A stretch of 64,000 bases of DNA from Hanleya hanleyi (Eukaryota; Mollusca; Polyplacophora; Lepidopleurida; Hanleyidae). The stretch spans positions 109,628-173,627 of the forward strand of contig JAVTVY010037038.1 in the NCBI GenBank assembly GCA_036873755.1, read 5' to 3'. The position numbers and the translations under genes are program-made. Of this stretch, positions 1 through 64,000 are shown piece by piece; positions within the stretch are counted from its first letter, which is position 1; the number at the start of each line of letters is the position of its first letter. The notes below the pieces were generated by a model. That model worked only from the letters and a program-made list of their open reading frames with translations. It made no database searches and was not told the origin of the DNA.

Positions 1-225
1 AATATCTCACAGGATTCAAAGAGGAAAGTTCCATAATCCTTATTGCTTCCGCGTTCGCTGGCGTTAGGAGCGGTATGGCCATGTTGTTTGAAACTTTGAA
101 CAAGTTGATCTCTTTTGAGATCTTTTTTAAGAAGTGGTGTCAAAATCTTGAACACCATGTTGAAAAATAGACCAATGTTGTCTTAACTGATCATGGGTAT
201 TACTGATATCTAGTACGGGTCATTA

Positions 226-803
226 TTAACCCTACCTGGCCTGGGGGGCGGAAAGTGCCCCCACTAGTGAACTTTTCTCTGCTGCTCCGAAACGACGAAA
301 CCGAGGAGGCTGAAACTTGGTGACTTTTTAGCTTATCTTATTGGGGTCATTTTGAGCCTATTTTCATATACCCCGGGCAGAGGATCATGGGTAAATTCAG
401 AATGGCGGCCATGTGGTATCCGCGAAAGTCGTGTTTTTCAATCTTTTCGCTCCATTTCTTCACATTTTCCTTGCCTAAAAGGCCTTGAAAGTATTTTATT
501 TATGCAAAACTAATTATTCTATATTTTATTTGATATTTTTCGAGAGAAAAATCGGAAAAATGAAAATTTCGAAAAATCGACCCCAAAAAGGCTGAAAAAT
601 GACTTTCGAGAAGATGACGTCACTGTGACGTCATCATGGCGGCCATCTTGGATTTTTTTACATTTCCCTGTAGAGCTTGAACAAAAGATACTGTGTGGTA
701 AGTTTCAGCGCTGTAGCCTTAGTGGTAGAGAAAAGATATAGGGGGCACTTTTCGCCCCCCAGGCTGCGATACACCCCAAATCGTCCAGGCCAGATAGGGT
801 TAA
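226..803. mobile_element. piggyBac-type MITE, complete copy (copy 1)
   Basis: The element starts with TTAA followed by CCCTACCTGGCCTGG and ends with CCAGGCCAGATAGGG followed by TTAA. The 15-bp ends are inverted copies with one mismatch. TTAA target duplications and ends starting CCC are the hallmark of the piggyBac superfamily. Length is about 570 bp without the TTAA, and no transposase frame is present, so it is non-autonomous. Subterminal G/C blocks (gggggcggaaagtgccccc on the left and a related inverted block near 740-760) reinforce the symmetry. The interior carries two CRE-like TGACGTCA sites (615-622 and 626-633) and a YY1-like GCCATCTTGG near 642-651. Related copies or fragments lie at 17.7, 35.3, 44.8 and 60.1 kb. 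Confidence 0.8.
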
Positions 804-2024
804 GGAAAATAATGCAATGTATTATATCACTGAAACGGTTCAACCTTCGAATTCACCATCGGTGCTTTTATGTCTTATTGTGGCTTTCTCGACGCATGCT
901 AACTTGATAAGAGGTTAAGAAATATCGTACACGGGGAAGTTTACTGAAAGAACAACTCTGTGAATCAGAATCTGGTAAACGAAACAAAAATTCCCTTCAG
1001 GGTTCAGTATTTTTTGCATCTTTTGAAGTATTCGAAAGATTTACATTTTTCTCTGTAAGTTATTGGACGGACCCCAAGACGCCATACCTCGGTGAGGTTT
1101 GATGAGATTCACAGAACAAACGAGATGTCTCTAGAAGTACAACACTGTTGAAATATTGAATGCGATGCAGACGATAGAATAGTTACGTCAGCATTCGACT
1201 TGTCACGTGACGGGATTTATCTTAACAACATAATACTGCGAATAGTCTAAGTTATTTTGTGAAGAAACTTTTTGTTCACATTTGTTCAAGAACATTTTAA
1301 ATGTGATTTAACAGCTGAGTCATATTACTCAGGGACATAAAGTACTGTTTGCATGGGTAACACCAAAGAGATTCAAGATTCGCGCATGTGTGTTAGCTCT
1401 CGACCCGCAGAGTCTTCTGCTGAGGAACGCTGTGCAAAATGTTTCCTGACACAAAATCACCTCCAGAGTTTCCTCCCCCATACTAGCTCTCTATGGTGGA
1501 GGGTTGAAATGGAGCTAAAACTCTCCCGACCACACCTAGCCTATAGTATTGGACACTTCTACGGAGGGCCAATGTCTGGCTGATGCAGCAACAACATTTT
1601 CTCAGTTTGACGCCAGATTTTGAAATTGAAAACGAGACCGCGCTATGTCATCGGTCAGCTGAGAGAGTCACGTGGTTGTGTTTGAAGATTGGGGTGGCTC
1701 CTATAAATAGTGATCCAATGAGAATGCTCGTCTTAGTTTAAAATGGCGGGGTCGCATGACCTATCTCTGAAGGGGAGACAGCTGGAACAGTACGCAGACA
1801 CTGTCTGTTAATATTTTGATTTAACAGAGAGTCGTACAGTCTAGACCTCACCAAGCGCTCTTCAAAAAATGGATCGATCTGGAGTTGAGTTGGAGGATGG
1901 GTGGGATGAGAGATTTGGAGGATTGAGTGTAGTCCAAATGTAGGATCTCCATGCAATCTTGCATAAGCAGTGAGTGAATGGTGTGTGAGTTTTCCTGTTG
2001 TATAACTGGCGATGTGCGATCCAC
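804..2024. other. Non-coding, no feature recognised
   Basis: Short frames only, none with a recognisable protein family. No repeat or RNA gene was seen. Confidence 0.5.
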
Positions 2025-3095
2025 TCATGCAGAATGGCGCTGTGAGTTCAACTTATTGTTGGTTGGTTGGTTGGTTGGTTGGTTTGATGCACATTTGGCG
2101 CTGTGACTTCCACTTTGTGTATAGATGACACTGTGAAAGCCACTCGATGGTACGAATGACGCTGTATATGTTTCACTTTTGTATATATGGCGCTGTGAGT
2201 TCCAGCAATGGAACGGTGAGTTCCAAGTTATACTGTACGAGAGTTATATTACTGTATATTCGCTGCTGACGGATCCACGATTGTATAGATGGCGCTGCGA
2301 GTTCTACCATTGTATTTTTGAAACTGATTTTTACTGTTTTATCGATGGCGCTGTGGGGATTCTGTTTCGTATTAATGGCCTAATTTCATAATACTGGAGA
2401 CCGCCCGTTTTTTACAACATGCAAATTTTCCTTCCATTTATTTGACAGAAATTGGCAGCTGAACCTCCCAGTCTGCTTTGCAATTTTAATTTTAAATTGG
2501 GCCATAGAAATGGCTATACTATAGTTTACTGTTTTCTGCGAGATGCGCCGAGTATGACACATTTTGGAACTATATTTAGGCGGTTTAATTCATAGAAAAG
2601 TTTAAGGAATTTCAGAGGGGGTTGGACGGGTTCCAATTTCAAATTCCATACTCGGTTTAGTTATTGAGACAATGGCAAGAGCTTATCATCTGGAAAGTCA
2701 CTTACATGTGCTTGCAGAAGGTTTTTTTTATCAATTATTTATATTCTAACAAATTGTCACAATTGCAAAATGATTTCTATCGATATAATTGGTGGCCCTG
2801 CAAGTTCTTCTGTGGGAAAAATGGCGCTGTGAGTTTTACCGTTGTATAAATGGCGATGTGGGTTCTACCTCTTTATAGATAGTTTCCTTAATGTCATTAT
2901 CATACAGATGGCACTGTGAGTGATACTGCTATATAGTGAGTATACAATTTCGGAGATGGCACAGAGTTCCATTGTTGTAAAGATAGTCATGTGAGTGCCA
3001 CTGCTAGGTTTCCTGTTATATAAATGGCAATGTGCTATACTGTTGTATGGTTGACGGTATTAGTTCTCCTGTTGTATAGACGGCACTCAACTGAT
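2025..3095. repeat. Degenerate tandem array of a 'GGCGCTGTGAGTTCC' motif
   Basis: The motif ggcgctgtgagttcc, usually preceded by tatagatg or tataaatg, recurs with substitutions and variable spacing, for example near 2,036, 2,097, 2,190, 2,290, 2,345, 2,823, 2,850, 2,910 and 2,957. A (TTGG)n microsatellite lies at about 2,060-2,084. The 2,400-2,800 part is mostly unrelated sequence inside the array. The frames at 2,179-2,391 and 2,664-2,849 are repeat products. Confidence 0.6.
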
Positions 3096-4644
3096 GTGCA
3101 TATTAGAGTATGAGCAATTATAGTTGCCTATTTCTTAACTGTTATGCTATAAGCTTTCATGTTTTCTATGGAGCATATTCCGAAATGTATGGTGGACCTA
3201 CTCGAACGATGCTGTAGAGTGTACACTCCACATCATCTGCCGATTCAATCTTTCGCCTGACTGTGAGACCGATACCAGACCCTGTTACATGCTGGGGCGG
3301 TAATTATCTTCTCTCTAAAAATGTAAATTATAAAAACTGAAGCCAGTTTTGGCATGCTAACTTTTTTAATTCAGAGTCGGCAATATTATGTTTTTGCAGA
3401 CAGAAGTCGTGGGTAGTCAGACAGCAATATATCACTGTCAGTATAATAAAATCGTGATATATTGCAGATATGGCGCGATGGCGCACAGCCGTCATCGTAT
3501 AGCAGTACTATTGCATAATTTAGGCGCATAGACGCCAAGTTTGTTTTTCGAGATATTATCGAGGGAAATTGTACAGTTATTTATGGACAATGCCCTCTCT
3601 GTTCAGAATCAAGCGACGTGTTGTGGAAGGTTCTCTCCGTGTTTTTCAAGAATATGGATGACTTGAAAATGTCGATTGGAACCTTTTGCTTTAAAATTAC
3701 GATGGAATATTTTGCTTGAAAATGCCGAAGGAAACTTCTCTCTTAAATAATTAGATTGACATTTCAATCTTTTGAAGCGATTTAATTTTTTCAGTGGATT
3801 ACATTGAAAAATAACAAAATTAATACAGGGGAATAGACAGGGGAAAGCCGTTGTGCTCGCGACGATATCTAACCATCTGAATCAGCAACAGCTAGTTTTT
3901 TTTTAATAGAAAAGCGTAGCGAAAAATATATTACTTCTGTTGACGAATTGTTTTACTAAAATTACTCGCGTTGCTGCCAAGGAATTACATAAGCATGTAG
4001 AACGGGAATAAAGGAAGTATGTTGCATGGTTTGTGAAGAAATTGCTTGCATCTGCTACCATCAGAGAACAGTCATCTTGAGAATGAAAAATGATATCATT
4101 GCGCCTGTTTGGACAATTGTAATTCGTTACAGAGTAGTTTGTAACACCCTGGTGAAAGAAGTACGGAGGAACATGTACTGTTCACTGTGATCCGTTTCAT
4201 CTTAAGCGAGGACGCCAAGGAATAACAAATGTGTTTTATCTTGAACAGGCTTTCTGGGAACCATCTCAGGAATGTAGCGAGGCTATAAATCAAGAGCAGA
4301 CTGTATGCGTGATATACGGTAGTAGTACGTAATCTATGCACCTGCATAATATGCAAATAGCCAGGATCCCGGCAATACATGTGCAGTGTCGCAACGATAT
4401 AGCAGAAAGCAGATAGAATTGTACTATGATTTGAATGAACAATAATTTCCTGATTATGCAAATTATAAAACTTGGGATTAAATAATTGCAGATATGAATC
4501 GTCAATAACAAGAAATTTCAAACGACAAGATCTGTCGTATATGAACCGGTTCTGTGGATGCCAGGAAGCCTCCAATTATACAACAAGATTTCACAAGTGA
4601 TTTATATGTACAATCTTTCAGTATAACAAGAATCCCCAAATGAC
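3096..4644. other. Non-coding, no feature recognised
   Basis: Contains a 159-codon open frame on the minus strand (4,096-4,575). It has no recognised family and no promoter or splice context that I can support. Otherwise nothing was seen. Confidence 0.45.
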
Positions 4645-4970
4645 AATATTGACGATTTCACGTCACGTAAGCAACTTGTGTGACAGTTACCTCGAAGTTT
4701 GCTCACTCAGACAGACAAAAAGAAGAAGACTATGAAGCTACAACCTCATAAGTATATTGAATTAGTGTCCTACCTCCTATATTGCTACAGTTCCATTCGT
4801 TCACTTTATTTGCTCACAGAGTTTGATTGATATGCTGGCATGTAAGTGACGCATAAAATATGTGACAGAGTACAAATCAAGCTATGCAAGCTAATGAAGT
4901 AAATGAAAGCATTTGTAACATGTCCTATAAACTTATGAGGTTGTAACTGTACTTTCGTGACGTGAAATCG
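4645..4970. repeat. Imperfect inverted repeat (possible MITE)
   Basis: TTTCACGTCACG near 4,655 is inverted as CGTGACGTGAAA near 4,960. ACAACCTCATAAG near 4,741 is inverted as CTTATGAGGTTGT near 4,932. The paired blocks are in nested order but unequally spaced, so one side has an insertion or the other a deletion. No target duplication was identified. Confidence 0.4.
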
Positions 4971-5019
4971 ACCTATCCCATCAGTAAAATATATTTCCAG
5001 CCACGACTGACCCCAGACA

Positions 5020-8000
5020 CTGCACCACTACTGACAAAAGCAATGCGCCACATCTCACCAAGAATACGGCAACGTTACTGACCAAGAACACTGCACCAAT
5101 ACTGATCAAAACACTGCAACACTAATGACCAAGAACACTGCAACACTACTGAACAAGAGCACAGCAACAATACTGACCAAAACACTGCAACATTTCTGAT
5201 CAAAAACACTGCAATAATCATGACCAAGAACACTGCACCAATACTGAAAAAAAACACTGCAATACTACTGACCAAAACGCTATAATACTACTGACCAAGA
5301 ACACTGTACCACTACTGACCAAAAACAATGTAACACCAATGGCCAAGAACACTGCAACACTACTGACCAAGAGCACTGCAACACTACTGACAAAGAGCAC
5401 TGCAACACTACTGACCAAGAACACTACACCGATACTGACCAAAACACTGCAATAATACTGATCAAAACACTGCAATAATACTGATCAACACACTGCAATA
5501 CTACTGATCAACACACTGCAACACTACTGACCAAGAACACTACACCGATACTGACCAAAACACTGCAATAATACTGATCAAAACACTGCAATAATACTGA
5601 TCAACACACTGCAATACTACTGATCAACACACTGCAACACTACTGACCAAGAACACTACAACGATACTGACCAAGAACACTGCAATAATACTGATCAAAA
5701 CACTGCAATAATACTGATCAACACACTGCAATACTACTGATCAACACACTGCAACACTACTGACCAAGAACACTACAACGATACTGACCAAGAACACTGC
5801 AATAATACTGATCAAAACACTGCAATAATACTGATCAACACACTGCAATACTACTGATCAACACACTGCAACACTACTGACCAAGAACACTACACCGATA
5901 CTGACCAAAACACTGCAATAATACTGATCAAAACACTGCACCAATACTGACCAACACACTGCAATACTACTGACCAACAGCACTGCAACACTACTGACAA
6001 AGAGCACTGCAACACTACTGACCAAGAACACTACACCGATACTGACCAAAACACTGCAATAATACTGATCAAAACACTGCACCAATACTGACCAACACAC
6101 TGCAACACTACTGACCAAGAACACTACACCGATACTGACCAAAACACTGCAATAATACTGATCAAAACACTGCAATAATACTGACAACACACTGCAATAC
6201 TACTGATCAACACACTGCAACATGACCAAGAACACTACAACGATACTGACCAAGAACACTGCAATAATACTTGATCAAAACACTGCAATAATACTGATCA
6301 AACACTGCAATAATACTGACCAACACACTGCAACACTACTGACCAAGAACACTACACCGATACTGACCAAAACACTGCAATAATACTGATCAAAACACTG
6401 CAATAATACTGATCAACACACTGCAATACTACTGATCAACACACTGCAACACTACTGACCAAGAACACTACACCGATACTGACCAAGAACACTGCAATAA
6501 TACTGATCAAAACACTGCAATAATACTGATCAACACACTGCAATACTACTGATCAACACACTGCAACACTACTGATCAACACACTGCAACACTACTGACC
6601 AAGAACACTACACCGATACTGACCAAAACACTGCAATAATACTGATCAAAACACTGCAATAATACTGATCAAAACACTGCACCAATACTGACCAACACAC
6701 TGCAATACTACTGGCCAAGAACACTGCCGCTCTACTTATCAAGAACACTGAACCAATACTGACCAAAACAAGACTACTGACGGAAACATTGCAACATGTG
6801 ACCAAAACATTGCAACACTACTGCCCAAAACACTGCAACGCTACCGACCAAAACACTGCAATACTAGTGACCAAAACATTGCAACACTACTGCCCAAAAC
6901 ACTGCAACGCTACCGACCAAAACACTGCAATACTAGTGACCAAAACATTGCAACACTACTGCCCAAAACAGTGCAACGCTACCGACCAAAACACTGCAAT
7001 ACTAGTGACCAAAACATTGCAACACTACTGCCCAAAACACTGCAACGCTACCGACCAAAACACTGCAATACTAGTGACCAAAACATTGCAACACTACTGC
7101 CCAAAACACTACAACGCTACCGACCAAAACACTGCAATACTAGTGACCAAAACATTGCAACACTACTGCCCAAAACACTACAACGCTACCGACCAAAACA
7201 CTGCAATACTAGTGACCAAAACATTGCAACACTACTGCCCAAAACACTACAACGCTACCGACCAAAACACTGCAATACTAGTGACCAAAACATTGCAACA
7301 CTACTGCCCAAAACACTACAACGCTACCGACCAAAACACTGCAATACTAGTGACCAAAACATTGCAACACACTGCCAAAACACTACAACGCTACGACCAA
7401 AACACTCAATACTAGTGACCAAAACATTGCAACACTACTGCCCAAAACACTACAACGCTACCGACCAAAACACTGCAATACTAGTGACCAAAACATTGCA
7501 ACACTACTGCCCAAAACACTACAACGCTACCGACCAAAACACTGCAATACTAGTGACCAAAACATTGCAACACTACTGCCCAAAACACTACAACGCTACC
7601 GACCAAAACACTGCAATACTAGTGACCAAAACATAGTACTGACCAAAACACTGCAATGACAAAACACTGCACTGACCAAAACATTGCAACACTACTGCCC
7701 AAAACACTACAACGCTACCGACCAAAACACTGCAATACCAAAACACTGTACTGACCAAAACATGCAATACTACTGCCAAAACACTGCAACACTACTGACC
7801 AAAACACTGCAATACTAGTGACCAAAACATTGCAACACTACTGACCAAAACACTACAACGCTACCGACCAAAACACTGCAATACTAGTGACCAAAACATT
7901 GCAACACTACTGACCAAAACTCTGCCACAGTATTGACCACAACACTACAACAGTAATGCCCAAAATACTGCATCAATACTGACCAAGAACACTGCATCAA

Positions 8001-8500
8001 TACTGACCAAGAACATTACAACACTAATGACCAAGATCTCGTCACCCATACTGATCAAAACACTGCCACACTACTGCCCAAAGCACTGCAACACTGATGA
8101 CCAAAAACACTGCAACATTGCTGAACAAGGACACTGCAACACTACTGACCAAAAACACTGCAACACTAATGACCAAGAACACTGCAACATTGCTGAACAA
8201 GAACACTGCAACACTACTGACCAAAGCACTGCAACACTAATGACCAAGAAAACTGCAACATTGCTGAACAAGAACACTGCAACACTACTGACCAAAAACA
8301 CTGCAACACTAATGACCAAAATACGGCAACATAATAACCAACAGCTCTGCAACACTACTGACCAAAACACTGCAACACTAATGACCAAGAAGACTGCATC
8401 AATACTGACCAAGAACACTACAACACCAATGTACACTGCACAACTACTGATCAAGACACTGCGCAACTACTGATCAAGACACTGCGCAACTAATTACAAA
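5020..8500. repeat. 23-bp satellite array with two higher-order structures
   Basis: The array spans about 3.4 kb with a monomer close to aaaacactgcaacactactgacc (23 bp). Between about 5.4 and 6.7 kb, five monomers form a higher-order unit of 116-117 bp; the variant block ctgaccaagaacactacacc recurs at 5,411, 5,527, 5,643 and 5,760. Between about 6.8 and 7.64 kb, three monomers form a highly homogeneous 69-bp unit, seen as a 23-residue periodicity in every frame. The edges (5.02-5.4 and 7.9-8.5 kb) are more diverged. Because the monomer has few stops, long frames exist on both strands (for example 6,789-7,636 plus and 5,858-6,190 minus); these are not genes. Confidence 0.9.
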
Positions 8501-11385
8501 GATTAATATCTATTCCTGACGCAATGCGATGTAGTTTTGCATTTCTTCTTATGACATCTAATTCGAATCGTCCCGTCCTGGATGTTGTCATAGACTGTAA
8601 CACGCAGCGCAGAATCAAAGAAAATATTGTAGCAGTTTTACTGCCTTTTTAACGTGTTAGAGATTTACGATAGCACGTGTTCTTCGTTTTGTGAGCAATA
8701 CCGGTAACAATTTCAATCTAAACATCCTAAGATTATAAACGGGATCGGTTTTGGTTTCAGTAATTGGCGGTTTCTCGAGTGGAATCATATCGTTAGTACA
8801 AAACACAAGTCGATACACATCCGCCATCTGGTATCAGTTAGAGTCGTTATATATGAACAACTATTTCAGGGGGAAAAGACACAGTAAACGCAAGGTACCT
8901 GAGATTTACTTAGATTCAAATTATCTTCACTTGCGATAAGTTGAATTCAGAGTTGTTCGTTGACGTCTTGATTTTGACTGTTGCTTTTTTTTGAACACCT
9001 TGACTGAAAATCACTGCAGTGAAATGAGGCGCTTTGGTAACGTTTCAGTGAAGTCGCCCCGAAGATCGTGATCTCACGCAAGACCCGAATTTGAAATTGA
9101 AACTGACGGGAGACTCGACGGTTTCGAAGTCGATTTAATCGTCATGGATGTTGGGGGCCTACATTGCATCAAGGGATAGAAGTGGGATTTTATTGTCATG
9201 GATATAGGGGACCTACGTTACTGGTTTCAGGACAATTATTGTTCGTACTAACCTGCAGTTATTATACAGTTATAGTTATTATCTCGCAAGAGCGTCATCC
9301 TTTAATCTACATCCAGGTTACATGTATAGTTGGTTATCATCGCAAAACATCAAAATTTCAGACTTGTCGTGCCATTGTATTATGGAAAATTCTTGATTGT
9401 TTCGAGTTTAATTGATACAATTTTTTTAAATGGTCTATCAAATGCTACTAGGCGAAAAATGGTATGAGCAGATTCGTATGGATTTTTTTCGAAGAGCCGG
9501 TTGCTTGTCCGTCTGACAAAGCCGAACCATGACAAAAGACTAATTCACAAGGAAGACCAGTCATTTAGTAATAGGCTTTCTGACGTCGTCCCCTTTCCGA
9601 TATGCTCATATTTGTGAGAATTAAACGTCAGACAATGTGTTGTATATTTCGTCTCTTCCGGTTGTTCTTTTCTCGGAACTAGATTTTGTTTTCCCAGACA
9701 GCAGAATTTCGGGGATTTTTCCCCAATTCACTGCAACGTGTATTTCCGTCGGTCGACCACTGTGTTGTACTGGAGAACAAGTAGTTTCTTCAATGAGATA
9801 GAACATCGGCAATTCGTCATGTTTTCTCCTGCGGCGCATGCCAGACAGTAAAGCTGTTAATCATATCAAGTGGAGCCGAGCGCTCTCTTCTGAAACCTCT
9901 CAGATATGCAGGGTCGAATATTAGGGATAACTTATTCCATAAGCGTTTACTTTACCTAACCCGCACTTGACGAAGCATTTCAAGAAGCTAATTAATCAAC
10001 CCTCCTAATTATCTCGACAGGAAGGTAATAGCGGCTCGAGACCGACGGGATACCATCCAGCTCTTACCCAACGCCAGCAAACTCCCGCTGCCTAAAGTTT
10101 AGTACGCATCCCCCGTGTAAGCGATCTGCCTTCATCTAGAGATAACCTGTTCTGGGAAGATCATTGACATGTGCAACTTCCAGTTTTTAATGAGCGCCGT
10201 GTACCCCGAATTAGGCGGCTTAGTCGAGTATATTATATATGTGTATACGTAAAGGTGTTTTTGATATTATTTCGTTTTGAGTGGTACTGAGCCATCTGGT
10301 TTTATGCAGATTGCTTCAAATGCATATTTGACAGTTTAAGCGTCAAATCTGACATTCAGTAACCAGCCGCTGTCCATGAAGAATTTTCCAGTTCACAGTC
10401 GAAATTCATTATCTACAAGACCTCATTAAAGCTGAGGTCAAATCAGAATTAGGCTAAGTTTGGGTTATCAACTTTTTAAAAGCTTCTAGTAGACAAACTA
10501 CTTCAAATTAAACCAAGTGAAGACGATAAACCGACATTTCTATCATTATTCAACCTAAATGATAATATAAAAAACTGTGCATTTCACTTTTAAAACCAAA
10601 CTTCATAAAATTAAAATAAACAGGTATTTAAAGAAAATGAATAGTTTCTGGCAATAGAGAAGCGGTCAATATTTTCTATGATATCGCCAATACATCATGA
10701 TGTTCCTATTTTCAAATCCGTATATCACAATCCAATATAATTTCTGCCTGTCATCTTTATGACTGAACTTTACATGCTTACATCGGTGTAAATAACAACA
10801 TGCAGTTTTTGCGTTGTGCTTCATCGTGGACATATACAGCATGGGAAATGTCACTTATATGAATTTCATATACGAACACGGAGAATGCATGTGATACCGG
10901 TACGGTAGTTAAAGATGCATGGTAGTTTTTATCGCTTAATTTCTCTTAGTGTCATACAGTATCACGATCGAGTTCCAAAAGAAATATTTATTATAGATAA
11001 TAAACTATCGGTTTCGATATTTATTTTGAAGGTTGAAAAACGCAAAGATGTACATGTTATTTTCCAGGTGTCTGGCTTTCAACAAGCGCCAGTTTATCTT
11101 TGGTGTTACATATATGAGTAACAACTTAATTCAAACCTTTTGGACTGAGCGATTTGAGATACAATTTGGAAGAAAGAACGCTACTTTTCAGTTGCAGTCT
11201 AATGAACGCCATTTTGAATTTACCCTTGAAGCTCTGCTCGGCGGACATGCAAATAGGTTCGAAATGACATCAATATGTTCAGCTATAAGCTCAGAAAGTT
11301 TCAGCTCTGTATTGTTTTCGTTTCCGAACATAAGACACACCCACACATTGAGACACCAGGCGTGGTTAATGGTAAAAACGAACTA
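8501..11385. other. Non-coding, no gene recognised
   Basis: No family-level protein similarity, RNA gene or long repeat was seen. A 24-bp block, CTGACAAAGCCGAACCATGA (about 9,512-9,535), recurs near 38,680-38,703, so a dispersed repeat fragment may be present. The stretch around 10,000-10,150 is complex, non-repetitive sequence that could be tested for conservation. Confidence 0.4.
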
Positions 11386-12041
11386 TAGTCTGTCCATTTC
11401 AATTAGTCGTCTACTTTGGAGTTTGTCAAAAATCAGTAGTTAACTCTGCATAAATTTTCTTTCTTGTATAGTGTATAACAAACTTAACTCTACAAGATGA
11501 CCAGCATTACTCCTTGATATCGATAATATATCACGCACGAAATAACTTTGTAATTCTCTCCATAAAAAAACTTCAGTACAGTTGTTTCATGTACCAGGTC
11601 TCAATTACACAGGGAGACGTCATAATATATTCGTGTGTACTAGCCCAAAGGTCAAAAATGCCGTGTACGGTCATAGAGGTGTGTGCGGTTTATCATTCGG
11701 TAATTTCACTGAGCATGCATGGGATATGAGCGACATCCCCACGGACCGCCTGTTATTACATTATACGGTATCAATGACCTTTGTGCCAGTGAGCATGAAT
11801 ATATTATGAAGTTTCCGTATGTAATTGAGGCCGGATACATGAAACAACTGTACTGGCGTTTTATACGGAGAGAATTACAACGTTATTTCAAGCGTGATAT
11901 ATTATCGATATCACGGAGAAATGGTAGTCATTTTGTAGAGTTCAGTTTATCCTACACGCTGCAAAAAGAAAATTTATGCAGAGTTAACTATTGATTTTTG
12001 ACAAGCTCCAAAACAGAAGACTAATTAAAATGGTCAGACTT
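11386..12041. mobile_element. Foldback element with ~230-bp inverted arms
   Basis: The sequence from about 11,386 to 11,626 is inverted at about 11,805-12,041 with roughly 80-85% identity. Matched blocks include AGTTAACTCTGCATAAATTT, GATATCGATAATATATCACG and GTACAGTTGTTTCATGTA. The ~180-bp centre is unpaired. No convincing target duplication was found at the ends. The overlapping frames (11,033-11,994) show no transposase similarity and are by-products. The element looks like an old non-autonomous foldback or long-TIR MITE. Confidence 0.7.
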
Positions 12042-14116
12042 TAATCCACCGATTCAACCTGTCGGGCAATGTTGTATCGATCGAATGTATCGGATTATGG
12101 AACAGGCTAGCCCTACGATTTGTTGATATTCAGATAAAGTACTGGTGGTTGAATATCGGTGAGTGGGTCCACAATATTTCTATAAATTTCACCCAATTCC
12201 TCCGCGCAATTAATGAGGGCTGGTCATAATCACGGCCAGTTGAAATCCAGATCTGTCTCCAACGCGTAACTAGTAAAATCGGGCACTCCCGGTCGGCCGT
12301 GTTTCATTGAGATTGGTACAGGATAACACCATGCATGTTTTCATACCGTCTATAAGTGTTGTTGAAATATAATGCCCGGGAAATATTAGTCCGATGTCAG
12401 TATAGAGTTCTTTTGAAATCATGTCATTTAACATTGCGAAGGACAGGAAAAATAGTTACTTCCTTCGAACCTAATAACGTACTACTTGTTTTCTACTACT
12501 GTAAGAATCACATTTCACAATATATATTTGGAAGCTTATAAATGTGTGAAAAACATGCAATTACTCAAAATAACGGAGCTTGTAACATTGACAAACAAGA
12601 TCGATGGTCATCTTATGCGCCGATTGCCAATTTCTACCAAAAATGCTTCGATTCGAGAATAACCCAGGCTTGTCATCTTTTTTTTTCTTCTTTTTTTGTA
12701 AATCATCCATGACAAAGTACGCATGGCATCACATCTGGAGACAAAAATCCTATACTTAGCCAAAAGACACGACTGGGGGCTGGGAAGATTTGTGGCTCGG
12801 AAAGTCACGGGGATGGTGACCACAGCGTCAGGTATGCGCGACTTCGGACAATTCTTCTGAGTGGGCAAACATATATCTGTTGACACAGATGATCTCCCTT
12901 GACCTCCGATACAGCAGGGAAGGGAAGACGAACCGTATTGTCCCTCACTGTAGTTTATGTCCACAAATTCCAACTGCGCATGATGTTAGTTTATCCCCAA
13001 GATACTTCATTCTGAACTTTATACCGTGTGACGAGCCATATCAGACACCCAATTACATCTGTCATAATATTGATTGGAAATATTGATGAAGAAATTTTCT
13101 ATTCAACCACATTCACTTCGAATGTTATTCTTTAGAGATTGAAAATTGTATTATGGAAATACTTTATAATCTATTGTACGAAAACATCGTTATAACCAAG
13201 TTCTTTTATTTCAAAATATTACATGTAATAAACAAGTTATGAATTGATAATATTTACACAAAAAAACCATATACAAGAAACGACGTTCATTAAAAATAGC
13301 TTCCACAGAATTAGTTATTCGGTAATGTTATTCATGTTATTTGTGCATTTTTATTCGTTATTCACCCCCCCCCCCCCCCCCCTCCCCCACCCAGAACATT
13401 CTTTACAGCCCAGTGTCTAAACACAAACTAAGCAAACTTTAGCTCACACAGAAAGCGCCTCACCAAAGAATTGCAGCCATGGCAAAGAGTTGTGCTCTTT
13501 TGTCATGCGGCCGAAATGTTTCCCCCCGGGATCAGCGGAATTGTCCTAAAGCTTTACGGTATCTCAGAGAACTGCTTTGATTTAATCCGTTTGGATGAAG
13601 ATAATCTATTCTATTTTCTTAACCTTATTCTTTCCTCACAATTAAAAAGTTCAGCTCGAATTTAAACCCGGTCCGCATTCCGCATCCGAAAGCACGTTCG
13701 GATTATTGATCTAACTTTTTTAAGACAATGTTTTCAAACACGGAGAATCGGCTGGATTCGGAATTGAGCACCGTAGCAATCTCAAGATTTGAGCGTATCT
13801 CTTTCTGTTGTCAAAACAAACTTAATCTATGAAGGATTACCGGTTTTATCCCCGGATTATGTTGACTGATTATGCTTCTGCTTCAATCGAACCTGTTGTG
13901 GACATTGCGCATGTCACGCGACCTTTGGTGATGCACTGTCAGTACACGCACATTGTCATTTAGTTTTTATGACCGAGCTTTAGATCATCAATTTGGCAGT
14001 TCAAAGACACCAAGGATACTGAGAAGACCACACGGTTTAAACTGACTCAAATGGAGTTCCGAGTCATTCACAAAATTCCAATCGCGAACCACCAGATTTT
14101 GGACAGGATTCCGACC
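12042..14116. other. Non-coding; C-tract at ~13,366-13,384
   Basis: A poly(C) run of about 17-19 bases followed by TCCCCCACCC lies near 13,366. A 121-codon minus-strand frame at 12,608-12,973 has no recognised family. Nothing else was supported. Confidence 0.4.
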
Positions 14117-14720
14117 CAACCACCTCGCTGGGGGTCTAATAATACCCCAGCCACCAGTCAGATTTTTGGACCGGATTCGGGGCCTTCGCGCACATCACCG
14201 GAAGTGACATCATATATAGTAAAATAGATGTTTGCCTAACATTTCGATTACTTTTCAAGTCTGCATAATACCTCTGTTGACCTAGCGTTAAAAAGAATTA
14301 TCCGGAGATTATTTTCCCTGTTTATCTGGACAGAACATATGAAAAGTAGTTCGCTCATGTGCAACACTGAAGGAGTTGTTCGGCCGGATTCAAACTGAAC
14401 GTGGGGTTTCCCCTATACGTCATAGCAACGTAGTAAATGTCAACTTCCGCTATTGGAGGCAGGGATGATAAATGAGCCGATGTGGGGAGGATGATTCTGA
14501 CCGAGTGCATACCACCGGAAGTGACATCATAAAATATAAAACACACTATTGTCGAACGTTCCAATCACTTTCCAATTCTGTATTATGCCTCTGTTGACCT
14601 ATATAGTGATACACAGAATGCTCTAGGGATTGATTATTGTCTCCGCTAAATGGGCGTATGAAAAGTTGTGAGCCCAAGTGCAGAACCGAGGGGTTGTTCG
14701 GTCGAATGTATAAACAAGAA
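14117..14720. repeat. Dispersed repeat R1, one full and one partial tandem copy
   Basis: The block starting CAACCACCTCGCTGGGGGTC at 14,117 is repeated almost base for base at 41,201. Its second part (from ACCGGAAGTGACATCAT, about 14,198-14,398) is duplicated in diverged form at about 14,511-14,715, sharing the landmarks CCTCTGTTGACCTA and GTTGTTCGG. The short landmark CAACTTCCGCTATTG is near 14,440. No coding capacity was seen. The superfamily is unknown. Confidence 0.65.
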
Positions 14721-15339
14721 ATATCTTCAAAACATGATGGGTGATGGAATTTAAATGGGGCATGAGCAAAATGTTCATTCTGCATAATAATTATACGTTG
14801 AAATACCGATATTTAATTGCGCATGAATAACTGGCAGTTCTGATTTGCAAGTGTATCACCATTTGTTTGTACTTTCACCCGGCGTAGTTTCTTCCTCAAC
14901 GGTCAAGGAACTGTCGGGTCAACGTATTGTCCAATCACTCTCAACAATGATGGCGGTGCAGACCTACAGCTATCGAGGTGAACTGACAGATTTAATACCC
15001 GGTTCCCATGTGATGAGCCTTAAATTGGGAGCTTCTGTATAACTTATTCTCATACTAATTAAGAAGAGGATCAAACCACTGGGAGTGGGATGTTTTGATC
15101 AGGATAAATTCATTTCATGCAATTCCATTGGTTCCAAATCGTATGTTATCAGTCAGTTACATAAAATAGCGTCATTGGTAACGCAACTCTCCGTATTTCG
15201 GTTTTATCGTCATATACGAGACAACACAGAGAAGGCAGAAGAAATGCCCACAGAACGGAAGAGTGTATGTCGTGCTGAAGCGAGCGAATACGAATCCGTC
15301 GAAAAAAATCGTATGCGTGAGAGGGGGGGGGGAGCCGTA
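14721..15339. other. Non-coding, no feature recognised
   Basis: Only short frames without recognised families. A G-run lies near 15,320-15,330. Confidence 0.4.
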
Positions 15340-15415
15340 TACGTCATATCCAAGTCAACTTCCGCTATTGAGGGCAAGGACATAGTAGAATGAACATGTG
15401 AAACGGACCATGAAG
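15340..15415. repeat. Fragment of dispersed repeat R1/R2
   Basis: CAACTTCCGCTATTGAGGGC and the following GTGAAACGGACCATG resemble the R1 tail at about 14,440 and 41,535 and the segment GTGAAACGGAGCATG near 42,040. Confidence 0.45.
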
Positions 15416-16030
15416 AGGTCGTACCGATCTTAGTTTGATTTGTGACTGAAGTGTTTAAAACAAAGCCCAAGTTACACTCATGAATAACATATAACGAATA
15501 ATATTTTAAATGCAAAATAATTTAACTGTCAGTGGGAATATAAGCTATGACGCCGCCTATTCCGGACTTCAAGTTAACCCTTTATCAATGGAGCTGCGCC
15601 GATATCACAGACAGGTGCACTGAGACTTGGATCAAAGCGGTTCATTCTTCCACTCTCTTTCTTATCTGTTCAGCGGAAATAGATTTAATCAATGCTAATT
15701 GGACTATTTTCGACCTGAACTTGCCAAATTCATCATAAATGTAAGCAATCTGTAAAATTGTGAGGATGGTTAGATAGCTTGATTCTTTTGATCAAATGAA
15801 ATTCCGGGTGGGGTCTCAGTAAATATGTCGTAACGTGTGCCTAATTCTTTTTAGCTCGGGTTATAGGGGCCGTGTGAACGCCATATAATGTAAGCGTGAA
15901 TCAATAATACATATTATTATATTTATTAGAGTGTCTCCCTATAGAAATTGTAATGAGATAAAACTCAATCCCCGGTCACGTGAGTGTATATTGCCCGCTG
16001 AAACGGCATATTCCATCCCCCAATAAAATG
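15416..16030. other. Non-coding, no feature recognised
   Basis: No supported gene. The last 60 bp contain pieces (gtgtatattgcccg, gcatattcc) echoing the adjacent hairpin, so this may be a decayed neighbouring copy. Confidence 0.4.
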
Positions 16031-16160
16031 ATTGTCTTGTTTTGAGGGGAATATGCAGTTTTGTTGCCCCTCGACTGTGCATATTACCCTCGCCTGCGGC
16101 TCGGGCAATATGCACAACCTCGGGGCAACAAAACTGCATATTCCCCTCAAAACAAGTCAA
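16031..16160. repeat. 130-bp near-perfect hairpin (palindromic MITE)
   Basis: CTTGTTTTGAGGGGAATATG at 16,036 is inverted as CATATTCCCCTCAAAACAAG ending at 16,155. The stem continues inward through GCAGTTTTGTTGCCCC/GGGGCAACAAAACTGC and GTGCATATT/AATATGCAC, leaving only a few central bases unpaired. The mirrored short frames at 15,965-16,150 and 16,042-16,233 are two strands of the same palindrome. Confidence 0.8.
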
Positions 16161-16223
16161 TATTTTCATAATGTTAATTGATGATTTGGAAATTAATTTG
16201 GATGAAAGAATACTAATCAATTA

Positions 16224-16508
16224 TACACTGTAAATCACATGTTTAAGGTTAGATCACTCAAAGCGGAGTAGCGTTTGAGCATACGTTCCAGCCTTAACCT
16301 GTTTAGGATTTAAACATTTTGGTGCTTAGGTTTTAAACATTTTGGTCTTAGGTTGTAAAGACCGATGTGTTTATAAGCTAAACGCCTATCTGTGTTTATA
16401 ATCTAAAAATCCATGTGTTTAACACCTAAACGCGATTAGGCTGAAACGTGCACTAGAACGGAACTTCACTTTTGGTGTTCTAACGCTAAACAGGTGACTT
16501 ATAGTGTA
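16224..16508. mobile_element. TA-flanked CACTG-type MITE (285 bp)
   Basis: The ends are TACACTGTAAATCAC (16,224) and, inverted, TACACTATAAGTCAC (ending 16,508). Similarity between the inverted arms extends about 70 bp with divergence (CATGTTTA...TTTAGG against CCTGTTTA...TTTAGG). The interior is rich in variants of gtgtttaa/ttaaacat. A TA flank with a terminal CACTG is compatible with a Tc1/mariner-type target duplication. No transposase is present. Confidence 0.6.
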
Positions 16509-17680
16509 CGGATTTGATCTCGCCGGCATCACTGAAAATGTTGATCGCTTCTTGTATTTATATTTATCTTGGGATTTTGGTGCTACATGAAGTAGTTTTA
16601 TGTGAATACGATTTTCTTTTATTCCGGACGCGGAAGTTCATGATAGACGAAGGCTGGTTACTTGGCTGTTGGATGAGACTGTTGTATTCGGTTATTCGAG
16701 TGCCCTGGAATGAACGTTACTGTACGATATTCGCAACACTTACACCCGTTTCAAAGTTATCGAAGGGAACACGGCAAAAAAAAAAAAAATCAGGTTAGTT
16801 TCTTCATGACAACAAACTCACGCTTTATTTCCTTCCCCTCCTTATTTTCCAAGCTTTTTTTTCTTCTTGCACGTGGCCTCTTGTTGAATCCTTGCTCTCA
16901 TTTCTACTGACTCTACACATGGCCTCAACTTGTGCGCCTCCAAAGAATATCGAGATCGAATATCGACACTGTGAGTTTACCTCTGTAAATCGTGTTTGTT
17001 CGTGGCACACTAGAGAGTCAGATAAGAGATATGTCATCAGTCGAATTGATGAATGTATAGATAAGAGTTCAGCTCTCGTTTTTTACCCGCATGTGGAAAC
17101 ATGCCCTTGCAAGCGTGCAATTTCACATTCCAGCAGCATCAGGAAAATAGGGTCTGACGTTTGCTTAAGAGTAATTTATTGACCCTCGTCTAAGCCATCA
17201 TATCATAATAAATTATCGGTTCCTTATTCAAACATCAAAGTAAATATATTGAACCGTATTTGAAGTTTGAGAGGACATAGCAATAAATTTCATTCGCAAA
17301 GTATGTGATTTGACTTCAATTATCAAAATAAATATAGGTTTCGTTATATAAGTAATATATGGTAATAACACACCACCGGGCTACAGCACTGCTTTGATCT
17401 TAAAAGATATATTTCCACGTAACATTTAGGGCACCACTCGTATAGTGCATCTCTTCAAATTCCACATCGATTCCCAGGCCACACAAGATTTGCAAGCCTT
17501 CATTGATTCAGCAAAAGCCCTGAAGTCTGGAGAAATTTACAGTCGACCGTGAAGCCATATTAAGCTGTCTAATCGTAAACAATAATCTTGTTACTACGGT
17601 GGCCCATGGGGTATACCGTTTTTTTTTTTCTCGAGGGTGTTATTTATTATTTCGACTATTTTATACAAACATTTTCTTGA
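16509..17680. other. Non-coding; short poly(A)/T tracts
   Basis: A-run near 16,776-16,788 and T-rich tracts. No recognised gene. The frames at 16,514-17,182 have no family similarity. Confidence 0.4.
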
Positions 17681-17894
17681 TTAACCTTATCTGACCTTGG
17701 CTTTTGGGAACCTGTCCAGGCCTGGGGAGCATTTTTCTGGTACCCCACGTGGCTGCCATCTTGAATTTGCCCATGCTCATCTACTCCGGGGGTTATGTAA
17801 ATAGGCTCAAACTGACCCCAATATGATAAACTATAAAGTCGTCGTTTCGGAGATAGCGCAGAAAGTTTGTTAATCGGGGGGGGTGGGGGGTGGG
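17681..17894. mobile_element. piggyBac-type MITE fragment (copy 2)
   Basis: Begins TTAACCTTATCTGACC at 17,681, matching the outward end of copy 1. It then continues in inverse orientation with family landmarks (GCCATCTTGAATTTGCCCAT, AAATAGGCTCAAACTGACCC, TATGATAAACTATAAAGTC). It stops near a G-run at 17,875-17,890, so about half of the element, including the other terminal repeat, is missing. Confidence 0.7.
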
Positions 17895-19079
17895 TAACAC
17901 AGAATTTCTTCAGATTTCTTTCATTCCTAGTAACGTCGACACAACTTTTTCATCCTTTTTTTTACTGCAACCAAATATAAATTCTTGGAAACGTTTGCAT
18001 AGCAATGGAAAACTTTCATCCGCGGTGAAAAATAAACGTTTGGAAGAGTTTTGTTTGCTTTTCGATGAAAAAATAAAATGATAAAGACATTTCATGACAA
18101 AAAACTATGAAAAAGGACACGATGTTCCCTATGGACCACCGTCTGTTACTTTATCTGCTCGAAGATCTGTCGATGAATCCGTTCATTCATTCAGAGTGAA
18201 AGCAGAACCACATATTTTGCATTATCAGATAAGATAATTGGAGATAATTTATGTACAGTTCAGTGACATCAATTGTCAATCTATAAACCACGAACCAATG
18301 ATACCGGTATTATTATGACTTGAATGATGATAGTATTTCATACTGTAATTATTCAATGAACCGAGAATATTTTACCGTATTCTTTGCCGTTCTTCAATAT
18401 CTTGGCCTTCTTATTTTGGCAAGACATGAGGGATGCTTTTTTTTCTTTTTCTCGTCAAATACATTTCTTGCTATCGGAGGGTGTTTTTTCTTCATATCTT
18501 TACAGAAAGGTCTGTTATGTCGTTCTCAAGTACTTTTTATCGTCCGCCGCATCTTGGTTGGTGAATACAGAATCGCTGTCTCTGTGAGTGTGCGTTCGTC
18601 ACATTTATTCGTTAACACGATAATTTGAAAACTATCGATTCAAATCACTCTAAATTTTAAACGAAGATATAATTGGAGAATAGCTGTCGGCCTATTCATT
18701 TCGAGGTCACTAGGTCAAATATCACAGTTTCTATGATATTTTACCTATTTTAATGCCCTGTGAGCTATGTGTATTACATTGGGATATTCATATATGGGTG
18801 GATTTTAAGGATTGCTGTTTGCGGATATCGTTTCAGCCAAATCTGCCCAGATCCGCAAATGGGAGCCAGGGTGAAAGCTACATACTGTAAACCAAGTATA
18901 TATATACTTCAATAGTATGGGTGATTAGTCGGCACAGCACTTCCCAGACTGTGGTTTTGGTTTTGTTGAGTTCTCCAAGTAGTTTCGATGTTTTTGGTCC
19001 TGTGTCTCATATAACTCAGCCCGATGAACAACGCCAAGGCAGAACACAGATTTCCACACACACAATAGACTCGCCTAAT
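17895..19079. other. Non-coding, no feature recognised
   Basis: AT-rich sequence with only short frames. Nothing recognised. Confidence 0.4.
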
Positions 19080-20340
19080 GTTGTTGGCTCTGTGTTTCCC
19101 AAGTTGTTCCACCCAATGGTGTTGGGAGGTGGTAGCTCATGTGTTCACCAATTAGCTTCGACTAATCGTATTAGGAGGTGGTTGCTCATGGATTTACCAA
19201 TTGGTTTCGTCCAACGCTGTTGGGAGGTGGTTGCATATGTGCTTACATGAGTAACCGAGTCGTGTCTCCCAATGATGTTGGGAGGTGGTTGCATATGTGC
19301 GTACATGCGTAACCGAGTCGTGTCTCCCAATGATGTTGGGAGGCGGTTGCATATGTGCTTACATGAGTAACCGAGTCGTGTCTCCCAATGATGTTGGGAG
19401 GTGGTTGCATATGTGCGTACATGCGTAACCGAGTCGTGTCTCCCAATGATGTTGGGAGGCGGTTGCATATGTGTTTACATGAGTAACCAAGTCGTGTCTC
19501 CCAATGATGTTGGGAGGTGGTTGCATATGTGATTACATGCGTAACCGATTCGTGTCTCTCAATGGTGTTGGGAAGTGGTTGCATGTGTTTACATGCGTAA
19601 CCGAGTCGTGTCTCCCAATGGTGTTGGAAGGTGGTTGCTCATGGGTTTACCAAGTAGTTTTGCCCAATGATGTTGATAAGTGGTTGCATATGTGCTTAAA
19701 TGCGTAACCGAGTCGTGTTGCTCAATGATGTTGAGAGGTGGTTGAATATGTGCTTACATGCGTAATCGAAAGGTGTCACCCAATGATGTTGGGAGGTGGT
19801 AGCTGATGGGTTTACCAAGTAGTTTTGTCCGATGATGTTGAGAAGTGGTTGCATATGTGCTTACATGCGTAACCGAGTCGTGTGTCTTAATGATGTTGAG
19901 AGGTGGTTTAATATGTGCTTACATGCGTAATCGAATGGTGTCGCCCAACGATGTTGGGAGGTGGTAGCTGATGGGTTTACCAAGTAGTTTTGTCCGATGA
20001 TGTTGAGAAGTGGTTGCATATGTGCTTACATGCGTAACCGAGTCGTGTTGCTCAATGACGTTGAGAGGTGGGTGCATATGTGCTTACTTGCGTAATCGAA
20101 TGGTGTCGCCCAATGATGTTGGGAGGTGGTTGCATATGTGCTTACATGCGTAACCGAGTCGTGTTACCCAATAGTGCTGGGAGGTCAGTGCTCATAAGTT
20201 TATCAAGTAGTTTCGCCAAGTGGTGTTGGGAAATGGCTGCTCGTGTGTTTGCCAAGTAGCTTCGGCAAATGTTGTTGGGTGGTGGGCACTCATGTGTTAG
20301 TCAAATAGCTTTGTCCGATGGTACTGGGTTGGAAAGAGCG
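19080..20340. repeat. 58-bp minisatellite array
   Basis: About 20 copies of a 58-bp unit with core CCCAATGATGTTGGGAGGTG followed by GTTGCATATGTGCTTACATG. Spacing is 58 bp exactly in the homogeneous part (for example between the CGTGTCTCCC blocks at 19,261 and 19,319). Between about 19,245 and 19,500 two variants (gcttacatgag and gcgtacatgcg) alternate, giving a 116-bp dimeric unit. Each monomer contains a small inverted repeat, CCCAA...TTGGG. The flanks are more diverged. The frames on both strands are repeat artefacts. Confidence 0.9.
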
Positions 20341-21690
20341 GGAATTATTAACTTCTACTTTGTCATGGCCATACTGAAGAATGCTCTATCGTGATTACAC
20401 AATTGTGCTCCCGCATGAAATAATCATGAAACAAACAAACACACTTGAAAAATAGGTTGTGGATTTTGTCAGCATAGCAAATTCCAAATTCTCCCGAAAA
20501 CCCTTCTAGAGTCATATTTCAGATTAGCTTCAAATCAGAGAATCCAGTCATAATTATAGTTCACGACGCATTTTATATTACAGGAGGCGTGTAATGTCTA
20601 TCATATTACCTCGGCTGTTTCAAACAATGTTCACCGTAAATACGACGTTTCGCCTTCAAACACAATATCCTATATTGCAAACCAGAAACACGCAAATAAA
20701 CACGTTTTTGCTCTTGAATTATTCGCGGCGGATGGTGAAGACAAATCTTTAAAACGTATTGATATTGGTTGTACAGTAGTTATTGCATTTAAAGTTTCAG
20801 AAAATGTTTAACAAATTATTTTATGATAATATACCATACGGTTATTCCCAAATCGCAAAAGGTCGTATTGTTACAACTTTGTCAATAAGCATATAGTTCA
20901 AAATAAAACAGAAAATTAAATTGTTTTGATAACCATGTAGCGTTTAGTTTCATTATGCATATCATGATTTTTTTTTATTGAGATGATGTTAATCTCTATG
21001 GGAGAATCTATCAAATATCGACTGAATATACCATTTATAACAAAGGCGAACAAAATATAGTTTATTTATCAATATTATCGATGGCGCCATCTGTCGGCTA
21101 CTTTCGGTGTTCTCTATCCTACTTCTGGTGTTTGATGCCTGGCTACAGGTGATGTTAATAACCGACCACGTGTCCATGTTCTGACCTCCAATTAAACTCT
21201 TCCCGGTTTGATGTGGCCCGACCAATCATCGCCCCGTGACAGATTCAGCCCGGAGGGACGTTCTGACAAGAATCTAACAAGTGGTGAATCTATGTCTCGG
21301 CCTCTATCGAATTATCTACATAATATAGATGGGTTTAATGGTAATTTAATTGATTTATCTCTCCAATCACACGTCGATAAAAAAAACTATTATTGATGTA
21401 CAAGACTCTTTAACATGACTGTTGAGAAAGAATCATGTACGGCGATGTCGTGTGGAGAACAGTTTATCTAAAAAACAGATACAATATTAGTCTCTTTATT
21501 ACAGGTTCATGCTGTATTCATGTTTGAAGACGGTAAATATACAGCAGTAATATTGAACATTTATTTCAGCATGCTACACTTAGTGCGTTAACAGTCACTG
21601 GATTGGTGATGCGAAAGCGGGGAGGGGGAACGAGGCAAAACAAAGTGGGGAACCGCTCATCATGCCCAATATAACGTGAATCATGTGGTT
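20341..21690. other. Non-coding, no feature recognised
   Basis: No supported gene or repeat. Several complex low-repeat stretches, for example 21,060-21,260. Confidence 0.4.
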
Positions 21691-22300
21691 TAATTGTAGA
21701 CACAAGCACGCCACACATGTACGACCTCGGTCTCTCAGTTCGATACATAAACTCGATCGTTTTATCGTAGAGTCACCAACGCACAGGCATGAACTGGGTC
21801 GTTTTCTTGTGAACGCACCAACCGAGAGACATGACCTCGGTCGTTTTATTGTAGAGGCACCGATGCACAGACAGGACCTCGGTCGTTTTCTTGTGGCGGC
21901 ACCGACGCACAGACTAGATTTCGGTTGGGGTTTTTTGCGGAGGCACCGACGCTGTCTTTTTTTTGGCGGAGGCACCGACGCACAGACATGACCACAATCG
22001 TTTTCTTGTATGGGCACCGACACACAGACATGACCTCGATCGTTTTCTGGTAGGGGCACCGCGACACACAGATTTGACCTCGGTCATTTTTTCCTTGTAC
22101 ATGTAGAGGCACCGACGCACAGATATGACCTCGATCATTTTCTGATAGAGGCACCGCCACACAGATATGACCTTGGTCATTAAATTGTAGAGGCATCGAC
22201 GCATGGACTTGCCCTTGGTCGTTTTCTTGTAGAGGCACCGACACACAGACATGACCTCGGTCGTTTTCTTGTGGAGGCACTGGTGCACAGACATGGCTCA
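21691..22300. repeat. 42-bp minisatellite, main block
   Basis: The unit is close to GAGGCACCGACGCACAGACA plus TGACCTCGGTCGTTTTCTTGTA (42 bp), with about 14 diverged copies. Because 42 is a multiple of three, a 14-residue periodic frame is open on both strands (plus 21,683-21,991; minus 21,595-22,376). Substitutions are scattered without codon-position bias that I can see, so a protein is not supported. Confidence 0.85.
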
Positions 22301-22610
22301 GGGACGGCGGGACAGGTGGGAACCGGTGGGGCATGCCGCCTCCAATATTTTCAGTAAAAAATACGACACAAAACAAAAAGATAATAAAAACCGATAGACT
22401 AAAGTGAAAAAAAAAACTTTATTGAATGCAGATTTTACTCATTCAAACAGAGTTTATACATGCGAGGATTTCTTGTTTTATTGTGAGGAAATACGCCATA
22501 ACGCGTCTCCGGCCAGCTATAGATCCCTGGAGCTACCGGAGCCTAGGCGGCCCCAGGACCCTCGTCTTTTTTGTGCTGTTGTATTGACCCCTCCAATCAC
22601 TAATTGCTTC
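22301..22610. other. Segment interrupting the 42-bp minisatellite
   Basis: About 310 bp of unrelated sequence separates two blocks of the same minisatellite. It begins GGGACGGCGGGACAGGTGGG and includes an A-rich stretch (22,350-22,420). It may be an inserted element, although no target duplication was identified. The part AACGCGTCTCCGGCCAGCTA (22,500) is loosely similar to a segment near 43,600. Confidence 0.45.
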
Positions 22611-22830
22611 CGCCGTGCCCGATGATCTCGGTCCTTTAGTTATGAAGGCGCCGACGCACAGACATGACCTCAGTCATTTTCTTGTGGAGGTGGCGACGCA
22701 CGAACATGACCTCGAAAGTTTTCTTGTAGAGGCACTAACGCATAGACATGACCTCGGCCGTTTTCGTGTAGAGGCAACGACACAGAATGACTTCGGTCCG
22801 ACGCACAGACATAACCTCGGTCGTTGTGTA
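22611..22830. repeat. 42-bp minisatellite, second block
   Basis: Continues the array of 21.7-22.3 kb with about five diverged units (CGACGCACAGACATGACCTC and variants). Confidence 0.75.
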
Positions 22831-25800
22831 CCGTATTGATAAATTAGAATTTAATTCCTGTCTGAAGACAGAGGATATATTTTTATGTTGGAAAAATATT
22901 CTTATCTAAGAGATATTTGTACGGGAATGGGATACTCAAATTTATTCTATTAATATCGCCGCCATGGGATCAAGGCTGGTGTCAGTTTGTCACCGGTCGG
23001 GGAAAATTAACCTTCGTTATCCGACCTATGGCGTTACAGGTGACTGAATGGGTGATATAGCTTTAATGACCGGCAAATTAGTCCGATATCATGTCCAGCC
23101 TCGGGTTAAACGCTTTAAAGTTCTGTCTTTACTGAACAAAAAATAAATTAACACTAAGATCTGTCAAATGATAGTTATGATACTGTCAGTTAACCGACTG
23201 TACAGTAGGAGTATTTTTACATTGGCATACAAAATAGGCGAAGGACAGAGAAAGAATTATGTTTTGAAATCAAATAAAACATTTCACGTATGTACTAAGT
23301 GCCCTTAGATTGATCTTGATTTTATCTAAATTTTTCGGTATCAATTAATATAACAGGTAAAATGGTAAATTCTGCTTTTTCAAATCTCACCTTCCATGAA
23401 TTTGCTGTATGTCATCTCGCATATATCAAAACTTCTCAATATTTTCGCCATCGTATATCGAATGCTTAAATCTCTGGAGGAATACCCTCCATAAAGGGTA
23501 CCCTATTTCTTCTGATTATTCGGACGGCAAAACTGAAGTTCAGACATCTGCGGAGAGAAATTCTGCTAACATTCTACTATTTTCCCAGTTTTTTGGGTAA
23601 ATAACATATCAAAGCCACAGTATTTAGCCTCAGTTGACATCAAGATATTATTTTCTGCATTTAAGTATAAAATTGCTGTTCGAAAAATTAGAAGAAATAG
23701 GGTGGGTTCACAAAAGAGACGATTGTTTTTAAATCAGCAATTAACGTACCAGGCATATCATTTTAGTGTACGAGATAATTTCTACGGTTTCGTGGTAGAG
23801 CTCTCCATATTAGTGATATTTGCGAGGAATATAGCGTTTGATAGACGACCTGAGGGGAGAAACAGTTCATATTCTATTGATTCCCAATTAATCATCTTTC
23901 ACTGTCAGCTATAGCCCTTGGCTTTACATCTCTTCGATTTGGACATCTTTTATCAATATCAAATATCCCTTTGATAATTTCCATAACTGGCGTGTGTTTC
24001 ATGTACGATTCGAGTCCGAACAAGGTCTCCTCAACCATGTTAATAAGTGCGTTGCCAAACACGTTTTATGCGGCATCAGATAAAATTGGCTCGGAAGCGG
24101 TCTTATTTCATAGAATTTTATTAATTTTTCACACTCTTTTCAAGTGAGTCTCTCACTCCCCCTTCCCACCCGCTCTCCACACCCGCTCTCCCGAGGAAGT
24201 ATTCCGTGACTGAATCTGTGTATACAATTCAAGCGTCTAGTCTGTCATTCAATATGCAGCCGTCGTCCATTAAAGAATTTCCGCGTCGATATTTCAAAGA
24301 CAAAAATTCATATAACAGAATTAGCACCAAATTCAAAAATCAAACACAGTATAAACATAAACATAAGCTAGGTCCGTCAAGAGAAAGGCGATCAACAGAT
24401 CACAGTTCACTGCGCCCAATTATTGAGCAGATATGCGTATCGTGCGTATCCACGAGCTATATGTTGTTGTCATATTGCATGCACTTGAGATATTGCAATT
24501 GAAAATTTTTTGGTCTGGTTTTGATATGAGATTTAATGATGTCACGTGATGAACTAGAGATAATGAGACAGACAGACAGTGAAATCGTTTCTTTTATAAA
24601 ATACATAGCATTGCGATACGTTTGTATTCCATTTACATTGTGTTCACAAGTAATTCCATATCACTTTTGCGACCGTTGGTTATAGTTTCCGAAATATGGT
24701 TACCATAGCAACCGATCATAATCAAGCTTTTATTCCAGAGGTTGAAGTATTGTTTGAATGAATATGAAGACCTTTGCTGCTGCTTATTTAGTGATTAACA
24801 TTTCGTAATTCGCGCAATTTCCAAAATAAAGCTCTTAGTAAACAGTTGCTATGATAACCTTATTCCTAAAAGTAATTACAATTTTTCCAAGAACAAACTT
24901 AAATAGTTTGCATAATGATGTGAATGAGCTTTATTATAAGTGTGAAAGAGATTAGACTTATAGCTCTGTAAATATATCAGAATATTTTCACAAAATCTCA
25001 TTTGCATAAAATCCCTCTGGATATCAAATTCAGAGTTCAAACTCCAATATCTCGCCAACCGTTTGAGGTATCTAACTGCGGTAAACAACATCTTACTGGG
25101 AGTACTTTCTTCTCGTAAAAGTAATCCACACATGTTACCCTTTAACGGTGGTTCGGAAAATACTATAATATAAGCGTGTATGAATATACTAAGAAATGTT
25201 TGTCTCCGACTTAATATGTTCGAAGTGTCGAGCTAATAAGTTGAAATCTTGAGTTAGTTAATTAAATTCTGAATTAGCATTGATAGAAGATTATTTTAAA
25301 TGTCGCGATACTAAGTGGAATTTACGAAAAATCTCATTGTCTTCCCTTTATGTTATATCTCGAAATTTCTACTTAGCATCTCGAAATTTCGATTCAGTAT
25401 CTCGAAATACCATGACGAAATTCGACTCGATTTATCTCAAAATTGTAACTTACTTGATTTGCGTGTGAATCGAACAAAAATATCATTTAGTCATTCTTTG
25501 ATTGTGGGATTTTCATCGCCATTAAATGGTGATGGCCGGGCCTCATCGATACTAAATATAGCGCTGCAGATTTTACTTGACAAATCATAGATATTTGATT
25601 ATTCATAAAGTCGCGCCTATATAGCGTATAGGTATCCCAATGGGTATTGTGCACCACGTTTGGCTGACCTAAACCTGTTCTCGTATGAAGACACCTAAAT
25701 ATGCAGAAATTGTCAAAAGCCAGTCCCTTCTTCCAAAGGCTACATAGACCATCTCTTACATTAGCGATGCTGTGAAGTGTATGTATCCCTTTTCACTGGA

Positions 25801-26876
25801 ATTGAAGGAAACTACTGATAGTTCATATGGAACATCATGTTTGGACCTATAACTTCTCTCACGTTGACTCTACGATAAGACAGACCATCACAATTTTTAG
25901 ATAGTTAACTACCCATTTCTTGATAGCAATATTCCACTAGGACTTGCATATGGCGTATCTCGTCTAGTAGTATTTTCTAGATCCTGTGCACAATTTGACG
26001 ATTTCAATCAACGCCAGAAAATACGATCGTAGCGTGCAAGATCTCGGGCGCTACGTTTCGTAACTTGTGTATATAATTTCGCACAAGCAACGTGTGACTG
26101 AGATACATCAAACTCTAAAAAAAAAAAAAAAAACGACTGAGAAATTCATTTGGATAAAGAATAATGATCAGTGATAAGGATTGTATTTAAAGAACCTCAT
26201 GGTGTTTTGCTCTCATCCTTGAGAACTGTTGACCGCTTCTCTCTTGCAGGAAACCATATTGTGGTTGTTGATTGTTTTTAAATAATTTTTATTTCATAAA
26301 TATTTGGAATTGATGCTAACTGTCGCATGAAAATAGGTATTTCGATAATTGGCGCTGAATTTTTTTTTTGTGGACGACGGCTGAATAGTGAATTTTGGAT
26401 CTGACGCCTAAAATTAAGACATTTTGGAGGTGCGCTATGACCATACAACTTAATTTGGGCAATCTATTAACTCGAGCAGTTGGGTTATATCTGTCACCGG
26501 CAGATTAATCAATACAACGCACCACTGCCCTCGATAATTCACTGAATTTCCGAAGCGGACATTAAAACTATACAGGATCTAAATGTGTCGCTCTATGCTC
26601 CCCGGACCTGGCGTCAAATAAATTCTCAGCGCTAACCACTCTGTAATCGATACAAAAACAGATTTCACGAGAAATGCTTTTTGCTGCACGACGGGGATTC
26701 GGCGTCTATTTTTTTTTTTTTCACAAAACACTGAGAAATTATGTTTGGTATAAAACCAGTGAACGACAAATTTGCAGGGCTTATGTATTCAAGATGTGAA
26801 ATAGACAAATTGTGATAAACTCTTCAATTAAGATGACGAAGCGGAACATCCTGTCTTGCCAGATACACCATGCGCA
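22831..26876. other. Long non-coding stretch
   Basis: About 4 kb without a recognised gene, RNA or tandem array. A poly(A) run lies near 26,118-26,134. A (GACA)n patch is near 24,570. The stretches 22,960-23,120 and 26,460-26,640 are complex and non-repetitive and could be conserved non-coding sequence, but this cannot be judged from one sequence. Confidence 0.4.
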
Positions 26877-27058
26877 TACACTCTAAAAATATTCTGTTAA
26901 AATTATGTTGCCTGGGTGATATTTTAACATTAGTTTCATGTAAATTTCAACACACAAAATGTGTTATTTCAAAACAATCTCCTACCTTATAGAATTATTC
27001 TTTTATGTTGCATAGAACATAATTTTCTTTCAGACAACAGAATATTTTTTACAGTGTA
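26877..27058. mobile_element. TA-flanked CACTG-type MITE (182 bp)
   Basis: Left end TACACTCTAAAAATATTCTG; right end, inverted, TACACTGTAAAAAATATTCT. The arms also share AAAATTATGTT about 10-20 bp further in. There is no coding capacity. The ends relate it to the 16.2, 40.5 and 47.1 kb elements. Confidence 0.65.
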
Positions 27059-27704
27059 TATTCTAGATATCAGCTCAGTCTATGCTATATTGTTAATCAT
27101 AATACTGTCAGAACATTTAGACCAAGACATACTTGGCTATGGCTGAATAACCATAGTCTGTACTAATTAATTATAATTTATAACCTTCTATTAATCATAT
27201 GTTTAATGAATATATCGCTGAACAATTTGATGGATAGCACAACTGTTTATGGGAACAAATATATTCAAAATCGAACGCCGTTTCACGGATGTTTCTTCCG
27301 CGTGATATATCTAGCAATATTGCTGGATGTAACAATGTCCACAGATACCTGGTCTGTGGGTATTTGACGATGAATACAAACATGTATATTTGGACTATTA
27401 AAATAATATTTAAGCTCTCCAAGAAAATAGTTGAATACTAACGCCAGAGCTATACTATACGATGGAGTCCAGTTATCGTGGTGTTTCTTAAAACTTGAAT
27501 ATTTGTAATATCTGAGAACAAAAAAATAATCATCCAATCAGTGACGCAAGACGATGGACTTGCTCGTCTCTGTGAGTGTGGGAGTTGATACTTCACTTAA
27601 TCTGATATGTAACACATTTCTTTGGTTTCTGGAACTGAGGTGAGGGTCGTGCAAAGTCATAAATTGTGAAATCTCAGTGCTGTTTACGTCCGCTCCTGCA
27701 TAGC
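27059..27704. other. Non-coding, no feature recognised
   Basis: No supported gene or repeat. Confidence 0.4.
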
Positions 27705-28195
27705 ATCCACAGACACAGCAGCGTCCTGCATTTGCATACACTTCGCCATCCATAAAATGGCTTGCGAATCGTGTGTCTCCATTATCGCGGAGCGATATCC
27801 GGTACTTTACCGTATTCTGTTCGGCCTTCATCCGGCGGAGAACAGACTCGAGAAATCTGATAAATTACAGGTTTTCATACCACTTTGGAAACAGATATTG
27901 CCTGGGCTTACAAAATATATATGTATGAATAACTTTCGTATCATCCAAGAGGTGTGGTAGATCTGCAATTTTGAACAAGTAGGAAGGACATCACATGACT
28001 CGAAAATGGCGGGTTACGTTGGGGTTACGTTGGGGTTACGTCGGTAGATTTTAGCTGAGTGGCCGACGAAGTCACGTGGTATTGATTTCTGGAAATTCCC
28101 TCTTGCAGTTGCCGAAAGTAGGCTGAAAAATGGATACACACGATCCCAGAGTCAGTCTTACCGCGTATAGATGACCCAGATGGTTACAGGTTGCA
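27705..28195 (-). repeat. Dispersed repeat R2 (inverse of 41,570-42,030)
   Basis: Read on the minus strand, this stretch aligns with 41,570-42,030 over nearly its full length at roughly 85-90% identity. Landmarks are GGAGACACACGATTCGCAAG, TCAGATTTCTCGAGTCTG, GATGAAGGCCGAACAGAAT and CCCGCCATTTTCGAGTCATG. The frames at 27,538-27,960 lie in it and have no recognised family. Inside, the motif GGTTACGTTGG is tandemly repeated three times near 28,011-28,045 but occurs once in the other copy. Confidence 0.75.
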
Positions 28196-28869
28196 GCGTC
28201 CTGCAGCTACATGGATTGACATAGCTCTATTGGTTGGTTGGTTGGTTTGATTGGGCTATACTGGCAAACCCGAGATTTGATATACCGTGTATCAAAATTA
28301 TTTTATCATGTTATCTTTTTATCATTATTTTATCATATTGAGTCTGCCTGTCGGACTATCAACAACATTACTATTTGGCAACGCAGTTGATGTTTTGGTA
28401 ACAGAGTTTACATAATTTTCCTCAATAACGTTACTTTGTCAACAACCTGAATTTTTGTAAACCACGTTACTATGTTTATCGAATTCAAAGACTTCCCGGC
28501 TAATGTCAAGCAACTTGTTTGTCAAATAACCCGGTTAACTTAATTTAGTGTCGATCTGCTGTAGATCAGACATTGAAGAAGATAGAACCGTCAGTATATA
28601 TAGGGGGAACCCTTATCACTGGCGTTGGTCTCTGTGCCAGAGTAGAATAGAATATAATAGAATGCTTTATTTTTCCAATCACAGTCATCGTGCGCATGCG
28701 CACTCAACTGGAAGTCTGTGTCTGGGCAGAGATTTTCAGCTTTATTTTTATTTATTTATTTTAAAATTCAAGATGGCGGGGGACATGGAATCTCATTTCT
28801 TGCATATTTACCGTCCAAAATTGCAACTTTTCAAATCACTCAATATCGATTCGTCGTGGATAGTAAACT
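28196..28869. other. Non-coding; (TTGG)n microsatellite near 28,232
   Basis: A short (GGTT)n run at about 28,232-28,250 and an AT-rich (TTTA)n stretch at 28,740-28,765. The frame at 28,548-29,006 runs into the minisatellite and has no recognised family. Confidence 0.4.
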
Positions 28870-30135
28870 CATGGATGGGGTCAATCTCTACGAGGCCACT
28901 CAACGACCAAGAGTTTATGTTCATGGTGTACACGTTGATGGTGTCTGAATTGACTGTGGTGTCTGAAGACTGTGCACGTCTTTCGGATTCATGGCAGCTC
29001 AACTGACTGTGTGATCTGAAGACTGCGTGTCTTTTGGATTGATGGCGACTCAGCTGATTGTGGGGTCTGTAGACTGTGCACGTCTTTCGGATTGATGGTG
29101 ACTCAACTGACTGTGGGGTCTGTAGACTGTAAACGTCTTTCGGATTGATGGCGGCTCAGTTGACTGCGGAATCTGAAGACTGTGTACGTCTTTCGGATTG
29201 ATGGCAGCTAAACTGACTGTGGGGTCTGTAGACTGTACACGTCTTTCGGATTGATGGCAGCTAAACTGACTGTGGGGTCTGTAGACTGTACACGTCTTTC
29301 GGATTGATGGCAGCTAAACTGACTGTGGGGTCTGTAGACTGTGTACGTCTTTCGGATTGATGGCAGCTAAACTGACTGTGGGGTCTGTAGACTGTACACG
29401 TCTTTCGGATTGATGGCGGCTAAACTGACTGTGGGGTCTGTAGACTGTGTACGTCTTTCGGATTGATGGCAGCTAAACTGACTGTGGGGTCTGTAGACTG
29501 TGTACGTCTTTCGGATTGATGGCAGCTAAACTGACTGTGGGGTCTGTAGACTGTGTACGTCTTTCGGATTGATGGCGGCTAAACTGACTGTGGGGTCTGT
29601 AGACTGTGTACGTCTTTCGGATTGATGGCAGCTAAACTGACTGTGGGGTCTGTAGACTGTGTACGTCTTTCGGATTGATGGCAGCTAAACTGACTGTGGG
29701 GTCTGTAGACTGTGTACGTCTTTCGGATTGATGGCAGCTAAACTGACTGTGGGGTCTGTAGACTGTACACGTCTTTCGGATTGATGGCAGCTAAACTGAC
29801 TGTGGGGTCTGTAGACTGTTTACGTCTTTCGGATTGATGGCAGCTAAACTGACTGTGGGGTCTGTAGACTGTGTACGTCTTTCGGATTGATGGCGGCTAA
29901 ACTGACTGTGGGGTCTGTAGACTGTGTACGTCTTTCGGATTGATGGCAGCTAAACTGACTGTGGGGTCTGTAGACTGTGTACGTCTTTCGGATTGATGGC
30001 AGCTAAACTGACTGTGGGGTCTGTAGACTGTGTACGTCTTTCGGATTGATGGCAGCTAAACTGACTGTGGGGTCTGTAGACTGTACACGTCTTTCGGATT
30101 GATGGCGGCTCAGTTGACTGTGTGGTCTGAAGACT
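28870..30135. repeat. 53-bp minisatellite array
   Basis: About 23 copies of a 53-bp unit containing ACTGACTGTGGGGTCTGTAG, CGTCTTTCGGATTGATGGC and AGCTAA. The period is exact in the middle (CTGTGGGG at 29,641 and 29,694). Variants alternate at two places, gtgtacg/gtacacg and gcagct/gcggct. The first four units and the last one are more diverged. Confidence 0.92.
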
Positions 30136-30605
30136 TGACCACAATCTACAATCGCCAAGACTTTCTGTGCTACCAGCAAGTAATCGTTATCTTGCGCAGC
30201 CATACGGGATACAATTGAAACTATTATAAAGAATAACATCAAATATATCACATGTATCTGTCTCCCATTTGGAGTGTAACATGATTTTGTGATTCTTTGG
30301 CGCCGATTTTTTCTCACATAACTCCTGCACTCTTGTCCAGTCTGCGATAATTTTGAGTTCCATCAAATGCATGTGTATCTGAGATATTGATAATAGGAAA
30401 TAAAGGAAATATTCGCCCTCAATTAGATTACATTTTAATATTTCCCCTCTTTAAGCGGAGATTTCTAGTTCAAGGCCGCAAACACCATTGCAAACCTCTT
30501 CTACAGTCCATCCGTCCGTCAGTGAACGTTGCTACATGTTCATAGATGATGCGATACCGCAGCATAAAAATATACGTAGACCATAAGATATAATTTCCGG
30601 TAAGG
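30136..30605. other. Non-coding, no feature recognised
   Basis: No supported gene or repeat. Confidence 0.4.
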
Positions 30606-30720
30606 GCGTGTGACAATCTGATTAAAACCAGATCTTAAAAAAACACTCCCCCTCAGCGAAAAGTCAGAGGGGGAACGGTTTTTTAAGATCTGATTTAATC
30701 AGATTATAGAGCGTGTGACA
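30606..30720. mobile_element. Small hairpin MITE with 10-bp flanking direct repeat
   Basis: The stem pairs AATCTGATTAAAACCAGATC (from 30,615) with GATCTGATTTAATCAGATT (ending 30,705), and TCCCCCTC with GAGGGGGA inside. GCGTGTGACA occurs on each side (30,606-30,615 and 30,711-30,720) and may be a target duplication, although five bases separate it from the right stem. Confidence 0.6.
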
Positions 30721-31629
30721 GACGCTAGAACATTTTTATCAACAGAACGAGTACTTGGTATGATATAACCGGATGTTCTGAAACATATTCGTGTGGATAC
30801 TTTTTAAAGACAAATCCGTTGTTGTTGTGTGTGTGTTTTTGTTGTTGTTGTTTTTTAATACATGCGTGGGAAACTGATAGTGAGATAAACAGGTGACGTC
30901 AATCTGACACACAACTCCAAGGTATGCAAGGTCATTTTGCATTGGTCGTGTGCGCTGAAAAGTTGTTCCATGACGAGAAGGGATGAGTCTACATCAACTT
31001 CCGAAAGATATATTGCCTAGCCAATGTTTGCCTGATAGAGCCCCAAAAACCCCGATCACCCCCAGCTTAAGGTCCTCAACCCCTAATCTCTCAATCCTTG
31101 CACATAGCGTCTCAAGGACGACATTTCGATGCCTTGTCTAGGCTAACAGTTCGATATGTAAACAGTTCTAAATCAACTAGAACTTCACGCCTCTAAATCC
31201 GTCTATAAAAAGTTAATCCAGAGAAGAACTCTCCTCTGAGCCACTAGACCACAGAACTGAATTCCTAGGCTGAGATTCAGTCTCTGTAGAAAAAAAATAG
31301 ATAAGAGAAAGTGATGTAAAAATGTTGTACTGAGATGGAAGCAATACAGTAGCTCCGGCCTATTCTAAACAGTTTTTAAAGAAACCTACAGTTAAACGCA
31401 ACATTAAAGAGAGTCGAAAAGGATGCCGCTGTACCGACAAGAAGTCAAATGACACGACAGACAAATATACTGACTACGTATTTCGAAAAAAAAACATCAC
31501 AAAAACTAAAAGTGATCCCTGTGATGATTGGTATCTCAGCCATGCTTTTATCGTGGCTGTTCATGTCGACATCTTGAACGACATGAACACACGGCCCCTG
31601 GCACCGATTATGAAAAAGAAATCCGCTGG
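30721..31629. other. Non-coding; (GT/GTT)n near 30,820-30,855
   Basis: Simple GTTGTT/GTGTGT repeat and otherwise unrecognised sequence. Confidence 0.4.
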
Positions 31630-31940
31630 TGGAGAGTATGATATGCATGGAATTCGGAGGAGCGACGCTCCATCGGATTGGTTTTTGATAAGAGCACGAG
31701 GATGAAGGAGTTAGCATGGAGCGAATCAGCCACGAACCCATGAACCGCAAGGCAAAGGAGTCATTGAGCGAAGGGTCCACGATGCAAAGCATCGATGGAG
31801 TGAAAGAGTGGTAGTGTAAAGGAGTCACGAAGTACGGTCACGGGGCGAAAGTGAAGTAGCTTCGTGTCGCTCCATCGCATCTTCGCTCATTTGTATTGCA
31901 GTAACCTAAACGCGATGGAGCGAAGGAGCGAAATGACCTC
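31630..31940. repeat. Cluster of inverted 'GGAGCGA/TCGCTCC' motifs
   Basis: Short motifs ggagcga, gatggagtga and tcgctccatcg recur on both strands. The clearest pair is TCGCTCCATCGC (about 31,868) with GCGATGGAGCGA (about 31,912). It resembles the motif-saturated MITEs at 32.4 and 40.5 kb, but clear terminal repeats were not found. The 127-codon minus-strand frame at 31,445-31,828 lies here and is not supported as a gene. Confidence 0.45.
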
Positions 31941-32397
31941 ATTCGACTGGCATAAATATGAGTGTCCGTTTACTGTGTCATGTATTGAGTAATTCTGGAC
32001 ATCTTTTGACGTGACAAGGCCGTTACTCTTAACGAATTCGTTTTGTCTTTCTCTAACACAAACTTTTTATACGTGATAAGAAACCATAAGTTTATTAGGG
32101 TACAAAAACAGCTCAGAACCCCTCGGCTGTTCGGATACAGATGCATACATGTTATAAAGTTAAGGGAGTTTGGTTATAACGGGTTTATTGATATCCGAGG
32201 TGGGGTTGGGGCGAGTCATCTTAAACATCTTAAACATGGTTCTGATCCCTCGTCAGTTTCATGCGCGTTATACGATTGGACGATAGATTGTGATATTAAC
32301 ATCAAAGATGGATAGACAACCTTACTTTTAATATCTTTGATGTCGTATATAACTCTAGACTATGTTATGCACAACAACTTATTTTTACTGTGGACCC
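31941..32397. other. Non-coding, no feature recognised
   Basis: No supported gene or repeat. Confidence 0.4.
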
Positions 32398-32686
32398 ATC
32401 ACAGCCAGAAAAAAGGTGATCCCCTTTAATGGTGATCAGATTTAGCCATCACCTTTAAAAGGTGATGAGTTCGAGCCATCACCTTTGAATGGTGATGACC
32501 AACACCTTTTATGGGTGATGGTTTTGCCTCATCACCCTCAAAAGGTGATGAACTAAATTTACAAACATTGCTCATCACTTTTCAGAGGTGATGACCATCA
32601 TTATTAAAGATGATTATAGAAGGGTGATGACTCCAACTCATCACCTTTTCGGGGTGATAGTTATCAGCTTTTTTCTGGCTGTGATG
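32398..32686. mobile_element. Motif-saturated MITE built of GGTGATG repeats
   Basis: Terminal inverted repeat CATCACAGCCAGAAAAAAGG (32,398) against the inverse of CTTTTTTCTGGCTGTGATG (ending 32,686). The interior consists almost wholly of GGTGATG and its complement CATCACC, often as local hairpins (CATCACCTTTAAAAGGTGATG). There is no coding capacity. A second, broken copy lies at 32,780-33,641. Confidence 0.7.
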
Positions 32687-32779
32687 TTCTGTAGCATAGG
32701 CACGTTTTCAAAGTTTAGTCTCTAAATAACAGATAATACATTCAATTCAATATGGAACCACGTCATACAGAAAAGTAGT

Positions 32780-33050
32780 GATGGATTATCGGTAAAGAGG
32801 GCCTGTTCTCACCATTTATTGGTGGGGACAACTGGTGATGAAGTCAGTTCTTCACCATATATTGGTGATGGGGCCTGCAATAATTGGTGAGGAGCAATGA
32901 GTGTAGTGTAGCATCATCATTTATGGTGAGGGTTAGCCCCGGTCACGAATAAATTGCGAGGAATGAGATTTCAAGTCATCATCATTTACTGGTGATGGTC
33001 AGTCCCCACCAATAAATGGTGATGGCCAGCACCACTTAATGCAATCTAGG
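32780..33050. repeat. Second GGTGATG element, left part
   Basis: Repeated CACCATTTATTGGTG-type hairpins and GGTGATGG motifs matching the interior style of the 32.4 kb element. The outer left terminal repeat is not visible. Confidence 0.5.
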
Positions 33051-33524
33051 TAAACCAAGATGGTAAATCGGGGGAATACCATCTAGACGTAACGCTATGA
33101 AAACCTCGTGCGAACTGTTCGCCGATATTCTACGAGATCCCATAATAAGCCAATCACGACCATTTCAACCTTTTCGCTCTGACAATGATTGACGTTTACT
33201 TCAAGGAGATTAACATCTTCGCACGGCTCAATCTTTTGATATTTTCTACCCCAAACAAAGCCAGACTTTTCGGCGGGAGTAAACTCTTTGATGTTTACGG
33301 ACCCTGTCTGGAAATGATGCCATATTTGGAAACTGTTTCGGGATAATGTTTATATATTAGACCACGAGCTACCGTGTGTAATTACCGTGGGCGTGATTTT
33401 GACACAGTTACAATCAGCTATCGATCTGATTGGCTAACAATAGTAGTTTCAACTCGCACGGGATTTATATAGGGCTGAATTCAGATATAATATTCCGTGA
33501 TATTATATCTGAGTTTACTGAGAT
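33051..33524. other. Unrelated segment between two GGTGATG blocks
   Basis: About 470 bp without the motif. It could be an insertion splitting one element, or spacer between two partial copies. A small palindrome, ATATAATATTCCGTGATATT, is near 33,485. Confidence 0.35.
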
Positions 33525-33641
33525 TGCACTTAATGGTGATGTTGGAATATGGCGATGGTTCTAAATTATCACCATTTATTGGTGAGGCTGTCGTCACCTG
33601 TTTTGGAGATAGCTATCACCAGTTTTTTCTGGCTGTGTGCA
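33525..33641. repeat. Second GGTGATG element, right end
   Basis: Ends in TCACCAGTTTTTTCTGGCTG, the same terminal sequence as the right end of the 32.4 kb element, preceded by GGTGATG/ATCACC motifs. Confidence 0.55.
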
Positions 33642-33645
33642 CCAG

Positions 33646-33835
33646 AGGCCCTCAAAGTTTTGGGGGGTGTGAGCGGTGGTATTACGGTGAAGTGACGAAA
33701 TATGGAGTCTCTATATATAACCCCATGCTTTATATAAAAGTAAAGCATGGGGTTATATATAGAGACCCCATATTTCGACACTTCACCGTAATACCACCGC
33801 CTCCCCTCCCCCCCCCAAACTTGTTTTGAGGGCCT
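33646..33835. mobile_element. 190-bp near-perfect palindromic MITE
   Basis: The ends AGGCCCTCAAA and TTTGAGGGCCT are inverted copies. The stem continues through GGTGGTATTACGGTGAAGTG / CACTTCACCGTAATACCACC and then TATATATAACCCCATGCTTT with its inverse around a ~10-bp loop near 33,737. One arm only recurs at 48,171-48,246. Mirrored frames on both strands (33,497-33,829 and 33,569-33,844) reflect the palindrome. Confidence 0.8.
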
Positions 33836-34875
33836 GTGATGCATGGATGAAACCGACTTGGTTTTGATGGAACCTGTTTGATTTTATCTGGGGCCATTTT
33901 CATTTGAAGATTTAATTCGATGAAATAAACGTTTAGAAATTCATCAGTACTTTCGCTTTACTGTTTTTCTCGTTTTTGCTTCGTCTATGGTAATCAGGAT
34001 CCTCGTGCTTGCATATCCATGTGTTCTTAATCTCATTTAAAGGCATGTTTCTGATCGCTGTGTTGCTCTTTTTTTCTCTTCGAATTCCATTCAAAATTGT
34101 TCCTGAAATAGGGACAGTGAGTGTGTGTATTGGATAACTAGACTAACTGGGGATGTCTTACTAATTTGCTGATTAGCCTCATTTAATCGTAAATTTTCAT
34201 GGACTGCGAGAAGTGATAGGCTTGACAGATTGACAACTTTTCCTACCCTCCTTGATTTTGGAGCAGTTCGTACCAGACTCCGTGTACGTTATCAATTTAT
34301 TATACATCAAGTTGATTAGACCCGTCTGTGTACCTTTTGAACCAAACATCAATGGGCCCTTGATTCCACCTTAGCAAAAACACATGTGAATTATTCTGTT
34401 AACTCTCATTTGCTACCGAATGGCAGTACATGTATCAAAGAATGCGATAAACTTTCATGAAGTACCGTAACTGAGAGCTTCAAACTGTGAAATCCAACCA
34501 CATTGTCGTAAACCGCAAACTACAACCGGCATAATATAATGGACAAGCACTGTTATTTGAGCTTTTCATTTCGATCCATTTTATTGTCCATGCATCGTAT
34601 CTTTTTCGCGTTAGGCCAATATGCAGAGCAGGCTAAAGTACATGAGTAAATTTCTTACAGACCGCTAAGACTCATGTCGCTGTACTGACCCTGGCACAGA
34701 ACGTTGTGAAGTCCACGCTTACTGGCTGTTTGGCTATCTGCAAAGAAAGTAACTTTAATTGAGAATGTCACACAGACTAAAAAATAAATAAAATAGTTCA
34801 GACAAAGCTCAACACGTCACCAGGCTCGTGACTGTGCTGTGTCAGGGTTTTTCGGGGGGATAATCCTTGGTATTC
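33836..34875. other. Non-coding, no feature recognised
   Basis: No supported gene or repeat. Confidence 0.4.
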
Positions 34876-34880
34876 TGTAA

Positions 34881-34954
34881 GATATCGCGGATCTATTCTG
34901 GTGTTCAGGATCGCTGTGGTGCCGATCCATTCACAAGGGTAGATCCGCGATATC
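34881..34954. repeat. Short inverted repeat, 15-bp perfect stem
   Basis: GATATCGCGGATCTA at 34,881-34,895 is inverted at 34,940-34,954. A partial third copy, CGCGGATCTGAG, is near 35,060. Confidence 0.6.
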
Positions 34955-35339
34955 ACCCTGGCGTGGAGCAGTCCCTGTCTGATGCCGTATTGAGATTGGA
35001 CTAAATTCGGGAATGGTCGCAGCCAGGGACCTCTATCTTCTAAACGGGCCAATCACATTCGCGGATCTGAGTTCGTTGAGGCGACAATATGATTGGTTAA
35101 TTGCCCGAGACCACGGATGCGTCCATAATATCATATAACGACATGTACAAAGGGTTACATGTAACTTATCAAGATTGACTCCTGACTTGCTGCAAATCCT
35201 TAAAGATCTTGGGACAAGCAATGCAGAACATTGTCATCAATGATTGACTGGTTTTATTTCATTTTTTTCTCCGAATTTATTTTTGCTTTATGATAACCCA
35301 CATTATCCCAGCATCGGAAAGTATCCTCTGAATATTTTC

Positions 35340-35647
35340 GCTATCCCTTTAATGCTAGAGGGCTGAAACTTACCACACTAGATCTTTGGGTCAAGCTCTA
35401 CTAAAATGTGTAAGACAAATCCAAAATGGCCGCCATGATCACGTCACAGTGACGATTATTCTGTCAGATTTTTTCGAATTTTTTATTTATGTATTTTCTT
35501 CGCAAAAACTGAATCATAAATCAGTAAATAATTATCTGATATGAAATAAAATAGGTTTTACCCACCTTTCCATGCAGAAAAGCAATCATTTTGAAGAAAT
35601 CTGACGAAACTATCACTTCCTCCCCCCCCCCGGCCAGGTAGGATTAA
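35340..35647. mobile_element. piggyBac-type MITE fragment (copy 3)
   Basis: The right end CGGCCAGGTAGGA followed by TTAA (35,644-35,647) matches the family terminal repeat. Inside, read inversely, are the landmarks for GTAAGTTTCAGC, GAGCTTGACCCA and the CRE/YY1-like block (AAAATGGCCGCCATGATCAC, GTCACAGTGACG). The distal half and the other end are absent. Confidence 0.65.
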
Positions 35648-37780
35648 GCGGAATACATGGTCTAATTGGCGTGCTTGCCTGCTAGCATGGTCCGTTACGA
35701 TTGGTCAATGGCTTGCTAACGTGGTCCGCTATAATTTGGCTGCTGAATAACTACACTCTATTTAGCCGAAACCAGGAGGGTACCGACGATATCGTTTTGG
35801 AATTACTTCACATGGATATGGATGGGGTCGAGATTTTAAATACCCTGAGGTTCAAATCGTATAAACTTTTCGCCTTTGCATCTTGCACAGCCGCCCTCGC
35901 ACGTCCCGTGCCGACGTTGGCGCCAGGACGATCTCATTTACATTTACATTCACAGGCGGCAGCTGCGAGGGTCGACAGGTCATGCTATTGAAGGTGACAA
36001 AAAGGTTCAAAAAGGAATCACTGAGTAGTTGATACTTCCTTAATTCCAACTGTAATATTGTCGCGACTTCCTGATAATTTTTTTATATATATATATGCAT
36101 ATGATTGAACAATATCAGAACAGTTCAGTGTCATATATGACACCTTTTGCCCCTAGACATGCGACAAATAGTTGCTGCTTTGACAAATTGAAATGGATGA
36201 TGGCAGCAGCTTTGACAGCCTAATTTTAATTGGTCGTTCAAAATGTAAACAACTTAAGTATAACGCCCACTTGTTGGTTTATGTTCTATCCAGATTTCTG
36301 GGCAGGTTAGCTCAAATTAAGGCCCATCTCCAGATGAGAGATGGAATTGTTACACAGACTAGATTTTAAATGGGTGACAGGCAAATCTAGAGTTATAACT
36401 CCGATCTGTGGCCCTCTACCATCTGTCGAGCTCACGGACTGCTTGGAGTAGAGAGTATATGCCGCCATATTGTATATATGGGAGCTTTAGGTTACACACC
36501 ACTAAATGATTCTTGTACCGAGGGTTATCCCGAAAAACAGAAGATCGGCTACAGCGATTGGACCATATTCGTTCCGGAAGTGAATTGTTTTGTGTAATAG
36601 CACTCTTTGTGTATCTCGCTACAATAGTTGGTCTTCTTAACTTAGAAGTTTCTTGTTCACTTTGAAAATAAAAATAAATTTCAGGAAATTTTCATTACAC
36701 ACACCCTTGCCGTCGCCATGGTGGTGTTTATTCTACGACAAATCTGTGGCTCGGAAAAATGGTACATACGATCACCTCAATTTTTGATATGTTTGAAGCC
36801 AGAAGCCAGGCTTTCTGACAATATATGTTATTAGTCGCCGGGAAATATTGGGAATAGAGTTTTCTGTACATGTTTCAGGCCAATTTACTACATAAATAGT
36901 AAGGAGATCATTTGGTGGTGTGCAACCTTTATTGTGAACATTATCAAATAGGGATGTATTGTCGACAAAGCTGTCAGCATTGTCTGTCTCTGTTGATTTG
37001 TGCGTGCAATTGTTTGCGCCCCTCGCGCATTGTGCTAAGTCGATAGTACAGGGCTACTTCTTGAGGCCAGGAAAAGATATAGAACCAACAAAATGTAGCA
37101 TGACGCTGAACTATTGAAACCAGTGTTGTCGGAAACTGATCTTGTCTTCAACATTATAAGCACTTCACTCTAATAAATGGTATTACTTATGCTGAGTACA
37201 CTCAATCCCCATTCATCACTGGACCTATTTGCGAACTCAGTTGGAAAATGGACGTTTAGAACTAATACTAAACATACCCTTCCCGAGCAAATTAACACCC
37301 TATGGCGTTTATTCTCGCCTGAGATGTGAAATATCAACAAAATCCTCCACAGCCAAACCATCGCAATTATATCCTTGGAGAAAAAGTTTTCATCGCAGGT
37401 GATCGAGTCATACGATACGGAGGCCCGGCAGGGATGGAGTGTAATTAGGGTGGTATTATAAACGATGACTCTGTGATAGTAATCGGAGATCTCCTGACAG
37501 ATGTAAAACATCAGTCACGTGATATATGGACGAACCCTGCAATCAGTAATGATTCAAATGAGACCTGGCTATATTTTTCTGGCATTTGGTCGGACCTTCG
37601 GAACATATCCCTTATCACGGAACATTGGAGAAGGCTCACCGTTGAAACGAGACGGTCGATTCCCAACCCATATTTTATGTGGGGTAGTCGACTCAAATGT
37701 ATTGACCTAAGGCACTCGCAATCTAATCACGGTTTTATTCCTACGAAGTGGGTTCTCATTTGCAAATTGTCCGGTAATGA
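35648..37780. other. Non-coding, no gene recognised
   Basis: Contains an imperfect inverted pair (GCCGCCCTCGCACG near 35,890 with CTGCGAGGGTCG near 35,963). The frames at 35,701-35,991 and 37,170-37,784 have no recognised family. A (GTGA)n microsatellite lies at 37,779-37,798. Confidence 0.4.
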
Positions 37781-38015
37781 GTGAGTGAGTGAGTGAGTCA
37801 GTCCATCCGAATCCTTTCGTCGGCAAAATAAGGAAAACCGTTGACATTAGAACCTTGATTTTTGGTATGAACGTGCATCAGGGGATTGTTGCCAGCAAGT
37901 TCTGAGCGGACCTAGTTTTGATGAAAATTTGACCTACTTAGGTGACCTATAACATTACGCTTGAACCCCCTGTGACGTTAGTCATACACTAGGATGTTGT
38001 ATACACTAGGTATAT

Positions 38016-38065
38016 ATGCCTATACCGTATATGGTATATAATATATAATATATGGTATAGGCATA
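38016..38065. repeat. AT-rich palindrome
   Basis: TATGCCTATACC (38,016-38,027) is inverted at 38,054-38,065 with an AT-only centre of (ATAT)n type. Possible cruciform. Confidence 0.6.
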
Positions 38066-40466
38066 CATGTACTACCGTACAGACTATTTTATTTCTTTAT
38101 TTTTCCAGAATATGTTCAATAAACATCAATAGTTTGCGAGTGCCTTAGCTCATGACAGTTATGCAAGTATTTGTAGAGACACTGTACAGCAGGTGGTGGG
38201 GGGGGGGGGATGGACAAGGTTTAGTCTGTGCAATTTAATTGCCTAATTACGTCCACTTCGTGATCTGTGGGCGAAACTTCGTACGTAGAACGACAGTAGT
38301 AACAGTAACTGGATGTCTATAAAAGTATTTCCATCTACTATTTACGAGGGCTACATTTTCTGCGACTCTAAACTGTTATGAAATGCGTCGAGTAGACACC
38401 CAAACATTGGGCGGATCGTTTCACAGTAGCATAAATTGTTACATCCTCGATGGTTGTAAGTGGTGATAGATGAACACGTGTTGTATAACAAGCATGCCGG
38501 AGAGTGAGAAATACTCTTCTCTCACGATGTGAGAAAGAAAGGTTTGGGTATATACAAGCTCAAAACATCATCGCTGGTCTTGGTTCTTCCATCTTCACAC
38601 CTAAGTCGACTTCTCCATTCACACTTTCGTTCTAAGTGAGTGTGAACGGAAACTTGGGTACGTATGAAGATGGGTTCTTCTGACAAAGCCGAACCATGAC
38701 AGAGAGCGGGTCTATCATACTGAAAACTATGCAGCCGTGTTATTATAATGATTTCCGAATCCATGTTTTCCATATGGCCTCTCCGAATATGCCCAAATTG
38801 GATCAAGGTATTAAAAAGCCAGCCAATGTGTCGTAAATTTCATCATTTTTTTTCTCAAATTTGGATTCCATATCCGAATAAATTAACGCTGTGTTTATTT
38901 TGACTTGAGAGACAACCCCATTTGCGTGACATCAAACAAGGGTCAAAAGCAATGTCCATGCAACTTTTTCTTCGAATAAACTCGGCTTGTGTCAGAATAT
39001 GTCATCAAGCGGATAACAGTGTAGCTATTTATTTTCACTTTTTACCGACCTATAGCGTCCAGATTTCAACATGGAGGAGGATAACCTATTTGTATCAAGG
39101 ATGAAAAATACAATATGACCACCATCAACATGGCTATGGTTGCCACAGTAAAGCCCAAAATCAAATATACGTAGACAGCTCTCCCGTGTCACAAGGAATA
39201 ATTCAAGACAAGGGAAGGCAAAAATGTACCTCAGAACTCCGAAGTTCCACACTTCCTGACATAAAACTGGACTGAAAAAATAAATTTTGCAAAAAATCGA
39301 CATGTGCAATCTAGAAATATTTTAACTTTTACTACCTCTTCAAAGGCCCAAGCTCTCAATACATGACGGGATAAGGACTAGGGGACTTCATTTCCGGAAA
39401 GTATGGTCAATTTACTTCTGTGTACGGTCCAATCCGTATGTTCAGCTATTGAACATATTGTGTTACAGATTCTTGGAATGCTATAGTGGCAAAATCAACT
39501 GAACCCAAGAGACCACATATCCTGTTCGTTTGGCAAAACACCATTATATCTTCAAGTCTACAAATAAGATCAATATGTGTAAAGTGGAGGCGGGACCTTT
39601 AAGGTCAGTATGAGTGGTCAATAGGCCAGTGTATAGGGTCAGATCGACGATTATATATTCATCTGATCCATGGAGTTAAAAGTTCGTTTTTCGTGTGTAA
39701 GTTATGAACGGCAGGCGTCAGTAGGAATTGTTTCTACTGGTTAAAATGAGAATATTGTTTATTTGTTTATTGGACTTCAGTCTTTACAGATCCATAAGGA
39801 ATCCTTTTACAGAGACAGTACCGGATATGTACATATAACAATGAATACGGTAAAGCAAATGACAATATTTAACATATAGGTATAACGAATAGATTAATTA
39901 GGCATAAGTCACAACTGTACAGAATATAATGTTCTATGTGATATAAGTGTATACTTAGAATTATACAACCATTAGAATAACATATAATAGAATTACATTA
40001 CATTACTAAAAAATTGTATATATTAGAGCACCTAGAATTAAAAACTGGTAAAGTGTTAAAAAATATCTAAATATGACTGTGAGGAATAAGCCAGGTTGGA
40101 CTTCCAGCTGAATCTGACCCTCCATGACAGTTCTTTTGGCTCAGAGGAAAATAAATCAGATTTCAAACTTTCGCAACAGAATCCTGGTATGCTTCCTCAT
40201 AACATTTCAGTGTTTTATTCAACATTATCAGCAAAATTGTCTCAATGTGATTTCAAATTCTGTCCCATGTTAAATATAATACATCGGTGCATGCGATTTC
40301 ACCCTCTGAACCAGCGGGAATTGTTACATTAATGGATGGAAATACGGATGGATGGGTGTGAAGGTTTCTGGAGCTACAATATATTCTCTCTCATCCAGTG
40401 GCACGCACCTACAATGCCTCTGGCTGAAATACCGCACCGAGTCTTTATTTCGTGCATCATTCAGGA
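38066..40466. other. Non-coding, no gene recognised
   Basis: G-run at about 38,198-38,209. A short block, CTGACAAAGCCGAACCATGA (about 38,680), is shared with 9.5 kb. No other feature was supported. Confidence 0.4.
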
Positions 40467-40820
40467 GTGCACTCAGAAATATTCAGGGAATAATCCTGAA
40501 TAGATCAGGCTGCACATCCACAACTCAATTTCAGGGATTTTACCTGAAATCCAGGCATAATTTCCTGAAATTCAGGTATATCATCCATGAATTAAAGCTA
40601 AATTACCTGAATTTTAGGAGATTTTACGTAAGTACCTGAATAGGGTCGGGATCTTACTGATCAGGATGGTACATTTGCCTGAATTTCAGGAAAAATCCTC
40701 TCATCCAGGGATCTTTTTTTTGAAATTCAGGAAATTATCCGTGGATTTCAGGTTAATTGAGTTGTGGATGTGCAGCCTGATCTATTCAGGATTATTCCCT
40801 GAATATTTCTGAGAGTGTAC
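40467..40820. mobile_element. Motif-saturated MITE built of CCTGAAATTCAGG repeats (354 bp)
   Basis: Long inverted ends of about 75 bp: GTGCACTCAGAAATATTCAG on the left against the inverse of CTGAATATTTCTGAGAGTGT on the right. The shared blocks CTGAATAGATCAGGCTGCAC and ATCCACAACTCAATT are in both arms. The interior is filled with CCTGAA/TTCAGG in alternating orientation. No coding capacity. Confidence 0.75.
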
Positions 40821-40953
40821 ACGTCACTCTTATCGAACCGAGTGACCTACACTGATACGACCAATCAAATGCCATTATTTATGCAGGGGATAACATGTGT
40901 AACGGGAGGCACTTGTACCAGTGCTTATACTAGCTAACAGCTAGCGGGAATTT

Positions 40954-41023
40954 CCCTTTAGCTCAGTTGGTAGAGCGCTGGTGTGGCAAGTAAGAGGATC
41001 CCGGATCGAATCCCGATAGCGCC
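40954..41023 (+). repeat. tRNA-like SINE head
   Basis: Contains an A-box-like TAGCTCAGTTGG (40,959-40,970) and a B-box-like GGATCGAATCC (41,003-41,013) at tRNA spacing. The D-arm pairs well, but the acceptor stem does not close and the anticodon and T stems have mismatches, so this is not a functional tRNA gene. The nominal anticodon would be GGC. Such heads are typical of tRNA-derived SINEs transcribed by RNA polymerase III. The SINE body and 3' end are not defined. The repeat R1 begins about 180 bp downstream. Confidence 0.6.
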
Positions 41024-41200
41024 TGAAAATCCCCCTCCGTTACACATGCAAGCGCACAGAGAGCTTGGATGTTCGTGTCAAATAATGAATTCAAATTTTA
41101 GCCACTCGTCACACACAGAAACTATGATTGGATATCTAGGAAGGGCCGGCAATACTCATCCAGGCGTCCTTCATTTCAGCGAGAGCGTCTACCGGAGCGC

Positions 41201-41565
41201 CAACCACCTCGCTGGGGGTCTAATAATACCCCAGCCACCAGTCAGATTTTTGGACAGGATTCCCGGCCGCGCGCACATCGCCGGAAGTGACATCATATAG
41301 TAAAAGTAGATGTTTGCCGAACATTTCGATTACTTTTCAAGTCTGCATAATACCTCTGTTGACCTAGCGTTAAAAATAATTATTTGGAGATTATTTTCCC
41401 TGTTTATCTGGACAGAGCATATGAAATGTAGTTCGCTCATGTGCAGAACTGAAGGAGTTGTTCGGCCGGATTCAAACTGAACCGTGCGTACGTGGGATTT
41501 TCCCTTATACGTCATAGCAACGTAGTAAAGATCAACTTCCGCTACTGGCGGCAGGGACATAACAA
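41201..41565. repeat. Dispersed repeat R1 (copy near 14.1 kb)
   Basis: Matches 14,117-14,470 closely from CAACCACCTCGCTGGGGGTC onward, including GTCAGATTTTTGGAC, CATTTCGATTACTTTTCAAG, CCTCTGTTGACCTAGCG and GTTGTTCGGCCGGATTCAAA. Confidence 0.75.
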
Positions 41566-42050
41566 CCTGTAACCATCTCGATCATCTATACACGGCAAGA
41601 CTGACCCTGGGATCGTGTGTATCCATTCTCAGCCTACTTTCGGCAACTATAACGGGATTCCCCCCGAAAACAACCCCACGTGATATTGTCAGCCAATCAA
41701 GTAAAATCTACCGACGTAAGTCCAACGTAACCCGCCATTTTCGAGTCATGTGATGTTCTACTTCTTCAAATTTACAGACCGACAATACCTCTTGAATGAT
41801 ACGGAAGTTATTCATATCTATATCTCTTGTAAGCCCAGACAATATATGTTTCAGAAGTGGAATGAAGAACCTGTAATTTATCAGATTTCTCGAGTCTGCT
41901 CTCTACCGGATGAAGGCCGAACAGAATCCGGTAAAGTACCGGATATCGCTGCGCGATAAATTATGGAGACACACGATTCGCAAGCCATCTTATGGATGGC
42001 GAAGTGTACGCAAATGAGGGACATAAGTGGAGTGAGCCTGTGAAACGGAG
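41566..42050 (+). repeat. Dispersed repeat R2 (copy near 27.7 kb)
   Basis: Inverse match of 27,705-28,195. It is directly joined to R1 here, whereas at 14.1 kb R1 lacks R2 and at 27.7 kb R2 lacks R1. The frame at 41,750-41,959 lies in it and is not recognised. Confidence 0.7.
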
Positions 42051-43390
42051 CATGCGCTGTGGGAAGGTTGCCGGAGAGGCTCTAGCGTTGGGCATCGCTG
42101 TGACGTTGGCGACAATACAAGAGCTATTGATCTCAGCAAACATCGACATGGTGGACACATTGTGATAATTCAATATGGAACATATAGTGAACACAGAGTA
42201 TGTTTCCAATGAACTCTAAAAGAGATTTCTTTGACTCGTGGCATACATATTAGATTGAATCCCACGTCTGCAGTACAGTTCCGTCGTTAAGTCTCCAAAC
42301 CTCGCGGGAATGGTAGACCCCTTTTATGGTCCAAATAGAAGGACGTGAAAGAACAGCGCTGTATATAAAACCAACATGCACCATATGTGTATCGCCAAAA
42401 TATAAGCATATGGTGCAGTGAAAGGAGAATGAAGAAAATACAAGTGTGATAATCAACTCACAGAACACAGTCACAGATTATTCTTCTGATTGATGCAATA
42501 CGACGACATGGAAACACGGATTCAGTATAGAAGGAAAGAATGTCAATTAGGAAACACTGTCCGGGTCCTATCTATTAACCTAGCAATGACATTTTTACTT
42601 GATTTGCAGATCAGGTAAGCTATTTTTGAAAAGGGACATTTCTTTGTCGTCGGTAATCAGACATGATACAAATTAAAATTCAATAAAAAAACTTTACTCC
42701 AATCACCAGATGCTTGTTAGATACAAAATAGGGTAAAATACATTATAAAATTTTTTGTAAATGTTTGTAAATGAGAAAAATGCTCAATTTTAATAAAATG
42801 ACAAACTTAAATAACCTCGTTCGGATTTCTATATTTCTAAAGTGCTTTCCTGACTAATATGTTATAACAGAAGTCCATTTTTTTTATGCATAACGCATTT
42901 TGTCTATGTAATTTCCGTCGGAATTCCGAGCGGATGAGAATCCTAGCCAAGATATTTGACTTGTGGCTGTACATATTGAGGGTTGATATCAAGAGGCAAT
43001 CTTACAAATGAATGGAAGTACAATTGTCTCGAAGAATTTATCCAGGTTGTTGACCCCGATAAGTAAAACTGGATAAACATGGCAAAAAAAATGACAGACT
43101 TTATAATTAATGACATTATGGTTTTTATATCCGCTGCGTGCATGTAGGTAAAAATAATAATTAGCTACATATTTATGTAATTGATTATAACGACTTAAGA
43201 AGTTCATAAATTCCAGACCGCTCCCATTACCGGTAATCAAGATGTTTTCCAACTTAGAGAAAAGAATTTAAAGGAGTGCAATATTATGTCAACTATAATC
43301 AACTCCCTGCCTCAAGACAGCTAGCCTTTGTTACCCTCGATGCAATTAACGTTACGTAACTGCATGGTCCCATACCCCATCCTAGAAATG
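42051..43390. other. Non-coding, no feature recognised
   Basis: No supported gene or repeat. Confidence 0.4.
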
Positions 43391-43930
43391 GTATATAAAT
43401 ATTTAACACATACAAAACAATGAACTTTACGCCATGAAACATTAGAAACCAATATGATACCGATGCGATTCATTTAAACAAAGCTAAAATAAGCGAATCC
43501 TCACAGCCCAACAGGCGAGGGTGCAGGGGCCGCCTTCGTCGCTATATCTGAAATACTGTTAAACCTTAATTCTCTCTAACTCCTAGGCCCTGGAAGCTCC
43601 TGGGTCCTAGGTCGCCGGAGATGCGTTCTACGCGTTTTCACGGAAATAAATCTGAACATAATGTACGTAGATTTACTGTTCTATTTATATATTTAAAACA
43701 CACAAAACAATGACCTTTACGTCATGGAAAATCAGAAACTAATACGATACCGATTCGATTCATTTTCACAAAGCTAACATTGAAGGGAATCCTCACCGTT
43801 CAACAGGCGTGGGTACAGTGGCCGCACATAAGCTCCGAGGTCCGAGGTCCTTCTAAGCGCTCTCACGTAGAATAAATGGGAACATAATGTATGCAGATTT
43901 GTGGTTCTATTTTCACTCTTGTTTCGCATA
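43391..43930. repeat. Diverged direct duplication, ~290-bp unit
   Basis: TATTTAACACATACAAAACA at about 43,398 and its variant near 43,690 start two direct copies. Shared landmarks are GATACCGATGCGATTCATTT, CAACAGGCGAGGGTGCAG and GAACATAATGTACGTAGATTT. A third trace, TTTAACACATACAAAACAGG, is near 43,990. Confidence 0.6.
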
Positions 43931-44837
43931 AGTAAGCAACGATATTGAAAAATATCACACCTCATACTTGTCTCCGTTTGACTTTCTGCTTTAACACATA
44001 CAAAACAGGCCTATAACACACCACGACATGTGGTCCGCTCGGTGATAATGTCTGTGATTTTAGACACACATTGAAAGTCCAACATAAAATAGTACGCTCA
44101 CAAACCATGATGGTCTGTTAAATTACATAATCCGTATTCGTTCATTTTACATATATTTTAAAGACATTATTTCTACGTGGAATCCCAGGGATGGTTAATC
44201 CCTCAAAAAAAAATTTTTTTTTTTTTATTTATTTATTTATTTATTTTTTTTGCAGGTTTCATGGACTCTTTCTCATAATATCTCTCTTCATTATCCGTTT
44301 TATTATCTATTTGAAAACGTAGGGTTAATTCAAATAAGGCATTGTGTTGACGAGTCGCGAATTCCGTACGGTAACTTGCCTTTAAACTGCAGTTTCAACA
44401 ACGGAGCTTTTTTTCCACCGCGGAGCAGGCTATTCCCCAACTAGTAGGTCCAAGTGGAATGAATCTGCATGGACTGAGACCAGTGGCAGGAGGAAATGAT
44501 AGGCGTGAATCTGCTGCTGGTTTGCTTCAAGATAGTTCTGTCAGGTTTGCCATACCAGAGTACAAGGAGATAGCACAGACACTGACATATCAATTGTAAA
44601 ACAATCGTCCGTTAATCTGAAACAGTTGTATATTGTGTTAATACTATCAGGAGAAAATTTAGGCGCAATATAAACCGGTGATACGGTATAGTCGGTGGAC
44701 GATAGCAGATATTCCTGGGATGCAAGATCTAACATCTGTGAATATACGTGCATCTATATACTAAAGACTGGGCATCCGTGAATTTATATTACCGGTATTC
44801 AAGAATTTGGTTTTTTTATGTACAGATATAAGAAATG
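43931..44837. other. Non-coding; A/T tract and (TTTA)n at 44,205-44,250
   Basis: A nine-A run followed by about 14 T and (ATTT)n. No gene recognised. Confidence 0.4.
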
Positions 44838-45417
44838 CCTCCCCCACCAAACTTTCTGCGCTATCTCCGGAACGACAAAAAATGGAGAGCTGAAACTCCG
44901 TGACTTTATAGTTTATCATATTGAGGTCATTTTGAGCCTATTTGCATAACCCCCCGAGCAGAGCATCATGGGAAAATTCAAGATGGCGGCCACGTGGGGT
45001 ATCAGAAAAGTGATGTTTTTGTCAATGTCATATTTCTTCAAAATCAAAGCTTTTCCGCGATGAAAAGTGAGCAAAAACTATTTTATTTCACATCACATTA
45101 ATATTTACTAATTTATCATGCAGTTTTTGCAGAGAAATTGCATAAATAGAAAAATAGAAAAATCTGACCGAAAAATCGCCCAAAAATGTCGTTTGTGAAA
45201 ATGACGTCACTGTGACGTCATCCAAGCGGCCATCTTGATTTTTTTTACTTTTTCTGGTAGAGCTTGACCCAGGGGTTTAGTGTGGTAAGTTTCCGCCCCC
45301 TAGCTCAAGGGGTAAGAAAAATAATTAGGGGGATGGGACCATTTTGACTCCCCCCCCCCCCACACACACAAGGCTATGCAGGACAGGTCCCAAAAGGCCC
45401 AGGCCAGATAGGATTAA
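44838..45417. mobile_element. piggyBac-type MITE, left end lost (copy 4)
   Basis: Same orientation as copy 1: GCTATCTCCGGAACGACAAA, GTCATTTTGAGCCTATTTGC, CAAGATGGCGGCCACG, two TGACGTCA-like sites and GAGCTTGACCCA. It ends CCAGGCCAGATAGGA followed by TTAA (45,414-45,417). The left terminal TTAACCC is not visible. A C-run plus (CA)n at 45,350-45,370 lies close to the right end. Confidence 0.75.
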
Positions 45418-46062
45418 CAAATAACAGAAATTGTACGCGAGAGAATGAAGGGCCTAATAGTCTGCTCATCGCATACCGCCATCATCTATTATTGCACGAC
45501 AAAGTCCGTTTCAATTTTACTCACAGGGAGGGATTACTGTAACTTTCAGCAATTCCCATTTTAGGCTCATTTATAGTCGGTACCGGTAGTTTACGAAGTT
45601 GTGTTCCAGTCGTTATTCCAGGGAAATATACGGCTATCACTCAGCAAACTGGATAAAAGTCTTTATTACGCCTCAGAGTAGCTTGTTTGATAGCCGATTG
45701 GTCAATTGCCATCCCATAAATAGTTCGTATTAGGTCAGCTACACACCACATACGAATAATCACGTGTTAACGTTACCATAGCGGAACGTGGAATTGACGT
45801 AGCCTGTCCTTCAAGGCAACGTCACAAAGCCGACACGTAAGAAAACGAAGAGCTACGTCATACCAATGGGTTTGTGACGTTGCGCCTCAGCGTTCGCATT
45901 CAACCCAAAGACGTTGTGGGCATGCGCGACTCATAGAGCCTGTTTCGTATTAGGTCAGGAAATGTGAATCAGTTGAAATTGTCTTACGAAAACAAACCGC
46001 ATTTAATCGTTGTTGTTGTGGCTTTTTCGGCTTAAACAAAGGCTCTTCGGCATAATAAAATC
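45418..46062. other. Non-coding; small inverted pairs
   Basis: Inverted pairs TGACGTAGC/GCTACGTCA and CAACGTCACAAA/TTTGTGACGTTG lie at about 45,795-45,885. The direct block CGTATTAGGTCAG occurs at 45,727 and 45,947. This may be a decayed element related to the inverted repeat that follows. Confidence 0.45.
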
Positions 46063-46203
46063 GTTATGATGTTTGTTTGAGGGGGCATACGAACTATTTA
46101 CAATTATTTACATTTACTATTTAGCCTGACGGCTCGACCCATAAGAATTCCCCACACTGACCATGTAAATAGTTCGTATGCCCCCTCAAACAAACATCAT
46201 AAC
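46063..46203. mobile_element. Short element with ~42-bp perfect inverted ends
   Basis: GTTATGATGTTTGTTTGAGG (46,063) through GGGCATACGAACTATTTACA is perfectly inverted up to 46,203. The ~55-bp centre is unpaired. A related AATAGTTCGTAT is at 45,719. No target duplication was recognised. Confidence 0.65.
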
Positions 46204-47052
46204 TGATATTACGTTGAAGTTGAAATCTCACTTCACGTTGGGCTTCCTTAGTTTTTCTTACAATCATGTAATACCGAACGGAACAGCACTGCAGGGTTAG
46301 GCCTGTATAATTCTATGCATGATCTTTAAACCTCTAGTATATATTTTGTGTTGCACACATCCTGCTTTGCTTCGCTGACAGTTCAGAATAACCGCAATAA
46401 ACACAGGAGACAAATTACCGCTAACCCCGACCACTTGCAGTGTTGACAGCTGGTCGGCCATGCGGTCTGGCTCAATCCTGTTTTCTTCACGTTCTAGTTT
46501 CCGCCAAACCCTGGCGCGTCACGTAACGTTGTCATCGCTCGGCCATTGCTGACGGATTTCTGTCATTTCTTTCCTTTAATTCTGCAAATGTCACTTGTCC
46601 GGGTCATCAATCATCCATGTGCCATAGTTAATCGACGGTACAGTGAAGAAAAGCGGCTGTGACGTCTGTATACAAGCTGAAGTTTTGCTTATCCGTACCG
46701 TACTGAATGAACACAAATAACGCGTTTGAAGAACCATGCGAATTATGCAATAACCAACAAACTATAACCGCTTAGAGAGAAAGATGAGATCGAGGTATGG
46801 GGAACCCTTTCTATCATCTATCATTTGGCGATGAATGTCGTCTCCTGAAAGTATTGTATTACCGGTACCGAAAGAAGGGCCTAAACGATAATATGGTCTC
46901 GGGGAAATAAAACACGGCATATCTGACACAACAGGCCGCTAAACCGAGGGATATCGCTCAAGAGCGATGTGGGGTTTCTTGCGTTTCCGTTCATGTGAAC
47001 ACCTTCTATATGACGTGACCTCACGGTCCCTCGGTCGGCTTAAAGCTTAAAT
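46204..47052. other. Non-coding, no feature recognised
   Basis: Complex, mostly non-repetitive sequence (especially 46,400-46,640). No supported gene. Confidence 0.4.
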
Positions 47053-47736
47053 TACACTGTTATAAATCACACGGTAAATTCACAGTTAAATGTACTGACA
47101 GAAAAGAGGTCAGTACATTCTACTGTAAAATTACGTTGCACCGTATTTTATAATTACCTTTTATTGACAGGTATTCAACTGTAAATTAGGTTACACTGTA
47201 ATTTACAATTACCGTTTTTTAAACATCCTTTAAACTGTATAAATTACGTGGCACCGTTGTCTACAATTATCGGTTCCGCGGAAACGTATGTCACTGGAAA
47301 TGCTGAAATGGCCATTGCTCGTTCGTGTATTTAAGCTCTTCGTGTTAACAAATGCGGTCACCAAAAGTTTCGTCAATAATCACGAAGGAATCTGAAATAT
47401 TACACGAATATTCGATTTATGAGTGGGGCACGTCTTCAAGTCAGATAAATTCAAAACCAAACCGTATTATAGACCGAAAATTAAAGTTAGTCGCCGCGTC
47501 CCTCACACTGCGTGTATCGTACAGCGCAGGTATCAGATGTTCCCTGCAACTGGGTGTTTCGTGTGCAAAGATATCAACCTCCTTTCAGAGAAAACAGGAA
47601 TTTTATGTTACGTTTGTGCACAGTTTACCCATTCCAGTTGATAACTAAAATATCACAGTTCAATTTACAGATTAATGTGTTCACGATTGTAAACTCATAC
47701 ATTTACTGTTAAATAACGGTAATTTATAACAGTGTA
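47053..47736. mobile_element. TA-flanked CACTG-type MITE (684 bp)
   Basis: Ends TACACTGTTATAAATCAC and, inverted, TACACTGTTATAAATTACCG. The ~170-bp subterminal zones are filled with ACTGTAAATTAC-type motifs; the central 350 bp is ordinary sequence with short frames (47,352-47,712) lacking any transposase similarity. It may be a deletion derivative or a MITE with captured sequence. Confidence 0.65.
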
Positions 47737-48170
47737 AATGCATGGATCGAATAACTGTGAAGTGGTCGTTGTGCGAACTCTTTAGATGAAAATTGACGAG
47801 TTTTGTTCCCGTCGGATGTAAGCAATGGCTCGGAATAAATAAAAAGGACAATTTTAGTGGAATATACAAGTTCTTTTTCAGAATACCAGTATGCAAGGCA
47901 CGACACCCCGCCTTTCTAACATTTTGGTCAAATCAATGCAGTGGGTCGCAGGGAAAAGAGGATTGATCTGTAAGGATTTAGAGAGTGGTGTGGATATATT
48001 ATATTATAATGTATTATATTCACTTTACTGAGTATAGAGATCCCATGAAACAGACGCTCCACCTCATTCTGTAACTGTCCCATCCTTATAGCTCTTGAAA
48101 AATGGCACTTTACTTTGAGAACTTTCTTGGCCTTTAAGCTTTGCTATACTGCTTAACTTTACTTTGACAG
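47737..48170. other. Non-coding, no feature recognised
   Basis: No supported gene or repeat. Confidence 0.4.
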
Positions 48171-48246
48171 CCCATATTTCGACACTTCACCCTAAAACCA
48201 CTCCCACCCTCCCAAAACTCCTTCCAAAATTCTTGTTTCGAGGGCC
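48171..48246. repeat. Single arm of the 33.65 kb palindromic MITE
   Basis: CCCATATTTCGACACTTCAC through GTTTCGAGGGCCT matches the right arm at 33,767-33,835. The left arm is missing, so the element is half-deleted. Confidence 0.65.
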
Positions 48247-48504
48247 TGTTCTCATGTCGATGAAGTTCGTCCCATTATTAAACTTCATTTCGGGGCTATA
48301 CGTCTCAATGAAAATGGTCGACAGCAGATCGTATTTAACTATAATTGGTACATCTATCAGCAGTTCATTAACTAATGCCTATAAAATCAGGTCCAAATGT
48401 TATTGGCAATAAAAATATGTTGGTCTGGTTTGTAAAGTAAAATGAGATCGATTATACCGCTAATACAACTTCGTCAAAAACGTACGATCGTACAATATAT
48501 GCCG
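48247..48504. other. Unremarkable flank of the giant inverted repeat
   Basis: No feature seen. This is the left flank in which a target duplication should be sought. Confidence 0.4.
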
Positions 48505-48625
48505 GTGAGTAGTATAGCCCCGTGAAAAAAGGTCGTATTGCCCTCTTTGCACTTAAACTTGAGGGGTAACTCGTGATTTCCCTAAAGAATCCGACAGGGG
48601 GCGCCACCAGCTCAAGAGAGCTCCT
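48505..48625 (+). repeat. Left terminal inverted repeat of giant element
   Basis: Inverse of 58,775-58,885. The best-conserved part is ATTGCCCTCTTTGCACTTAA through CCGACAGGGGGCGCCACCAG. Immediately inside (48,626-48,745 against 58,600-58,774) the two arms differ in sequence, which sets this ~110-bp block off as a discrete terminal repeat. Confidence 0.7.
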
Positions 48626-48744
48626 CGCAAAAGGGAGGTAACTCTTGATGCACTTTTGTGGTTTTTGCCAAATGCCGGGTTATCTTCCCTGATTCGAACA
48701 TTTGCATATTAAATCTATACGAGAAAATGCCTGTATGGGGTATG

Positions 48745-50270
48745 GATGATCCGATGGGGTCGTATGAGGTATCATTGTGAAGCTTATGTGAGGGGACATC
48801 TGATGGGCTGGGTGTGGGGTTGAAATAGCGTCATTCTGCGCATGTGCGGTGGCCAAAGGGTATGGAAATAGACGTTTTGGAGCTAGGGGAGCCACTAATG
48901 GCCCGATGGGGTCGAGTGAGGTATCAACGTGAAGCATTCGTGAAGGGGCATCTGATGGGCAGAGTGCGGGTTGAAATAGCGTCATTCTGCGCATGCGCGG
49001 TGGACCAAGGGTATGGAAATAGACGTTTTGGGGTCTAGGGCAGCCACTAATGGTCCGATGGAGTCGTATGAGGTATCAATGTGAAGCCTATGTGAGGGGG
49101 CATCCGACGGGTGGGTGTGGGGTTGGAATATCGGCATTCTGCGCATGCGCAGTAGGCCAAGGGTATGGAAATAGACATTTTGGGATCAAGGGCAGCCACT
49201 AATGGTCCGATGGAGTCGTATGAGGTATCAATGTGAAGCTTATGTGAGGGGCATCTGACTGGACTAGTGGCTCGGGCGTTGTCACCATTCTGCGCATGCG
49301 CAGACAGGGGATTGTGGGAAAAGGGTATGAAAATAGACGTTTTGGGATCTAGGGGAGCCCCTAATTGGCCGATGGCGTCGAGTGAGGTATCAATGTGAAG
49401 CACACATGAGGGGGCATCCACCTGGACTAGTGTCTCTGCCGTGTTCAACATCCTACGCATGCGCAGACAGGGAATTGTGGGAAAAGGGTATGGAAATAGA
49501 CGTTTTGGGGTTTAGGTGGGCCACTAGTCGTCCGATGGTGTCGTATGAGGTATCAATGTAAAGCAGTCGTGAAGGAGCATCCGCCTGGATTAGTATGACG
49601 TGGAACTGACGTCATTCTGCGCATGCACAGTAGACAAAATGTATGGAAATAGACTTTTTGGGGTCTAGGTGGGCCACTAATGGGCCAATGGAGTTGAGTG
49701 AGGTATCAAAGTAAAGTCTATGTGAGGGAGCATCCGCCTGGGCTAGTGTGTCGTCCGTGTTGAACATTCTGCGCATGCGCAGACAGAATTGTGGGAAAAG
49801 GGTATGGAAATAGACGTTTTGGGGTTTAGGTGGGCCACTCGTGGTCCTATGGAGTCGTATGAGGTATCGTTGTGAAGCATTCGTGAAGGAGCATCCGCCT
49901 GGACAAGTGTGTTGGTCGTGTTCAACATTTTGCGCATGCGCAGACAGGGAATTGTGGAAAAAGTGCTTTGGAAGGAACGTTTTGGGGTTTAGGTGGGCCA
50001 TTATTGGTCCGATGGAGTCAAGTGAGGTATCAATGTGAAGCACACGTGAGGGAGCATCCGACTGGGTGGATGTGGGGGTAGGAATATCGTCATTCTGCGC
50101 ATGCGCAGGCAGGCCGTAGTATGGAAATAGACATTTTGTGGCCGATATGGACCACTAGTGGTCCAAGTGGGTCGTGGGAGGGGTCAAAGTGAAGCTTGTG
50201 TGGGGTAGAGTCAGAATGGCGTGTTTTTATTGCAAGTCGCGTCAATCTGCGCATGCGCAGTTGGGTGTAG
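48745..50270. repeat. Left-arm 150-165-bp tandem repeats with NRF1-type palindromes
   Basis: About ten units. Each has a GCGCATGCGCAG-type core (near 48,838, 48,990, 49,141, 49,291, 49,454, 49,619, 49,771, 49,932, 50,098 and 50,251), then GGGTATGGAAATAGACGTTT, GGGGTCTAGG, GGGCCACTAATGGTCCGATG and GAGGTATCAATGTGAAGC. Perfect TGCGCATGCGCA occurs in at least six units and equals the consensus of nuclear respiratory factor 1. All frames here (for example 49,047-49,460 minus and 49,612-50,043 minus) are products of the repeat. Confidence 0.85.
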
Positions 50271-50394
50271 TAAGTAAAGTGGTCATTTTCAGGGTGCGTC
50301 GGGGTGTGTTTGTGGTAGAGAGGACCCATTCTTGGTCCGAATGGGTCGTGGGATGTGTCATTTGTAGCTCTCGGGGTGTAGACCCCGATTTGTG

Positions 50395-50450
50395 GGCTGT
50401 CCACGTCATCTGTGACGTCATCGGTGACGTCACAGCAGGAGTAGTAGCGA
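50395..50450. promoter_or_regulatory. CRE-like TGACGTCA cluster, left arm outer
   Basis: TGACGTCATCGGTGACGTCA at about 50,412-50,431 contains two CRE/ATF consensus sites. The mirror cluster is at about 56,755-56,780. Confidence 0.45.
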
Positions 50451-50632
50451 AAGTGGGCATTTTGGGGGAGTGAAGGAAGATGTTTAGGGTAGAGAGGGAC
50501 CATCCTTGGTCCTAATATGTCGTGTGGGGTGTCATCTTGTAGTTCTCTGCATGTAGAGGCAACTACACAGTTGGTGGTCACATCGTGCATGAATACTACA
50601 TATGACTTGATACCGTGAACTATAACTGTAAA

Positions 50633-50675
50633 GTCAGGATGGCCGAGTGGTCTAAGGCGCCAGTCCTAAGTAGGT
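50633..50675 (+). ncRNA. 5' half of a tRNA-Leu-like sequence, left arm
   Basis: GTCAGGATGGCCGAGTGGTC followed by TAAGGCGCCAG matches the acceptor 5' strand, D-arm and start of the anticodon stem of animal tRNA-Leu, including the A box TGGCCGAGTGG. The next bases read CCTAAGT, then the match ends: no anticodon 3' stem, variable arm, B box or acceptor 3' strand (TCCTGAC) is seen. It is a fragment rather than a gene. The same half is kept in the right arm (56,519-56,561). Confidence 0.65.
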
Positions 50676-50763
50676 TCTCTGACAGAACATACACGTGCAC
50701 CGCATCAATCCATATGTATTGGTCGACTGATGAGGGACACATGTTCATTCCTATATTTACAGA

Positions 50764-50821
50764 CACCACCACCAATACCACCACCGGGCGTTGACGGGCG
50801 TCAACGCCCGGTGGTGGTGGT
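50764..50821. repeat. GC-rich hairpin, left arm
   Basis: CCACCGGGCGTTGACG pairs with CGTCAACGCCCGGTGG with almost no loop, flanked by CCACCACCAATACCACC and GGTGGTGGTGG. The hairpin is present in both arms. Confidence 0.7.
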
Positions 50822-50994
50822 AGCTCCCGTGTGGCAGAGCTCTTGGATCGGATCTCTTGGAGCTCAGAGCTCGGAAATGAAGTCGTCGCATGCATGCGCG
50901 CGTACCTGTGCTGCACCCTGCACCCTGGTGTACCGCGTCGTGGGAAGTGTCATTTTGCAGTTCTCGGGGTGTAGACTCCATTAGAGGGATGTCC

Positions 50995-51160
50995 AAAGCA
51001 TCTGTGGCGTCATCGGTGACGTCATCAGTACGAGTAGTAGCGAAAGAACATGTTTTATAATTGGCTCAGTGCCAATTTTTTCCCACGATTTGCGGGATGT
51101 CCACAGCATCTGTGACGTCATTGGTGACGTCATCAGTACGAGTAGTAGCGAAAGTGGGCA
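50995..51160. promoter_or_regulatory. CRE-like TGACGTCA cluster, left arm inner
   Basis: A duplicated ~100-bp block containing GGTGACGTCATCAGTACGAG and TAGTAGCGAAAG near 51,014 and 51,122, plus TGTGACGTCATTGGTGACGT near 51,111. The right arm mirrors it at about 56,115-56,265. Confidence 0.45.
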
Positions 51161-51374
51161 TTTTGGGCAGTGAAGGAAGGTATTTGAGGTAGAGATGGAC
51201 TATCCATATCTGTCATGCATTATACCATATCTTTGCTGTATTATGAATAACAAGTTCAGCAATGTTCATACAGTTTATTATCCCCAATGTTACATCATAC
51301 CTAGGCTGGGGGAGCCGCCCTAGGTATGTTTAGTATGTTCATAACAAAACAAATTGAAATATCAAACACCATGT

Positions 51375-51380
51375 TTTATT
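51375..51380 (-). terminator. Poly(A) signal of gene B, left arm
   Basis: AATAAA on the minus strand, about 120 bp downstream of the B stop codon, in the context GCGTTAAATAATAAAACATG. It is conserved at 55,581 in the other arm. Confidence 0.5.
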
Positions 51381-51499
51381 ATTTAACGCACCGTCACATT
51401 AGGTACAAGTGTTTACTGAGCTCAAGTCAACGACCAGCATGTAGACATATAGAGTCTGTACGGCATGTTATGGTATTCATCAGTGCACGGGTGACGCGT

Positions 51500-52366
51500 T
51501 CAACCGATGGGTTGGTCGGTCAGCTTGGTCACGAAAAACGTAACATTGGTGACCCTCTTCACTATCCACTTGGTGTTGGGGCGTTGTTTTTGGGCCCATT
51601 CCAAGGGATCCACGGTGTCCAGTTTCTCCAGCATCGTCTCTAGCGACGCCCGGTTAATGATGGTAAACGGTTGGTCAAATACCCGGATGTTACTGCTCGG
51701 GTAAAAGTATCGGACTTGATCTGTCTCCTTATGCTGCAGCACATAACCAAACGCCAGATTTAATTTGAAGGACGTAGCTTGGTCATTGAAGATGGCTTCC
51801 ACGTAGCTGCGTAGACGGGCGAGGTCGGTCAGTCGGAAATTGTAGATATCTTGAATAGGGCGATGACGGTGGAAACAGTGCCGTATCATGGTCCAATGGC
51901 GCCGATAGATGTCACTCACTGTAACAGATCGCTAGAAGCATCCACTGCATCTTCCAAAAAATGTTCGATGTTGTTAGGCGTATGACTCGAAACTGTAACG
52001 CTGGGGTCCGGCTGGATATCCAGGCCCTCCTGGACTGTGGGTATAGGCGGGCTCTTCGTCATCGCATCACCAGTGGCGTTCGTCTCCCCGGATTCATCTT
52101 CACTGGGTCTGAACTTCCGCGGCTCCTCTTTAGTGCAAAGTTGTCGCCCAAACCGTAGAGACGGGGCATGAATCAAACGTTGGTGCTGTCTTAACCGACT
52201 GGGTCGTTTGAAGAGTCGACCACAATCGTTACATTGTACCGTCGCACCCTCGTGGATTGCCCTCTCATGGCGCAGTAAATTATCCTCCCGATTGAATGAC
52301 CGTGCGCAGATTATACAAGTATACCGTGCGTCGTTGTGGGTGGAGGCCTCGTGACGTCGTAAATGT
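51500..52366 (-). pseudogene. Zinc-finger gene B, left arm, broken
   Basis: Paralogue of gene A. The promoter, start codon and first part of finger 1 are missing: the sequence goes from the 3' flank of gene A (CATGCAGTAC) directly into B codons (ATTTACGACGTCACGAGG). Fingers 2 and 3 are readable, and the third-finger codon that is a stop in the right arm is CAG (Gln) here. An acidic Ser/Pro-rich linker follows (frame 51,916-52,176). Then a 13-nt gap relative to gene A shifts the frame at about 51,919, and the conserved C-terminal domain (VSDIYRRHW to TKLTDQPIG) continues in another frame to 51,500. Not expected to yield an intact protein. Confidence 0.75.
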
Positions 52367-52386
52367 ACTGCATGTTATGGTATTCA

Positions 52387-53301
52387 TCAGTGCATGGGTG
52401 ACACATTCAGCCGATGGGGGTGGTCGGTCAGCTTGGTAACGAAAAACGTGACATTGGTCACCCTCTCTATGACCCATTGTGTGTTGGGGCGTTGTTGTTG
52501 GGCCCATTCCAAGGGATCCACGGTGTCCAGTTTCTCCAGCATTGCCTCTAGCGACGCCCGGTTAATGATGGTAAACGGTTGGTCAAATACCCGGATGTTA
52601 CTGCTCGGATAAAAATATCGGGCTTGGTCTGTGCCCTTATGCTGCAGCACATAACCAAACGCCAGATTCAACTTGATTGGCGTAGTTTGGTCGTTGAAGA
52701 TGGCTTCCACGTAGCTGCGTAGGCGGGCGAGGTTGGTCAGTCGGAAATTGTAGATATCTTGAATGGGGCGATGACGGTAGAAACAGTGCCGGATCATGGG
52801 CCAATGGCGCCGATAGATGTCACTCACTGGATGGTGTTCGTGTAACAGATCGTTAGGAACATATATGGATTCGTCCACGAAGTGTACTTTGCTCTCCTCG
52901 TCGTACAAAATCTGGCCCAATGTCTTGTCGTCGGAATTTGACTGTTGAATTAGGGCGACATCATCATCAACCCTCGTGCGATGGGTGGGAGTTCCCGCTG
53001 TCTCGATACTGGTGCCTACGGACTCTTCTACCTGCAAACATGGCTGCAGAACAGGGTGTCGTGTGCGTTGATGTCGCAGCAACTGACTGGTCAGTTTGAA
53101 AAGCCGACCGCATTCTTCGCATGGACGCTTGGGTACTTCATGGCGTGCACGTGTGTGGCGCTGTAAATGATCCGGGCGCTGAAACGACAGTGTACATATC
53201 GTACAGCTATGCCGGGCGGTTCCTTCGGACTTGGTAGCCTCATGGCGGCACAAGTCGTGCAGACGAGTGAATGATTTCGAGCACGTAGTACAAGTGAACA
53301 T
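52387..53301 (-). CDS. Zinc-finger gene A: C2H2 protein with conserved C-terminal domain
   Basis: 304 residues, intronless, and the only uninterrupted copy in the element. Finger 1 has C4, C7 and H20 but lacks the second His; finger 2 is C33/C36/H49/H54; finger 3 is C61/C64/H77/H82. These C2H2 fingers suggest nucleic-acid binding. Residues 84-150 are a polar, acidic linker. Residues 153-295 form a well-conserved domain (PVSDIYRRHWPMIRHCF, HRPIQDIYNFRLTNLARLRS, LNLAFGYVLQH, ARYFYPSSNIRVFDQPFTII, LEWAQQQRPNTQW, NVTFFVTKL). I associate this type of domain, from memory and without a search, with the segment in front of B-family polymerases in Polinton/adintovirus-like elements; here the frame stops instead. 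An extra C in a C-run (about 52,416-52,420) changes the tail relative to B, which ends TDQPIG. The start is ATG with TATAAAAGG 53 bases upstream. Confidence 0.75.
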   Translation of the reverse strand: MFTCTTCSKSFTRLHDLCRHEATKSEGTARHSCTICTLSFQRPDHLQRHTRARHEVPKRPCEECGRLFKLTSQLLRHQRTRHPVLQPCLQVEESVGTSIETAGTPTHRTRVDDDVALIQQSNSDDKTLGQILYDEESKVHFVDESIYVPNDLLHEHHPVSDIYRRHWPMIRHCFYRHRPIQDIYNFRLTNLARLRSYVEAIFNDQTTPIKLNLAFGYVLQHKGTDQARYFYPSSNIRVFDQPFTIINRASLEAMLEKLDTVDPLEWAQQQRPNTQWVIERVTNVTFFVTKLTDHPHRLNVSPMH

Positions 53302-53822
53302 CTTGGTGGTTGACAGAGTGTCTGATGAAACGGCCAGGCCGCTTCCCTTTTATAGCACGCTATGCCCGTTAGATGCATTCTCAGCTGCTCTTGTCCAATC
53401 AGAAGTCGCCATTTCAGGAAGTTCTATCTTCGACCATGTTCGCTCTGAACCGTTTGTTCTAATCGTTATCGGGCAGGTCAGGATTCCGTTGAGGCAACAT
53501 ATCCTCAGATACTTGTTTGCGCATTCTGAGTATCTATCAGTGCATGGGTGAATATATGCAGGGGACTCCGGAGCTCGGAGCTCTGGAGCTCGGAGAGGCT
53601 CACACAACATCTTTGAGGCGTCCCCAACGCCCGCCTTAACGCATAGACGCACTAACGACGGTGGTGAGTGAGTGAGTGAATGAGTGTGTGAGTCTTCCGG
53701 TTCTGGTCACGTGACAGTAAACATCGAAACACCCGGATGTAAGATGAGGACCCGGATGTAAAACCACAGTACCCAGGAAAGTGACCTTTGACTCTGCGCT
53801 ACTCGGAAGTGACGTCATCGTA
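53302..53822. other. 5' flank of gene A and central spacer
   Basis: Found only in the left half; the right arm has no counterpart because A' is cut at the central hairpin. Contains the A promoter, a GAGCTCGGAGCTCTGGAGCT palindromic patch (about 53,571-53,596), (GTGA)n near 53,662-53,680, and ACCCGGATGTAA repeated twice (about 53,731 and 53,750). Confidence 0.5.
53346..53354 (-). promoter_or_regulatory. TATA box of gene A
   Basis: TATAAAAGG on the minus strand. The following GAAGCGGCCTGGCCGTTTCA and CAGACACTCTGTCAA up to the ATG are nearly identical to the region before gene B' (54,498-54,550). The spacing from the first TATA base to ATG is 53 in both. Confidence 0.65.
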
Positions 53823-53937
53823 CGCAGGCACACACACACACACATACCCGGTGCACCCACACCCTGGTTTACCTTATGCTCTACGAGCTATAGGGTACAG
53901 GGTGCACCGGGTATGTGTGTGTGTGTGTGTGCCTGCG
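53823..53937. repeat. Central hairpin of the giant element
   Basis: CGCAGGCACAC followed by (CA)n and ATACCCGGTGCACC pairs with GGTGCACCGGGTAT, (GT)n and GTGCCTGCG. The ~45-base loop contains CACCCTGGTTTACC and GGGTACAGGGTG. This is the switch point between arms: the left side leads into the A upstream region and the right side enters A' in mid-gene. Confidence 0.8.
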
Positions 53938-54400
53938 ATCTGTTACACGAACACCATCCAGTGAGTGACATCTATCGGCGCCATTGGCCCATGATCCGGC
54001 ACTGTTTCTACCGCCATCGCCCCATTCAAGATATCTACAATTTCCGACTGACTAACCTCGCCCGCCTACGCAGCTACGTGGAAGCCATCTTCAACGACCA
54101 AACTACGGCCATCAAGTTGAATCTGGCGTTTGGTTATGTGCTGCAGCATAAGGGCACAGACCAAGCCCGATATTTTTACCCGAGCAGTAACATCCGGGTA
54201 TTTGACCAACCGTTTACCATCATTAACCGGGCGTCGCTAGAGGCAATGCTGGAGAAACTGGACACCGTGGATCCCTGGAATGGGCCCAACAACAACGCCC
54301 CAACACACAATGGGTCGTAGAGAGGGTGACCAATGTCACGTTTTTCGTTACCAAGCTGACCGGCCACCCCCATCGGCTGAATGTGTCACCCATGCACTGA
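53937..54400 (+). pseudogene. Zinc-finger gene A', right arm, 5'-truncated and frameshifted
   Basis: Begins abruptly at the central hairpin with the codons for DLLHEHHPVSDIYRRHW; promoter, fingers and linker are missing. The C-terminal domain differs from gene A by about one residue in the first ~115 (Pro to Ala after NDQTT). One T is lost at about 54,275 (ATCCCTGGAA against ATCCCTTGGAA), so the frame ends early at 54,320; the remaining gene sequence continues out of frame to the original stop near 54,400. A continuous frame runs in from the hairpin (53,781), but its upstream part is repeat sequence. Confidence 0.75.
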
Positions 54401-54497
54401 TGAATACCATAACATGCAGTACATACTCTATATGTCTGGTCCTCGACTTGGGGTAGTTGAACTGAGTGTGCTAAAAATAGATCACCAGCTAGCGTAC

Positions 54498-54506
54498 TAT
54501 AAAAGG
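54498..54506 (+). promoter_or_regulatory. TATA box of gene B'
   Basis: TATAAAAGG 53 bases before the ATG at 54,551, inside a ~55-bp block shared with gene A. It implies a very short 5' leader if initiation is about 30 bases downstream. Confidence 0.6.
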
Positions 54507-54550
54507 GAAGCGGCCTGGCCGTTTCATCAGACACTCTGTCAAGCATCAAG

Positions 54551-55461
54551 ATGTTCACTTGCACAACTTGCCAGAAGCAGTTTACTCGTCTAGAACATTT
54601 ACGACGTCACGAGGCCTCCACCCACAACGACGCACGGTATACTTGTATAATCTGCGCACGGTCATTCAATCGGGAGGATAATTTACTGCGCCATGAGAGG
54701 GCAATCCACGAGGGTGCGACGGTACAATGTAACGATTGTGGTCGACTCTTCAAACGACCCAGTCGGTTAAGATAGCACCAACGTTTGATTCATGCCCCAT
54801 CTCTACGGTTTGGGCGACAACTTTCCACTAAAGAGGAGCCGCGGAAGTTCAGACCCAGTGAAGATGAACCCGGGGAGACGAACGCCACTGGTGATGCGAT
54901 GACGAAGAGCCCGCCTATACCCACAGTCCAGGAGGGCCTGGATATCCAGCCGGACCCCAGCGTTACGGTTTCGAGTCATACGCCTAACAACATCGAACAT
55001 TTTTTGGAAGATGCAGTGGATGCTCCTAGCGATCTGTTACAGTGAGTGACATCTATCGGCGCCATTGGACCATGATACAGCATTGTTTCCACCGTCATCG
55101 CCCTATTCAAGATATCTACAATTTCCGACTGACCGACCTCGCCCGTCTACGCTGCTACGTGGAAGCCATCTTCAATGACCAAGCTACGTCCTTCAAATTA
55201 AATCTGGCGTTTGGTTATGTGCTGCAGCATAAGGAGACAGATCAAGTCCGATACTTTTACCCGAGCAGTAACATCCAGGTATTTGACCAACCGTTTACCA
55301 TCATTAACCGAGTGTCGCTAGAGACGATGCTGGAGAAACTGAACACCGTGGACCCCTTGGAATGGGCCCGGTTGCAACGCCCCAACACCAAGTGGACAGT
55401 GGACAGTGTGACCAATGTTACGTTTTTCGTGACCAAGCTGACCGACCAACCCATCGGTTGA
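54551..55461 (+). pseudogene. Zinc-finger gene B', right arm, nonsense plus frameshift
   Basis: Retains promoter and ATG. Finger 1 is complete (C4/C7/H20/H25), finger 2 is C32/C35/H48/H53, and finger 3 starts at C60/C63 but is cut by TAG at codon 75 (54,773-54,775), where the left arm has CAG; H76 and H81 follow in frame. The linker (GRQLSTKEEPRKFRPSEDE and onward) stays in frame to about 55,041, where the same 13-nt gap as in left-arm B shifts the frame. The C-terminal domain runs from VSDIYRRHW to TDQPIG and stops at 55,459-55,461. The shared gap shows the lesion predates the arm duplication, whereas the nonsense change is specific to this arm. Confidence 0.75.
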
Positions 55462-55580
55462 ACGCGTCACCCGTGCACTGATGAATACCATAACATGCCG
55501 TACAGACTCTATATGTCGACATGCTGGTCGTTGACTTGAGCTCAGTAAACACTTGTACCTAATGTGACGGTGCGTTAAAT

Positions 55581-55586
55581 AATAAA
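55581..55586 (+). terminator. Poly(A) signal of gene B'
   Basis: AATAAA about 120 bp after the B' stop. Same position and context as in the left arm. Confidence 0.5.
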
Positions 55587-55737
55587 ACATGGTGTTTGAT
55601 ATTTCAATTTGTTTTACTATGAACATACTAAACATAACTAAGGCGGCTCCCCCAGCCTAGGTATGATGTAACACTGGGGATAATAAACTGTATGAACATT
55701 GCTGAACTTGTTGTTATTCATGACAACTGCTATGCGG

Positions 55738-56052
55738 TTGTATACTACAGAATATATATTGTATAATACAGGCCATATATGATACAATACAGGACAGATA
55801 TGGTATAATACAGCACAGATTTGATATAATACAGGACAGATACTGTATAATACAGCACAGAATTGGTATAATACAGAACATATATTGTATAATACAGGAG
55901 AAATATGACACAATACAGGACAGATTTGGTATAATACAGGACAGATATTGTATAACACAGGACAGATATGGTATAATACAGCACAGATTTGGTATGATGC
56001 GAGACAGATATGGTATAATACAGCAAAGATATGGTATAATGCATGACAGATA
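55738..56052. repeat. 21-bp tandem repeat specific to the right arm
   Basis: About 15 units of ACAGATATGGTATAATACAGC. In the left arm the same place (51,195-51,245) holds only about two units. As the period is divisible by three, seven-residue periodic frames are open on the minus strand (55,638-56,362); they are not genes. Confidence 0.85.
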
Positions 56053-56114
56053 TGGATAGTCCATCTCTACCCCAAATACCTTCCTTCACTGCCCCAAAAT
56101 GCCCACTTTCGCTA

Positions 56115-56265
56115 CTACTCGTACAGATGACGTCACTAATGACGGCACAGATGCTGTGAACATCCCGCAAATCGTGGGGAAAAATTGGCACTGAGCCAAT
56201 TATAAAACACGTTCTTTCGCTACTACTCGTACTGATGACGTCACCGATGACGTCACAGATGCTTT
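56115..56265. promoter_or_regulatory. CRE-like cluster, right arm inner
   Basis: Mirror of 50,995-51,160 with TGACGTCACCGATGACGTCA near 56,236-56,255 and CTTTCGCTACTACTCGTAC twice. Confidence 0.45.
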
Positions 56266-56370
56266 GGACATCCCTCAAATGGAGTCTAAACCCCGAGAAC
56301 TGCAAAACGATACTTCCCACAAGCTTTGAGCTCCAAGAGCTCCGATCCAAGAGCTCTGCCACACGGGAGC

Positions 56371-56420
56371 TACCACCACCACCGGGCGTTGACGCCCGTC
56401 AACGCCCGGTGGTGGTATTG
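56371..56420. repeat. GC-rich hairpin, right arm
   Basis: CCACCGGGCGTTGACG pairs with CGTCAACGCCCGGTGG, as in the left arm at 50,764-50,821. Confidence 0.7.
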
Positions 56421-56518
56421 GTGGTGGTGTCTGTAAATATAGGAATGAACATGTGTCCCTCATCAGTCGACCAATACATATTGGATTGATGAGATGCACG
56501 TGTACGTTCTGTCAGAGA

Positions 56519-56561
56519 ACCTACTTAGGACTGGCGCCTTAGACCACTCGGCCATCCTGAC
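56519..56561 (-). ncRNA. 5' half of a tRNA-Leu-like sequence, right arm
   Basis: Minus-strand copy of GTCAGGATGGCCGAGTGGTC and TAAGGCGCCAG, unchanged in the A box. As in the left arm, no 3' half follows. Confidence 0.65.
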
Positions 56562-56904
56562 TTCACAGTTATAGTTCACAGTATCAAGTCATATGTAGTA
56601 TTCATGCACGATGCGACCACCAAGTGTGTAGTTGCGTCTACATGCAGAGAACTACAAGATGACACCCCACACGACATATTAGGACCAAGGATGGTTCCTC
56701 TCTACCCTAAACATCTTCCTTCACTCCCCCAAAATGCCCACTTTCGCTACTACTCCTACTGATGACGTCACAGATGACATGGACAGCCCACAAATCAGGG
56801 TCTACTCCCCGAGAGCTACAAAATGACACATCCCACGACCCATTCGGACCAAGAATTGGTCCTCTCTACCCCAAACACACCCCGACGCACCCTGAAAATG
56901 ACCA

Positions 56905-58600
56905 CTTTACTTACTACACCCAACTGCGCATGCGCAGATTGACGCGACTTGCAATAAAAAACACGCCATTCTGACTCTACCCCACACAAGCTTCACCTTG
57001 ACACCTCCCACGACCCACTTGGACCACTAGTGGTCCATATCGGCCACAAAATGTCTATTTCCATAATACGGCCTACCTGCGAATGCGCAGAATGACGATA
57101 TTCCTACCCCCACATCCACCCAGTCGGATGCTCCCTCACGTGTGATTCACATTGATACCTCACTTGACTACATCGGACCAATAGTGGCCCACCTAAACCC
57201 CAAAACGTCTATTTCCATTCCGTTTTGCCACAATTCCCTGTCTGCGCATGCGCAGAATGTTGAACATGAACAACACACTTGTCCAGGCGGATGCTCCTTC
57301 ACGAATGCTTCACAACGATACCTCATACGACTCCATAGGACCACGAGTGGCCCACCTAAACCCCAAAACGTCTATTTCCATACCCTTTTCCCACAATTCT
57401 CTGTCTGCGCATGCGCAGAATGTTCAACACGGACGACACACTAGTCCAGGCGGATGCTCCCTCACATAGGCTTTACATTGATACCTCACTCAACTCCATT
57501 GGCCCAGTAGTGGCCCACCTAGACCCCAAAACATCTATTTCCATACACTTTGTCTACTGCGCATGCGCAGAATGACGACAGTTCCACGTCATACTAGTCC
57601 AGGAGGATGCTCCTTCACGACTGCTTTACATTGATACCTCATACGACTCCATCGGACGACTAGTGGCCCACCTCAACCCAAAAACGTCTATTTCCATACC
57701 CTTTTCCCACAATTCCCTGTCTGCGCATGCGCAGAATGTTGAACACGGCAGAGACACTAGTCCAGGTGAATGCCCCCTCACATAGGCTTCACATTGATAC
57801 CTCACTCGACTCCATAGGACCACGAGTGGCCCACCTAGACCCGAAAACGTCTATTTCCATACCCTTTTCCCACAATTCCCTGTCTGCACATGCGCAGAAT
57901 GTTGAACACGGCAGAGACACTAGTCCAGGTGGATGCCCCCTCACATATATTTCACATTGATACCTCACTCGACTCCATAGGACCACGAGTGGCCCACCTA
58001 GACCCGAAAACGTCTATTTCCATGCCCTTTTCCCACAATTCCCTGTCTGTGCATGCGCAGAATGTTGACAACGGCCGAGACACTAGCCCAGGCGGATGCC
58101 CCTTCACAAGAGCTTCACATTTATACCTCATACGACTCCATCGGCCCATTAGGGGCTCCCCTCGATCTTAAAACGTCTATTTCCATACCCTTGGTCTACT
58201 GCGCATGCGCAGAATGACGTCAGTCACGTGACACCCACCCCGTCGGATGCCCCTTCACGAATGCTTCACATGGATATCTCATACGACTCCATAGGACGAA
58301 TAGTGGTCCATCAGACCCCAAAACGTCTATTTCCATACCCTTGGTCTACCGCGCATGCGCAGAATGACGCTATTCCAACACCACACCCACACCATCGGAT
58401 GCCCCCTCACATAGGCTTCACATTGATACCTCACTCAACTCCATCGGACCATTAGGGGCTGCCCTAGACCCCAAAACGTCTATTTCCATACCCTTGGTCC
58501 ACCGCGCATCGGCAGAATGACGCTATTTCAACCCCACACCCAGCCCATCAGATGCCCCTTTACGAATGCTTCACTTTGATACCTCACTCGACCCAATTGG
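56905..58600. repeat. Right-arm 150-165-bp tandem repeats with NRF1-type palindromes
   Basis: About eleven units, the inverse of the left-arm array, with CTGCGCATGCGCAG cores near 56,925, 57,244, 57,408, 57,560, 57,722 and 58,202 and degenerate cores at 57,080, 57,887, 58,055, 58,352 and 58,503. Open frames in it (57,142-58,455) are repeat products. Confidence 0.85.
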
Positions 58601-58774
58601 ACCATGCAGCGTATTTGAAGTCTGGGGACTACTTTTTCTCCGCGGAGGCTTTCTCCCGTGACCGCATCACCGCCAGACATGACCGCATCACCGCGGAGGA
58701 ATACAAGGTCAAAGGTTGCCGGACCTATAGTGGTCAAAACTTGGCACACAGGCAATGCTGATGCAATCCATAAC

Positions 58775-58885
58775 CTTGAGCTGGTGGCGCCCCCTGTCGG
58801 ATGGTTCAGGGAAATCACGAGTTACCCCTCAAGTTTAAGTGCAAAGAGGGCAATGGAACCTGTTTTGCATGCTCTATACTACTCA
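58775..58885 (-). repeat. Right terminal inverted repeat of giant element
   Basis: Inverse of 48,505-48,625: CTGGTGGCGCCCCCTGTCGG, AAATCACGAGTTACCCCTCA, AGTGCAAAGAGGGCAAT and CTATACTACTCAC. Confidence 0.7.
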
Positions 58886-60104
58886 CACAGCACATTCTAT
58901 TTAGTTGGTGCATTTCGTTTATGTTTTATTACATATAACAAAAAAAAAATCAATAAATTAACACGGCAAGACATTTTCAACAAAATGGAATCTGTCATCT
59001 CTCAGGGAACAAATCTCTCATGTCATTTGATTTCATTTTTCACTGGGGAACCATAACGGTCACGGTATTGTGATGACGAATATTCCCCAAAGACTACTTA
59101 TGATAAATGAATATCGGATGACGTTACCTTCAAATAAATAATCAGTGTTTCACAAACCAGAGACACTTTAACCAGTCACTTAATCCAATAATTAACAAAA
59201 AGGAAAGAGAACACAATAACATCAAACACTCCACGTCCCTGGAAAAGAATGTTAATGTGTTTGATCTATATCGATGAAAATGAAACCTTGAGACTGATAT
59301 CACTGTAGGCAACAATCGGGTGGTCTATTGTAGAGAGCATTCCAATGGCCAAGAAGATAGGCGATCCCGAGAAGTCAACCTGGTTCTATAGATTATCACA
59401 TAGTGATCAAACGGAATGATACCAGTTATATTGCCAGCAATAAGAGGATCCCATATAACGTAATCATGAGGTGAATTTCCACTCGAGAGAAGGAAAATAC
59501 ATCCCAACCGAGCCGCCTAGGATGAGGTTGGGATGCATTTTCTTCGTTTTCTTCGTTTTTCTTCGTTTTCATCCCATGATCAAGTTAATATGGGATTCTT
59601 TTTTCCCCATATAACTTAAATCATTACTTTAATCAGTATTTTATTAAAAATATCAACGACACACCGAGAGAAACGTTGGTGGAGCACAATATGCCTGCCG
59701 CACGTGACAAGCGAAGTGACTGGTCACCTGTGTGTGTGTGGAATGACATATCCCAGACAATGTTTACCGTATGGGTTTGACGCAGTCTTATATGGGAAAG
59801 CGATATTCTATAGGGAGGTAGAAAAGACCATCTTCCCTAGACTAAGATGAACTTAGACCATCATAATTCCACCGTGGAATTTGGTACTAATATTGTCTTG
59901 TGGATTTGGTCTCTCCATTTTGGAGGTGAAGATCCTCTATGGACGACATCTGCCGTCTACCTAATGTCGGATCTCTTGCTTGTATCGGACATATACACAT
60001 CAAGTGGATAGACAGACAGTTAATCTCAGCTGTGTCGTGCACTATTAACGCTAATTCACCAGACCAGATGTGATCAACAGTGAATACTGTTCTTGAGACA
60101 GTTA
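58886..60104. other. Non-coding; 17-bp hairpin at 59,493-59,542
   Basis: GAAAATACATCCCAACC (59,493-59,509) and its near-perfect inverse GGTTGGGATGCATTTTC (59,526-59,542), followed by a (TTCTTCGTTT)n patch. No gene recognised. Confidence 0.45.
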
Positions 60105-60559
60105 TTAACTCTAACATGCCTGGGGGCCATAATTCCCACCCCACTACCAATTTTTCTACTCTATCTCCAGAAGGACAAAAACATTAGAGCTGACTCTCCG
60201 GGACTTTGTAGTTTATTATATTGGTGTAATATTCAGCCTACCTAAATAGGCCCCGAGCAGAGGATTATGGGTAAATTCAAAATGGCGACCATGTTGGGTA
60301 CCAGGAAAGTTCCTTCAAAATTCAAGCTCTTCTGTTAGGAAAAGTGGGCAAAAATTTTCTACTTCACATCAGATTATTATTTACTAATGTATCATGCAAT
60401 TTTAACAAAAGAAAAACACATAAATAAAAAATCCGAAAATTGTGGAAAAAATCGACCAAAAATTGCCTATTTTCAAGATGACGTCATAGCGACATCATCA
60501 AAGCGGCCATCTTGCATTTTCTTGACAAGTCTCAAAAAGCCTAGGCCAGATAGGGTTAA
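60105..60559. mobile_element. piggyBac-type MITE, complete (copy 5)
   Basis: TTAA (60,105-60,108) followed by a diverged left end CTCTAACATGCCTGGGGGCC; right end CCTAGGCCAGATAGGG followed by TTAA (60,556-60,559). The interior landmarks match copies 1 and 4 (CTATCTCCAGAAGGACAAAA, AGCAGAGGATTATGGGTAAA, AAGATGACGTCATAGCGACA, GCGGCCATCTTGCA). About 447 bp. Confidence 0.78.
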
Positions 60560-61638
60560 ACATGCACGGAAAAATTCATTCGGATGTTTCACCGGTACTC
60601 TGGCTTAGATTACAGCTTTCTCCAAACAAAACTGATGATAAGCAAGCAGATTATATAGTAAGTAGGGGAAAGCTCCGTTCTCAAATTCCTAGGTTCCAAT
60701 CTGTAATTATACCGGTCACTTCGGATTCAGGCAGTAAATTAGATTCCGTTTTCTGGCCGTTTGGGGGGACGCTAATTGTAGGCCTTGTAAACGTCAATAA
60801 ATCATCCCTTGACAACTAATGAAGTAACATTGTCCTTGACAAGCTCGTGTTTGACCCAAATCAATGGATGACCCGCGACCACTTGTCCACGGTTCCCCAA
60901 CACGTATTGTCTCTAGAATTCAAGGCGAAAACTCTTCCACCAGTGTTGTCCCAGGCATCCTGTAAGCTAACGGAAATGCTATAACAAAACTGGATATACC
61001 GTGTTCGAACGTTATTATGTGGCATACATCTCACGTCGGCAAATTATATGTCCAGAATATATATTTCTGAGTAGCTGTTTAATATATAGGTGTCAACATG
61101 TCCCGGGTCCAAGCATTTCTAGTCGGTCACACTTGAAGACTCCCAATCCAACCTTGAGAGTGTTTTATGGCCAACAACAACAAAAATATACCATAGTTTC
61201 GGTGCTGATAAATACAGGATAATAGAAGTACGGGTTTTCGGTCACTATGAACGTGAAAATGTAAAACTCTGTCTGAATAAATCCCGGAACTGATGTTTGT
61301 ATTTGACGATGATGACATTTAGATTCTAAAATACTCTTGGTTAGCAAACCTCGGGACACAGACCGTTCTTGTTCAGCCTGATCAGATTTCAGTTCTATTT
61401 TCCCACAATTTCTCCTGGTGCATCCGACGGCCTGTTCCATTTCAAACGAATTTGTGCTAGGTTATCGATCGATTGAACTTGTTCCATAACGACAAGACTC
61501 TGCAGATTCTTTTGACATTCCAATCTTCGTTCTGCGATCAGCAATTTCTCCTGACGACGCATTAGTCACATTATTTTCCCATGCACAAACCCTCAAACTT
61601 TCTGGACAGTATTCTTCGTCGTGGTACTGAAACAGCGG
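60560..61638. other. Non-coding, no feature recognised
   Basis: No supported gene. A minus-strand frame (61,462-61,770) runs from here into the foldback element; its residues match no family I recognise. Confidence 0.4.
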
Positions 61639-62202
61639 AAGCAACTGTAGCCAAGTTGACATGGCTTCGTTCGTTCCTACTACGCCATGATGCCTCTCAA
61701 TGAACTTACATGTACACTCCGGGATCAAACGGCTCCATGGGTCATTCGGCTCCATCCGGCAATAAAACAATCCCTCACAGCTCTCTGTCCAGTTGTTTTA
61801 TCGAGTTCGGCAAAGAGTTTGATTGCCGTAAAGAGCTCATCCGTCTGCAATCAGTCTTCAAACATCAACGACCGGTTGAACTTTCGCCATTATTTTCGTA
61901 CGGCCGGTCACGTGATCGCACGATACGTTGCTGATCACGTGACACGTATGAATATAATGGCGGTGAATTCAACCGACCGTTGATGTTTGAATGCAGATGG
62001 ATGAGCTCTTCACGGCAATCAAACTCTTTGCCGAATTCGATAAAACAAATCGACAGAGAGCTGGGAGGGGTTGTTTTATTGCCGGATGGAGCCGAACGAC
62101 CCATGGAGCCGTGTGATCCCGGAGTGTACATGTAAGTTCATTGAGAGGCATCATGGCGTAGTAGGAACGAACGAAGCCATGTCAACTTGGCTAAAGCAAC
62201 TG
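61639..62202. mobile_element. Mutator-like foldback MITE with 9-bp target duplication
   Basis: The element is TAGCCAAGTTGACATGGCTT (61,648) to AAGCCATGTCAACTTGGCTA (62,193), 546 bp. The arms are inverted copies of ~260 bp with roughly 90% identity that meet at a short centre (CACGTGATCGCACGATACG, about 61,910). AAGCAACTG flanks it on both sides (61,639-61,647 and 62,194-62,202), a 9-bp direct repeat. Long terminal inverted repeats with 9-bp duplications are characteristic of Mutator-like elements. No transposase is present; the frames in both arms mirror each other. Confidence 0.8.
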
Positions 62203-62847
62203 TTACATGGCGCACTGATCCAATAATATAGTTGACAAATCCAATACATTCTCCCCCCCCCCCCCGCCAACATATGTGGAATAACTTTACTTTGAATATT
62301 GGAGATTCAGCAGAATGTCAGTCAAAATTAATTATCGCATCCCGAGGATATCTTTTGTCACCGTCTTGAAGAGAAATGTCAATGTGTGCAAAGGTTCATT
62401 TACATAAAATCCATTAGACACGTTCGACTCAGACCATGAAAGCTTCAGGCATCCTCTTTTTTCTAAACGCGAGCAGCGTAAGCGATGCTAGTTTAATGGA
62501 TTTCTATGGACAAATCTCCGATTGGAGTTTGCCAGTTTGTCTCAACGCGGTGATCTACAACACCAGGGATTTGTGTTCATGGCCCATGTTAGATAAGTTA
62601 TGTATTAATATCGCTTCTTTAATTACGGTAGCATTATGAGTGGCGATAGAGCTGACTTTCGATACTTCTTCCGATGAACCGATCCAAAGTTTGATGCGCA
62701 AGTCAAACACCACACACACAATCTCGCGTTGATATCCAAGTGCTAATACACAATATTTGTGTTGTCATATTTCTGTTCCATTGTGCCATCATGGACGTCA
62801 TCACTGACACAAGAACGGGCATCTGGCATTTTATTTGGTCGTACAAG
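62203..62847. other. Non-coding; C-run near 62,252
   Basis: Poly(C) of about 13 near 62,252-62,265. No supported gene. Confidence 0.4.
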
Positions 62848-63240
62848 AAAACTCATCTTCATTTTATCAAGCGAATTTCTACGTTCCCACTTCGAACTTC
62901 CCTTGATAGATCTGGCCCCTTCAATGTTCAAAGAACTTATAAATAGACACGAGATGTAACTGACCTCGAAAACATTTGAAATTCGAAATGGGTCGCACAA
63001 GGGCGTTATTAATTGGCTGATCTATATAGTGGGCACCATATTAGGAGGAAGGACGCCGCTAATAGAGGATGATGTCACCCTACTCTCAATCGGCGTGTAC
63101 GTTCTGATTGGTTTGTCCCTCGTTCGTAGGTGAAATCTACACCTCGGATTTTAAACAATGAAGGAGGTCAGATAAATCAAGGCAGGTTCGAAGTGGGAAC
63201 GTAGAAATTGGCTGGATAAAATGAAGATGAAGAAAACTGC
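62848..63240. mobile_element. Inverted-repeat element, ~70-110-bp arms
   Basis: CATCTTCATTTTATCAAGCG and AATTTCTACGTTCCCACTTC at 62,853-62,892 are inverted at about 63,193-63,232; similarity continues weakly to GCCCCTTCAATG / CAATGAAGGAGG. The centre is about 200 bp unpaired. Target duplication not identified. Confidence 0.6.
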
Positions 63241-64000
63241 TTTGAGACTGAGTAGAAGTCAAATGTGGGAAAAGGCCATTTTTATTTATTTAGTTAATTT
63301 TTAAGTTTACTAATTTTTGTTTATTCACACCGTTTTCTTGTATCGAAAGTGGACTTAGAAATGAATCATACTTATACGTTAGCCGGAGTCTAATCTTCAA
63401 AAGTTACCAAGCTTCGCAGTCGTTAGAGTTATTGTCTGAAGCTATCATTTTGAAAAGCATATATAACAGTTTGGTGGGATAGCGGAATGTCCTACTCAAA
63501 GCATTTTTTTTTATATATATCTGTGGTTCGCCCAATCAGTTCGAATTGATCATAATAAAATCCACGGATTCTGACAGCCTAGCACGCCGAGCTTCATTTT
63601 GGACAATCGGAGACAGTGCAAAGGTGGACCAATCTGCACGCAGCGAAATTCTATACCTGATAATTTAATTTATATTCAGCGTTTCAAATCCAGTGCTTGG
63701 ATATGATAAGAGCTAGGAAAAGATTATTCGGTGACGTGATCTCGTCGTGCAGTCCAGATTTACGTTGTCTCGTTCCTCTTTGTATGTGGTGACGTCCTTG
63801 ACAGGAAGATCATTTACATAAACCATCCGATGAATTCTACCGGGACACCCTCACAGCTTAGGCAAAATTGTTCTGAACTAGAGATGAAAACTACAGCAGG
63901 GGATATCGATTTACTCATTGTAGCAATATCTTGCAATCGTGTCATGAAGTCAAGGAAGCATGGACCAAGAACTAAAATGAATGATGCTTCAAGTCTCTTT
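63241..64000. other. Non-coding, no feature recognised
   Basis: AT-rich sequence with no supported gene or repeat. Confidence 0.4.

Follow-up and report, generated by a model that had tools for sequence, protein, structure and literature searches.

The question raised by this locus is whether a giant inverted repeat with duplicated zinc-finger genes represents a mobile unit of an undescribed kind, as an earlier note had proposed. The window analyzed is a 64,000-nt stretch of the Hanleya hanleyi genome (GCA_036873755.1, contig JAVTVY010037038.1, 109,628 to 173,627, forward strand); the element in it is called the window copy, and C-numbers denote other loci or contigs of the same genome. The boundaries first proposed, 48505..58885, are accurate to 3 bp because AGTAGTATAG sits at 48508 and 58883. 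With a probability of roughly 75%, the unit belongs to a family of non-autonomous, palindromic elements with Polinton/Maverick ends. Its features are collected in Table 1.

Table 1. Positions of the features of the window copy, counted from the first letter of the window.
Feature	Position	Strand	Remark
Whole palindromic element	48508..58883	.	10,376 bp; AGTAGTATAG at either terminus
Left terminal domain	48508..48746	+	~240 bp; matches 92-100% over 39-251 bp in 11 other loci
Left tandem array	48746..50138	+	152/163-bp units with TGCGCATGCGCA sites
CRE-like TGACGTCA cluster, left	50413..51132	+	
tRNA-Leu-like 5' half, left	50633..50663	+	named from reading the sequence only
GC-rich 42-nt hairpin, left	50777..50818	.	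repeat family D20, 95% to right copy
AATAAA, 3' of left B	51375..51380	-	sequence
Gene B, left	51500..52369	-	broken, start missing
Gene A, left	52387..53301	-	intact ORF, 304 aa
TATAAAA of gene A	53348..53354	-	sequence
Central hairpin at axis	53823..53937	.	
Gene A, right	53936..54436	+	3' fragment
Gene B, right	54551..55461	+	broken: in-frame stop and frameshift
AATAAA, 3' of right B	55581..55586	+	sequence
21-bp satellite	55740..56055	+	window copy: right arm only
CRE-like TGACGTCA cluster, right	56128..56770	-	
GC-rich 42-nt hairpin, right	56375..56416	.	
tRNA-Leu-like 5' half, right	56531..56561	-	31 nt, identical to left one
Right tandem array	57120..58605	-	152/163-bp units with TGCGCATGCGCA sites
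Right terminal domain	58605..58883	-	outer 112 bp 88% to left end

The palindrome itself is borne out by four inverted-repeat blocks with identities of 90.3% (48746-50871 against 58452-56322, 2149 columns), 95.8% (50940-51244 against 56320-56015), 97.2% (51246-52369 against 55715-54592), and 98.4% (52363-52852 against 54424-53936). These blocks pair the arms as described before, but the arms are not full mirrors, as they differ in the satellite, gene A, and gene B. In C33348 and C15187, either arm carries the satellite.

Ends related to those of the window copy were found in all 11 other loci analyzed, and the 27-nt end motif occurs in 482 exact copies in the genome (reversed control 0). The locus is thus neither single-copy nor without shared ends, so the proposal of a multicopy mobile unit stands. 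Among the matches listed, the left-end search gave 40 scored candidates with 78 matches on 34 contigs. Both ends could be placed in nine copies of 3.6 to 15.4 kb, and the short members (3.6-5.8 kb) are without an ORF of 130 aa. A perfect 6-bp target duplication surrounds seven of the nine, five by script and two (C33348 and C6605) from alignment; for the latter two the script had ended one ACT short, giving 2/6 and 1/6, and the alignment shows the duplication. Another copy matches at 5/6 positions. The target duplications looked for are therefore present in the family but absent from the window copy, whose flanks CCGGTG and CACACA match at 1/6 positions. Among the matches listed, the exact end motif was found on two of the 24 contigs with gene A and on none of the 19 with MCP, and therefore most copies of gene A and of the capsid genes have other or variant ends. 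Like the missing duplication of the window copy, this counts against the family reading given above.

PMC8097293 gives (AGT)2//(ACT)2 ends with 6-bp target duplications as the Maverick signature and (AG)3//(CT)3 as an alternative end motif. One of these two end types is present in the window copy and the eight other placed copies. Two elements with target duplications, C14024 and C3690, are co-terminal with the family: the ends of C14024 match those of the window copy at 93.6-95.5% over 236-246 bp on both sides, and those of C3690 at 96.9% over 162 bp on both sides, with a different outermost part. Both carry an integrase with rve and chromodomain above the Pfam cut-off, and adenovirus protease and A32 ATPase matches below the cut-offs. 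They also carry genes that we take to be capsid-like, with animal relatives at 50-60%; these had no Pfam match, and the MCP had no PDB sequence match. A tblastn search with the PolB of C4967 gave no match in either element. Co-terminal relatives bearing integrase and capsid-like genes thus exist, but this search gave none with PolB.

In the window element itself, no retroviral-type integrase was found, nor any match to adenain-like protease, packaging ATPase, or capsid proteins, and the same tblastn query aligned with the zinc fingers only and gave no full PolB match. Among the matches listed, the 79 PolB contigs and the 34 contigs with window-type ends did not overlap. The supposition that the unit stands apart from large virus-like transposons did not hold, as its ends, the duplications around sister copies, and the co-terminal genes are those of Polinton/Maverick elements. 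The unit is old, palindromic, multicopy, and mobile, but it is a Polinton relative and not an unknown kind of transposon, because the co-terminal elements carry Polinton/Maverick-type genes.

Compared with known Polinton/Maverick (Maverick-Polinton, adintovirus-like) elements, the family has the same (AGT)n//(ACT)n termini, 6-bp duplications in sister copies, and, in its co-terminal relatives, an integrase gene along with ATPase-like, protease-like, and capsid-like ones. It differs in that PolB, integrase, and capsid genes are absent from the window element and that the complete form has two zinc-finger genes per arm. With MITE-like or larger non-autonomous derivatives of DNA transposons the family has in common the shared ends, presumably the movement in trans, and the short members without an ORF of 130 aa, whereas the window element is large and encodes proteins under purifying selection. 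Foldback elements consist mostly of inverted repeat by length, as does this element, but the present family is set apart by its Polinton ends, 6-bp duplications, and coding arms. Protein-primed viruses such as adenovirus form symmetric defective genomes with one end doubled head to head. The join of two copies of one end is alike, whereas the window family is fixed as integrated, multicopy elements; the literature search found no paper on symmetric defective genomes of protein-primed viruses. The arms measure about 5 kb here, compared with 46-1447 bp in vertebrate Mavericks (PMC8097293). Teratorn differs by its piggyBac/herpesvirus make-up and its size of 41-182 kb, according to PMC6431247. 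No description of palindromic or divided Polintons was found in the literature search, which covered paper listings and passages of PMC2836005, PMC8097293, PMC10120064, and PMC6431247.

Since all 16 same-contig pairs of gene A among the matches listed are divergent, the palindrome looks like the normal form of the family. The same observation speaks against the palindromes being assembly artefacts of fold-back reads, a reading we consider very improbable. Such an artefact should mirror the flanks as well, but in C33348 and C15187 the two host flanks differ, with perfect 6-bp duplications on either side of the palindrome, and the aligned arm blocks within each differ by about 2-6%. Some loci do fit the artefact: the host flanks of C13703 are mirrored, the flanks of the window copy are unequal, and C41214-left and C28015-right, both flanked by CATGTC, have 99.8% of the arm in common, so that these loci have undergone an axis switch or an exchange.

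The window copy is of mixed origin. Its left and right ends are of distinct subtypes, and the outer part of the right arm belongs to a different lineage; the inner part of the right terminal domain (58537-58732) matches the capsid-gene element C2425 instead (85% over 203 bp). In the B region, the left arm diverges by 1.1-1.4% from arms of two other elements and by 3.6% from its own right arm. Sister arms cluster in three of three segment trees for C33348, two of three for C15187, and one of three for the window copy. Without a target duplication, the copy does not represent a clean single insertion; it is either a recombinant within the palindrome or the product of an assembly switch at the axis, joining differently derived arms. 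Searching for the partner of the left end by target duplication gave four exact sites (control 2), of which the one in C12668 shows an end that is related (87.6% over 178 bp) yet not of the window's subtype, and the other three have no related end. The search for the right-end partner gave 14 sites (control 1).

The gene A protein combines three C2H2 fingers with a C-terminal domain of about 150 aa and unknown fold; its left copy is the sole full-length open gene of the window copy, and both B copies are 13 bp shorter than the open B of C33348. At least 130 full-length copies of gene A occur in the genome at 90-100% protein identity, compared with 17 exact copies of one of its 30-mers. As C2H2 fingers are common host domains, A and B might have been captured from the host and play no part in the element; dN/dS between recent copies, at 0.82 for A-A and 0.72 for B-B (few changes), would fit this. 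These higher values, with 1.58 for the A-A fingers (also few changes), count against the main reading. Such a capture is nevertheless improbable given the copy number, with 116 of the listed 130 free of stops, and an older relative of the gene (59-61% protein identity) in the DNA into which C15187 inserted. The comparison of A with B also argues against capture, as it shows purifying selection, with dN/dS of 0.36-0.39 over the full length and 0.20-0.26 in the C-terminal domain (two A and two B sequences).

Searches for relatives returned little. Against 5.8 billion proteins, restricted to 0.55-1.75 times the query length, the best E values for gene A were 1.4 and 5.5 (593 candidates), and its C-terminal domain had no hit at E 10 (35 candidates). 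The best E value against PHROGs was 0.36, and an IMG/VR scan with the C-terminal domain gave nine pattern matches and no relative. The predicted structure of A (pLDDT 47) was poor and unfit for fold search. That A and B are truncated PolB N-termini was not supported: the layout of fingers plus domain is alike, but homology of the domain is undetectable, with hhalign giving a probability of 0.2% for it against the PolB N-terminal region (very shallow alignments) and aligning the zinc fingers alone (98%).

Three other loci, C4967, C41214, and C28015, are also palindromic, with PolB in each arm and no capsid or integrase match. Their ends are unrelated, which shows that the palindromic architecture has been seen more than once. 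A divided-genome Polinton, with capsid/integrase, PolB, and zinc-finger genes on separate, mutually complementing elements with compatible ends and a palindromic replication module, would account for them. It would also fit the AGTAGTA ends common to all these elements, the integrase and capsid-like genes without a PolB match in C14024 and C3690, and the zero overlap between 97 MCP and 79 PolB contigs among the matches listed. This seems rather unlikely, as C2308 has PolB, protease, MCP, pX, and penton matches within 20 kb, blastn (E 1e-5) found no similarity between C4967 and window-family loci, and the three PolB palindromes have no clean target duplication. A version with three types (integrase plus capsid, palindromic polymerase, and palindromic zinc-finger), the genes of the palindromic types being mirrored around a hairpin that acts as an origin of fold-back replication, is likewise to be regarded as unlikely. 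That Polintons of this genome are segmented in general was rejected as a rule because C2308 combines PolB with capsid genes.

In the non-autonomous palindromic family, the integrase encoded by co-terminal Polintons probably mobilizes the palindromes in trans, and protein-primed PolB from other elements may copy them. A palindrome would arise when a displaced strand folds back at the hairpin and is then copied as far as its own end, so that one arm is present twice in a joined form. The central hairpin folds as DNA at -53.9 kcal/mol (z -11.3 against 200 shuffles), and related sequence is present in five of the 11 other loci (C33348, C15187, C14697, C6605, and weakly C23102). Polintons have been described as self-synthesizing one-element units. 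An enzyme-less family of giant coding palindromes with Polinton ends would show that such transposons are accompanied by parasites or partners and that a palindromic genome is stable and heritable, and fold-back replication at a hairpin becomes testable from genome sequence.

Judging from their three C2H2 fingers, A and B may be DNA-binding proteins that target repeats or promoters of the element itself. The promoter block of gene A recurs before the right B (54498-54504) with 95% identity over 61-62 bp. The 31-nt stretch taken before for half a tRNA-Leu is indeed identical on both arms, but ARAGORN and Rfam made no call that would support a tRNA. The motif YGCGCAYGCGCR, presumably a site for NRF1, has 15 sites (30 strand matches) across the window, of which 14 fall inside the element, compared with 0.04 matches per window expected from shuffles. 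The presumed CRE motif TGACGTCA occurs 18 times in the window (shuffles 1.2 per window), with 12 of the 18 inside the element.

The 10.4-kb palindrome proposed in an earlier note was recovered with exact ends at 48508 and 58883, and both ends start, reading inwards, with AGTAGTATAG. Identity between the arms rose inwards, from 90% over the outermost 2.1 kb through 96-97% in the middle section to 98% close to the 3' part of gene A. Of the TGCGCATGCGCA-type and CRE sites in the window, 14 of 15 and 12 of 18, respectively, fell in the element, and both, as well as the central hairpin (z -11.3), lay above shuffled controls. The arms had also been described as carrying the same modules in mirror image, which held for the symmetry and not for a complete mirror: the 21-bp satellite occurred in the right arm only, and three copies of the zinc-finger genes A and B were defective (left B without a start, right A a fragment, right B broken).

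Features located in the window
Feature	Positions	Description
Gene A, left	52387-53301	304 aa, three C2H2 fingers; sole full-length open gene of the window element
Reverse-transcriptase-related fragment	25648-25837	Related to the internal reverse-transcriptase gene of C15187, a sister palindrome (E 7e-8)
Doubled TGACGTCA sites	615-633; 45202-45220	Two further doubled sites, spaced 11 bp, outside the element
Long tandem array	5001-8426	23-bp units
Long tandem array	28951-30135	53-bp units

The canonical layout was seen in C33348, a 13.8-kb palindrome of the same genome flanked on both sides by AACACG. From the outside in, its first half carries the terminal domain, a 163-bp array, a tRNA-like half and a hairpin, a CRE block, the 21-bp satellite, B, and A; after the centre follow A, B, satellite, CRE, hairpin, array, and terminal domain. 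Its left gene A is interrupted by a 2.2-kb stretch of presumably LINE-like ORFs. A similar layout was found in C15187 (15.4 kb), with a reverse-transcriptase gene within (RVT_1, E 1.4e-4, below cut-off). At least 130 full-length gene-A copies were scored, the window's included, of which 116 had no stop; as only the best candidates were scored, these counts are lower bounds. Among the contigs listed with two gene-A copies, all 16 had them divergent, 283-3945 bp apart. Five of the 11 further loci analysed contained the central-hairpin sequence, among them two short palindromes that have no long ORF, and C23102, where the match was weak; in C33348 and C15187 the hairpin sequence lies inside a stretch matching its own reverse complement.

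That the unit is multicopy with shared ends, as the earlier note had supposed, was confirmed by searching the window's own genome (2.48 Gb) with the left-end 1 kb, which returned at least 78 match rows on at least 34 contigs, several as inverted pairs, from the best 40 of 11,359 candidates scored. The 27-nt end motif had 482 exact genomic occurrences and its reversed control none; among 100 places listed, 22 adjacent pairs faced each other at 2.8-13.9 kb, with two ++ and one -- pairs. Besides the window, 12 loci were taken and 11 analysed, C41871, which ends 2.4 kb in, being left out. Perfect 6-bp target duplications flanked seven of the nine copies with both ends placed (C14024, C14697, C17117, C6605, C33348, C15187, and C3690), those of C33348 and C6605 being taken from the end alignment since scripted placement stopped one ACT short. 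C45570 matched at 5/6 positions and the window copy, also among the nine, at 1/6, so that the duplications sought for the proposed element exist in its sisters and not in the window copy. This set left out C23102 (terminal motif unplaced) as well as C23257 and C43632 (one end found each). The exact end motif was present on 2/24 gene-A contigs and 0/19 contigs with the capsid-like gene MCP in the contig range listed; most gene-A and capsid-gene members therefore presumably have other or variant ends. In C13703, element ends at 46.1-46.7 and 52.6-53.2 kb carry identical, mirrored host flanks, which points either to a fold-back artefact or to a genuine inverted duplication. In C23257, ORFs of 298, 287, 1053, and 357 aa adjoin an end of the family; they resemble a gypsy element of the retrovirus-like kind, possibly including an envelope gene.

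The element had been thought unlike known large virus-like transposons, a view that does not stand: its ends and the genes of co-terminal elements are of Polinton/Maverick type. C14024 (9.9 kb) and C3690 (11.6 kb) have ends 94-97% identical to those of the family, although the outermost part of C3690 differs. Both encode an integrase core with chromodomain above Pfam cut-offs, an adenovirus-protease-like gene just below the cut-off (E 4e-4 and 3e-4), and an A32-like ATPase below it (E 1.5e-4 and 0.013). Two further genes, which we assume to be MCP and penton, had no Pfam match, and MCP had no sequence match in PDB. Among 7993 scored proteins, 3184 MCP relatives were found at E 0.001 (best 60% identity), those named coming from Littorina, Pecten, Liolophura, Apostichopus, and Patiria, several labelled 'F54H12.2-like'; PF21738, presumably a capsid-type domain, was found on one of 120 relatives listed. 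Judging by these relatives, the host may be a mollusc. In the window's genome, at least 97 copies of MCP were counted, 95-100% identical and 94 of them stop-free; the MCP-bearing family is young, very large, and of Polinton type. According to PMC8097293, the commonest ends of vertebrate Mavericks are (AGT)2//(ACT)2, with 6-bp duplications; the window-element family is alike in both, the duplication occurring in sister copies and not in the window copy. Judged as a Polinton, the window unit has the end motif and lacks the coding genes. Because their ends are common with C14024 and C3690, which bear integrase and capsid-like genes and neither of which gave a PolB match (an absence resting on these two elements), the palindromes are non-autonomous relatives of Polintons.

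A second type of palindrome carries PolB. C4967, C41214, and C28015 (~17-23 kb, ends AGTAGTATAG) have divergent PolB genes on each arm, some copies broken, with three N-terminal C2H2 fingers; the copy tested in C4967 matched PF03175 at E 1e-38. Capsid or integrase genes were not matched in these three, no clean target duplication was found (0/3), and C4967 had no sequence in common with the window-element family by blastn. Among the matches listed, PolB lay on both strands in four contigs, in the order - then + every time. PolB and capsid-like genes occur together within 20 kb in C2308 of the same genome.

The palindromes most likely originated by fold-back and were inserted in trans by Polinton integrase. 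A displaced strand would fold back during protein-primed replication to give the palindrome, as its symmetry and hairpin suggest, and the product would then be inserted by the integrase, a step supported by the ends and duplications. In trees of three arm segments, an element's own arms paired in 3/3 cases for C33348, 2/3 for C15187, and 1/3 for the window (support 0.74-0.95), weak evidence of per-element formation or homogenization.

The window copy arose either by recombination or through a switch in the assembly. Its flanks are mismatched, its end subtypes unlike (left ...TAGCCCC, right ...TAGAGCA), and its inner right end is 85% identical over 203 bp to the capsid-gene element C2425. Across the B region, the left arm is 1.1-1.4% away from two other elements and 3.6% away from the right arm of the same copy; the two gene-A segments of the copy are nearest each other (1.5%). 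A switch or exchange of the same kind is visible in C41214-left and C28015-right, which have the flank CATGTC in common and arms 99.8% alike.

From their fingers and the selection on them, A and B are putative DNA-binding proteins of the element. Between A and B (two sequences each), dN/dS was 0.36-0.39 over the full length, falling to 0.20-0.26 for the C-terminal domain by itself. This domain was probably exchanged between them, because its dS (~0.23) is far below that of the saturated fingers. A recent A-A pair showed 5 synonymous and 14 nonsynonymous changes (dN/dS 0.82) and a recent B-B pair, with few changes, 0.72; the higher values among recent copies are consistent with decay after insertion. 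The A/B gene family is older than these element copies, since the site that C15187 entered lies in a more ancient relative of the gene, with 59-61% protein identity.
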